From Strigamia acuminata (Eukaryota; Arthropoda; Chilopoda; Geophilomorpha; Linotaeniidae): a DNA stretch of 64,000 nt. Below the pieces are notes generated by a model that saw only the letters and a list, made by a program, of their open reading frames with translations, was not told the origin of the DNA and made no database searches. The translations under genes were made by a program, and so were the position numbers. Shown piece after piece: positions 1 through 64,000 of the stretch (the first letter of the stretch is position 1; the number at the start of each line of letters is the position of its first letter). The DNA is taken from contig OX442324.1 of assembly GCA_949358305.1 (NCBI GenBank), positions 6,329,575 to 6,393,574 of the forward strand, in the 5' to 3' direction.

Positions 1-160
1 TCTTCATTACGACGGGCTGACCGCAATCGTTACAGATAAGTCATACTGGCAAATACTTGACACTCTTAAATGTTACTACTCCAGCAATCACATGTCGAAA
101 GACGAGAAATTACGCATGGCTGAGTTTTTGCTAACGGAATATCATCCAACTTCCCGCTAG
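1..160 (+). CDS. C-terminal exon of an unidentified protein (partial)
   Basis: An open frame enters from the left edge in frame 2 and ends at a TAG at 158-160, giving the last 52 residues of a protein that ends in HPTSR. Codon use and the AATAAA at 267-272, about 107 bp after the stop, support a real 3' end. The peptide is mixed and soluble-looking, rich in aromatic and charged residues (one run is SYWQILDTLKCYYSS), with no membrane segment. I do not recognise the family and no upstream exon is visible, so no function is given. Its 3' end converges on the EMRE gene on the other strand. Confidence 0.6.
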   Translation, partial: LHYDGLTAIVTDKSYWQILDTLKCYYSSNHMSKDEKLRMAEFLLTEYHPTSR

Positions 161-519
161 GTGACACTACTTCTCGGATTAATTATATGCCCTAGCGAGA
201 AACGCCCTCTTTGGTTGTAATTTATACGGTTTTAAAATTAAATCACGCGAAACAAACACGTCGTTCAATAAAAAGACAACGTTTTAATCTTTTATTATTT
301 TTATTGAAAGCATAGAGCAATAAATAATTTTAACATTTTTTACACAAATTTTTTCTTCTTCCGGTCAATGGCTATTTTCGTAGCATCGAGATAGCAACCG
401 GGTCTGTAAATGTACGAGGTAATTAGACAATCATCACACATATCACGTGATTATTATGTGCAATAAGCAATTGACATGTTATGCATTACATTCGGGCAAT
501 TGATCGTTATGAATTCTTC
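161..519. other. Shared 3' region of two convergent genes
   Basis: No gene is visible here. An AATAAA on the plus strand at 267-272 would serve the upstream gene. An AATAAA on the minus strand (plus-strand TTTATT at 291-296) would serve EMRE. The two signals lie within 30 bp, so the 3' UTRs probably overlap tail to tail. Confidence 0.5.
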
Positions 520-798
520 CTAATCATCATCGTCGTCATCATCTTCAGGAACGAAAATGTCATTTTCTTCTAGGAAAGCGGCGCCAGTTTTACTCAAAGT
601 CGCCCCGATGTACAAGCCAGGTAGAACCGTCAAGATAATCTTGAAAATACCCATTGGAATTCGTTCTGGGTCTGGAACAATGCCGCCAGATTTAGTGGAT
701 GTATGTAAAAGCCCAGTTGGGGGCTGGAAATTAGGTGTTTGAAGAGCTTTTTTGAGCAGCGCGGCTACTCGCGAGCGCAACAACACGGCGGCAGCCAT
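520..798 (-). CDS. SMDT1: Essential MCU regulator, mitochondrial (EMRE)
   Basis: A single-exon gene of 92 residues. EMRE is a small inner-membrane protein that bridges the pore MCU and the Ca2+-sensing MICU1/2 in the mitochondrial calcium uniporter. The basic N-terminus (about residues 1-25, with R8, R10, K16, K17) looks like a mitochondrial targeting sequence. The single membrane helix lies at about residues 49-67 and is followed by SKTGAAFLEENDIFVPED and a C-terminal run of Asp. That tail and the motif before it are the family hallmark; the acidic tail is known to contact MICU1. The ATG sits at 796-798 and no upstream in-frame start is needed. Length is close to the usual about 100 residues. 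It lies 225 bp downstream of the Kelch gene on the same strand. Confidence 0.93.
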   Translation of the reverse strand: MAAAVLLRSRVAALLKKALQTPNFQPPTGLLHTSTKSGGIVPDPERIPMGIFKIILTVLPGLYIGATLSKTGAAFLEENDIFVPEDDDDDDD

Positions 799-1023
799 TT
801 TGATTTAGTTTCGCAATCTGACACGAGGGTTCCTTCCACGCAGTAAAAGTAAATTGTAAGGAATAGAATCAAATGTGTTTATGTTTTTGTTTATAAAAAT
901 TGCAAAAATCATCAAAATATATTTCCATTTTGAAAACAAAAATGATTATTTAGTACCTGCATAATTGTAATACCGTACAGTACAAATAGAAAAGAAATGA
1001 ATACTAATAAAATGACACAAATG

Positions 1024-3432
1024 TTATAAATTACTGGAAACTGATTTATTAATCTCAAGAAAATCCTCAACAGCCAGATAAATCGGAGACTTCGCTTCGT
1101 CGGGACAACACACTTCCAAACTCCAACGATTCAATTTGGGATCAAACGTGAACACTTTCCCGTTCTCATCGACCGACCAGAACCCGCCGCCCTGGTGCTG
1201 CTGGCGAGCGACTATGTTAACCAAAGTGCCCGGACTCGCTCCATCCGCTTTGAACGTGCGCCACGAATTTCGTATCGGATTGTAGCAATAAATTCTCATC
1301 GGCTGATCTCGGCGGACCAAAATGACCACATTGTGTTGCGCCACGGCCAACGTGTCGACATTGGCGAACCCCTCCGGTAGCGGCTCAATCATCTCCCACG
1401 CCGTCGACGGTCGTCTCAAGTCCAACATTTCACATTTGTTCGTGTGGCCGGCAAAAACGTAGAGTCTTTTCTGCAGAACAGCACCACTGATTTTATACCT
1501 CCTTTCGTTCATGCGCGGCAACGTCATAAACCAGCCTTCGCTCGGGTGAAACACTTCGACCACGTCCAAAGCTTTATTCCATCTATTTTTCCCGCCCAAT
1601 AAGTAGAGCAAACGTCCGTGCGACACGATTCCGACGCACGAGCGCGGGCTTCGTAAATGCGGCCCCGAACGCAACGTTTGAGTGTCCACATCAAACGCGT
1701 AGACCATGCTCAGCTTGGTTCTGCTCGCCGAATCTTCGCCACCTATTAAATACAGCGTGGATTCGTGGTAAGTGACCGCCATGTCGTTGTACGACGCAAT
1801 GCCGAGTCTGTGGGCAGCCGACCACAGATGACTGTCTAAACGACAGCAGTGCACCAGCAGTCGGTTGTCCAGACTGCAACTCAGCAGAAACAACACGGGT
1901 CGGTTTCTCTGGCCCAGCATTTCTTCCATGTTGCTGCTGGTTTCGGAAATGAATTGAATTTCGCTCGGGAATTCGGACAGTTGTGTGGCGGATTGACTGC
2001 GTTGAGGCAGCGGTTCACGATGGCTGGGCGAAATGCTGCGCGAGTGGTGCCGTTTTCGCAGTTTCTTCTCGCTTTTCGTCTTGGCGGACGTTCCCTGCGA
2101 GATGTTGCTGAACGAATTGGCTAGTCCTCGGGGGATGTTTGGTCGCGAGTCTCCCAAATCTTCGTTTTCGTAAATGGTCGAGGGTTTGGCAAAAATTTGG
2201 TTCTGAGAAAATCCCAAACCTGTTGTTCCTCCTCCTCCTCCTCCTCCTCCGCCTTGTTTCGATGCGTCCCGAACGGCCGTTTTGCCCACCATGTGCGTCG
2301 CGAGTTCGCAGATTTTAGGCGATCGACCCAGGAGCGATGTCTTGCCGAGAATTTTCACTAAATGAACCCACGATATTTTGCCTTTCTCCATTATGGCAAT
2401 TAATTCTTCGAAGCAGTGGTCTCTGTTTGTCACGTCGAAACCCACCCAATTGCAAATGCCCAACAACATAGTTTTCTAGGAAATTAAGAATAAAAATAAA
2501 TTAAACATTAATATGTATATATATATACTGAATATACTTTCTTACTATCATTATAGGATCGTCTATCATGGCCGACACTTGATACGCAACAGCAGACAAG
2601 CATCTATAATTGAGTTGTAAGTGCGAATTTTTAGCAACTACATCTTTGAGTTGCTGCACGATGTGCTTCACTACGACTTCCCGAACTTCGCCCACTTCGA
2701 ACTTATAAGCCCATTCCCACAGCTGATTCGCGTGGAGTAGTCTGCTACCATCGTACAGTAGTAGTTGCTCCGTGAAATACGCGGGCGCGCCTGTCACTTG
2801 AAGATATTGGCCCGCCATTATTGTTCGCAGAATTTTGTCCGAGTCGCTGCTGTGCAAGTTTTGGCTCATAGACCCTAATACACCAGACACAAACTGGAAT
2901 ATAAATACTTAACATTTTAACTAACGATGTATACCTTTGTACATGTACGTAAGCAACAGATCCATGGTCTCTTCGTCGACATATTCGACTTCTAGAGTAC
3001 TAAAAGGCTGAATTTGGCTATCTTTTAGAAGAACGTCTTCTAAAAAGGGACTACAACAAGCTAAAACGAGTCTGTGAGCTGATAATCTTTTCTCATTACA
3101 CAACAACACCATGTCGATATATCGACGATTTCTGCGAAAACTATTCATTTTACTCGATTCTTCTACGAGTCTTATGACATTCACTTCTTTTTCTGCAGTA
3201 ATTTCGGAAGGATCGTCCGTTTCCAGAGTGGGCATGGTATTCGCTGGATGCATTTGTGGCTGGTCTGATTCATTATAGGAAGGCAAAGAAGCAGACTTCT
3301 GACTATGTAAAGTACGCGTTTATGAGTTTAATTTAAAATCCTAATGATTCGGTGTACACATGACACTCGTTTGAATTTAAGTACTACCAGTTGAACGCTT
3401 TACCTGTGCTTTTCACTTTTTCTTTCACTCAT
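1024..3432 (-). CDS. BTB-BACK-Kelch protein, probable Cullin-3 substrate adaptor
   Basis: Coding exons read 3432-3404, 3302-2935, about 2907 or 2893 to 2546, and 2475-1024. The start is ATG 3432-3430 (MSERKSEKH), joined in phase to the BTB exon. BTB hallmarks are YIDMVLLCNEKRLSAHRLVL. The next exon and the start of the last one form the BACK region. The last exon carries a poly-Gly linker (from a TCC run at 2229-2250) and about five to six Kelch blades (YLIGGEDSAS, LYLLGGKNRW, LYVFAGHTNK). Family members recruit substrates to Cullin-3 ubiquitin ligases; the substrate cannot be told here. The exon 2 to exon 3 join is uncertain. Donor 2934 leaves phase 1, whereas the good acceptor at 2895-2894 gives phase 0; a weaker AG just upstream (exon from 2907) restores frame. 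Estimated length is about 736 residues. I cannot assign it to one KLHL subfamily. Confidence 0.85.
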
Positions 3433-3570
3433 GATCAAAATTACTGTGTATAAAAACGACAATACCATAAAGATGGCGGCTAGCAGAACTTTAAGACAAC
3501 AATGAGCTCGCAGCAGTAAAATATATGTATACGACAGTCTCGTTGATTGTTATGCAAATTAACGCAGTCA

Positions 3571-3576
3571 TTTATT
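3571..3576 (-). terminator. Polyadenylation signal AATAAA
   Basis: Minus-strand AATAAA lies 46 bp past the desaturase stop, the usual placement for its poly(A) site. It is also within 150 bp of the start of the Kelch gene, so the two genes are closely packed head to tail. Confidence 0.55.
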
Positions 3577-3621
3577 TCTGGTGACATTAATCAAATACAC
3601 ACTATAATAAATATTTCTAAG

Positions 3622-5133
3622 CTAATAGTCTTTAACACCGATCGAATTGTAATAATCCAAGGCGCTTTTTTCGTCAAACCACGGCATAGTCCCATCGCCT
3701 TTCATCTTACGACGCTTGTTTACGATTTCTTTCGGAACCCGTTTCAAATCGTACGCCAGACCAAGTGCTGCCCATATGTCAATGAAAAACGCCGTTATGT
3801 TTCTATGCCAACCCCATTCGGAGGCTGCATAGTCCCATGGAAACGTGTGGTGGTAATTATGAAAGCCTTCGCCTAAGCTCAAAATAGAAACCATCCCATT
3901 TTCTGCCGGATTGATTGACCTAAGTTACGGGAAAACAAATGTTCGCCACGATTCATTGCGATTGTAAACTTTCAATTTACTCACCGATCGTAGGGTTTGT
4001 CACCCCAAAGGTGCGCGGCGCTGTTAACTAACCACGTGCCGTGCAGAAACAAGCAATAACGCAATAAAGAACACACGAAAAAGCCATTCGTAAAAGATTC
4101 ATCCCAAAGAGCATACGGCACGAAGGTTGGCAATATGAAACACATTAACAGAACCAGCGGTAAATAGAATCTAGCGATAAAATAAGAGTTTTTTTTAAAA
4201 ATAATAATAATAATTTGTTATTTTTTAATTATAACGCCTACGTGTGTTGAATTCTAACAACTGGGTCAGCTAGCAAATCACTGACGTCAATCGTTTGTCC
4301 CTTTTCCATCACATCGGGATGTTTGCGAGAAATAAGCCAACCCATGTGTGAAAAGAAAAATCCTCTTTTTGCATTGTGAGGATCAGCATTTGTCTCGGAA
4401 AACTTGTGATGAACTCTGTGATCGCGACTCCATTCGAATATGCTGTTCTGTAAAATCCATCGTATCATATATATGAGACATGAGTAATGTAGGGCAATAT
4501 CATCATAAAACGGGACAATTTCCTGTTATTCCATTGTTTGCTTATACGTCAACAAAGGGTAATTGATTGGACAAGTTTTGTATCTCAGGAACGGGGAAGT
4601 GCACACAGTGCGCAAACTTTTTTTTTTATAAGAGGGAGGAGCATAATAAATTAACAAAGAAAGGATTTCTACCGTGTTATTTTCATCTAACATGACAAAA
4701 AGTAAAAATATAAAATAAAATAAAATCTTACTTGGAATGCAAGAGCATTAGCAAACGCCAAGTAAATTCGCAATGGTAAAGTAGCGCTGTAAGAACGATG
4801 AGTCCAAAGTCTATGCGCACCAGCAGTTATTCCTTTAAAACTCAATATCATAACAATATATGCTAGAATAAAAAAAAATTAGATTTATAATTTACTCATA
4901 AATCCACCCAAAAGTTGATGTTGAATTGTAAGACACTTACCCCACATAATCGTTAAAAGTTGTACGCGGAAGAGCAGAAGATATATGCCATAAAAACTGC
5001 CAGCATGCAAGTAAACGAATAAAATAACATTTCTCCAAACCCACTGTAAAGGAACTAATTCTTCTTCTTTGCTGCTGTTCACCCGATTTCGTACATCAGT
5101 TTCCACTGACTGGTCTTCTGCTTTAGGCGCCAT
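3622..5133 (-). CDS. Acyl-CoA delta-9 desaturase (stearoyl-CoA desaturase type)
   Basis: Five coding exons, all phases consistent: 5133-4941, 4862-4732, 4447-4242, 4170-3985, 3919-3622, giving 337 residues. The enzyme inserts the first cis double bond in acyl-CoA, using a di-iron centre in the ER membrane with cytochrome b5 as electron donor. All three histidine boxes are present: HRLWTH (exon 2), HRVHH (exon 3) and HNYHH (exon 5). The extra conserved NSAAHLWG stretch is in exon 4. Four membrane segments can be seen, two before the first box and two in exon 4. The start chosen is the first ATG of the open frame (MAPKAEDQ). Length fits the family (about 330-360). Insects and crustaceans carry several paralogs, so chain-length preference cannot be predicted. 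Confidence 0.95.
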
Positions 5134-6114
5134 TTTAGGTACGACTCTAAAATTAGTAAACAAGCAGAATCAAGGTTAGTAATTTCCCCCATTTTGAATT
5201 AAATTGTCACAATATTAATAATAAAACAAGATTTGTACAAGAACAGTACTTACTATGTTCCAATCAATAACTTCGATAATTAGGCTGCGATTGAAGCGAA
5301 TGAAGTACAATCGCGCACGAATGCAAACAGAATGAGCGATCACGAGGAAAAACTTGTATCAAGGAAATAATTCACAAACTAAATATGGAATTTAGGCAAT
5401 CACTGCCAATCATTCTCCTCTACATTTTAAATTTAAAAGCGTATACACAAACAAAATCGTTAATAATATGATTAACTCTACCTATTACTGCAAGTTCCTC
5501 AAAGTTATACCATCACACAAAATAATAAAATGGAAACAAAGTTTAATATTAAACAAAAATATAAGTTTTTTTTTTACACATTCACAGCTGGCACTTGAAA
5601 GGTAATTGATGACAATAAAAACACATCTTATTGTTACAAAAGATAAATTGACAACAAAACTTTATTATGATTTAGTAAAAAAAAAAAAAATATAAACTGA
5701 AAAAATCGCCCAACTAAAAGACAGTGATTTCGGGGTCAAACAGTATTACTGTTCTTGAATATGAAAAACTATACATTTAAACCACCCTTAAAAGTATTTC
5801 AACGTAAAAATATACAACTTCCTGTTTACTACCCACATTTTCTATTGCGACGTTCTTTTTCACGGAAGTCAAAAGTAAAAAAATTACTAATCTTTAAAAC
5901 CAAAATCAAAATCAAAATTAATTACTCAACATCATTACGCACGACAGCTTAAGATGGATTTAATTTGAAGTATAAAAAACTAAAAAAGTATGTTTTCGAA
6001 CTATGAAATAACATCATGAACCACAGATTAAATCCCACAACTGTGAAATCTCCCCCTTAATAGTTCTACTGTCAGTTATATGTCTAGAAGTTTTACACGG
6101 ATAAATGAACGTAT
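5134..6114. other. Intergenic region, no gene seen
   Basis: AT-rich sequence upstream of the desaturase and downstream of the zinc-finger gene, both read leftward. It should contain the desaturase promoter and 5' leader (nearest the start, about 5134-5350) and the zinc-finger 3' UTR (below 6115). Short open frames here have no family resemblance. Confidence 0.4.
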
Positions 6115-9100
6115 TTAAATTACAGTTACATTAGATGATAATATATTACTTGCAGCCGTTTCCGGTGTACGATAACACGAAACCTTACCACAACGTGCCA
6201 AATGGCGAGCTAGTTTGAATAAAATTAAATTACATTTTTAAAAAAAAATATAAATATAAATATAAACAGACTTACCCATTGAGTTTCCCATCGATTCGGA
6301 AAATCCACAAACGCAATACATCCGGTATGGTAAATGGACAGGATTGTAAATAGATTCTCGTTTCCGAGCTTTAGAATGCCAAATTATCATGTGATTAGCA
6401 AACGCTTTCCCACAACTCGTAACGTAATGACACTGAGAACAACACCAACTCTTCCTATTTTTTTTACAAAAAAAAAAAAAAAAAAAAATCATCAATTTAC
6501 ATAATATTCTATCGGAAATGAGATTAACCTACATAAAATGACTCGGTAATTCCATTTCGGTTTTGCACTCCAAGCACTGCAATCCCAAGAGCCGCGGAGA
6601 AGATATGAAACTGTATTTCGAAGTCATTAATTTCGGCTGTACATTCTGAACGACCGTGGCCGCCGTCTTTTTACGCCTGCCACGAAAGGTCACTCTCGTC
6701 CTCAGAGGCGGTTCTTTCATATACAGTTTACCCTTGTTATCATCATTCGTAACGAATTTGAAAACACCTGCAAACAGCGCCATTTAAAATCGAACCACAC
6801 ACTTGTTTTGAATGCACGTAGTACCTGGCTTGCCTTTGTAGGTCACATGATCTTGTAATCTATGCAGAGTCATTTCATTCTTCCCCACGAACATTAGACA
6901 ACACGCCGTACATTTACGATTTAAGCTTTTCGTTTGATGTTTGTAAATGTGAGTCCAGAAATTATTGATCAAACCGATTTGTCGAACCGACGAAAACTTC
7001 ACCGAGAACACCTTCAAACAGTAGTGGCATTGGATGTAGTTGGTATCGTTATGTGCCTAACGAAAACAAAAAATTAAATTAATATTCACCATTTTTGGTC
7101 AATTAAGACCCATAATTACCTGATGAAAATGATCTATGAGCGTTTTATACATGGAACATCGATACTTGCACACTTCGCACGAATATGGCATCTCCGCCGC
7201 CGTGTGCGTCGACACCATGTGTTTAATGACCGATTCCTTATAATGAAATGCCTGATCGCAGATTCGACACTTGAGTGAACTTGAATTATTTAAATGAACC
7301 TATAAAAAAAATAATTAAAAAAATTTACAAACACTTACAAAGTGTCTTAATTGATTTGCCCTACATCTTCTATGTGACACTGCATGACATAAGGTGTGTC
7401 GAATTCACGGAAACAATGCTTGCACTGAGACACGTCACTCAAATCCATATTCCGTTGTTTGATGCTTTCAATATGAGCCGACAGATGTTTCATCATTTTT
7501 ATATTGTTATCGAGCAGCTTTTTGCATACGCAACACTGCGAAAAAAAAAATATTCAAATGAATAAAATGCAAACCCACAAAACGCAAATAAAAGCACCTT
7601 AAATTTATATTGCGGTTGCACCCCGGTCAAAGCAGGCTTCGGTTGCGTTATTCCACTCTTCCAAGCGTAATAATAATCCTCGAGCAAAATGGGCACTTTA
7701 GACAATTCGACCGGTTTTTGTTCTTGCGGAAGTTGAATTTTGCAAATAACGGATGGAGGTTTTACGGGTTTACTTAACTCGGCACGAATAATCGAACTTG
7801 AGGGCTTGGGTAATATCGGTTGCGGAACCGACTGCACGCTTTCCGACAGCACGCTCACCACCGGCATCTTCAACGGCTGACTATTGGTTTTGATCGAAGT
7901 CGTGCCTACGTTTGAAAAATAAAGCGCGTTATTGCAATTTTAAAAAAAAATAAAAATAAATTAGCAGACCTGTCCCATAATGCTGCTTGATATGCAAAAG
8001 AATATTATTAAATGCATTGTACGGATTCGTCCCAAATTTTTCCCTCCACATGAGTTCGTGCAGAAACGACTGAATCGTCTCCATTTGCAACTGTTCAATA
8101 ACATTGCCAAACATCGGGATTACACGTTCTTTCAAATAGGCCTTCGCATTCAGTATTCCACTTCCCATGTCGTTGGTTGTAATTAACTTGTGCCCTCCGC
8201 TATTCAAAAAGAACACCGACAGTTTGACACTTTTGTCGGTATTTATAATGGAATAATCGTCGACGTAAGTGTTGACAAACTCCTCGGTGGATGAATCGCT
8301 TTTGTTCGTGAAAGCTCGTAAAGCCACCATTCCCGTCGTCCGTTCGTAAATGCAGCCGAAAAACAATTGATTTGCGTGAATACAAGTGTCCTTGAGAAGC
8401 ATGAGGCTCACTTCGACCGTGTGCTTATCCGATCCGCCCAATTTCATCAAACTTTTCACTTTACTGCCGCAAATTGCGCGTAGTAATGAATACACCGATC
8501 TCAAAAAACATGCCGAGACTTTTGTCTCTTGCAACACTTTTTGAACGTCTTCGTTGCAAGCCCAGTAATATATTATGCGCAACATGGTGAGAAGACCGTA
8601 GCCCAATGATTCGAAGAAGCTCAAGTGTTGGATCGGTAATGTTCGCATGCATTTGCCGCATTGCCACTTGTAGCCGCCGGAATTGTCGTTCGATTCGCGG
8701 CTGTCGAATACCAGTTGCAGCTTAACGTCGCGATGAACGACACATTTTTGCTCGATGTGGAATAATCCGTGTTCAAACATCCACTTAACCAAATCTGGTG
8801 ATTTCAGCTTGATCACTTCGTTCATAGTTTTATCTAATAATGATCAAATTAGTGAGTTGAATTCATTTAATTCATTTAATAAATAACGAAAAATCAAACT
8901 TTTACCCAATTCAACTTTTTTACACTGAACAACGGCCAAACTAGCGAGTCTTTGCGGCACCGATTTGATGGTCAACGATGGGTACTGACTGGGAAGTCGC
9001 TGTTGATTCTCGAACTGACTCAAATTAGCTTCTAGATTATTCGCATCCACCTCTCTCTCAGTGACAGTTGTTACCTATGTATAATCTCAGCTTTAATTTA

Positions 9101-9986
9101 CCACAGACAAAACAACATCTCACATCGCTTCAATACTTTTTTCGAATATGTCGCGTGAATTGACAAGGGTGTAATAGTGCTCGAGACAGTCACAGGTGCG
9201 GAAGCTTTAGGCACCAAAGATGTTTGTAAAGGTACAAAGGCAATAGTTTGCTGGAAATAAAATAATTCAATTAAAATTAATTAAAAAATGACAAAAATAA
9301 GCAAAACTTACCGTAGTTGGCAACATAGCAGTTGCTGGTCTAGCCTTCGCAATAACAGCTAGAAAGAAAAAGATTAATCCAACAATTTTATTATTATTAC
9401 TAGTATAAATTACCTTGATTGTCGATGGGCATGGTTCCTATTAGAAGGCCCGTTCTTGCATCGAGAAGCAGTTTGTAGCTTGCCGGCTGAACTACGGTTG
9501 ATTGCGGTTGAGCAGCAACCTAAACAACAATTTATTGAAACCAAAAGCTGGCACAAACGTGAAAATCATTCGATAACTTACTGGCATTGTATTTTGTATT
9601 ATAAGTTGCGACTGAGGAACCGATAAGTTTAATTTGGGCAACTCAACAACTGACGTGATTGGTTGCACCGATGATACGGTTGACGTATTGCTTTGGGTTG
9701 TGTACTTTAATGTATTTAATGCAGACGACGCAGAAACAACGGCAGAATTAGCTGGTATTTGCAAATGAGCATTATCACTTTCGATAATTTTAACTTTTTT
9801 GGATTTGAGAACGGCTATGTTTTGCAGGGCTTTGTTGTACTCTTTCGCAGCCCGGTCGTGCGCTTCTATTTGCGCTGGTGATAAATCATCTTCTTCGCAG
9901 GCCAAAAATAATTCTATGCCGTCTTCACCGCCGTGTGCGGCCTTATGGTGCTTTCCATCCCGTAATTTACGGTCAACTTTAGCCAT
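6115..9986 (-). CDS. POGZ/ZNF280-type zinc-finger protein with embedded Merlin/IS1595-like transposase domain
   Basis: Thirteen coding exons, all in phase: 9986-9582, 9519-9414, 9358-9312, 9250-9137, 9074-8906, 8833-7970, 7905-7598, 7535-7365, 7299-7120, 7056-6825, 6767-6533, 6454-6276, 6209-6115; 1034 residues. The N-terminal 280 residues are low-complexity (Q, T, V, P rich) with a YKLLLDARTGLLIG motif. Residues about 281-568 resemble ISXO2/Merlin transposases. Residues 672-900 are a C2H2 array: CCVCKKLL, CKHCFREFDTPYVMQCH, CRICDQAFHYK, CEVCKYRCSMYKTLIDHFHQ, IQCHYCLKVF, CTACCLMF, then PPLRTRVTFRGRRKK. This order and spacing match the finger block shared by POGZ and the ZNF280 family (established knowledge). 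A further finger pair lies in exons 12-13. It probably acts as a nuclear chromatin or DNA-binding factor; its targets are unknown. It is divergent from Rab11 with about 1 kb between starts. Confidence 0.85.
7970..8833 (-). other. Exon encoding a degenerate Merlin/IS1595 (ISXO2-like) DDE transposase domain
   Basis: This 864-bp exon is the largest of the zinc-finger gene and codes for residues 281-568. Family landmarks in order: a zinc-knuckle-like YKWQCGKC (about 336-342) followed by the FFES and IIYYWA segments; HTVEVS (about 418-423); LFFGCIYERTTG (about 437-448); IINTDKS (about 476-482); and the C-terminal FLHELMWREKFG block (about 537-548), the clearest Merlin/ISXO2 signature. In active enzymes the HTVEVS position reads V-x-I-D-E and an HTN-x-x-E precedes the last block. 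Here the first Asp is Ser and the last Glu position reads Gly, while the middle Asp (TDKS) may be kept. Splice phases on both sides (1 and 1) join it in frame to its neighbours. No terminal inverted repeats were noticed around it. Confidence 0.75.
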
Positions 9987-10979
9987 GTTGAGGAGGCACT
10001 AAATTTGGTCATGCAAACACCTGAAACAAAATTATAAATAAGTTTTCGGTAGTGCACGTGTAAATTAATACTTACTAAATAAAGATCGTTTTGTTTGAAG
10101 TTGAAACGACGAAACTACCCGTCTGTGACAAATAATATGTCAAACTTTTTCCTTCATTGGTTTTTGTTGTAATTGATTTTACTTTTTTTGGGAAAACTGT
10201 TGGTATTTTGGTTCTAAATGTAATTTTAATGTAGATCCAGCCAAAATACACAAATCCCACGTCGTAACGTAAACAATGAAACGAAAAGAAACAACGGCGC
10301 TTTCAAAGAGCAATTTTGAAAGAGTTAGATAGATTTAAAAATTCACACCAGATGGCGGTCACATTCATTATGTACAGTCCTGTACTGTATTGATCAAAGA
10401 AAAGTTGAAACAAACTTATTTATGAAACACTGGAGAAAGACTTGGCAAAATTTTGACAAAACAAAAAATATCGACGAATTATTGTGTCAAAACAAAAAGG
10501 GGAGCGGGGGATTTGTAATCGCTTATTGTTCATCGTTCAAACAGAAAACTGTTTTTCAGATATCTTTCAGTCTGAGAACAAAACGTGTATTATTAATGAT
10601 TCAGAATTTCAGAAAAATAAATAAGCTTACGCACGAATAATTATTTTCAGGTTGACGTTTCTCTCGTCTCTGATTTCCTACGTAGGTACGATGACATCAT
10701 GGGATATATGTGCGGTGCAAATGCGCAGTAGTTTTATTTAACTAGGGGCGTTGTGTCTGCCTGCCGTATTCGGTAGCCATTTTGTGCATTGAATGATATT
10801 TTGTGCAGTTGACTAGTGTGTACTTCGTCCGAAACTTTCATCGGTATTGTGTAATAAGATATTGCTATACTCCATGAATAACTCACATTGAGTAGTACAT
10901 TTAACAAACAGATACTAGGAAGTTGAAATATTTTTTAATCGTATTCACTGTCCTTAGGTATTGAAGTCCAAACAAGAAA
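9987..10979. promoter_or_regulatory. Divergent promoter region between the zinc-finger gene and Rab11
   Basis: About 1 kb between two starts pointing apart. The Rab11 side (10660-10979) is less AT-rich and probably holds its non-coding first exon. No convincing TATA box, and no coding frame with family resemblance. Confidence 0.4.
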
Positions 10980-12585
<1,606 letters not shown>

Positions 12586-14941
12586 GTAGTTAACGAAGAA
12601 ATTTCTTGTTAGCTTAATAATGTAAAAATTTGTACACTGTCATTTGTTCAGGTGTGGGATGTTTGTATCACGTGCTTCAAACAAACTTTGATTTAATTGT
12701 ATTTGCTATCAAATTAGCTATCAAATTGCAAATGTTACACGCATCAATTCTTTTTCTTTTTTAGTAGTTATCTGTATACTAACTGACTAATGAACAATAA
12801 CGTGCATCAATTGCATTCTTGAAGACAAATAAAAACGTAAATTTGCAAAATTCTTCTGCTTGTTAACAAAAACCAAAAAAAAAACACCGATTTTTGTAAT
12901 TTGTTTGATTATATGTAATCACATTCCACATTCTGTATTTTTTAAGTGTCGAACTTTTCGTACTCAAATTTTTTTCCCTTTTTGAACCAGTTATAGGACT
13001 TTCAGTTAATGTTTTGTTTTGTTGTGTTACACCGACCGAGGTATTAACGTCAGAATGGAGCTCAATTTGATTCTATATATTCATCTGTTATTTCTATAAA
13101 ACCTTTTTTAAACCTCACGAAAAGGCTCATGTTAGCTTTGAATGCATTTCCGAGTGTGTAACGAAGCTTCTACTATTCAGGCATTCTGAATTTATTTTAT
13201 TTTCTAAATATGGGCATGAATTTATTTAGTTTAGCTTTTATGATCTCCCATGATCACATTCAGTTTAAAGCTTAGTCACTACAATGATTGTGTACGATTT
13301 TCAATGAGAAGTATGATCAAAGTTCGGTCTAATAAATTGCTTTGAACAGACTCCTTACCACATTGGTTCAATACTTATTTCTTTCACCAGAGTAATCGGA
13401 CGAAGCCACGACACAAATAAATGAGATTGCGCTGCTTTTTACTCGATATATTTATTTATTACCATATTCAGTAAAAAATAAAAAATTTCAAAATTTAAAT
13501 AGCCGGTATCAATTTGAGTTACGTAGACCGATGGAGTTAGTTGTTGGCAGATAATTCCTGAATTTTCTGTAGTAAAAACACTTAATAGAAATGTACAGCA
13601 AATATATTATACAAGCAATGTTACAAAAAAAAATCTCAAAACACAACACTCAGATCACTTATCCGATATTTAAACAAAAAAAATCAAACAATAAAATCAC
13701 AACTGCTGTAATGGCACCAAAAATAAAAAAAATTGTAACAAATATAACGATCCTTCGTAGATTTGTACAGTTTTATTTCTTATACAACTTGCAGTCAATC
13801 TGAAACGGAATAAATTCTACCGTAGGCAGCCAGGACGTCATCGATTGAATGCTAAAGCCGGTAGGATTTGACTCCGTTCCATAAATCATTTTTGCTAAGT
13901 CACATGTTTCTAAGCTGCATGCAATCAACAATTTTTACCCAACGTCACTCGTGTCCGGGCCTCGAAACCGATTTCATCTTTGGTTCAATATAAAAACCTA
14001 AAATATTAAGGCGTTATAAATGTAAGGGGGGATTTGTGCCGTCCCGCACGTGGCCACAGTCTCTCCTTAATATTATCATTTTTATTACGGTATATTATTG
14101 TAATTTTAACATCTAAAAAATGAAATTGTAATATTGCAATGTTTGAATCAGATGGAAAAGCTTCTGATTGACATTAACCACATTACCGAGGTGAGTAATA
14201 GTAAATATTGACATTCAAGTTACTAATTATTATTGGTTAAGTTTATTACAACAGCTTTTGCCAGAATAGAATAGAATGTTCGAACCAATTTCCAAATCAA
14301 ATTTTCTCACGTGCAAAGCAGTTTATGTAGTTTGTAAACAAAAATATAGGCGGCAACGCTCATTCATCTATTCGTTGTCCTAAGTGCTCATCTTATTGTT
14401 TTTTTTTCCTCTCTTTTCCCCACCGATTAGCATTTAAAATTTAAAAAAAGTAAATAATTTGTGATTGTAACGATACAAAGCGTGTGATGCAATAATGTAC
14501 ACAGAAACTCTACATTTTGCTCAAACAGTTTCTAAATATGCAAAAGCAATTCGTAGAATTGTAATGTCTCATCTCATTATGGCACTAAATCAGGTCGAGC
14601 GCCATAATTTGGTATAGCATTAAATTACTTTATATACATCATTTTTACTTGACGTAATTGCATGATCTCGATAAGCTACAACGATCGTATCAAGCTTAAA
14701 AAGAAAGCTATAACGCTGCAACATGATCAGAACACTGGAATTGACAGTAGCACTTTGGAAAGAAATCGCCGATTACAACAATCATTCTGAAATTCAAGAT
14801 AACACACAGTTCCACGATTATTTGAAAAAGACCAAGCGCATCTCGTATAAGCATTTCAATTTGCACTCGAGGCGGGCGTTACATCAAAATGCCACAAACA
14901 CCGACTGCAGCAGCGTTTACACAATTTCTTTCTATCTTATG
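12586..14941. other. Convergent 3' regions of Rab11 and LRIG
   Basis: No gene seen in 2.36 kb. AT-rich sequence with several AATAAA-like sites, probably long 3' UTRs of the two genes plus a short spacer. Open frames here (for example 13591-13803) are rich in Lys, Ile and Asn as random AT-rich sequence would be. Confidence 0.45.
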
Positions 14942-17900
14942 TTACCAAAACGAAACGGCGAGCGAATGTCTTTGCAAAGGCGATTTCTGCGGAATGCCTG
15001 TTCCTGGATTAATCCCGTTGGTCATTGCATGCCTCGCACTCTCCTCATCATCTTGGCACAAAGTCAAATGCAGCGGTTGAGTTTCGTCACTATCAATTGA
15101 AAAACTCCCACTATCATTTTGCACTCCTAAATCAAACAAACAAACAAACACAATTAGCAAATACAAATACAAATCCAAAACCACCTTATATAAATTACCT
15201 TTTGGCAACTGTACATGTCGTAATGATCCTGTGCTCCATCCGGGCAATGACGACGAAATTTTCCTCGGGAACGTCGCACAAGAAACGTTTCGATTTACCT
15301 CCGCGGAACCGTCCTCGGGCGAATTTAACTCCGAGAGCAAGTCCACGGACTGGGATCTGGCAGTCATGGGCCACGCCGTCATGTCGGAGGAGTTCAGTCG
15401 TAGCCGTAACGGTAATGTGCCCGTTGGCGACGACCGCTCATGATTCGTCGGCCTCGTCGGCCTCGTCGAAGGAAGAACATCACCACTACGTGTGGTTTGA
15501 GTACTCGATGTACTCGTTAGGGTTTCTAATGAGCAGTCGCTGGGTTGTTCTTGCGAAACGGCACCAAAAGGATCTAAAAACAATTCAACGTTTACAACTT
15601 TTTCGAATGCAAATCTCACAGTTCTTACCTCTACAATCCGGACGATCGGTGTTTCTGCGACGCTGGTGCTTCTTAAAGCAGAGATCGGTGCTGTCACCCG
15701 TTCCACTATCTTTTGATATCTCTGTTAATCAAAATAAAAAAAAAATCAATTAGATAAGACAAGAGATCGGTGAGCGCCGGATGCGAGTTGTGACTCACCC
15801 GAATTACTACCAACGTGCAAGCGAGGGACTGAACCGTGAAGTATTTCATTCTTGGTTGTCGCGTACGGATACGGTGCTAAATCTGATGACGCGCATGGCT
15901 TTGTAGCATTAATGCTAGCAGCTAATTCTTCCGATCGTTTTCGTGTTTGGTAGATAATGATCACCCACACAAGCGACGTCCCAACTATGCAACACACAAC
16001 AGCAATAACGATGATGCCCGTTGTCATGCTTTCGTCATCAGTGCTGCTTGCTGAAACTTTAAAAGGAAAATCAAGGAACAAAATTCGCTGAAAAGCGTAC
16101 TAGCAAATCGGAAAACCACTCACTTGGCATAACTTTCAAATACGCCGTGCCTCGTTCCGTGCCTAACGTATTAGACATTTCACACGTATACAATCCACCA
16201 TCACTGTGCTGGGTGTGCACAATGATAAGTAACTGGCTGTCAGCTGTGAAAAAATGACGATCACCGGGATAAATGACTATTCCGTCCTTCAGCCATGCTA
16301 GTTTCGGTTTTGGACTTCCTTTAGCCATGCATTCCAAGACTGTCGTTTCTCCGACACAACTGACCTTATCTTCGAAAGCTTTAAGAAAGGTAGGTGTTTC
16401 TATAGAGATAAAAATTACAAAAGAAATCCGTAAGTAACTCGTCGTTTCGACGCGTTTCCAATCAATTACCAAGCACAGTTAACGTTGCATTCGCCATTAT
16501 TAAGCCAGCAGCATTCCGAGCAGTACAACTGTACATTCCTATATCGCTCGTTTTCACATTGACAATAAAAAAGACGTCGTCGGTCGGTATTACGTGCATA
16601 CGCCGTTCTCTAGCAGCAGGAAAATCATCGCCACCATCTTTTTGCCAAGCGATCACAGGAAATGGTTGGCCACGAGCAGCGCATTCTAACCTAGCAGTGC
16701 TGCCTGCTTTGACGGTCACATCAGCGGGCGTTTTCAGAAAAACGGGGAACACGTGGACAGTAATTTTAGCTTTTGTGGAATATGTAGTGCCGTGATTATT
16801 AGTCACTACACACTGATAACGCCCTTCGTCTTTATCGGAAATATTCCACAACAACACGGTTGATTTGTATTGAGTAATGTTTTCATTGGTAGCGCTCACC
16901 GAAGCGTACGTTTCAATGTGAACATTTTTTATATTCTACAAAATAAAAATATATATTTAATAAAACATTTTTAAAAATATATATAGTAAAATAGTTCTTA
17001 CCAAATTATCTTTCTTCCATTGAAAAATCATTGGAGATTTGCTACTGCTTTCGGCACTACAGACTAGCTTCACATTAGCACCTTTCAGAGATATCTGAGT
17101 GTTTGGTTCTTCTACAATATACGGCTTAGGAAAATCGGCTGCACAAACGAAAAAAAACGTTAGTTCCATCTAAACACTCATTTCTGTATACAATTGTTCA
17201 CTAACCACAAGTAAAATCGTCTAAGCTAATTTCAAATATTGATTTCCCCATCAATCGAGAAGGATGAGCACACTGAGCGAGAACCGAAGTCTGAAACCCA
17301 GACTCCAGTAGCCATTCGGGCAACCACTGTAAATTACAGTCGCACAACAAATGGCTACTGTTGAAGTGCCTGTACAAAAAAAAATGTTAATTACCATTAA
17401 TATATATTAATGGTAACATATATATATATATATATATATACATATATTACCGGTAATGGTAATGTATATATATATTTATATATTAGTGGTAACATATATA
17501 TATGTACATATATTACCGGTAATGGTAATATATATATGTATTTATATATTAGTGGTAACATATGTATATGTACATATATTACCGGTAATGGTAATATATA
17601 TATATATGTATATATTTTTTTTTTCAATAATACATACAAGTTTTGCAAGTGACGCATTCCCTGAAAGGCATTATTCTGGATACTAGTAATAGCATTATTG
17701 CCTAGATCCAAGTGCTTCAAGGAATCCAATCCTTGAAATGCCTTCTTCGCAATAGACGTTATACTATTGCTTTGTAGATGAAGGAAACTTAGATGATCCA
17801 ACCCCAAAAACGCTCCGTTCATATCTTCTATGGCCCAGGAAATTTCATTGTGATCAAGGTCGCTAAAAATCAAACCATAGAAATAAAATCGTAGAAACAA

Positions 17901-20052
17901 ACTGAGTAAATAATAAAAATCCTTACAGTTTTTCAAGTTTCTGCAACGCTTTGAAAACTCCGTCCTCCAAATATGAAATTTGATTGTGGTTAAGAATTAA
18001 TTCCTGCAGTTTTCCCAACTTCAGAAATGTCGATTTCCGAATTTCAACTAGCCTGTTGTAAGATATGTCCCTGGAAACCGATAAATAAATAAATAAATGA
18101 ATAAATAAATAAATAAATTAGCCAATGGACGCAAAACACGTACAGTTCCCACAGCTCTGGACAGAATTCCCAACAGTTATCTTCTATTTCGCTTATACGG
18201 TTATATTTCAATGAACTGCAAATTCAAGTGTTGAATATTAGAAAATGTGACACAAAACGATCATTAAGAAAAATGCATAATTACAGTTGTTGCAGAGATA
18301 AAAGACCATACGACCAGCCTTTGCTGATGATGGTTATGTTGTTGTTATCCATTTTCCTTCAAAATAACATAAAACACATTAAATACTCCGTTATATGTAA
18401 TTTTGTGAGTAAAAACATTCTTACAATTGTTGAATATTATTTAATCCCCAAAAAGCACCATCCATCAACGAGTGGATTGAATTATGTCGCACGCGGAGTA
18501 TTTGGAGCGATTCTAATCCATTGAAAGTTAGGCCTTCGATTATCGTTAAATTGTTTCGATTCATTTCTCTGAAAGTTTAAGCAAAATTTAAGCAAAAGTG
18601 TAAGAAAAAAAGGGCGAAAATTAATACTTACAGAAGTTTTAAACTTCTTAGTTTTTGAAAAATGTGTTTGGGCAAAGAATTTAGTTGATTTCTATTCAAA
18701 CGTAGCGTTTCAAGATTGGTCAAATTATCTAAGCACTCCGGCTCTAAATCGACGATGCGATTATTACTGAGATGTCTGCAACGAAATATTGAAATTAAAT
18801 ACGTCCTCCGAATGTAGGAAATAATTTTTTTCTACTTACAAATTAACTATTTGATTATTTTCAGGAAATACACCCGAATTTAATTCTATTAGACGATTAT
18901 GATTTAAATCAAGCGTTCTTAAATGCGGCAACGATAACAAAGCATCTCTATTTAATGCGGCTATTTCATTATGGTGCCTGGAAAACAACAGAAATTAAAT
19001 TTGTGTTGTTAAATCTGTTAAATTGTGGCAATTTCAAATAAGAAATAAACAACACTTACAGAATTAATGTCGTGAGGTTTGGAAGATATCCCAAGTCGGG
19101 TATTTCTATTAGATGGTTGTGCTGGATTTTTCTGTTTCAGGCGATGAGAAAAATTAATTAAACGATAAAAATAAAATAAAATAAAATTCTAATTTACAAT
19201 TCCCGTAGATTCGGTGAATGTACTAAGGAAGTATTTTCTAAAGATCGTAGTTGATTGTGACTTAGGTCTCTGGCAAAAGTTTAAAAACCAATGTATTATT
19301 TCGCCAAACAATTAAGGCAGCCATAAAGGAGGAGGAGACTTACAACTGCTGTAAATTAACTAATCCTTGAAACGCTGCCTGGCTCACGTAAGTAATGTCA
19401 TTGTTTTGTAATTCCCTAGAAAACGAAAAAAAAAAGAAAAAAGAAGAAACAGTTTAAATGGATTTTATCACGAGAAAAATAAGTAAATAAATAAATAAAT
19501 AGATATTTAAACAAAATTGAAAAAAAAAATTATAACGATAATAATAAAAATTATAATAAATTCACAAAAGCTAAATTTTAATTCCAACATTTGTAGAACA
19601 ATGTAAAAGAATTGAATGAACCGAGCTTGAATAATGGAATTTGTGTATCAATATGACATGTGAAAATTTATGTAAACAAAACAAATCCTTCAAACTTGAT
19701 TGATGGGATTTTGAACAAAATCAGCAAGTTATAGATTACAATTTACGAGCTAATCTATCGAAACGCACTTTCCGTTCGTGGAAATCCGATGAAAACTCGT
19801 GGGATGGGGGATGTTGGAATTTGTCATAAATTAAAAACGATGGGAAAAATATGAAAATACTTACAATATTTCCAACCAAACAGGAAGATCTGGCGGAATC
19901 GCTATAAGTCCGCGCCGACTGCAATCGACTAAATGACCGAGACACGAGCAACTGGATGGGCAGAGGACTTTCTCGAATAGAAGTCCGCGAATAAAAAGCG
20001 ATCCGATGACAATGAAACCCAATTCGACAATCAACGGTGACCGCGACGCCAT
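14942..20052 (-). CDS. LRIG: LRIG family: leucine-rich repeats and immunoglobulin-like domains transmembrane protein
   Basis: Nineteen coding exons, all in phase, 1098 residues: 20052-19865, 19415-19344, 19269-19198, 19131-19060, 18977-18840, 18775-18632, 18568-18425, 18356-18285, 18215-18144, 18070-17927, 17862-17638, 17369-17206, 17138-17002, 16935-16470, 16399-16124, 16056-15799, 15721-15629, 15573-15199, 15126-14942. Order: hydrophobic signal/anchor (about 8-25), LRR N-cap ([17 protein letters not shown]), about 15 LRRs mostly in 72- or 144-bp exons split at the same Leu codon, LRR C-cap ([14 protein letters not shown]), three Ig domains (for example [21 protein letters not shown]), membrane helix [20 protein letters not shown], and a cytoplasmic tail of about 270 residues. 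Length matches vertebrate LRIG (about 1090). LRIGs tune receptor tyrosine kinase and BMP signalling at the cell surface; which receptor applies here is unknown. It diverges from WDTC1. Confidence 0.93.
17398..17622. repeat. 66-bp minisatellite with TACCGGTA palindromes in an LRIG intron
   Basis: ATTACCGGTAATGGTAATAT recurs with TACCGG at 17448, 17514 and 17580, a 66-bp period, each copy followed by (TA)n and TAGTGGTAACATA. It lies in the intron between the last LRR exon and the LRR C-cap exon. Confidence 0.8.
18078..18119. repeat. (AAAT)n microsatellite
   Basis: AAAT units with one AATG interruption, inside an LRIG intron. Confidence 0.8.
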
Positions 20053-21057
20053 GATAGACTCGGGTCCTGCGAGCTTCAGGCGTCATCAAAGCGATTTAAG
20101 ACACATGAATTTACACTGTGTTCAGTATATTATCAGTTTCTCCGATCCATTACAACGACGATGTTGGCTTTTTGTTCCACTGGCTGCACGAACAAACACT
20201 CCCGACATGGAAGAATTAATGTAGCATACAAACAGTACTCGCGTTAAGTAATTAGACGCGCTGGGCTGGGCTTCCAATCAGAGGCTGCGCTCACAGCCAG
20301 TACAAGCTGGAACTCATTTTGTTTGACTCGTGTTTCTATTGGTGCGTTCCAGTCATGTGATTACTCGATGTAGCGCTAAATCGACACTAGGTTGTATTAA
20401 AAGCGCATACTTCTCTATCTCGATATCCTGATATAAATAAATAAATACACAATATAGATAGAAAACAATAAATTTAATTATTCCCTGCAAAATTAATTAA
20501 AATGTATTCAACTAAATATTTTCTGCATATAATAATTATTTTTTTTCTTTTTAATAAAAATAAATTAAATTAAATTGTGCGTATAATTAAATAAAAGAAA
20601 ATTTTATTTTTTAAATGGAACTTGCTGCGTATTTTTAAAGCTAATTTGTCACTCGTTGATATGATGATATCTTCCTACATGATCCGCTAGAACTTTTCAT
20701 TCCATCAACGATCGCGTGGCCACGACGTGGCGTTGCATTCGTTCACCTCGATCTAAGCTTGTAATATCGTCGAGTAAATACAACAGGGCTTATATTGCAA
20801 AACTTGTTTTTAACCATTACACGATATTTTGTTGTAATTGTCATTACTAACCACCCCGAATGTATTGCTTGTGAGTTAAAAGTGTTGTGTCGTGGTCTAT
20901 AAAACAATTGTTGCTTTGCATAGATTTGATTTATGTGTTTAAAGATCGGAAGTAAATTGGTCAATAATTTTGCCCATTTTTCGCATTTTAGGTGCGGATT
21001 TTATTTGTCCGAAGAATGAGAACTCACTTTTGACGATGACAACATGTTTTTCTAACT
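20053..21057. promoter_or_regulatory. Divergent promoter region of LRIG and WDTC1
   Basis: The gene starts are 1 kb apart and face outward. The segment 20220-20400 is less AT-rich and includes an inverted CCAAT (around 20271, TTCCAATCAGAGG). 20400-20640 is very AT-rich. No coding region is recognised. Confidence 0.4.
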
Positions 21058-24000
21058 ATGGATACAAACAGTCTTGTTCGATCGCATTCGAAGCGACAGT
21101 TGCATGTAAGAAAAGTGTTTTCGTTTTCGTTTTCGTTTTCGTTTTACTCTAATTTTAATTTCTTATAATTTCTAAATAATTAAAACACGGTTTAATTTCT
21201 AGGAGACTGTTCGAATTAATTTTCAACGTAGGTTCCACGTCACTAATCAGTTGATATCTCGTTTAGGACTGGAAGCTGAACTCGAAGTATGTAAACAATA
21301 AACATTAAGAAATCGAAGTGAAGATAATTTTTAAAAAAATTAAAATTTTCTCATAGGGTCATAATGGATGTGTTAATTGTTTGGAATGGAACGAAAGGGG
21401 GGAGTAAGTAAAAACGATATTAGATGTAGAAATAAATTTAATTTGATGTAGAAATAAATTTACTTTAAGGCTGAGGCTATTTCCACCGATTTCGGTATCG
21501 GTGGAAATAGACGCATGGGCTATTTTCTCCGATTTCGGTGGAAATGACCACAGAAATCGGTGGAAATGATTGCCTAATTCCTACTAAAGTAACTAAAATA
21601 ACAACCTAACCACCAAAATCGGTGAAAATTTGTTCTAGTTTGTTGGCAAGTGGCTCGGACGATGTGCAAATCATCTTGTGGGATCCCTTCAGACATCGTA
21701 AATTAAGCACAATTCAAACGGGACATCATGGGAATATTTTTTCAATCAAGGTATGATGTACCATATTTAAAATAATAAATAAATTTAAACGTGACTTAAG
21801 TTTTGCTGTTATTTCAGTTTTTGCCTAAGTCCAACGATAGTATATTGGTTAGTGGTGCCGCAGACTGCAAGATTCGAGTGCACGACTTGAATTTGATGGA
21901 AACGACGCAAGTGTGTTCCTGTCATGGTAACCGCGTAAAGAGAATTGCTACGGCGCCCAATATTCCTTTTTTATTCTGGAGTGCTGCGGAAGATGGACTC
22001 ATCATGTATAGAAAAAACAGTTTGATTAGTTTGAACTAAATACTAGTAATTACGAATTCCTCTCAGGCAATTTGATCTCCGTACTCCTCACACGTGTCCA
22101 AATACTAATAATAATGTGCTGATTAATTTGACGAATCACTTGGGTAAAAATGCAGAAGCGAAATGTTTAGCTATCAATCCTTTGAGACCAGAATTGCTAG
22201 CAGTCGGGGCTAACGACCCGTACGTCCGTTTATATGACAGAAGAATGATTACTCCATCCACTATAAAAGTGAATTTAATATAGAACAAACAAATTTATTT
22301 ATTTATTTATTTATAAATGCCATTCTTGTAGTATTCTGATTTGGGTCGAATTCCTTGGGAGAGGCCTTACATCCCTCGTGCAGACGGTGGAGATGAAGAC
22401 AATCTTCCACCAGGCTGTGCGCAGTATTTTGTTGCAGGTGACTTTAATAAATTTACATTGGAAATTAATTGATAACTAATAAAGATTGTTTTAGGTCATT
22501 TACCCATAAAGCATCAAGATTACAAGAAGCGCTATCGAACTCTGGCTTCCACTTATTTAACGTTTAGTCCCGATGGCGGCGAGTTATTAGTGAACTTGGG
22601 TGGCGAGCAAATTTATTTATTCGACATAAATCATCCACGACGTCCGAAAATATATGATATTCAATCATTGATTGGTTCCCAGCTGAACGGTTTCAACAAA
22701 GGTTGGTATTGCGCTAATAAATAGTCTCTCGTAACGAGAAAGTAATGATTGTAGAATGTATTGATGCAGACTCGGTGTGTACAAAAGCAAATAACTCACA
22801 ATCTATGAGTACACTGAATGGAGTTAACTCGTCTAACGGCATGACAAACGGCGCAACGCGCCCATTAGCATCCACCTCTGCAGTTTCAGGTGTGAGCAGT
22901 TTTCCCGTACTGGGTAGAGAGAAAAAAGGGTAAACCAAAAATGAACATAATTATAAATATTCGGCTTAAAAAAATGACAATTTATCTATAGAAAAGCGGT
23001 GAGAACGCTTCCACCGAAGTGTGAGCTTTTAAAACAAAAGGCTAACTCCGTTTTTGAAAAGCAAAATTATACATTGGCTATTAGTTTGTACAATGAAGCA
23101 CTCAATGTGTGTCCAGATTCGGTTGCCCTTTATGCAAATAGAGCAGCTGCCTATATGAAAAGAGCTTGGTATGTATTATCGTAACAAAAGTATGAAAAAT
23201 TGTCTTAATAAATTTTGTTTTCTATTTATTTCTAGGGACGGTGACGTCTACGCAGCTTTGAGAGATTGCTACACTGCACTTAGGCTTGATCATGCACATT
23301 TGAAGGCTCACTTTCGACTAGCAAGATGCTTATTTGAATTGCAGTACACTAAAGAATCTCTGGAATGTCTTCAAGTACGATATATCAAATTTAAACGATG
23401 TTTTTTAATACTTCGTTTAATTTTTTTCCTTCAAATTGTGCAGATGTTTAAACACAAATTTCCAGAACATGCGACTAGTCACGCGTGTGAAGCCTTAGAT
23501 AGAGATATCAAAGCTGCTAACTCTTTGAAGATAGAAACTGGTTTGTGACTTCATAATATCACTTAATTCGTTTACACTTAATTTGTCTTTTATTTGCTAG
23601 AATCTGAAGAAAATGTCAGCGAAAGTTCGAGCAGCCGCCGTAATAAAAAGTCGTCCAATTCAAAACAAGAGGAAGCATGGCGTTCTGTGTCGTACGATTA
23701 CGAGACGAGATACTGCGGTCACTGTAACACTACCACAGACATTAAAGAAGCAAATTTTTTCGGCTGGTAATACGCGCCAACAATCCGAATTTTGGACACC
23801 TTAATTGACTTAAAACATTTGCAGCAAGGGACAGTACATAGTTGCTGGCTCGGACGATGGATCTTTTTTTATTTGGGATCGCAAGTCAACAAATATCGTG
23901 CGAGTGCTTAGAGGAGACGACTCGATCGTCAATTGCCTCCAACCACATCCCAGTTATTGTCTTTTGGCGACGAGTGGCATCGACCCAGTCGTGCGTCTGT

Positions 24001-24272
24001 GGAGTCCCAGACCGGAAGTAAAACGGGATTAATTGTTATGTTCATATTTTGTTATTTTCATTCAAAATGTCGAATTTTAGACCGGTGAGAAAGATGACCG
24101 CGAAGTTGAGGACTCGGAAGACGCTGCCTCAGCAAATCAGCGCCGTATGAACGCGGACCCTCTCGAAGTTATGCTCATGAACATGGGCTACCGAATACGG
24201 GGAGTTCTCGACGCTGACGACGAAGTCGAGGGTAGAACTGAGACGACTGAAGTACAATGTCGGCCTAGTTAA
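21058..24272 (+). CDS. WDTC1: WD and tetratricopeptide repeats protein 1 (adipose / DCAF9)
   Basis: Fifteen coding exons, all in phase, 705 residues: 21058-21105, 21203-21286, 21357-21403, 21639-21750, 21818-22005, 22067-22268, 22332-22437, 22495-22701, 22770-22929, 22992-23168, 23236-23374, 23444-23540, 23601-23766, 23825-24017, 24081-24272. WDTC1 (Drosophila adipose) is a CUL4-DDB1 substrate receptor that limits fat storage. Visible: RRFHVTNQLISRLGLEAELE (conserved entry), WD repeats (GHNGCVNCLEWNERGDLLAS; RVKRIATAP), a Ser/Asn-rich linker, TPRs (KQKANSVFEKQNYTLAIS; HLKAHFRLARCLFEL), YCGHCNTTTDIKEANFF, and C-terminal WD repeats ending with RRMNADPLEVMLMNMGYRIR and QCRPS, nearly invariant in the family. 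Human WDTC1 is 676 residues. Intron 3 holds a dispersed hairpin repeat. Confidence 0.95.
21469..21635. repeat. Dispersed hairpin repeat (CCGATTTCGGT family) in WDTC1 intron 3
   Basis: The arms CTATTTCCACCGAT (21477-21490) and ATCGGTGGAAATAG (21497-21510) are exact reverse complements around a 6-nt loop. Further half-copies of the motif CCGATTTCGGTGGAAA follow to about 21630. The first ~80 bp recur at 63922 to the window end. Confidence 0.8.
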
Positions 24273-24413
24273 ATTATATTTGCATTGTATAATGAGTGCA
24301 CAATCGTTTGAATTCAAGTTTATCAGAAGTTTCTTTTCTTGTTTTGTTTTTAATTGAAATAATTGAGTGAATTGTGACGAGATGCCAAGTCTTCAGTCCG
24401 TAATGTATAAAAT

Positions 24414-25651
24414 TTATTTTTTATTTGCAACGTTTTTGCCTGACCGTTTCAATCCTTTCATTTTACGAGTCTGCAATTTATTTAAATCTTGTCGTTCCAT
24501 GTGGATCTGACCCAACTTGGTGCCAAACGGATTCTTCTTTATGTTTTTAATTTTCTTCACCTGAAACAAACAAATAGTATCAATTAAATAAGTGGTAAGA
24601 TCTTCGCTCAGATTAATTTTTCATACCTTCGTCTGCGCCGGTTGTTTCGTGGCCAACTTATACAAATCTGGCGTCGCCAATTTAGTTCGCCTTACAGTTA
24701 AGGCCATTGACGGCCCAATCTCCTCCAGTTCTGCTCTCGGCGTGCTCGTTCCCGACTTCTTCAATAAGATTTTATAACTTCTCATGTAGATCTTATCATC
24801 CAGAGCAGCGAACATCAAGACATGTTCCAAACCAGCTAAATTTATCGCCGTAACTTCTACGCCGTGGAAAAAATCTTAGCAAAGAATAAAATATTGTTTC
24901 ATAATAAGTAAGATTTAATTTTTTTTCGAATTTAAATTTAATTTTTACCTATTAATAGACTTTTAAGACGTTGATAGTTCTCTTGCTGTTCAAATGCTTC
25001 TCCGGTGAAAATTAAGCACGGTTTAATTCCCTCAAAAACTTTAGCCACCTTAAACACAAATAAATAATAATCAAGTTTTACAGCATTAGAGGCAAATAAA
25101 AATGGCTTACTTGGAAATCTTTCATTGCTACGTAATCTTCTAGCCCTAATTCTATCATGTCAAGCAAACGGTGGTCATACATGCGACCCATTATCATATT
25201 GTGCGGTCGTTTTTTGTTGTGTGTGCCCATCAAAAAGAGCGAAGCATCGTTTTTCTGGGAAAAAAATTCCAGTTTTGAAATGTCTTCGAATGGTAACAAA
25301 TCGTTGTTTTTCTTCTTGAAAAAAATGGCATGCGGCTTTTTCAGCTGAATCTATGGACTTTGGGATTTAATTAAAAAACTCGGAAACATTTTTAGTTCTT
25401 AGTGCGGCTAAATTTACTATATCTTGAAGGCAGTTGAGAACTATTCCACTTGCACTTATTCCGCGTATAAACAATGCTGTCTTGCAGTTCTCTATAACTT
25501 TGGATTCTCTGTTTTCAAGGAATCGCTTTCCCCGCTGTGTTTTCGGTTTTCTACAATAAATACAGCATATAAATTATTTTGAAAACCATCACAATTTTCA
25601 AGTATCATCATAAACTCATAAAACTTACACAACTCTTCTTATCAACCCCAT
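24414..25651 (-). CDS. RPF2: Ribosome production factor 2 (Brix domain)
   Basis: Six coding exons, 294 residues: 25651-25629, 25550-25418, 25344-25111, 25048-24949, 24874-24627, 24560-24414. RPF2 works with RRS1 to load 5S rRNA, uL18 and uL5 onto pre-60S particles in the nucleolus. Diagnostic stretches are KTQRGKRFLENRE, KLEFFSQKNDASLFLMGTHN, KKRPHNMIMGRMYD, NLAGLEHVLMFAALDDKIY and the tail MERQDLNKLQTRKMKGLK. The Brix domain covers about 30-230 and the tail is basic. The exon 2 to 3 join (GATATA|gtaaat) would shorten the usual D-V-Y-A-L-K-K-P stretch by two residues, so that donor is less certain than the rest. Human RPF2 is 306 residues. The stop is 142 bp from the WDTC1 stop on the other strand. 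Confidence 0.94.
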
Positions 25652-26739
25652 AGTAAACGCGAATTTGAACTGACAAGCACGTGTGAAAAAATAATATGAT
25701 GGCGCGTGGTTTGCCGTAACAACACTCCAGGCAGCGCCGTATGGTGTTAAAAGATTCATCACATCACATCGTGGAAAAGAACGAGTACACGCTCTGAAAA
25801 TGCATCAGCAAAGGTGTAAAGGTTTCAAACCGTAGTCCGAACACAAAACAGCCTTCGTTTGTTGCTCGTCCAATTCAGCAAGTAGAAAGCTTTTAAGGTC
25901 AGTCTCGAAAGTACAGAAACAATCGTTGATGAGTTTATTAACGTGTTGAATTTATTCCTATATTTATTTTCTCTTCATTCCAGCACCTTGATGATCGCAT
26001 TTCTATCGTTAATTTTCATGATTGACCAGAAGTACTCCACGCCGCATTGATTTTCATAGTTCATTGGCAGGGGAAGAACATTCGATTTTCGTTTTGAAAA
26101 TGATGTTCAAAGAGTCTTGTTTTCATCATCATACTTATTTATCCATGATGTTTTTCAAGCTTGATTACTTTTGTTTGTCAAAACCTTTCTCAACATGTTG
26201 GCGTATCGTTCCATACATCCTGGACAACATCTGCAAGGCAATGCAACACACGATGGCGACGTCGAATCTGGATTTGATTTAACTGTGAAAGAAATCTTGC
26301 TGTTTTAGTCACGTCTAATTGACTATGCATCATAGAGTAAAGATATCTTTACTCTGTGCTATGCATTGTCCAAGCTATGCAATGGATTATGGATTTCACA
26401 AATTTTACGTTGTTGACGCCATTGAAAAACTTGTATGGAGAAAATGTTCAATAAAAAGATAATGGATAAATATTTTAATAAAAAATAATAAATAAATAAA
26501 AAATAATAATAATAAAATAATAATATAAAAAAATAATATAAAAATAAAACAAACAAACGGAGACATGTTAGCAAAAATACAAATAGGTATTCAACAAAAT
26601 TTAATGAGAAAAATGATGTTCGTAATTCGTGAAGTTGAATTCATGTATTTGAACGCATTATTCTGTGCAATATTAAAAGGATCAAAGTATTTTCTAAAAA
26701 AATAATCAAGATAAAGAGCTGGGTGTTCATGAATAAAAA
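25652..26739. other. AT-rich intergenic region
   Basis: RPF2 upstream sequence, then an increasingly AT-rich stretch (26440-26560 is nearly all A and T). A perfect 22-bp palindrome AGAGTAAAGATATCTTTACTCT lies near 26335-26356. No coding region is supported. Confidence 0.4.
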
Positions 26740-27135
26740 TGAAGAGTTTACATTGATTTTATTTTGTTTTTATTTGTTTTGAGCTCAAAAAATATTTCAA
26801 TGGTAGTTGAGGAATAAAAAAATAATTTGTACAAATATTTTGCAACACCAAAGCTGGTGAAACGAAAAATCGAGAGAGCAATGTTTCGTTCAGTCGTCTC
26901 TAGATGACGGAAGCGACCAGAGACAGTTTGCAATAGGGAGACCGTGGCGCCATCTATATTTTCAAGTTGCTTTTAATAAGGAATTAAAATTTCTCTGGTG
27001 TTTATGCTTTAGAAACGACCCGAATTAACGCTCATGATAGAAATGCAAGACGACGGTATTGTTATATTTATTCACCGTTCAGTATCAACATGTTTTGCAC
27101 AGTGGGCGATAAATTCGGATCCTTTTTTGGGAGTT

Positions 27136-28974
27136 ACACTAACCCAACACTAACCCAACACTAACCCAACACTAACCCAACACTAACCCAACACTAACCC
27201 AACACTAACCCAACACTAACCCAACACTAACCCAACACTAACCCAACACTAACCCAACACTAACCCAACACTAACCCAACACTAACCCAACACTAACCCA
27301 ACACTAACCCAACACTAACCCAACACTAACCCAACACTAACCCAACACTAACCCAACACTAACCCAACACTAACCCAACACTAACCCAACACTAACCCAA
27401 CACTAACCCAACACTAACCCAACACTAACCCAACACTAACCCAACACTAACCCAACACTAACCCAACACTAACCCAACACTAACCCAACACTAACCCAAC
27501 ACTAACCCAACACTAACCCAACACTAACCCAACACTAACCCAACACTAACCCAACACTAACCCAACACTAACCCAACACTAACCCAACACTAACCCAACA
27601 CTAACCCAACACTAACCCAACACTAACCCAACACTAACCCAACACTAACCCAACACTAACCCAACACTAACCCAACACTAACCCAACACTAACCCAACAC
27701 TAACCCAACACTAACCCAACACTAACCCAACACTAACCCAACACTAACCCAACACTAACCCAACACTAACCCAACACTAACCCAACACTAACCCAACACT
27801 AACCCAACACTAACCCAACACTAACCCAACACTAACCCAACACTAACCCAACACTAACCCAACACTAACCCAACACTAACCCAACACTAACCCAACACTA
27901 ACCCAACACTAACCCAACACTAACCCAACACTAACCCAACACTAACCCAACACTAACCCAACACTAACCCAACACTAACCCAACACTAACCCAACACTAA
28001 CCCAACACTAACCCAACACTAACCCAACACTAACCCAACACTAACCCAACACTAACCCAACACTAACCCAACACTAACCCAACACTAACCCAACACTAAC
28101 CCAACACTAACCCAACACTAACCCAACACTAACCCAACACTAACCCAACACTAACCCAACACTAACCCAACACTAACCCAACACTAACCCAACACTAACC
28201 CAACACTAACCCAACACTAACCCAACACTAACCCAACACTAACCCAACACTAACCCAACACTAACCCAACACTAACCCAACACTAACCCAACACTAACCC
28301 AACACTAACCCAACACTAACCCAACACTAACCCAACACTAACCCAACACTAACCCAACACTAACCCAACACTAACCCAACACTAACCCAACACTAACCCA
28401 ACACTAACCCAACACTAACCCAACACTAACCCAACACTAACCCAACACTAACCCAACACTAACCCAACACTAACCCAACACTAACCCAACACTAACCCAA
28501 CACTAACCCAACACTAACCCAACACTAACCCAACACTAACCCAACACTAACCCAACACTAACCCAACACTAACCCAACACTAACCCAACACTAACCCAAC
28601 ACTAACCCAACACTAACCCAACACTAACCCAACACTAACCCAACACTAACCCAACACTAACCCAACACTAACCCAACACTAACCCAACACTAACCCAACA
28701 CTAACCCAACACTAACCCAACACTAACCCAACACTAACCCAACACTAACCCAACACTAACCCAACACTAACCCAACACTAACCCAACACTAACCCAACAC
28801 TAACCCAACACTAACCCAACACTAACCCAACACTAACCCAACACTAACCCAACACTAACCCAACACTAACCCAACACTAACCCAACACTAACCCAACACT
28901 AACCCAACACTAACCCAACACTAACCCAACACTAACCCAACACTAACCCAACACTAACCCAACACTAACCCAAC
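27136..28974. repeat. 11-bp telomere-like satellite (ACACTAACCCA)n
   Basis: About 167 head-to-tail copies of an 11-bp unit with no substitution noticed until the last copy (28975, CAACCTAAGG). The G-rich strand reads GGGTTAGTGTT, containing GGGTTAG as in telomeric repeats but with a different period. Confidence 0.97.
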
Positions 28975-28979
28975 CTAAG

Positions 28980-29370
28980 GTAACTCACAAATACAAGCTG
29001 AAACTGGACTGAATACCTAAAAAAGTCATCCGAATTTATCGCCCACGCAGAAATAAAAGCTGAAATTGCACTGAATGTCTAAAAAAGCCATCTGAATTTA
29101 TCGCCCACGCACAAATACAAGCTGAAACTGGACGAAATACCTCAAAAACTCATCCAAATTTATTGCTCATGCAGAAATACAAGCTGAAATTGCACTGAAT
29201 ATCCAGCTGAAATTCTCACTGAAATTCAAACTGAAACTGCTCTGTCGATGTGAAAACGCATCCGAATTTATCGCCCAGACATAAACACAAACTGACGAAA
29301 CTACACTAACTTGTTGAAACTTAACTGTGTAAATCGAATAAACGTATCCGAATTTATCGCTCATGATCAA
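28980..29370. repeat. Degenerate 60-65-bp tandem repeat
   Basis: The core CATCCGAATTTATCGCCCA, followed by GAAATACAAGCTGAAA-CTG, recurs about six times (28999 to 29360). A reverse-oriented copy sits left of the satellite at 27107-27130, and a related array lies at 47380-47800. Confidence 0.75.
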
Positions 29371-29990
29371 AAGTCGCTTCAATCTGATCAATAAATCCGA
29401 AAAACATATTCAATTTATAGCAGGTGTGCCAAACCTGTTGAAACCGAGCTGTGTGTAAAATACAAGCTAGGACTATATCGTGTTGCATTGCTTCCATGGG
29501 CGATAAATCAGGTACTTTCCAAAGCATAATCACCACTCACAAGTCGGAGGCATTTTAACTCCTAATTAATAGCAATCTGAAATCATAGATGGCGCCACTG
29601 TTTTCCTATCGCAAACAGTCTCTGGTCGCTCCTGCCATCTGGAGACGACTGAACGAAATAATACCGCATTGAATACCGCCCAAAAATTACTTATCATCAA
29701 ACACTGACGATTTACGTAAAACAATGTCTTCGTTTTTACTCGGCGAGAGATTAAGGACAATTTTTTGAACGATGTTTGAACGTTTGGAGCAACTCATTTG
29801 AGATTTTATTTTAACTGTATTCTATTTTTTTGTAAATTAAATTTTTGCTCTATTCTCTCGATTTTTGGTTTCGCCAGCTTGTGCGTTGCGGAATATTTGT
29901 ACAAATTGTTTGTGAATTTTTCAATTATCATTGAAATATTTTTTGTTCATAATTAATAAAAGCAAAATCAGAATAAACTCGTTATGTTTA

Positions 29991-30699
29991 TATTTTATTT
30001 AGCTCTTTAAGCATTTCCATCTTCCTTTTAAAATATTCTTTGCTTCTTCCCCGCACTTTTCCTTCTGTTTTGTGAACATATTCAACCACGAACGTCATGT
30101 TCGTGATTCAATGACCACGATTCAAATAAATTTATTTCACTTCTATGACAGCAATTTATTCAAAAACATTTAATTAACCGTCAACAATATCCATTTTTGT
30201 CTATGGTTTGGCCAAATTTAGCATTAATTTAAAATCACACATTGCAGAACTCCACCTTCTATTTTATTTTAATGTTATTCTTTTTTGTTGCTTTAATTTT
30301 GTTATTCTTTTTTGTTGCTTTTATTTTGTTACTCTTTTTTGTTGCTTTTATTTTGTTTTTCATTTTTCTTGTTCTATTTCTTATTTTTCTTCTTATCATT
30401 CTTTTGTTTTACACCTCTTTTTGCAAACTGTGGTACAATTTTCTCTAGAATTTTAAAACAAAAATTACACAATCTCAAAACAAGTAAAATAAAACAAATA
30501 AAATAAAAAACAGCAAATGCTTCATTGATGACGACATCCACTGCTTCATTGATGATGACATCCACTGCTTCATTGATGACGACATCCAATGCTTCATTGA
30601 TGGCTTCATTGACGGCTTCATTGACGACCCTAAATTCCACAAGAACAAAATAAAATTAATAATCAACAATAAAACATTAATTTAAATAAATTACCTGTA
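29991..30699. other. AT-rich spacer with a T-rich tract and a 24-bp minisatellite
   Basis: 30270-30420 is a run of TTTGTTGCTTTTATTTTGTTA-like units. 30519-30630 is a 24-bp repeat GCTTCATTGATGACGACATC followed by CACT, about four copies plus shortened ones. No gene is supported. Confidence 0.7.
30519..30630. repeat. 24-bp minisatellite (CTTCATTGATGACGACATCC type)
   Basis: Four tandem units and two or three 15-bp partial units. A 25-bp cousin with GACCAACATCC lies at 49222-49300. Confidence 0.8.
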
Positions 30700-33600
30700 G
30701 AAATCCGAATCGACCACCAGCTCAAACACAAACGCAAGCTAGTTTAACACAAATTAGCATTACTCGAGCTGAGTTCTTTTTGCGCCACTGTGTGAAGCCA
30801 AGTGTAATCACCTTTTCAACATTACTCTTCCATTTGGGTAATTCACAGCATGTCCCTCGTTTGAGTTCTATTGCTGATACCCGTGAAAATCACTTGACCG
30901 CGCATAAAAGACGATAGTGAGTGGTGGCTAACAATGCTCGGCTGCATATAGCGAGGTATAGCGCCTTGGTCTTGCCTATCACATATCAATTTACGCGCAG
31001 CGGTAGCGCCTTTTACTGTAGGACCAACTACCAACTTCTTTGGAAGCGCCTTTTATCTTAGGACCAACTTCCCCGGAAGCACCTTTTATCTTAGGATCAA
31101 CTTCCCCGGAAGCACCTTTTATCTTAGGATCAACTTCCTCCCAGACTCAATGCCAAACTGTGAAAAACATCATTACTTGCAATTTGTGGGATCCATCCAT
31201 TGCTGTCAAAAGAAACAAAAAAATAAAATTAATAACCAACAATAAATAAAACATTAATTTAAATAAATTACCTGTAGAAATCTGCGTAGTGGTAAAATCC
31301 TTTTTCATCAGCAAACGCAAGCTAGTTTAACACAAATTAGCATTACTCGAGCTGAGTTCTTTTTGCGCCACTGTGTGAAGCCAAGTGTAATCACCTTTTC
31401 AACATTACTCTTCCATTTGGGTAATTCTTAGCATGTCCCTTGTTTGAGTTCTATTGCTGCTACCCGTGAAAATCACTTGACCGTGGCCGCGGAAGCGCCT
31501 TTTACTTTAGGACCAACTTCCCTGGAAGCGCCTTTCATCTTAGGACCAACTTCCTCCCAGACTCAATGCCAAAATGTAAAAAACATCATTATTTGTTCCT
31601 TTTTCCTTAATGAGCGTAATGACCAAGACGGGTTCCGAAACCAAAGATAATCACCTTTTTTTGAACCACTTTGCCCATTGGTCAAATGCCAATTCCTCAC
31701 GAGTTGCCAGTTCGTGTTGGTCAAATGCCAATTCGTGAAAATCATTAAAATTCATTGAAAATCATTTCCCGGTTGGCGTGTCCCTCCCCTGGGACGTGTC
31801 CCCCCCCTGGGACTACTTGACTTAGTCAAATATGCCTGTAAGTGTGTGGTCACTTTTACCCGGTCTACGGAAGGTCCTTCTAGGCAGGACCGTCCTCCCA
31901 GTCTATTGATCACCAGCTCAAGCACAAACGCAAGCTAGTTTAACACAAATTAGCATTACTCGAGCTGAGTTCTTTTTGCGCCAACGTGTGAAGCCAAGTG
32001 TAATCACCTTTTCAACATTATTCTTCCATTTGGGTAATTCACAGCATGTCCCTCGTTTGAGTTCTATTGCTGATACCCGTGAAAATCACTTGACCGCGCA
32101 TAAAAGACGATAGTGAGTGGTGGCTAACAATGCTCGGCTGCATATAGCGAGGTATAGCGCCTTGGTCTTGCCTATCACATATCAATTTACGCGCAGCGAT
32201 AGCGCCTTTTACTGTAGGACCAACTACCAACTTCTTTGGAAGCGCCTTTTATCTTAGGACCAACTTCCCCGGAAGCACCTTTTATCTTAGGATCAACTTC
32301 CTCCCAGACTCAATGCCAAACTGTGAAAAACATCATTACTTGCAATTTGCGGGATCCATCCATTGCTTTTTACGCCACTGTTCGAAGCCAAGTGTAATCA
32401 CCTTTTCAACATTACTCTTCCATTTGGGTAATTCACAGCATGTTCCTCGTTTGAGTTCTATTGCTGCTACCCGTGAAAATCACTTGACCGTGCACGCCAC
32501 ACGTGTAAGTTTGGCAAGCGGAAGCGCCTTTTACTTTAGGACCAACTTCCCTGGAAGCGCCTTTCATCTTAGGACCAACTTCCTCCCAGACTCAATGCCA
32601 AAAGGTGAAAAACATCATTACTTGCAATTTGCGGGATCCATCCATTGCTGCCGAAAGAAACAAGAAAAAATAAAATTAATAACCAACAATAAATAAAACA
32701 TTAATTTCAATAAATTACCTGTAGAAATCTGCGTAGTGGTAAAATTCTTTTTCGTCACAAACGCAAGCTAGTTTAACACAAATTAGCATTACTCGAGCTG
32801 AGTTCTTTTTGAGCCAATGTGTGAAACCAAGTGTAATCACCTTTTCAACATTACTCTTCCATTTGGGTAATTCTTAGCATGTCCCTCGTTTGAGTTCTAT
32901 TGCTGATACCCGTGAAAATCACTTGACCGCGCATAAAAGACGATAGTGAGTGGTGGCTAACAATGCTCGGCTGCATATAGCGAAGTATAGCGCCTTGGTC
33001 TTGCCTATCACATATCAATTTACGCGCAGCGGTAGTGCCTTTTACTGTAGGACCAACTACCAACTTCTTTGGAAGCGCCTTTTATCTTAGGACCAACTTC
33101 CCCGGAAGCACCTTTTATCTTAGGATCAACTTCCTCCCAGACTCAATGCCAAACTGTGAAAAACATCATTACTTGCAATTTGTGGGATCCATCCATTGCT
33201 GTCAAAAGAAACAAAAAATTAAAATTAATAACCAACAATAAATAAAACATTAATTTAAATAAATTACCTGTAGAAATCTGCGTAGTAGTAAAATCCTTTT
33301 TCATCAGCAAACGCAAGCTAGTTTAACACAAATTAGCATTACTCGAGCTGAGTTCTTTTTGCGCCACTGTGTGAAGCCAAGTGTAATCACCTTTTCAACA
33401 TTACTCTTCCATTTGGGTAATTCTTAGCATGTCCCTCGTTTGAGTTCTATTGCTGATACCCGTGAAAATCACTTGACCGTGCACGCCACACGTGTTAGTT
33501 TGGCAGAAGCGGTAGCGCCTTTTACTGTAGGACCAACTACCAACTTCTTTGGAAGCGCCTTTTATCTTAGGACCAACTTCCCCGGAAGCACCTTTTATCT

Positions 33601-36600
33601 TAGGATCAACTTCCCCGGAAGCACCTTTTATCTTAGGATCAACTTCCTCTCAGACTCAATGCCAAACTGTGAAAAACATCATTACTTGCAATTTGTGGGT
33701 CCCATCCATTGCTGTCAAAAGAAACAAAAAATAAAATTAATAACCAACAATAAATAAAACATTAATTTAAATAATTTACCTGCAGAAATCTGCGTAGTGG
33801 TAAAATCCTTTTTCATCAGCAAACGCAAGCTAGTTTAACACAAATTAGCATTACTCGAGCTGAGTTCTTTTTGCGCCACTGCGTGAAGCCAAGTGTAATC
33901 ACTTTTTCAACATTACTCTTCCATTTGGGTAATTCACAGCATGTCCCTCGTTTGAGTTCTATTGCTGATACCCGTGAAAATCACTTGACCGCGCATAAAA
34001 GACGATAGTGAGTGGTGGCTAACAATGCTCGGCTGCATATAGCGAAGTATAGCGCCTTGGTCTTGCCTATCACATATCAATTTACGCGCAGCGGTAGCGC
34101 CTTTTACTGTAGGACCAACTACCAACTTCTTTGGAAGCGCCTTTTATCTTAGGACCAACTTCCCCGGAAGCACCTTTTATCTTAGGATCAACTTCCTCCC
34201 AGACTCAATGCCAAACTGTGAAAAACATCATTACTTGCAATTTGTGGGATCCATCCATTGCTGTCAAAAGAAACAAAAAAATAAAATTAATAACCAACAA
34301 TAAATAAAACATTAATTTAAATAAATTACCTGTAGAAATCTGCGTAGTGGTAAAATCCTTTTTCACCAGCAAACGCAAGCTAGTTTAACACAAATTAGCA
34401 TTACTCGAGCTGAGTTCTTTTTGCGCCACTGTGTGAAGCCAAGTGTAATCACCTTTTCAACATTACTCTTCCATTTGGGTAATTCACAGCATGTCCCTCG
34501 TTTGAGTTCTACTGCTGATACCCGTGAAAATCACTTGACCGCGCATAAAAGACGATAGTGAGTGGTGGCTAACAATGCTCGGCTGCATATAGCGAGGTAT
34601 AGCGCCTTGGTCTTGCCTATCACATATCAATTTACGCGCAGCGGTAGCGCCTTTTACTGTAGGACCAACTACCAACTTCTTTGGAAGCGCCTTTTATCTT
34701 AGGACCAACTTCCCTGGAAGCACCTTTTATCTTAGGATCAACTTCCCCGGAAGCACCTTTTATCTTAGGATCAACTTCCTCCCAGACTCAATGCCAAACT
34801 GTGAAAAACATCATTACTTGCAATTTGTGGGATCCATCCATTGCTGTCAAAAGAAACAAAAAAATAAAATTAATAACCAACAATAAATAAAACATTAATT
34901 TAAATAAATTACCTGTAGAAATCTGCGTAGTGGTAAAATCCTTTTTCACCAGCAAACGCAAGCTAGTTTAACACAAATTAGCATTACTCGAGCTGAGTTC
35001 TTTTTGCGCCACTGTGTGAAGCCAAGTGTAATCACCTTTTCAACATTACTCTTCCATTTGGGTAATTCACAGCATGTCCCTCGTTTGAGTTCTACTGCTG
35101 ATACCCGTGAAAATCACTTGACCGCGCATAAAAGACGATAGTGAGTGGTGGCTAACAATGCTCGGCTGCATATAGCGAGGTATAGCGCCTTGGTCTTGCC
35201 TATCACATATCAATTTACGCGCAGCGGTAGCGCCTTTTACTGTAGGACCAACTACCAACTTCTTTGGAAGCGCCTTTTATCTTAGGACCAACTTCCCCGG
35301 AAGCACCTTTTATCTTAGGATCAACTTCCTCCCAGACTCAATGCCAAACTGTGAAAAACATCATTACTTGCAATTTGTGGGATCCATCCATTGCTGTCAA
35401 AAGAAACAAAAAAATAAAATTAATAACCAACAATAAATAAAACATTAATTTAAATAAATTACCTGTAGAAATCTGCGTAGTGGTAAAATCCTTTTTCACC
35501 AGCAAACGCAAGCTAGTTTAACACAAATTAGCATTACTCGAGCTGAGTTCTTTTTGCGCCACTGTGTGAAGCCAAGTGTAATCACCTTTTCAACATTACT
35601 CTTCCATTTGGGTAATTCACAGCATGTCCCTCGTTTGAGTTCTACTGCTGATACCCGTGAAAATCACTTGACCGCGCATAAAAGACGATAGTGAGTGGTG
35701 GCTAACAATGCTCGGCTGCATATAGCGAGGTATAGCGCCTTGGTCTTGCCTATCACATATCAATTTACGCGCAGCGGTAGCGCCTTTTACTGTAGGACCA
35801 ACTACCAACTTCTTTGGAAGCGCCTTTTATCTTAGGACCAACTTCCCTGGAAGCACCTTTTATCTTAGGATCAACTTCCCCGGAAGCACCTTTTATCTTA
35901 GGATCAACTTCCTCCCAGACTCAATGCCAAACTGTGAAAAACATCATTACTTGCAATTTGTGGGATCCATCCATTGCTGTCAAAAGAAACAAAAAAATAA
36001 AATTAATAACCAACAATAAATAAAACATTAATTTAAATAAATTACCTGTAGAAATCTGCGTAGTGGTAAAATCCTTTTTCATCAGCAAACGCAAGCTAGT
36101 TTAACACAAATTAGCATTACTCGAGCTGAGTTCTTTTTGCGCCACTGTGTGAAGCCAAGTGTAATCACCTTTTCAACATTACTCTTCCATTTGGGTAATT
36201 CTTAGCATGTCCCTTGTTTGAGTTCTATTGCTGCTACCCGTGAAAATCACTTGACCGTGGCCGCGGAAGCGCCTTTTACTTTAGGACCAACTTCCCTGGA
36301 AGCGCCTTTCATCTTAGGACCAACTTCCTCCCAGACTCAATGCCAAAATGTAAAAAACATCATTATTTGTTCCTTTTTCCTTAATGAGCGTAATGACCAA
36401 GACGGGTTCCGAAACCAAAGATAATCACCTTTTTTTGAACCACTTTGCCCATTGGTCAAATGCCAATTCCTCACGAGTTGCCAGTTCGTGTTGGTCAAAT
36501 GCCAATTCGTGAAAATCATTAAAATTCATTGAAAATCATTTCCCGGTTGGCGTGTCCCTCCCCTGGGACGTGTCCCCCCCCTGGGACTACTTGACTTAGT

Positions 36601-38085
36601 CAAATATGCCTGTAAGTGTGTGGTCACTTTTACCCGGTCTACGGAAGGTCCTTCTAGGCAGGACCGTCCTCCCAGTCTATTGATCACCAGCTCAAGCACA
36701 AACGCAAGCTAGTTTAACACAAATTAGCATTACTCGAGCTGAGTTCTTTTTGCGCCAACGTGTGAAGCCAAGTGTAATCACCTTTTCAACATTATTCTTC
36801 CATTTGGGTAATTCACAGCGTGTCCCTCGTTTGAGTTCTATTGCTGATACCCGTGAAAATCACTTGACTGCGCATAAAAGACGATAGTGAGTGGTGGCTA
36901 ACAATGCTCGGCTGCATATAGCGAGGTATAGCGCCTTGGTCTTGCCTATCACATATCAATTTACGCGCAGCGATAGCGCCTTTTACTGTAGGACCAACTA
37001 CCAACTTCTTTGGAAGCGCCTTTTATCTTAGGACCAACTTCCCCGGAAGCACCTTTTATCTTAGGATCAACTTCCTCCCAGACTCAATGCCAAACTGTGA
37101 AAAACATCATTACTTGCAATTTGCGGGATCCATCCATTGCTTTTTACGCCACTGTTCGAAGCCAAGTGTAATCACCTTTTCAACATTACTCTTCCATTTG
37201 GGTAATTCACAGCATGTTCCTCGTTTGAGTTCTATTGCTGCTACCCGTGAAAATCACTTGACCGTGCACGCCACACGTGTTAGTTTGGCAGAAGCGGTAG
37301 CGCCTTTTACTGTAGGACCAACTACCAACTTCTTTGGAAGCGCCTTTTATCTTAGGACCAACTTCCCCGGAAGCACCTTTTATCTTAGGATCAACTTCCC
37401 CGGAAGCACCTTTTATCTTAGGATCAACTTCCTCTCAGACTCAATGCCAAACTGTGAAAAACATCATTACTTGCAATTTGTGGGTCCCATCCATTGCTGT
37501 CAAAAAAAACAAAAAATAAAATTAATAACCAACAATAAATAAAACATTAATTTAAATAAATTACCTGTAGAAATCTGCGTAGTGGTAAAATCCTTTTTCA
37601 TCAGCAAACGCAAGCTAGTTTAACACAAATTAGCATTACTCGAGCTGAGTTCTTTTTGCGCCACTGTGTGAAGCCAAGTGTAATCACCTTTTCAACATTA
37701 CTCTTCCATTTGGGTAATTCACAGCATGTCCCTCGTTTGAGTTCTATTGCTGATACCCGTGAAAATCACTTGACCGCGCATAAAAGACGATAGTGAGTGG
37801 TGGCTAACAATGCTCGGCTGCATATAGCGAAGTATAGCGCCTTGGTCTTGCCTATCACATATCAATTTACGCGCAGCGGTAGCGCCTTTTACTGTAGGAC
37901 CAACTACCAACTTCTTTGGAAGCGCCTTTTATCTTAGGACCAACTTCCCCGGAAGCACCTTTTATCTTAGGATCAACTTCCTCCCAGACTCAATGCCAAA
38001 CTGTGAAAAACATCATTGCTTGCAATTTGCGGATCCCATCCATTGTTGTCGAAAGAAACAAGAAAAAATAAACATTATCAATTTA
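30700..38085. repeat. Complex tandem array of roughly 400-600-bp units with higher-order duplication
   Basis: Each unit begins near CAAACGCAAGCTAGTTTAAC and contains TTACTCGAGCTGAGTTC, GAAGCCAAGTGTAATCACC, GCATGTCCCTCGTTTGAG, one to three copies of a 33-bp subrepeat (GAAGCACCTTTTATCTTAGG) and CAATGCCAAACTGTGAAAAA. GCATGTCCC-type sites recur about every 400-610 bp (near 30849, 31432, 32043, 32443, 32879, 33428, 33940, 34490, 35073, 35623, 36206, 36820, 37220, 37726). A block at about 31260-32500 recurs at 36030-37270 (offset 4774 bp). Units also alternate 550 and 583 bp (1133-bp period) from 33934 to 35808. Nine copies keep a 63-codon minus-strand frame, most likely passively. Confidence 0.95.
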
Positions 38086-39881
38086 AACAAATTACTTTTA
38101 GAAATCTGCAACTTCACGCGACGTGTTGCACAAAAGCCAAAATCCATGGAATGAGGCAGCAAGCGGTCGACCATTGGGTTTATGTGCTCTTTTGCATATT
38201 GCGTATCGAGTTCGTGTTTCCAGGTCGTCACTTGGAGACACGAATTCGATCAAAGACTTGCAAAACCTTTATTCTTCTAACTTTTGCAGACATTACATAC
38301 ACAAATCAGTCTCCAAACGGCAGCAATTAATTTCCCTGAAAAAAAGAAAAATAACAAACGAACAAACAACTTATTAATGGCAAAACATCCACGGTGTAAT
38401 GCCATGCAAATAACATTACATGTCCTAATCGTGTTTCTTTTTACATACTCATGGTATAACATTAAGCCAGTATGAAACATACTTCTTCTGAAAAACATTG
38501 CAGATATAAATCGACCTGCAAAAAGAAAAAATCGTGACGCGCGCTTGAAAACTTTTCATGCCCCAACCCCAACTATTAAAATTCAATTGAAAACATTTCT
38601 GCATTCCTTCCATCCAAGTGTGACACATCAAATCATTAAATTGAGCCTGTAGGAAAAATAATTAAATTTCTTTTCAAATTTTAGTAATCAACAAGTATTT
38701 CTTAATTCGTATTCACAGAAATGTTTCTAATTTACCAAGTTGGTTGCCAATGGTTGCTGCTGTTCTAGGCCATTACGTCACGTTTTGCTGCTCTTCTTCC
38801 TACAATGCAGTCTCGTTCTTATTTCCTGTCTTACGATCGGACTTACAACCAGTAGTTACGTCACTTCCGGGTAACGAATCGTAATACCGCTGGAAAGAGA
38901 AAAAAATAAAAATAAATAAACCAACAATTTATTAATGTCAAATTAAAAACATTTGAGAAAAATTGTGACAAGTATGGCCGTGCAGGAACTCTACATAAAG
39001 AAAGGACGCCTCAAATCTGTAGAAAAAATAAATTTCTTTTGCAATTTTAGTATTCATAAGCCTATCGTATTTCACATTTAATTCAAAGCGAAATTTATTT
39101 ACCCAAGTGTGTGTGCTGATGAACACACTCAGCCGCCATTTGTTCGAATTACTAAGTTTCTTGAAAATTAAAAATTAAAAATACCAAAATTCATTAAGGA
39201 ATTTCCTAAAATATTGATAAATTTAAAAGTGAACTTACCAATCTACATTTTGAAGCTCAGGAAACTTTATTCCTCATCAAGGCGAGGAGAGATTCGATTT
39301 CACCGTGGTCCGCCTTCTGTTAGAAAAAAAAAACTAAAAATGCCAAAAATAGTTAAAAATCTTAATTGTAAAACAAACTCAAATTTCCACCTCGAACCGA
39401 GTAGATGGCTAAAGATTAATTCTAAATATACCACCCGGTTGCCATTGTCATCGTCATCGCGTCAGACTACATACTGTTCTACTTCCCACAATGCAATCTG
39501 ATTCTTACCTGCGGTGGCTGTGATTGGCTCAGAACTAAGCCACTTCTCTGCAATCCGCATGTGCATGATCTTTCCCATCAAGACTAGGATATTATGAATT
39601 TGATATTATTATTATTATTATTACTAACCCCAAGTACCATGTTTGAATTCAGGCATCGTTTACTGTGCTTTTCAAAAATATTAAAATATGGCTGATTCAT
39701 TAAATTATTTCCAATATTTTTGTTAAATTTGGAAAATATACTTACACATTTTGAACATCTAGGGACTTCATTTCCCATCTTGAAGTTGTGGATGGCTCAG
39801 AATCAAATCTCTAAAAATGGCGCTGAGATTTATTTTCAACGTGGTCTGCTTTCTGTTTTAAAAAAAAAAGAAATTTCATAA
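38086..39881. other. Spacer with fragments of the promoter-like repeat family
   Basis: Mostly AT-rich. Two stretches (38755-38885 and 39440-39580) carry ACAATGCA, GTGATTGGCT and CACTTCCGG-type motifs seen again at 45.0, 45.5 and 49.4-51.1 kb. A GATTCGATTTCACCGTGGTC-type segment (39280-39320) recurs at 39820, 44750 and 45270. No coding region is recognised. Confidence 0.5.
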
Positions 39882-42215
39882 TTTTATGAGAAAAATTGGG
39901 AATTTTACGAGAAAAATTGGGAATTTTACGAGAAAAATTGGGAATTTTACGAGAAAAATTGGGAATTTTACGAGAAAAATTGGGAATTTTACGAGAAAAA
40001 TTTGGAATTTTACGAGAAAAATTGGGAATTTTACGAGAAAAATTGGGAATTTTACGAGAAAAATTGGGAATTTTACGAGAAAAATTGGGAATTTTACGAG
40101 AAAAATTGGGAATTTTACGAGAAAAATTGGGAATTTTACGACAAAAATTGGGAATTTTACGAGAAAAATTGGGAATTTTACGACAAAAATTGGGAATTTT
40201 ACGACAAAAATTGGGAATTTTACGACAAAAATTGGGAATTTTACGACAAAAATTGGGAATTTTACGACAAAAATTGGGAATTTTACGACAAAAATTGGGA
40301 ATTTTACGACAAAAATTGGGAATTTTACGACAAAAATTGGGAATTTTACGACAAAAATTGGGAATTTTACGACAAAAATTGGGAATTTTACGACAAAAAT
40401 TGGGAATTTTACGACAAAAATTGGGAATTTTACGACAAAAATTGGGAATTTTACGACAAAAATTGGGAATTTTACGAGAAAAATTGGGAATTTTACGAGA
40501 AAAATTGGGAATTTTACGAGAAAAATTGGGAATTTTACGAGAAAAATTGGGAATTTTACGACAAAAATTGGGAATTTTACGAGAAAAATTGGGAATTTTA
40601 CGAGAAAAATTGGGAATTTTACGAGAAAAATTGGGAATTTTACGAGAAAAATTGGGAATTTTACGAGAAAAATTGGGAATCTCACGAGAAAAATTGGGAA
40701 TCTCACGAGAAAAATTGGGAATCTCACGAGAAAAATTGGGAAATTCACGAGAAAAATTGGGAATTTCACGAGAAAAATTGGGAATTTCACGAGAAAAATT
40801 GGGAATTTTACGAGAAAAATTGGGAATTTTACGACAAAAATTGGGAATTTTACGACAAAAATTGGGAATTTTACGACAAAAATTGGGAATTTTACGACAA
40901 AAATTGGGAATTTTACGACAAAAATTGGGAATTTTACGACAAAAATTGGGAATTTTACGACAAAAATTGGGAATTTTACGACAAAAATTGGGAATTTTAC
41001 GACAAAAATTGGGAATTTTACGACAAAAATTGGGAATTTTACGAGAAAAATTGGGAATTTTACGAGAAAAATTGGGAATTTTACGAGAAAAATTGGGAAT
41101 TTTACGAGAAAAATTGGGAATCTCACGAGAAAAATTGGGAATCTCACGAGAAAAATTGGGAATCTCACGAGAAAAATTGGGAATCTCACGAGAAAAATTG
41201 GGAATCTCACGAGAAAAATTGGGAATCTCACGAGAAAAATTGGGAAATTCACGAGAAAAATTGGGAATTTCACGAGAAAAATTGGGAAATTCACGAGAAA
41301 AATTGGGAATTTCACGAGAAAAATTGGGAATTTCACGAGAAAAATTGGGAATTTCACGAGAAAAATTGGGAATTTCACGAGAAAAATTGGGAATTTCACG
41401 AGAAAAATTGGGAATTTTACGAGAAAAATTGGGAATTTTACGAGAAAAATTGGGAATTTTACGAGAAAAATTGGGAATTTTACGAGAAAAATTGGGAATT
41501 TTACGAGAAAAATTGGGAATTTTACGAGAAAAATTGGGAATTTTACGAGAAAAATTGGGAATTTTACGAGAAAAATTGGGAATTTTACGAAAAAATTGGG
41601 AATTTTACGAAAAAATTGGGAATTTTACGAAAAAATTGGGAATTTTACGAGAAAAAATTGGGAATTTTACGAGAAAAATTGGGAATTTTACGAGAAAAAT
41701 TGGGAATCTCACGAGAAAAATTGGGAATCTCACGAGAAAAATTGGGAATCTCACGAGAAAAATTGGGAATCTCACGAGAAAAATTGGGAAATTCACGAGA
41801 AAAATTGGGAAATTCACGAGAAAAATTGGGAAATTCACGAGAAAAATTGGGAATTTCACGAGAAAAATTGGGAATTTCACGAGAAAAATTGGGAATTTCA
41901 CGAGAAAAATTGGGAATTTTACGAGAAAAATTGGGAATTTCACGAGAAAAATTGGGAATTTCACGAGAAAAATTGGGAATTTCACGAGAAAAATTGGGAA
42001 TTTCACGAGAAAAATTGGGAATTTCACGAGAAAAATTGGGAATTTCACGAGAAAAATTGGGAATTTCACGAGAAAAATTGGGAATTTCACGAGAAAAATT
42101 GGGAATTTTACGAGAAAAATTGGGAATTTTACGAGAAAAATTGGGAATTTTACGAGAAAAATTGGGAATTTTACGAGAAAAATTGGGAATTTTACAAGAA
42201 AAATTGGGAATTTTT
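39882..42215. repeat. 21-bp minisatellite (GGGAATTTTACGAGAAAAAT + T)n
   Basis: About 111 tandem copies. Variants form blocks: GAGAAA or GACAAA, and TTTTACG, TTTCACG, TCTCACG or AATTCACG. Three units at 41590-41640 lost one A and one at about 41650 gained one. Because 21 is a multiple of three and the unit lacks stops in most frames, frames of 500-780 codons open on both strands (RKIGNFT, GILREKL, NWEFYEK, KFPIFLV). These are by-products of the repeat. Confidence 0.97.
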
Positions 42216-43930
42216 CTTGCAATTCTAATCTGGCTGTGAGTTTCGGTTGAATAAAATTTTTTTAAAAAATCAATCTTTCAATTTTTTTCGATTTTAATCA
42301 TTTTTTCGTGTTTTTACGCAGATTAAACCTGATATTAAATGATTTCTACACAGACTGAGCCCTATTATTACACGATTTAACACTGTTTAACCCCGATAAT
42401 ACACGTTTTACGTTGTCAGACGACAGTTGTCAGTTAACACTACTATAGATGCTTCACAGCATCAAAATTAACAAATATCGCATATGATGTTTTTACTTTT
42501 AATATTTTTTTTGGTTTAACTTTGAAAAAGTTTACTTTAAAATAATGTGAAACTATTGTTAAAGGTATCGTACTGCCTCATTTAAACGCCCGGGTTCATT
42601 CAAATGCCGGGCCCGAATAAAAGCCGGGGCTTCGGCGGCGTTTATTGCACCGCGCGCCGCCCCGAACCGACTTTACCTGAGGGGGTCGGCCCAAAAAAAA
42701 ACTAAACGCCCGGGCGTTTAAATGAGGCAGTACGGTATTTCAAAACTTTACAAAATATTTTTAATAACTTATTCTAAAAACGTGTGAACTCATGTAAAAT
42801 TCGGATAGAATAATGCAAAAACGTCTAAAATCGGGTTCAAAGCGTGTAAAATCGTGCTACATCGAGTTCAAACAGTATAATGCGCAAAAACATAACAAAT
42901 TGATTGAAATCGAAAAAAAAATCGATAAAACTGTAAGACGTATTAAAAACGGGAGGACACAACGTTAAACCAGTTGGAAAAAATAAATTTCTTTTGAAAA
43001 TTTATTATTCATATTTAATATTCATATTCATATTCACATTTAATTTGAGGCAAAATTTATTCACCCAAGTATATGTGCTCATGAACAGACTCGTTCGAAT
43101 TCAGCAAGTTTCGTAAAAATTAAAAATACCGAAATTCATTAAATTATTTCCTAAAAACCTAAATAACACACGTTTTAAAATCTCTCTACAGTCCTTCCAA
43201 CCAAGTATCGCCGTGCAGGATCACTACATAAAGAAGGGGCGCCTCAAATCTTTACAATAAGCTTGTAGAAAAAATAAATCTCTTTTAAAATTTTAATATT
43301 CAACCAGCATATCTTAATTCGTATTGAATTTGAGACGGAATTTACCTCAATTTATAAAGTGATTAAGTTGTAAATAATGAATTTTTTAAGATTTACTTAC
43401 ACAAGTGTATGTTTGTGCATTTCCTCGTCAAACATGATGTCGACAAAGGCCAATTGTGGTGTCATTATTGCGGCTGTATAATTGGATATTTAATCTGAAA
43501 TAAAAAGGAAAGCAAATTAAATACATAATTTACACAAAAATATTTAAAATAATAAATTTTCAAAGAAAAATATATATTTTTATTAATATTTTTCTTATTT
43601 TTACTTTTCTCCCCCATTATTCATATAAAATTCCAAATTGTTCTTGCAATTCTAATCGGGCTGGAAGTTTTACTTGTAGGTGAATAAAAGTTTTCAAAAA
43701 ATCAATTTTTTAATTTTTTTCGTGCTTTTACAACTGTTTAACCTCAATAACACGCGTTTTTAAACTTTTTACGTTGTCAGACGACAGCTGTCAGTTAACA
43801 CTAGATGCTTCACTGCATCACAAATTACAAATACCGCATATGATGTTTTTACTCTTAATATTTTTTTTTTGATTTAACTTTGAAAAAGTTTACTTTAAAA
43901 TAATGTGAAACTATTGTTAAAGGTATTTCA
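42205..43930. repeat. Two diverged direct copies of one repeat, one next to the 21-bp array
   Basis: 42205-42567 and 43615-43925 share TTCTTGCAATTCTAATC, GTCAGACGACAG, TGTCAGTTAACACTA, CGCATATGATGTTTTTACT and AATAATGTGAAACTATTGTT in the same order, with most of the spacing kept. The second copy has no 21-bp array in front and no small element behind, so both were gained by the first copy or lost by the second. Confidence 0.8.
42568..42735. mobile_element. 168-bp GC-rich MITE with TA target duplication
   Basis: The ends are inverted repeats: CGTACTGCCTCATTTAAACG on the left and its complement (CGTTTAAATGAGGCAGTACG) on the right, continuing through CCCGGG. The outermost base differs. TA flanks both ends (42566-42567, 42736-42737). 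The paralogous copy at 43918-43930 shows the unfilled site AAAGGTATTTCAA. It has no coding capacity. A TA duplication fits the Tc1/mariner superfamily among others. Confidence 0.88.
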
Positions 43931-44155
43931 ATACTTTTCAAGAATTTTTTAATAAATTATTATAAAAACGTGTGAACTCATGTAAAATTCGGATAGAATA
44001 AAAATCGTGCTATACCAAGTTCAAACAGATAAAATAAAATCGTGCTATATCGGGTTCAAACAGTGTAAGAATGCTCAAAAACATGACAAAATGATTAAAG
44101 TCGAAAGAAAAAAATCGAAAAAATTTATTATAAACGGGAGGACACCACATTAAAC
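42738..44155. other. AT-rich repeat-derived spacer
   Basis: Contains fragments that recur nearby (for example AACCAGTTGGAAAAAATAAA at 42971 and 44600) and the second copy of the 42.2-kb repeat. No gene is seen. Confidence 0.5.
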
Positions 44156-44157
44156 TA

Positions 44158-44467
44158 TAGTTCGCGCACAGTATCTTGATGCTAAATTCGTACTGCGCAT
44201 CCCATTCTGCGCAGACGATTTTCTAATTCCAGAAGTTATTTAGCAGTGTTAAGCCTAATATTAGGCCTAATAATGCTAAAATAAAGTAAATAAAAACAAT
44301 AAACTCATATTTAAAAGTAATTTACAACTTAGTACCAAAATATTTTTGTTTATTTACCTTGTTTTCGCATCATTAGGCCTAATATACTGCAATGTAACTG
44401 GAAATAGAAAATCGTCTGCGCAGTATGCCGCGTACGAATTTAGCATCAAGATACCGTGCACGAACTG
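44158..44467. mobile_element. 310-bp MITE with about 70-bp inverted repeats and TA flanks
   Basis: The left end AGTTCGCGCACAGTATCTTG and the reverse complement of the right end AGTTCGTGCACGGTATCTTG start inverted repeats. These continue through ATGCTAAATTCGTAC and TGCGCAGACGATTTTCTA. TA lies at 44156-44157 and 44468-44469. The interior holds smaller inverted TTAGGCCTAATA motifs. No open frame. Confidence 0.85.
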
Positions 44468-44689
44468 TAGTAGAGAAAAACAAATTTCTTTGTAAATTTA
44501 ATATTCATAAGCAATATCTTAATTCATATTTAATTTGAGGCGAAATTTATTCATCAAGTTTCGATTAAAATCGAAAAAAAAATCGATAAAACTTTAAACC
44601 AGTTGGAAAAAATAAATTTCTTTTGAAAATTTATTATTCATAAGTAATATCTGAGGCAAAATTTATTTACCCAAGTATAATTTGAAGCT

Positions 44690-45620
44690 CAGAAAATCTG
44701 ATTTCTCATCAAGGCGGAGTGGATGGCTCCGAATCGAGTTGTTAATAATGGCGGCGAGATTCGATTTCAGCGTGGGCCTTCTGTTCAAAAAAAAAAAACG
44801 AAATATGTCAAAATTCGTTAAATTATTCCGCAGTTTTTAAACTATTTTGAAACATTTACAATCTTAAAAATAATTTAAGATAAACTAACTCAAATTCCCA
44901 CCTCGAAACGATTGGATGGCTGAAGATTCATTCTAAATGTGCGGGCCAATGGTTGCTGCTGTCGTATACATCGCGTCAGAACACATACTGTCCTCCTTCC
45001 CACAATGCAATCTGATTCTTACTGCGCATGTGCGTGGATTTCTCCCAATTCAAACCCCAATTCAAATTGTTTGAATTCAACCATTTTTTACAATGCCTTT
45101 TATAAAAATTAAAAATATTACTGATTTCTTAAATCATTTCCTAAAATGTTGTTAAATTTGAAAAGAGTACTTACCAAAGGATGTTTTGAAGCCCAGGTTG
45201 TCAGGAAACCTTATTTTCCATCAAGGCGTATGCTTCGGATTGAGTTGTTAACAATGGTGGCAGATTGATTTCAGCGTGGGCCTTCTGTTCAAAAAAAAAA
45301 CGAAATATGTCAAAATTCGTTAAATTATTCCGCTGTTTTTAAACTATTCTGAAACATTTACAATCTTAAAAATAATTTAAGATAAACTAACTCAACTTCC
45401 CACCTCGAAACGATTGGATGGCTGAAGATTAAATCTAAATATACAGGCCAATGGTTGGAGTTGGAGCCATCGCGTCAGATCATGTCGTGTTGTATTGCTC
45501 TTCTGCAGTCTGGTTCTTACGGCGCATGTGCGTGACCTACTTCGAGGCTAAGTTAGAATATTATTTCCTTTATATTATTATTACGACTACGAGCCACTAC
45601 TGCGCATGTCAGTGACCTTA
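44690..45620. repeat. Direct duplication of about 0.5 kb plus promoter-like repeat fragments
   Basis: The block from CTTCTGTTCAAAAAAAAA (44775) through CTCGAAACGATTGGATGGCTG (44915) recurs at 45285-45425 almost unchanged, an offset of about 0.5 kb. Each is followed by a piece with CAATGCAATCTGATTC or GCGCATGTGCGTG. Confidence 0.75.
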
Positions 45621-46220
45621 TCCAACACTTGTCTGCTGCCACTGCCAGGCCAGATGCCCTTTTCCTGGCTCTGGCTCTGTCTCTCATCAGTGTGCTCGTT
45701 TCAAGCTACCCAATTTTCTTCGCTGCATTGCATGTCACTCGTTGCAGGTCTTGGCAGCTCTTTAAACAGCTTCCAGGCTCTGTTTTGTTTATCTCACCAA
45801 ACAAACCGCAATCTACCACTTTTCTACTCCCGTTTACCACGATTTATTTCATCTTTTTTGTTTATACATGACACAATACTGACAACATATTAATATTTTA
45901 TTTACATGTCACAAATCCAAACGTGATTCCATGTTTCTTACTACATGACATTTACAAATTACCGTATTTTCATGGCGCTACAGTGCGGACGTTAACAAAC
46001 ATTAATATGGAAACTACGAGCCTCTTTGGTTTCACCTTATGACGTTAAAAATATACATAATATATAGTCCGTAAACCGTTCGAACAGCTGTACAAAACAA
46101 ATAGTTCTACATCTTGTCAGAAGATATATGAAAATTCGTATAACTTAGAATATCGACTTTTGATCTTGGCAGTGGAGATGGCTGAACGAATAGAAGCAAA
46201 AGCCAATCGAGCGAGTCGAA
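45621..46220. other. Spacer, no gene supported
   Basis: The stretch 45621-45840 is less AT-rich and opens two overlapping frames with hydrophobic content, but neither shows a family motif. The rest is AT-rich sequence downstream of the STRA6-like gene. Confidence 0.35.
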
Positions 46221-47265
46221 TTACACGTTTGTTTCTCGTTCATTTTTCACGGGTTGGTTTAAAACTTCTAGAACGGACAATGCGTTGTTTACTCCTCGGA
46301 ACCCGATCAGACTTGGATTTCGGACGAGAGTGTACGCCACGAACCACCTGGTGCGAGCTACCTGCTTTTTCCTGCTCACTTTCGTATCTGTTGACAGAAA
46401 ACAAAACATCCAGTGTTGAAGATTAATTAGTAGCTAATTTATACTCACGCAATAGCGCTTCTAGTTATCGTGGTTGTGCGAGTTAGTCGATGGTGCGTGA
46501 TTCCAATTGGTCAGTAGATGGACAAATGTGAGAACGATTGGATTTGACTGCAAAGCTTCCAAATGCAGTAAACTCGAATAAGCTCTGAAACCTTCAAAGA
46601 AATGGAGGAAAATGATGTTACAAATATTAAATGGTCAAGAAATATTCATACCTGCGTCTCTTTTTTCAAACATTCTTGGAAATATGCTTTTGTCGAGCCG
46701 CGGCACGAACAATATTCCCATAACACTTCCCATCAAAATTCTTTTGATGCACGAAAATACTCCAGTAAAGATGTTAAAAAAAAACACAAAGTACGACAAG
46801 ATAAAGAATCCTCTCCTAAAAATGAACAAATCATTTTATTTTAATAATTTATTTCATTTAATATTACTTTTGAGAACACAGACCTGTTATCCAGAGCTAA
46901 TGTCTTGCCCTGATCCACCAGGAAGAAAAATCTTATCATTAAATATTGAGTTAATTGTATCAGGATTAAAGCAATTACAATTGGCCTAAAAATAATTCAA
47001 TTCAATTCAATTCAATGCAACCAGAATCAATCAACTAACCCTATAAATTCGCAAAGCTTGATCACGGTGCTCCAAAATGCAAACTGAATTGGCAGCACGA
47101 TAATCTCGACGAGCAAAATAAAAACCACATTCAGTACAAATAATTGTATAGTAAATCCTAAAAAGTATTATGGCATACTTAATAATTGGCACTTTAATGC
47201 AACGATATGCAAAAACCTGCTATAAGATAAGCTACTTGGTATCCTCCATATTGGATAGCTGATTT
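46221..47265 (-). pseudogene. STRA6-like retinol transporter, 3' part only, with a broken penultimate exon
   Basis: Exons in phase: 47265-47217, 47157-47040, 46985-46884, 46815-46652. They read KSAIQYGGYQVAYLIAG, then LFVLNVVFILLVEIIVLPIQ, GPIVIALILIQLTQYLMIRF, a dibasic DNRRGFFILSYF segment and VPRLDKSIFPRMFEKRDA. The next exon (46582-46449, acceptor CAGAG) continues YSSLLHLEALQSNPIVLTF but meets TAG four codons before the GTGAGT donor. The last exon (46387-46221) carries TRWFVAYTLVRNPSLIGFR, matching the STRA6 C-terminus, yet its phase does not fit. STRA6 is a multi-pass receptor for retinol uptake from carrier protein; order and motifs match its C-terminal half. No upstream half was found; 47.4 kb onward is repeat. 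It may be a decaying copy, a gene with an unusual end, or a live gene with an assembly error. Confidence 0.65.
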
Positions 47266-47379
47266 CTTGAAGAAAACGTGCAGAAAAATAGAAATTTTAA
47301 TTTTATTTGACAACACCAGAATGAAATGAAAATAGGAATTACCACGAGAGTAATGTTAGAGGCATCTTTCGCTCTTATA

Positions 47380-47800
47380 TTCAAGCAGATTTTGAATGTG
47401 GGCAATAAATGCGAATACTCGTATATTGAATCAACAGTGGAGTTTTAGCTATTTTACTCGTGTTTGATGATTTCGGATACATTTTGTGGATTTGCAGTTG
47501 AGTTTCAACAAGTTTTGCACTCGGGCCATAAATTCGGATACGGTTTTTGGATTTTCAATTGTTTTAACAAGTTTTTCGACCACGTTTTTTTGGACCCAGT
47601 TTAGTTTTAAACATAGGTTTTGTGCGTAGGAAATAAATTCTTATTCGTTTTTTGGATCTCTATTTCAGACTCAATCGGTTTTCACGAGGGCATTAAATTC
47701 GGATACGTTTTTTGGACTCACAGCTTAGATTCAAACAGATTTTGAATGTGGGCAATAAATTCGGATACGTTTTTGGGATCTACTGTGCAGATTTCGTAGA
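47380..47800. repeat. Degenerate repeat related to the foldback-element core
   Basis: Units of the type GGGCAATAAATTCGGATACG-TTTTTTGG recur about six times (47399, 47463, 47523, 47630, 47690, 47750). They are the reverse complement of the 28980-29370 unit. Confidence 0.75.
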
Positions 47801-48714
47801 TTTTATTAGTGATACAGTGTGTACTTTTCAGAGCGCATGTAACTGGGGTACAAATTGCGGCCGTTCCCCGTACCGATGTGATAATTGCAAGCGGTGGTAC
47901 GTAATATCCGTACCGGTAAATATTGTAAATCCAAACGGGTTACTCTAGTACTTATTCAAATATCTTTTATTAGGTTAATCGATTGCAATTATGGTCCATT
48001 TGTCTACTGACTTGCCGATAGTTATTAGCACAGTTCCGTATCGTTGTCACGCTCGTTGTTGGGAAACGAAAAGCTTTAGAAGCAGCTCTGTAAACGTAAA
48101 CGATAAATCGAAACTGTTATTATCAGCAGTTCAAATTCAAAATTTTGCACCTAAATGACAAATCGAGGTATGTTTTTTTATTTAATTTTTTTTATCAACA
48201 GTTCAGTTCAACATTTTGTATGTGGACGATGTAATACACTTTTAATAGTTGTCTTTCTCATTTAATTCACTCTAAAATACACATCGAACAAAAAAATAAA
48301 AATAAATCTCATAATAAATGTGCTTTATTTACAATAACAATTTTTCAATCGAGACTAATTTTACAATCAAATAAACCAATATGTATTGGAAAAGACGGAA
48401 TTGCCCCATTTTAGCCGAAAATTGTATTTTCAAGCAAAATAAAATACCATTCAAAAGCGGAAAAAAAATGACAATTATATGACATACTTTTAATATTTTA
48501 TTTTTCATTTAACTCACTCGAAAATTAACACAAAAAACAAAAAAGTAAAAATAAATCTCATAATAAACATGCTTTTTTCACAATAATAATTTGTTCATTT
48601 ACAACCAGCTCCACAAAAAAGCGTCAACATTTTTACAAAACCACGATTGTACAATTAAAATCAAATGTTTCGATTCCGTAATAAAAATACAAAGTGACAC
48701 TCTCAATTAGGGTC
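47801..48714. other. AT-rich spacer
   Basis: Two similar AT-rich stretches (48230-48330 and 48480-48590) share CATTTAACTCACTC-AAAAT and AATAAATCTCATAATAAA, an imperfect duplication. No gene is seen. Confidence 0.45.
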
Positions 48715-49215
48715 GTTCACGAGTGCGATATATCGCGCCGCGATTTTATTATTTCCAAAATCGCACGGCGGTTTTTATAAAAAAAAACCGCAACACGATT
48801 AACCGCAAACCGCAGAAAATCGCAGAAAATCTGCAAATTTCATATAATTTAATTTTAAAAAATTTAAAAAAATAATTTAATTTTTAATTTTTTCTTCTTG
48901 GAGTTTTGAAAGTTTATTTTCTTGAATTTTTGAGTTTTTAGGGTTTATTTTCTTGAATTTTTGAGTTTTTAGGGTTTATTTTCTTGAATTTTGAAGTTTT
49001 TAGGGTTTATTTTCTTGAATTTTGGAGTTTTTAGGGTTTATTTTCTTGAAATTTGAGGTTTTTGCGGCTATGTTGTTTTTTGCGGCTATGCAATTTTTTG
49101 CGGCTATGTGGTTTTTGCGGTTTTATGCGGTTTCAGCGGTTTTGCGATATACCGCGTGCAGTGCGGTTTTTTACGGAAACCGCACCGCATTTGCCAAAAT
49201 AAATAACTGCACAAG
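48715..49215. repeat. GCGGTTTT-rich repeat block, possibly a non-autonomous hAT-like element
   Basis: Both ends are crowded with GCGGTTTTGCGG-type motifs in opposite orientation (48730-48830 and 49060-49195). Between them lie a 31-bp tandem repeat (TTTATTTTCTTGAATTTTTG, about five copies, 48905-49055) and a short TGCGGCTATG repeat (49066-49115). The outer ends TAGGGTCGTTCA and TAGGCTTGTGCA are only loosely similar. No clear target duplication. Confidence 0.5.
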
Positions 49216-49221
49216 CCTAGT

Positions 49222-49300
49222 GACCAACATCCACTACTTCATTGATGACCAACATCCACTACTTCATTGATGACCAACATTCACTGCTTCATTGATGATG
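49222..49300. repeat. 25-bp minisatellite (CTTCATTGATGACCAACATC type)
   Basis: Three tandem copies; related to the 24-bp array at 30519-30630. Confidence 0.8.
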
Positions 49301-49424
49301 ATTACCAATATCCATTCAGTTGTAAATAGTCAATTTTCGAAAATTCAGAATCTTAACTACATACAGTTTACATACAGTACATACAGTAAAAATAAACAAA
49401 TTGTATTTCCCACCTGAAGATTAA

Positions 49425-51380
49425 TTCTAAATATACCACCAATGGTTGCTGTTGTCGTAGGACATTACGTCAGACTACGTCTTACTAGTCTTCTTCCCAC
49501 AATGCAGTCTAACTCTAACTTTCTGTCCTACTTGAGGTCGCTGTGATTGGCTTAGAAACCAGCCACTACTGCGCGTGTGCGTGACCTTTCCCCTTTCCCA
49601 CGTAACATTACATCAGACTACGTCTTACTAGTCTTCTTCCCACAATGCAGTTTCACTCTTACTTTCTGTTCTACTTGAGGTCGCTGTGATTGGCTTAGAA
49701 CCCAGCCCCTTTCCCACCTAATGCCGCCTGGATTCAGTTTTGCAAACTTGTAACGTTAAAAAAAATTTGCTCGCTCCAAACTACTGTAGAAACGAGTAAG
49801 GACAGGTTGCTCTGCACCAATAAAATTACACATACACACTAGGAATGACTAAGAACACGCGATAAATCAAGCAACAGAATAGTCACTCCTGGTTGAAGAG
49901 CCGATTCTCTAAGACTAGTCTCCAAAAGATTTGAGATTTTATATTTATTGCTTATCTTCATACTTTAATAATAAGTATAATAATAATAAGTTATTGTTTA
50001 TTTTCAAATAATGGGGGGGGGGGTCCCCCAACAGCGTGAGCCCGGACAGTGAGCCGGGACACCCAATACCAAAACAAAACAAAGAAAATTAGCCAACAAG
50101 GCGTGTCGTGAAAAAAATCAACCACGACACGAATAACGCGACTTCGGAAACTGCAACTACGTATATTTTAGATTTAATTCCTAAGAAGGGCTAACAACCC
50201 CTGCAAACCTAACCTTACTGTTTTTTTTTTTTATAAAAAGCCATTTTTTTTAGCCTGCTTGTCGAGGTAAATTGTGTGCCCCCAAGGCTGCAAACAAATA
50301 CAGTTAAAAACACAAAAAAAAAAGACAACAATACACATTAAACAAGGCAAAAATACATAAAACAAAAGCCAAAAGCAAAAAAAGATTACATCAATCAATT
50401 TATAGTAAACACTAAGATACCACCGGGAAACACCCTTCAACCTATAATCTGTGCTTCAACATCACCCAAACAGTAAACGCCAACATCCATCCCACAGATA
50501 AAACTATTGCAGCTTCGCATCATGCGACTCATAGAGAGTCACCCGTCACCTGGGGGGGGGGGGGCGACCGTAATCTCTAAGTCGCCAACGAATATCCAAA
50601 ATTAAGCACAAATAAAAGGCTGGGCGCAGAAACCCTACCATTAATCAAGCGCTGTGATTGGCTTAGAAACAAGCCACTGCTGCGCATGTGCGTGACCTTT
50701 TCCCTTTCCCACGTGACATCACATCAGACTACGTCTTACTAGTCTACTTCCCACAATGCAGTCTGACTTTTACTTTCAATCGCTCTTGCGGTCGCTGTGA
50801 TTGGCTTAGAAACCAGCCACTACTGCGCGTGTGCGTGACCTTTCCCCTTTTCCACGTGACATTACGTAAGACTACGTCTTAATAGTCTTCTTCCCACAAT
50901 GCAGTCTGACTCGTACTTTCAATCGCTCTTGCGGTCGCTGTGATTGGCTTAGAAATCAGCCACTACTGCGCGTGTGCGTGACCTTTCCCCTTTTCCACGT
51001 GACATTACGTAAGACTACGTCTATCTGGTCTTCTTCCCACAATGCAGTCTGACTCTTACTTTCTGTCCTACGTGAGATCGCTGTGATTGGCTTAGAACCC
51101 AGCCCCTTTCCCACCTAACGCCACCTGGATTCGGCTTTGCGAACTTGTAACGTTAAAAAAAATTCGCTCGCTCCAAACTAGAAACGAGTGAGGCTAAGGA
51201 CAAGTGGCTCCGCACCAATAAAATTACAGATACACGCTAGGAATGACTAAGAACACGCGATAAATCAAGTAACAGCATTAATCATTCCTGGTCGAAGAGC
51301 CCCCCTGTCCTCAACGACGACTCTCCAAGCTCCAAAAGATTTGAGATTTTATATTTATTGCTTATCTTCGTACTTTGCCT
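49425..51380. repeat. Promoter-like 142-bp repeats in two direct blocks around a G-tract segment
   Basis: The left block (49425-49970) and right block (50640-51378) share the same units and the same tail (CTGGATTCAG/GGCTTTGC, TTGTAACGTTAAAAAAAATT, AGGAATGACTAAGAACACGC, AAAAGATTTGAGATTTTATA). In the right block the unit repeats with GTGATTGGCTTAGAAA at about 50651, 50796, 50937 and 51080. Between the blocks (49975-50640) is different sequence with poly-G runs at about 50010 and 50551. No coding frame was found in the insert. Confidence 0.85.
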
Positions 51381-51710
51381 TCATTAATAATATAAAATCT
51401 TTAAAAATCATATTCACTGTCACTTGATTCGAGAAATCGAGCTTGGTTAGTCGATAGTCGTGTTACCTATAAAACCCGAATAAAAAAACGGAAATGCTGT
51501 CATTTTTGTGCATCAAATTGAAATCGAAAAATCAATTTATAATGGGCGGTGTTTCCGGAACGGACCGTGCCGTCAATACTAATCTATTTTAATTATTTAA
51601 CTGCTAAGATTATAAAACTGCCGTTGGTTGCTTCGGACGCGAAGATTGTAAATCTTATCATAAATGCTTGCATAATTGGTCAAAATTACCTGGCTACACA
51701 TGAAACAGTC
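51381..51710. promoter_or_regulatory. Upstream region of the OCRL-like gene
   Basis: About 330 bp between the repeats and the first ATG, probably the promoter and 5' leader. An open frame continues upstream of the chosen ATG to about 51549 without an ATG, so a longer N-terminus cannot be excluded. Confidence 0.35.
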
Positions 51711-54700
51711 ATGGATCATGTAAGCATCGTTCAAAGTCGTCTGTCATCGGTTGAAAACTGCCGTGTTGTATCCTTTATTCCGCTTAACTTTTTTCAAACT
51801 ATTGGACATCTTAATCCTTAACGCTACGCTGCAGGTGATTACTGCCGGTTTAGTGGAATACTGGGTGAAATCAACGCGGATTCTTGCTTTGGTGGAATAT
51901 CAGAATGAATTTGGGTCGAGTTATTTGTGTTTGTTTATTTTGCGGAGTTAAATAAGATTTTGTTATTTGCATTTGCAGATTGTTTGTTTATTCCACATCC
52001 AATTCCCCTAGCTATGACATAGAGTTGGATCGTGTATTTCCAATCGACAGCAACTTTAAATTCGAAACAGGTAATTTTTAAACGCACAAATATATAAATA
52101 ATGTTAGGTTTATTTTGCTTTTAATTTTACAGAATTAGTGGTCCAAGGTAATCATTTGCAGTTACTGGCATAATGTAATGTTTGTGAAACATTTTTAAAC
52201 CGTTTTCAGCTGTCTATTTGAAATTATCTTACGAAAAACAGAAATTTCTCTTCGAAATTTCCTACTTGCCCGAAACTTGCACTTTTACGACAGAACTTAC
52301 AAATGCCATAGATGGTTCGCGCTACGATTGGATTTTTTTGTGTTTTTGTTTACATAATTGTGTTTCTTTATCAGCATTTTCCAGGCAAACAAAACCACCG
52401 GATTTTTCGTGGTTACATAAATATATAAAAATGATTTCGGTGGCGAAAAATCCGTTCGCCGGCGATGTATTCGATCCGTTTAAAGACGGCCAGGCAGGTG
52501 AGTTACCACTTGCACAGCTGCATGTGCAATATTTAGTGTTAATGACGTTGTTCACTTCGCACCGAAAAATAACAATTTATATTTTTTTCATATACAAAAA
52601 AATAAAGAATTGTCAACAGAAATAAACGATGTAGGAAACCAGGTGCAATTAAAACCAAATGCTTCCCCTGCTAAAGAAAAAAGGTAAGAAAATGAAGCAA
52701 CCGTTTTTAGAAAAAAAAATAATTAATGATTTTGAATTTTAAAGACCACCAGAGGCAGACTCTCCCGACTCTTTTAAAGGTTTGCCGCGTGAAAGCATCG
52801 CGATGGGAGCGACTCCTTTAGCTGCACGAGACACAATGATCCGGTTAAATATGACCATGCGAGAAGAGGATTATACAAACGTTTACACATTAAAGTAAAT
52901 TTTATTATTATTTTTTTTTTTTAATTATTTTTTTTTAATATGATTATATTTTAAAGGATATTTATAGGCACTTGGAATGTGAATGGACAGCCACCTTCGG
53001 ACGACTTAACAGATTGGTTGGCTTCTACTGAAGATCCTCCCGATATTTATGCTGTTGGTTTTCAGGAATTGGATCTAAGTAAGGAAGCATTTTTGTTCAG
53101 TGACAGCCCACGCGAGGACGAATGGTTCCAAATGGTAAAGAGAGGATTGCATCCGAAGGCTCGTTATCATAAAGTAAATTCATAATGATTTGTTTTATTT
53201 TGAAATTATTATTATTATTTTTTTATTTACCGATGTTATTTATTTCAGTTAAAATTGATTCGCTTAGTGGGAATGATGTTGATTGTATTCATTCAAGAGA
53301 AGCATCTGGCAGACGTGACAAATGTGGTAGCAGAAACTGTTGGCACAGGAATTATGGGCAAAATGGTAATTTAATTGGTTTCTCTTTTTAAAAAAAATTA
53401 ATTTAGTTAATAACTCGAATTTTTCTTTTTTTGAAGGGCAATAAGGGAGGCGTGGCAGTTCGGCTCGACTTACATAACACATCGCTTTGCTTCGTAAACT
53501 CACATTTAGCCGCACACGCCGAAGAATGCGAAAGAAGAAATCAAGATTTCAATGATATTTGTGCACGAATGATTTTTAATCAGTTTACTCCTCCGAAATC
53601 GATCAGAAACCACGAGTAAGATGATTTTTTTTGCTAGAAAATTTTCTAGTTGGATGTTATTTATATCTATTGCTATTATTTAGCCACATTTACTGGTTGG
53701 GCGATCTCAATTACCGAATTGTTAATTTAGATGCAGATTTAGTTAAAACGCGTATTAAAAACAAGGAGTATACATTGTTGATGGAAAACGACCAAGTACG
53801 TTTGAAATCTATCGTAATTAATAGTGATCACCAGCTAACATTTTTTTTAAATGTTTATATAGTTAAGTCAACAACGTAATTTAAAGAAAGTGTTTGTTGG
53901 TTTTGAGGAGGGCCAAATTAATTTTCCGCCGACGTATAAATATGATCCTGGCACCGATAATTGGGATACTAGGTAATGAAAAAACGCATAAATTGTGTTA
54001 TGAACTATAATAACTTTGAATTATTAACAGTGACAAATGCCGTACACCCGCGTGGTGCGATCGGGTGTTGTGGAGAGGCCCGAATATTAAGTTAATAAAC
54101 TACCAGAGCCTTAAAAGTCTCCGAGTGAGCGATCACAAGCCTGTTAGTTGCACATTTGAATCTGGAGTATGTTTAAAGTGACACCGAATTAAGAACTTGA
54201 CAATTAATGAATGAATTTGTTTAGATCAAAGTGGTAGATCTTGTTGAATATCGCAAAATATACGAAGAAGTGATGAAAAAATTGGATAAACTTGAAAATG
54301 AATTTTTACCTCAAGTGGCGGTCGACAGCACAGAGATCACATTCGAGAAACTGCGCTTTATTGAGCCGCAATTTAGATACTTGACAATCGCTAATACGGG
54401 CCAGGTAATCGATATTTAATAACAGTTAAAGCTTTTTGTTTATTTGTTTGTATTGAAAATAGGTTCCTGTTCAGTTTGAATTTATTAAGAAGCTGAATGA
54501 TTCGACTTACTGTAAAGAATGGCTCAAAATAAAACCGTATACGGCGTTTATTAAACCTGGTAATGATACGTTGAATTTGTTTATCATCTGTAATTAAAAT
54601 TTGTATTTTTAGGAGAAAAGTGTGACATCGAGTTGGAGGTGCATTTTGACAAATACACCGTGTCGCAACTGAGCGAAGCCGAGGATAAAATTTACGACAT

Positions 54701-55831
54701 TTTAGTTCTTCATTTAGATGGGGGAAAAGATATTTTTATATCCTTTCAAATTTTTGTAAAATTGTTCTTGTAAATTGATCGAATGAGTGTTTTCCTATTA
54801 TGGTACATCACTGTTAGTGGAACTTACGAACCGACGTGTTTTGGGATTAGTTTGGAGCGATTGGTTCAAATGAAAGGTTTTATTTTACAGACTCCAGTTG
54901 AAAAACTCATTGATTTGGTGAGTTTTTAATTTTTTTTTCTATTTAAGAGGAATATTTATTTTATTTTAATTATTTCTATGAATTTTTTAAGGATTCGGAT
55001 TGTTCCGAAGAGGTTCAGAGCGAATCGTACGATATTCCTAAAGAAATCTGGTTGCTTGTTCACCATTTGTGCAAACACGCATTGCATCAAGTGGGGGAGA
55101 TTTTATTAAACGTAAATAATTAATGTAATAATTTTGAATCTTGAATTTGTAGGCCCATTTATTTGAACAACCAGGACTTCATTCCGAGATTCAACAGATA
55201 CGTTCGTTCCTGGATACTGGCGTACCCAACACGATTCGTATCCTTGAGCAGCTTTTATTTTTTACTTTTATTTTTTTAAGTTTGTAATATTCATTTCTTG
55301 ATCGACCGCAGCTGGAAGTTGTCATTCCGTAGCGGAATGCCTCCTCCTATTTTTAGAGGCGCTTCCTGAACCCGTCATCCCATTTTCATTTTATACTAAA
55401 TGCCTGGAGAACGCGAATAATTACATGACCTGCAAACAAGTAATGGCGAAATCCCGCTTATAAAGTCTGAAATAATTGATTCGATTCGATTTAGCTGTTG
55501 GCGGAAATTCCTGTCGTCCATCAAAAAGTGTTCAAATATTTGATGTTTTTTCTCCGGGAGTTACTTTCACATTCTGAAAAAAATAAACTGGATAACAAAA
55601 CAATAAGTAAATAAATACTTATTAATTAAATAAAATTTTAATTTTAATTTTAATATTAATATTAATATTAATTAAATTGATTTGATTTTAGCAACTTTAT
55701 TCGGCAGTACATTAATCCGCGCACCTCCGCTGAGTACAGATGCAAAGAGCCGAATAGCCTCATCACAACAGATCGACCGGAAAAAAGCGACTTTCATTTA
55801 TCATTTCCTAGTAAACGATTACGATGGTTGA
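51711..55831 (+). CDS. OCRL: Inositol polyphosphate 5-phosphatase OCRL/INPP5B type
   Basis: Twenty-three coding exons, all in phase, 877 residues: 51711-51767, 51835-51914, 51979-52070, 52133-52147, 52210-52314, 52375-52497, 52620-52683, 52745-52894, 52957-53173, 53249-53365, 53437-53615, 53684-53795, 53863-53972, 54031-54166, 54225-54404, 54463-54559, 54613-54737, 54807-54917, 54992-55090, 55153-55237, 55312-55439, 55495-55606, 55692-55831. It dephosphorylates PI(4,5)P2 on endosomes, Golgi and clathrin coats. Domains: PH-like (about 20-115); linker with NPF and DPF motifs (about 140-152); phosphatase (about 229-519) with [37 protein letters not shown] and SDHKPV; ASH (520-700); RhoGAP-like (720-877) with PGSCHSVAE. 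As in OCRL, no arginine finger is seen. Human OCRL is 901 residues. Exon 4 is only 15 nt, and two introns look U12-type. Confidence 0.95.
54738..54806 (+). other. U12-type AT-AC intron in the OCRL-like gene
   Basis: The intron begins ATATCCTTT, an exact U12 5' splice site, and ends GTAC. A plausible branch region TTTTCCTATTA lies 7-17 nt before the 3' end. Joining TTT to ATC gives [13 protein letters not shown], which aligns without gaps to the ASH domain of OCRL. Tested GT-AG alternatives shift the frame or add hydrophobic residues. Confidence 0.85.
55238..55311 (+). other. U12-type GT-AG intron in the OCRL-like gene
   Basis: The donor GTATCCTTG matches the U12 consensus GTATCCTTT at eight of nine positions. 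TTTCTTGAT, a near match to TTCCTTRAY, sits about ten nt before the CAG. The join gives [14 protein letters not shown] in the RhoGAP-like domain. Confidence 0.8.
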
Positions 55832-58800
55832 ATTAAAATATCACACCACGCAAATAGTCTCGTTTCATTTGGTCGACGCGCGCGAACGCTTTTCATTCTT
55901 CTAGTTGTTTTCATATTTGACGCGAGCGCGCTTGCGTGGCGCTGCGGTCGGTGGCCTTGCTGGCACCCGCTTTCTCACCCGTTATCTGTCGGCGGTGTGT
56001 GGTGGAGCTGGTGCTGGCGAGCGGTGTGGGCGCCTCTCGTCTCATCGGTTGGAGGCGCCCGGGATTTGCCATTTTCATTTCCCCGTGCGCTTCTTTAACT
56101 TGGTAAGTTGTTTGCATTTTCATCTCTTTAGCGAACCCCTCGCGAATTGCTCTCGCAGCTCCGACGGGGATTCGGTTGTCAGTCGTCAAGTTCATTTTCC
56201 CTCCGGATTATTGATCCATTTTGTGGTTGTTGTTGGGAATTCCTTTGCATCGTGTCAATTTCCAATTGCTTTGTTCATTGAACTCTGACCCAATGTAAAC
56301 TCGCACCTCATAAAATGGCGTTGTGCCATGTGACCGCACTCTTTTCATCTTTTTCTCTCATCCCCATCCCAACCTCTCATTTGATCGACTTGTTCTCCGT
56401 ACTCAAAATCGATATTTTCCCCCCCGCCGCCTGGGTATTTTTTCCTCATCTTTCTCCCCAACTTCTAAAAACCAAACTATAATATGCCGTTTTATTTTAT
56501 TTTTTTATTTTATTTTTTTTCCATTCCGTGTTACGAGCGTGGGAGTTCGTCAGGTGCATTTGGGGTGCGTCCGATGCACACGTTCGGTTTGCTGGATGAG
56601 CTTTGATAGTGATGATGTTCAACTGGAATTAGGAATGTTGAATTTTCGTCTCTTTCGTGATGACGTCGTTTGTGGTCACCTGGGGAAATCACCTTTTGGT
56701 GCCCCTCCACTTTTTTTTCCCTTTCTTTTCTTTACTCCTCTTTTCTTTTCTTCTCTTTTTCTTTCTCATTCCTATTTTGATTGGCGCCAAATTCAACTCG
56801 TTTTCTCCCTTTTTTTTTCTCTCCCTTTCTCTCACTTTCTCTCTCTCTTTTCGAATATAAAAGGTGGTCGATGCGTGCTTTGATGAATGTGTCGCTGGAA
56901 TTTCTGACGTCGTCATTTTTCCCGGCCGGGGGATATTTGCGAGTGGTCGCAGTACGCGTTCCAGCGCCGTTGTTGCCGACGCTCGCGGTGACGGCTTTCC
57001 GATGATGAGGAAAGGAAGACGGGACTATGGATGACTCCACGGCGCACACCTTTGGCCCCATTTTGACGCCGGCAAAAATTCGTACAAGTTTATTTAAGTG
57101 TTGGGGCGCATTCAGTGTGAAATACACTTTATTCGTTTGATGTTGGTTCTATCGATCGCTCTTCCTTCCACTTCCTTCCCTACGACTTTTATGTCAGAAA
57201 CGAAATAAAGGGAATGGACTCGGCTCTATTTTTCACTCTTGATCGTATATTTTTTACATCTTCTCCCCCTCCGACTTTTTAATTAATGATACGATGCCAT
57301 TTTTAATTCATTTTATTTTCTTTCTCTTTTCTTCGTAGGAAGTCGTCCAATGTTGTTATTGTTGTTGTTGTTCCTTTTGCCATGTGAGTTGAGCGGTGTG
57401 AGGTGAGTTGTTTTAACTTTTTTTCTTTCTTCTCGACGCTCATTTTTGGCATGACGTCATTTGTTTGTTGCGTTGTCGCCGTGTGGCGTCTGAAATTAAA
57501 TTGGTCAGCGGTGCGTGTGAGTGTGACGGCGTGTGATCAGTGGGCGGTGTGTCTCAATTTCGTTTTGATGGACTGCCACTGTTCCTGCGAGCCCGTTCTC
57601 GGCACTAACGAAATTTTCTGCTCTTTATCAAAACTAACTTTACGCAAATTTGCAGATCTAATCGTTCAACAACCTCCTTCATTTACAAAACCGACTAACC
57701 GACAAATGAGATGATGTACCGTTTATTATTTTTTCCTTTTTTTCCTCTCTTTTTAAAAGGAAAAAGAAAAAACAAATATTTTTCTTATTTAACAAAAAAA
57801 AAAAAAAAATATTTTTATTTTTCTTGTTTCTTCTTAAGAAAAAACGAAAAAAAGAAGAAAAAAAAAATATTTTCTTCTTCTTTTTTTGTCGCTCTTTCTT
57901 AATTCGGTTCTATTTACTATGTTAGAATAAATTCTGTTGACAATTCCATTTTGCGCGAGCGTAAAAATTTGCCTCGGTTGATGTGTCGGCGTGCGGACTG
58001 ATGGAAGCAGGTGGCGAGGCGAAGAGGGGTCGCCATGGCAACGACTCAATAAACGCCGGCCGGGTGGTGATGGGCGCATGCGATTCTCGGTTTAACCCTT
58101 TGCTTCCTGGGATTAGCCGAAGCGCTTAAGCTGACCATTGATCGTCATGCGTGGTTGCTAAGCAACGGGACGTCGCCCTCGCAACGGCGATCTCTAGTTC
58201 GTTCCTCGTGCACGCGCCATTGTTTATTGATCCGCCGCCGCTTCGCCCGGGGCCAGAGGGCGCTGATAAGGACGCGTGTCAGAAAAACGAGACGAGTGCA
58301 CGTGCACATGATGCCTGGGACAATTGGCCAACATGGCGGCGCTTTCATTAATCACCCTACTAGTGATGACATCATAATGTCGACCGTCTCATTAACGCTC
58401 GCCGCCTCCGCCTTATCCACTCGATGCAATAACGAGGCTGATTCTCCCTAATCCGACCCGACTCGTTTTTCTTCTTTTTCTTCTTCTTCTATTTTTTTTT
58501 CTCCCTTTCTCCCTCTCTCTCTCTCGTTCTCTCTCTTTCTCTCTCTCTCCCATCCCATCCCATCCCAGACGCTGAGCTCAGGCGTTTTACTCGGGTTGGG
58601 TTCAGACCGATCAATTAAAACAGCGATCATTTCGCGACATCGACAAAGCGTTTTCATGTCTCGTACGAAACGAAACCTAATTGAATTTTGTTTAATTGAC
58701 CAAACACACCGTCCCTACCTGCTTAGCCTGCACAATGCACACAACATAACATTTATTCTCTTTACTACCCGTTGGAATTGGCATTCAGCGGCATGGCGAG

Positions 58801-58919
58801 CCTATACTGAGCAGCAAATCACGGACCGAGTCCGCGCCGTTGCTGGCGCCCACGAGACCCCATTTCCCGATACAAACTCGGCTCTCGTTCGTTCGTTTCG
58901 TTCGTCTCCCCCTTCCCAA

Positions 58920-58966
<47 letters not shown>

Positions 58967-59863
58967 CCCCCGGTGCGCTTACGTCAGATGGCGGTTCCGC
59001 CGCACAAGCCATACATTTGAATTTCAAGCAGTGCGATGCCGATGAGTAAGCGTTTGTGCGCCGAGCGGAGCTTTACGGTATCGCAGCAGTGGACCTGAGG
59101 TTAATGGATTAGTCTGAAATGCCGAGTTAGGGAATGCAATGCTTCTTAGTTCGCAGGTCCCAACGGCAGTAAGAGACAGTTGTTGGCGTTCTTCCCGAAC
59201 AAGCTGAGGTCAGTGAAGCCGAGAAAAGAAGAAAAAGAGGGAAGGAATTCCCGCCAAATTGCATTTGGTTTCCATGCCAACAGTCTGCTATTGAGTTTGT
59301 GACGTCGCCCAAGACCTCCTTTAATCCGTTCTTCATTTATTAATCCGCCCTTCTCCCGCTCCGTTTGGAATTTGTGAGTGCATTCGTGTGTACGCGTGTT
59401 GGCAAAGTGGAAGGATGGCAAGGTGTTCGGCCCTCTGGGCTTGAGGTGAATGTGAATAATTCATCTGCCACTGCACTAGCAATGCCCGACTCAATCGCCG
59501 ATAAAAACGAATCGCACCACTCACCTTCGACCTAACTCTTCTTTTCCTTACAGAGGTGAAAATCGCGTAAAAGACAAAAGTGACGAGAGGGGAAAAAAAA
59601 ATAAAAACAGAATAAAAAAAAAAAAGAAAAGGAAAAGAATAAACTCTGAAAAACAAACAAAAGAAAGAAAGAAAAGAAAAGAATGAAAAAATAGTGAACT
59701 GATTGTCGGCGGTTTTCCCTCGAGCTTGTTTCGTGGCATTTTTGAACGAGGTGTCAATCCCATTTGTTTACTTTTTTGTGCAAAATCACTCAATCGCGAA
59801 AAAGAAAGAAAAATATTTAAATGTCGTATTTTCTTTTTTCTTTTTCTCTATTTTATTTTATAG
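55832..59863 (+). promoter_or_regulatory. Promoter and long leader region of the CUB-domain gene
   Basis: Four kb that is less AT-rich, with many CT-rich tracts. A GC-rich stretch at 55920-56080 followed by a GTAAGT donor at 56102 may be a first non-coding exon. A second possible leader exon (acceptor about 57340, donor about 57402) contains ATG at 57351 opening a Leu-rich peptide (MLLLLLLFLLPCELSGV), which ends in phase 2 and so does not join in frame to the CUB exons. CRE-type TGACGTCA sites lie at 57452-57459 and, inside the next intron, 60815-60822. No complete gene is seen. Exon usage is inference. Confidence 0.4.
58919..58969. repeat. (CT)n(CTTT)n microsatellite
   Basis: A CT dinucleotide run followed by about seven CTTT units, within a CT-rich leader region. 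Confidence 0.9.
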
Positions 59864-62800
59864 ATGGGTTTGATTGTGTTTCTTCTTCTACTCTCGCGTC
59901 TCTTTTTCCAGTACGCCCGAGCTGTCAATCCTGGTAAGTGCGTTCCATCTTTTATCCTCAGCATTAGTTTTCGTGTTCGTTCAGGTGTTTTTCCGGTCGG
60001 TGTAAATCGTTCCAAGATTCCTTTTTACTTTGTTGTTGTGCAACGAAGCCCATCTTTTCTCGCGCACTGAATTTTCACTGTATTCCATATATCAACAAAA
60101 CCTTTTTCTTTCTTCTCATTTTCTTACTTTACTTTGCAGCGGCTCCACTTTATCATTCCAGTATCTCTGCACCTGACTTATCTCTTTCTTTCCTCCCCCA
60201 TTGTCTCACACGTTTGCTTTCCTAGTAAATATTGACGAAGAGACGAACCCATACCAACTGAGAACTGTTTTCTTCTTCTCCCCGCCCTTCTTATGCAAAA
60301 AAACCTTCTCCTTTACACTTTTTATTCACTGACCTTGATGCGTTCGCGGTCTAATGAAATGGGTGCCGTTACTTGACTTTCTCTCTCGAGTGACTTCCAA
60401 TTTTTTAGATGACACCTTATTTGTGTTTGCGTCGTTTTGCATCTTGTCATTCCATTTGCTGATGACGCGAACTCGCGAGAAAAAAAATAGAAAAGAGAAA
60501 AAAAGAAAGAAATAGTAGGAAAGGAAAAAAAAATAAAAAATAAAAAATTGTTCACAATGACAGAAATTCCTCCTTTGGGGCGCCGGCAAACGAGAGACGG
60601 CAGAATGACACAATATTTTTCGAAAAGTTGCTCCGACTTTTCTCCTCAAATTACAAGAGGAAGAAGAAAAAAACGAGTCTTAATTGATTGATTGATCCTG
60701 CTGGAGGCAGGACACCGTTTGTGGCTGCGTCTCATTAACAAACCAAAATGGAGAGGAGGAAACTAAAGAGAGTTTCGTATCGATCGCGCGCCAGATGCAA
60801 TTCATCTTGCGCTCTGACGTCATCGGTTTTAAATACCGGTGAAAAAAGAGTGTGTGTATATCAGGTTTAAGTTCCGTAGGAATCGTAGGAATGTGAAAAC
60901 AAATGGGCTGATTAATTCGTGGTTATCCCATTCTTGTGTCAATTTGAGTTGGCGGCATCGAGTGCGAGAATTGTAAACTAAATCTCCAGGAAGTGGCGCA
61001 ATAATCCCTCTGTTTTAGCCCATTTGTGTAAATAGGAATATCATCTACACTCGTCGCGAATGAGAGAGATTATTTGAAATGCAATGAAGCGCTGACTGCC
61101 CACTTGACGCGTAGAAAGGAGGGCAGAGCGACCAACGAGTGCGCGCAAAAGACGTCGGTTTTGTTTCCCCTAGAGGCGAACATAGTTTGGTTTTTGTCGC
61201 TCGCCCTGGCGGTCTGCGTTCATCTCTGCTAATGAAGAGATTGAACGAAAGAGAACGAGCCAATTACGTAAACGAGAGAAAAGAAAAGAAAAGAAAAGAA
61301 AGGGAAAGAAAAGAAATAAGTTTTAAGGAAAGGAAAGAAATCCACCTCGAATAAATGCGGTGCACGGTGTAATTATGTAAATAATCGGGTGAAGATGAGT
61401 ATTTAATTAGAAGCGACAAACAGAAGTAGGAGAGCGGTCAAACAAGTACAGGTAGATGCGTTTCAAATTGGTTTGCAATTAGGAAGGTGCACCTGCGTCT
61501 GGACAAGGTCTCTCCCTTTTCCAATTTCCGGTGCCATGAATGGGTAAGGAGATAAAAAGAAAGGAAAGGGGCAATGGGGCAATTAGTGGTGTAGAAGTAG
61601 AATTTTCTTTGGTGGTTTTTCCGAGTGAATTTGATTTTCTGAGCGTTTGTTTTCACCCGAGGCTGCGAGTGCATCGTTTTCGACGGGAGCCACGGGCGTA
61701 ATGAGGGCGTGTTCATCTCGCCTAATTTTCCCACTCCGTACGAAGACAACATCAACTGCCTTCTCTACACTTTTGTCGGGCATGCGGACGAAATTATTCA
61801 GCTCACATTTGACGACTTCGATCTGCATCGAATTGACAACATGGAGTAGGCTAAACCTATTTTATTATTGCATTTTTCAAAAATGGGCTGCTCCTTCCTG
61901 CACGAGTCAAATAAACAATAAAATATGAAACAGAAAATAGAAAATAGAGAATAGAAAAATAGAAAATAGAAAAAGTGAATATTTAATGTACGTTTTATTT
62001 TCTGGCAAAGCTAGGTGTCGCTGCTCAATTTCGAACCGAACCCAACGCGAATTTTAAATAGATGCAATCTGGATGATAATTGTATAGATTTTTTTTTTTT
62101 AATTACTCATTAAAATTAATGCGAAATTCCGATGCTCTTATCTTAACTACCCCGTAGTTTAGCTAGAAAATTCTAGAGTTTAGCTTTAGGTGAGGTCTGA
62201 AGGTTAACGTGGAAAGGGTCCGCTTTTTTCTTTAATGTTTATTCTTACATTTTATAGTGAATGTAAGGTTAAAAGGATTTTTTTCCTCCTTTCTTTTTAT
62301 TTTTTAATGTCAAAGGAACCCGTTGAAACCAATTTGTTGACTATTTTCTTTATAAATTTCTTTATTTGAGCAACCCTGGTCACACTCGACGCAAATGAAA
62401 ATTAGGCTTATACATGAAAGTGAGATTTGTAAGTAAATTATACAGAATAATACCTATAAACTTAATCAAATTAAATATGTAATATCAGAGCAAATATTGC
62501 GATTAATTTTCTTGACAAATGCATGTATGTTTTAACATCATTTCCTTCCACTTTTCATTTGTAATCGTACACCGTATGTCCGTCCGACTGTTTATTTAGA
62601 AATGCTGAGTGAGCGGAAACGGTTCGAAATTTTATGATTTCGTTTATACTTCGATATCCAATTGGATAGGGACATCCAGCTTTTGTCACCACTCGTCTAA
62701 AAGGTCATCAAACTTGTGGAAAATAAAATAATAAAATATTCGGCCATTAACAAAATTTTATCTCGTGTATAAATCCATCCAACTCTCGGTTTAATCTTCT

Positions 62801-63883
62801 TAAACAACAAGTTTTTTTCTTCTTTAAGTCTCGAGTAGAGAGAGAGCATCCCATTATAGGTGTATTAGCTTGCTCGGCACACATTGAAAATGAGCTTTAA
62901 TTTATTAATTATTAATTGCTACATTTCAGTTGCGTGTTCGGAGATTTCGTTAAGTTATTTTTACACCTGCACGACGCTAAGGTGAACGAATATACTCGTT
63001 GGAACGGGATTTTATGCGGCTCGTTGGCCGACATCGAACGAACACATTTTTCTTCAAACAGCACTTTAATTTTTGAATTTCATTCCGATTGGCGTCATAG
63101 CAACCACACGGGTTTTAAAGGCACATACAAATTTCTTAGTAGAAGTAAGTTGTTTTTTTTTATTTTTATTTTTATTTTTATTATTATTATTATTTTTTAA
63201 TTATTTTTTAATTTTTTTAATTTTTCAATTTCAATTTTTTTCTTTTCTCGCTCGTACAAACGGTGATTTGCTTTCGGCATAATTGCCTCAGAAACTGCAA
63301 AATCCCAATTAGCCTGTTACCATAGAAACGACTTCCATATTTTTTAGTTCCCGTCAATTTCATTTCAATGCGTATTTTTTTTTTTATGTAATTTTAATAT
63401 TTATTTTATTTTTTCTACATGCAGAATTTTTTCTCATCGATGGTGAATTGATTTCGGGAACCGAATGCGACTACCAATTTCTGAGCGGCAACCACAGCCA
63501 ATCACGTGGTCGGTTTTATTCACCCCGCTACCCTAGTAACTACCCGAAATATTCGCGCTGCTCGTATCGTTTTTTGGGTCAATTCGGAGAGCGAGTACAA
63601 GTGGTTTTCGATAAAGTCTCACTTCGTCAAGGCGATTATAGTTGTTTATACAGTCCTGATGACATTGTCGTGCACGATGGCAAAGACGCAGCGTCCCCTG
63701 TCATCTCGCAATTGTGTAATTCCAACACCATGGTGCAGGTGGTGTCCACTGGACCTGAACTCTACATTGAGTTCTCGAGTCGAGGTCATGATCCTGGGCA
63801 GGGTTTTGAAGCAAGGTTCATCTTCGACGACGAAAAGGCGTTAACTGCATTCGAAGATGATGTCGTCGACATACCGTCCACCG
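59864..63883 (+). CDS. Two-CUB protein resembling suppressor of lurcher (SOL-1/SOL-2), 5' part
   Basis: Four coding exons in phase: 59864-59933, 61662-61845, 62930-63144, 63425-63883. The gene continues beyond the window after a GTAACA donor at 63884. The first exon is a signal peptide (MGLIVFLLLLSRLFF, cleavage near YARA). CUB1 reads GCECIVFDGSHGRNEGVFIS, PNFPTPYEDNINCLLYTF, DCVFGDFVKLFLHLHD and RWNGILCGS. CUB2 reads GRFYSPRYPSNYPKYSRCSY, PDDIVVHDGKD and LYIEFSSRGHDPGQGFEARF. Conserved Cys and the SPxYP and DxVxVxDG signatures are present. The sequence and spacing recall invertebrate suppressor-of-lurcher proteins, CUB auxiliary subunits of AMPA-type glutamate receptors; other CUB families such as NETO are the alternative. 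The 1.7-kb first intron is long for this window. Confidence 0.8.
60811..60825. promoter_or_regulatory. CRE-type site TGACGTCA in the first coding intron
   Basis: A perfect 8-bp CRE palindrome at 60815-60822 within a moderately GC-rich part of the intron of the CUB gene; a second copy lies at 57452-57459. Confidence 0.35.
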
Positions 63884-63921
63884 GTAACAATAAACATTAC
63901 ATTTCTTTATTATTTATTGAT

Positions 63922-64000
63922 GGCCGAGGCTATTTCCACCGATTTCGGTATCGCTGGAAATAGACGCATGGGCTATTTTCTCCGATTTCGGTGGAAACGA
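63922..64000. repeat. Second copy of the CCGATTTCGGT hairpin repeat
   Basis: From GGCCGAGGCTATTTCCACCG to the window end, this matches 21469-21547 with only a few changes. The hairpin at 63930-63963 has one mismatch in the stem. It lies in an intron of the CUB gene, cut by the window edge. Confidence 0.85.

Follow-up and report, generated by a model that had tools for sequence, protein, structure and literature searches.

Here, we describe a gene on the minus strand of the window, as we call the whole stretch of 64,000 nucleotides from Strigamia acuminata that was analysed, in which a nearly full-length Merlin-like transposase domain lies in frame upstream of POGZ-type zinc fingers. The explanation that we prefer, at a probability of about 0.8, is that an arthropod POGZ-type gene captured a Merlin transposase and retained it as a non-catalytic binding module in a chromatin factor. 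Its parts differ in strength: judged from sequence comparison, Merlin origin combined with dead catalysis is nearly certain, and the role as a binding module, proposed by analogy, is fairly probable. The domain looks like an old, retained part of the gene and not like debris.

Organization of the gene and its encoded protein

The coding region (9986-6115, minus strand) begins with an ATG at 9986 and has a stop codon ending at 6115; its 13 exons are spliced in one frame into a product of 1034 amino acids, and all 12 introns, which are 55-78 bp in length, have GT-AG borders. Exons 1-5 (9986-9582, 9519-9414, 9358-9312, 9250-9137 and 9074-8906, minus strand) encode an N-terminal region (residues 1-280) in which no Pfam family was found at E <= 1. 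Exon 6 (8833-7970, minus strand; 864 bp) encodes the Merlin-like domain, at residues of about 282-568. The first-pass annotation had described this exon as being in phase with the exons on both sides, and the spliced gene model bears this out, with phase 1 in and phase 1 out. The series of motifs on which that description was built (YKWQCGKC, HTVEVS, LFFGCIYERTTG, INTDKS and FLHELMWREKFG) is likewise present in the open frame of exon 6, and the motifs align in the same order with Merlin transposases.

Exon 7 (7905-7598, minus strand) encodes a linker carrying a YYY motif (LLEDYYYAW) ahead of the fingers; the motif reads LEDYYYA in the window protein and LDEYYYA, LDEYYYG and LHEYFYA in relatives from a scorpion, a nemertean and a wasp, respectively. 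The finger block (exons 8-13; 7535-6184, minus strand; residues 672-1012) contains six C2H2-type spacings by pattern, and a sequence search of the PDB with the fingers returned generic C2H2 proteins. Within the block, the zf-POGZ double finger (6582-6385, minus strand; residues 928-967) is split by an intron and matches PF25429 with an E of 1.6e-13 and 51.3 bits against a cut-off of 27, which identifies the protein as POGZ-type. zf-POGZ was the sole Pfam family found at E <= 1 in the whole 1034-residue protein; the pogo DDE family was absent.

Searching the animal's own genome (237.5 Mb) with exon 6 gave two candidates, both of which were scored, and one match: the exon itself. The whole protein matched elsewhere in the genome in the finger region only (residues 656-844), with at most 34.3 bits among the 44 of 385 candidates that were scored. 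Eight zf-POGZ matches were found in the genome at E <= 1, of which the window copy alone exceeded the cut-off; the next best, at locus L022, reached 25.3 bits against the 27 required. Since exon 6 has a single match and no other zf-POGZ lies above the cut-off, the gene is probably single copy.

Evidence for Merlin descent of the exon-6 domain

The same genome holds 19 matches to PF12762 (DDE_Tnp_IS1595) elsewhere, all above the family cut-off. Pairwise comparison of exon 6 with the open frames around these matches gave nothing significant (best phmmer E of 0.24), which fits the silence of Pfam on exon 6; the exon by itself matched no Pfam family even at E 10. DDE_Tnp_IS1595, the family that the first-pass annotation had named for this region, thus went without a match in the window exon. 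Because the pairwise comparison was not significant, orthologues were sought. A protein search with the finger region gave three relatives at E <= 1e-10 (431 candidates): P0113 from the scorpion Centruroides sculpturatus (41% identity), P0114 from the nemertean Tubulanus polymorphus (38%) and P0115 from the wasp Bracon brevicornis (28%), all of which have zf-POGZ by Pfam. These are database gene models, not transcripts, and were built independently of the window. The transposase region alone found no protein homologues at E <= 1 (1071 candidates), and scans of viral contigs and genome contigs yielded no further orthologues.

In BLASTP against a database of these three proteins, the scorpion protein matches window residues 26-1029 with an E of 4e-141. 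Exon 6 matches residues 286-555 of the scorpion protein (E 7e-33, 31% identity) and residues 294-603 of the wasp protein (E 2e-25, 26% identity), and has no match in the nemertean protein. The scorpion and wasp proteins carry their Merlin-like domain after the N-terminal region and ahead of the fingers, as the window protein does, so that among the three relatives the domain is present in both arthropods and missing from the one non-arthropod. According to the gene models, the transposase domain is in frame with the host domains in the window, scorpion and wasp genes alike. The domain order that the first-pass annotation had put forward therefore recurs in related genomes, at the same place upstream of POGZ-type fingers, which supports its view of the domain as domesticated. 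The nemertean protein has instead an N-terminal THAP domain (PF05485, E 1.3e-13); THAP shares ancestry with the P-element transposase.

A match to DDE_Tnp_IS1595 above the Pfam cut-off is absent from the scorpion protein as from the window exon; the wasp protein has a sub-threshold match to PF12762 (E 0.031, 14.7 bits against a cut-off of 27). Profile comparison was more sensitive. Using one PF12762 frame of the centipede's own genome as the query, 112 Merlin-type proteins were collected. The three orthologous domains align with them in hhalign with a probability of 99.6, an E of 5.3e-25 and a score of 173.8 over 268 columns, in a comparison whose scope among DDE families was the Merlin set alone. 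The match spans the N-terminal zinc ribbon, the helices, the core and the C-terminal helices. A comparison of 37 Merlins with an alignment that included the whole scorpion and wasp proteins gave an E of 8.6e-24, and the single sequences, matching along their length, reached 96.6% (window), 98.6% (scorpion) and 98.4% (wasp). The best of 100 column shuffles scored 33.1, with a best probability of 25.4%, and probabilities stayed below 1% for the alignment in reverse and for the N-terminal and finger regions alike. Taken at the level of sequence, homology to Merlin is thereby shown over almost the whole transposase.

The Merlin subsets were hand-picked without a fixed rule and are mostly near full length (37 of the 112 in A2; 35 of the 112 in A3 and the tree). 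Pairwise identity of the domain to the 35 Merlins of A3 is 15-22%. In a tree of these 35 with the three domains, the three form one clade with support of 100/100, although long branches meet there. A sequence search of the PDB with exon 6 returned one chance row (E 0.49).

AlphaFold2 run on the three orthologues alone gave a poor model (pLDDT 43.9), for which Foldseek found no match at E <= 0.001; the predicted fold therefore rests on the Merlin rows. When these were added to the three orthologues, the prediction became confident (pLDDT 88.1). Foldseek aligned this model mostly to whole integrase chains, with low TM-scores of about 0.2-0.3 by query length; VIA-align was used for the core, which resembles the cores of integrase and IstA. 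The RNase-H-like DDE fold that had been anticipated from the letters is thus predicted, as an alpha-beta core like that of integrases and transposases, once Merlin rows are included. The Merlin/IS1595 origin claimed at first pass is supported jointly by hhalign with its controls, by the scorpion and wasp relatives, by this confident fold with Merlin rows and by the single clade in the tree, subject to the warning about long branches.

Apparent loss of catalysis, conservation and alternative readings

Domain residues are numbered by the exon, K1 being encoded by 8831-8829. By alignment with Merlins, zinc-ribbon-like positions C30-x2-H33 and C58-x2-C61 lie at 8744-8649 (minus strand); C30 and C58 occur in all 35 Merlins of A3. 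Positions 30, 33, 58 and 61 are all filled with Cys or His in the window and scorpion proteins, and the wasp keeps C30 and C61, with Gln aligned at 33 and Ser at 58. A three-helix stretch follows (8594-8448, minus strand; residues 80-128), with helices at 80-91, 96-103 and 107-128 in the model; HTH-like is our reading of these predicted helices. The RNase-H-like core occupies 8420-8091 (minus strand; residues 138-247).

At the first catalytic Asp position, which is D in 97% of the 35 Merlins, the window has S142 (8408-8406, minus strand), the Ser noticed at first pass. The second Asp is retained as D199 (8237-8235, minus strand) and is D in 35 of 35 Merlins. The catalytic Glu position, E in 94% of them, aligns with K230 (8144-8142, minus strand) and not with the Gly first proposed, in a part where the alignment is looser. 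The DDE triad positions thus read S-D-K in the window, G-N-T in the scorpion and G-D-M in the wasp: no catalytic triad is complete, and the loss of catalytic residues postulated initially applies, in each of the three proteins, to the first Asp and to the Glu. Thirty columns are conserved in at least 94% of the 35 Merlins. Two or more orthologues retain six of the 24 that fall within residues 138-235, as against five of the six outside (Fisher P of 0.016, resting on these 30 columns).

Selection was judged from protein conservation. The exon-6 domains of the scorpion and wasp are 28-32% identical to that of the window, with 95-99% of the length aligned, and 45 of 289 residues of the exon-6 region are identical in all three orthologues. 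The N-terminal region is 32% identical to the scorpion and 27% to the wasp over 78-86% of its length, and the three arthropods have identical residues at 21 of its 279 positions. Its similarity between species is about equal to that of the domain, and the domain therefore does not stand out in conservation from the rest of the protein. The linker behind the domain has 19-21% identity to the window, and the finger part (residues 642-1012) is 43% identical to the scorpion and 31% to the wasp. The best-conserved part of the domain is formed by the C-terminal helices (8090-7977, minus strand; domain residues 248-285), where 15 of 38 residues are identical in all three orthologues; the P of 9e-5 from a segment comparison of the exon-6 region is descriptive only, as the limits were chosen after the alignment had been viewed. 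A lost catalytic pattern, with fold landmarks and reading frame apparently kept over the distance between scorpions and insects, is what is expected of a selected host domain.

Four inverted pairs were found in the region scanned around exon 6 (7850-8960). The longest distant pair, 8005-8028 with 8859-8882, is AT-rich and matches at 19 of 24 positions, a value reached in none of 100 simulations modelled on dinucleotide frequencies; it exceeds chance. One arm lies in the part of exon 6 coding for the conserved C-terminal helices and the other in the preceding intron, and the pair does not enclose the Merlin-like domain. We do not read it as transposon ends, although it may be a remnant of them. 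This 24-nt inverted pair counts as a point against the domestication reading.

Together with the 19 Merlin matches elsewhere in the genome, the inverted pair, above all 100 simulations, would suit a recent Merlin insertion or pseudogene that had been joined to the finger gene by a gene-model error. Such an origin is nevertheless very improbable: the 864 bp are open, with GT-AG borders and phase 1-1, exon 6 is without a close genomic copy and did not match the genome's Merlin frames significantly, one arm of the pair falls within coding sequence that is conserved, and the scorpion and wasp gene models show the same fusion. There is likewise very little probability that the domain merely shares the general RNase-H fold and is not of Merlin descent. 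Its low identity to the Merlins of A3 and the missing Pfam match of the window exon could be understood in that way, but not easily the ordered profile match, which runs from the zinc ribbon by way of the helices and the core to the C-terminal helices, nor the sub-threshold PF12762 match of the wasp. A single capture is favoured, independently of the tree, by the position that the domains share in one gene, and the best reading, assuming vertical descent and correct scorpion and wasp gene models, is that a nearly complete Merlin was captured once, before the scorpion-insect split. The fusion would then be as old as that split, with more than 500 million years of divergence.

The function of the captured domain allows further alternatives. 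A domesticated enzyme that still cuts or joins DNA could be argued from the second Asp retained in the window and wasp proteins, and some domesticated transposases do remain active according to excerpts of PMC9976928; as none of the three proteins has the first Asp or the Glu, and much of the Merlin core pattern has gone as well, we regard this as extremely improbable. Genome defence, in which the Merlin-derived part would recognize Merlin ends or transposase and the fingers would recruit heterochromatin for silencing, agrees with the persistence of Merlin copies in the genome, with the filled zinc-ribbon positions of window and scorpion and with related factors that work with HP1 proteins (parts of PMC9078007). 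The recognition is putative, however, and conservation is highest in the C-terminal helices rather than in the half presumed to bind DNA, so that we consider this role unlikely. In the binding-module reading that we prefer, the zinc-ribbon/HTH half would still touch DNA or nucleosomes beside the fingers, which would themselves bind DNA, the inactive RNase-H-like core and the conserved C-terminal helices would form a surface for dimerization or partner binding, and the protein would recruit or position a chromatin complex of HP1 type, as do POGZ and Drosophila Row, without DNA cutting. The clustering of invariant residues in the C-terminal helices is the sole set of data that points toward a particular surface. 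A search of the window protein for the PxVxL pattern found none, so an HP1 contact draws no support from that motif.

Comparison with known transposase-derived proteins

The combination of a Merlin domain with POGZ-type fingers was met with no description in our literature search, most subscription papers being outside its reach. If true, the fusion would be a deeply conserved Merlin domestication in animals, for which the accessible part of a Merlin survey offers candidates alone (PMC8101967). It would also mean that the POGZ finger scaffold took up a transposase a second time, independently of the first, and it raises the question of why such gains recur in this scaffold; portions of PMC7386202 and PMC9976928 link the POGZ gene to autism. 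The first-pass suggestion of at least two transposase acquisitions by the scaffold fits the separate pogo capture described in excerpts of the same two papers, which is placed in lobe-finned fish (PMC9976928) or, for a gene group including POGZ, in 'lobe-finned fish or Amphibia' (PMC7386202). We give an even chance to a broader view, in which the POGZ finger scaffold has taken up transposon-related domains repeatedly (pogo in vertebrates, Merlin in arthropods, THAP in the nemertean) and the arthropod fusion is a long-kept chromatin factor, possibly including Row, that was overlooked below Pfam detection. The case hints at unrecognized transposase folds that may lie hidden in other conserved chromatin factors, and the Merlin-fusion reading is open to direct testing in arthropods.

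Host-transposase fusions are a known kind, as cited in part of PMC8101967. That source, as far as its available text goes, likewise proposes Merlin domestication for protist copies, and its authors regard a C. brenneri Merlin-WD40 protein as degeneration, misassembly or a candidate functional chimera; unlike the window gene, a conserved zinc-finger fusion goes unmentioned among these candidates in that text. Compared with Merlin/IS1595 (ISXO2-like) transposases themselves, the window domain appears homologous over nearly the full transposase, but it no longer has the first Asp or the Glu, is joined to a finger gene and, with its single genomic match, bears no sign of mobility. The nemertean protein has a related finger block and zf-POGZ, yet its N-terminus is THAP and it lacks the Merlin domain. 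Drosophila Row, a relative of woc, is a zinc-finger protein named as the POGZ ortholog in an excerpt of PMC10969489; according to parts of PMC9078007, it is a partner of HP1c and Woc, and acts with Woc to bring HP1c to chromatin, for which it is needed. The closest parallel is vertebrate POGZ, which likewise belongs to the zf-POGZ family and has a transposase joined to zinc fingers. A title in the reference list of PMC9976928 has POGZ modulating HP1 on mitotic chromosomes, and the same source, in excerpt, reports no transposition by POGZ in HeLa cells; the window domain is likewise apparently non-catalytic. In POGZ, however, the DDE domain is of the pogo (Passer) type and its triad is conserved, and the fingers lie near the N-terminus (PMC7386202, in part), whereas the transposase of the window protein derives in all likelihood from Merlin, precedes the fingers and is missing two catalytic residues.

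Merlin elements in the host genome and the inverted pair at exon 6

Merlin elements have been active in the lineage of this Strigamia acuminata genome, which holds at least 19 Merlin/IS1595 matches (loci L002-L020); 15 of these lie on one contig (C1) and four contain internal stops. At exon 6, which encodes the Merlin-like domain, positions 8005-8028 and 8859-8882 of the window form an AT-rich inverted pair with 19 of 24 positions matching, a level reached in none of 100 simulations. Neighbours of the POGZ-like gene are a gene for a BTB protein (2921-3319, minus strand), a fatty-acid-desaturase-like exon (4238-4525, minus strand; E 0.00013, under the curated cut-off) and a gene for a Ras-family GTPase (11539-12242, plus strand).

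N-terminal cysteines of Merlin

Two N-terminal cysteines in a CxxC/H pattern are invariant in all 37 Merlin transposases of our alignment A2. A divergent zinc ribbon may be a general feature of Merlin.

Scorpion and nemertean relatives

In the scorpion relative P0113 (Centruroides sculpturatus), residues 824-1051 and 1051-1278 form an exact tandem repeat of 228 residues enclosing its zf-POGZ finger; an assembly or gene-model artefact is a more likely source of this repeat than true duplication. The nemertean relative P0114 (Tubulanus polymorphus) carries a THAP domain (PF05485, 51.9 bits) at residues 9-101, N-terminal in this POGZ-like finger protein; the domain was absent from the Pfam listing when the entire protein was scanned. 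The POGZ-like finger scaffold here bears a different transposon-related module, THAP.
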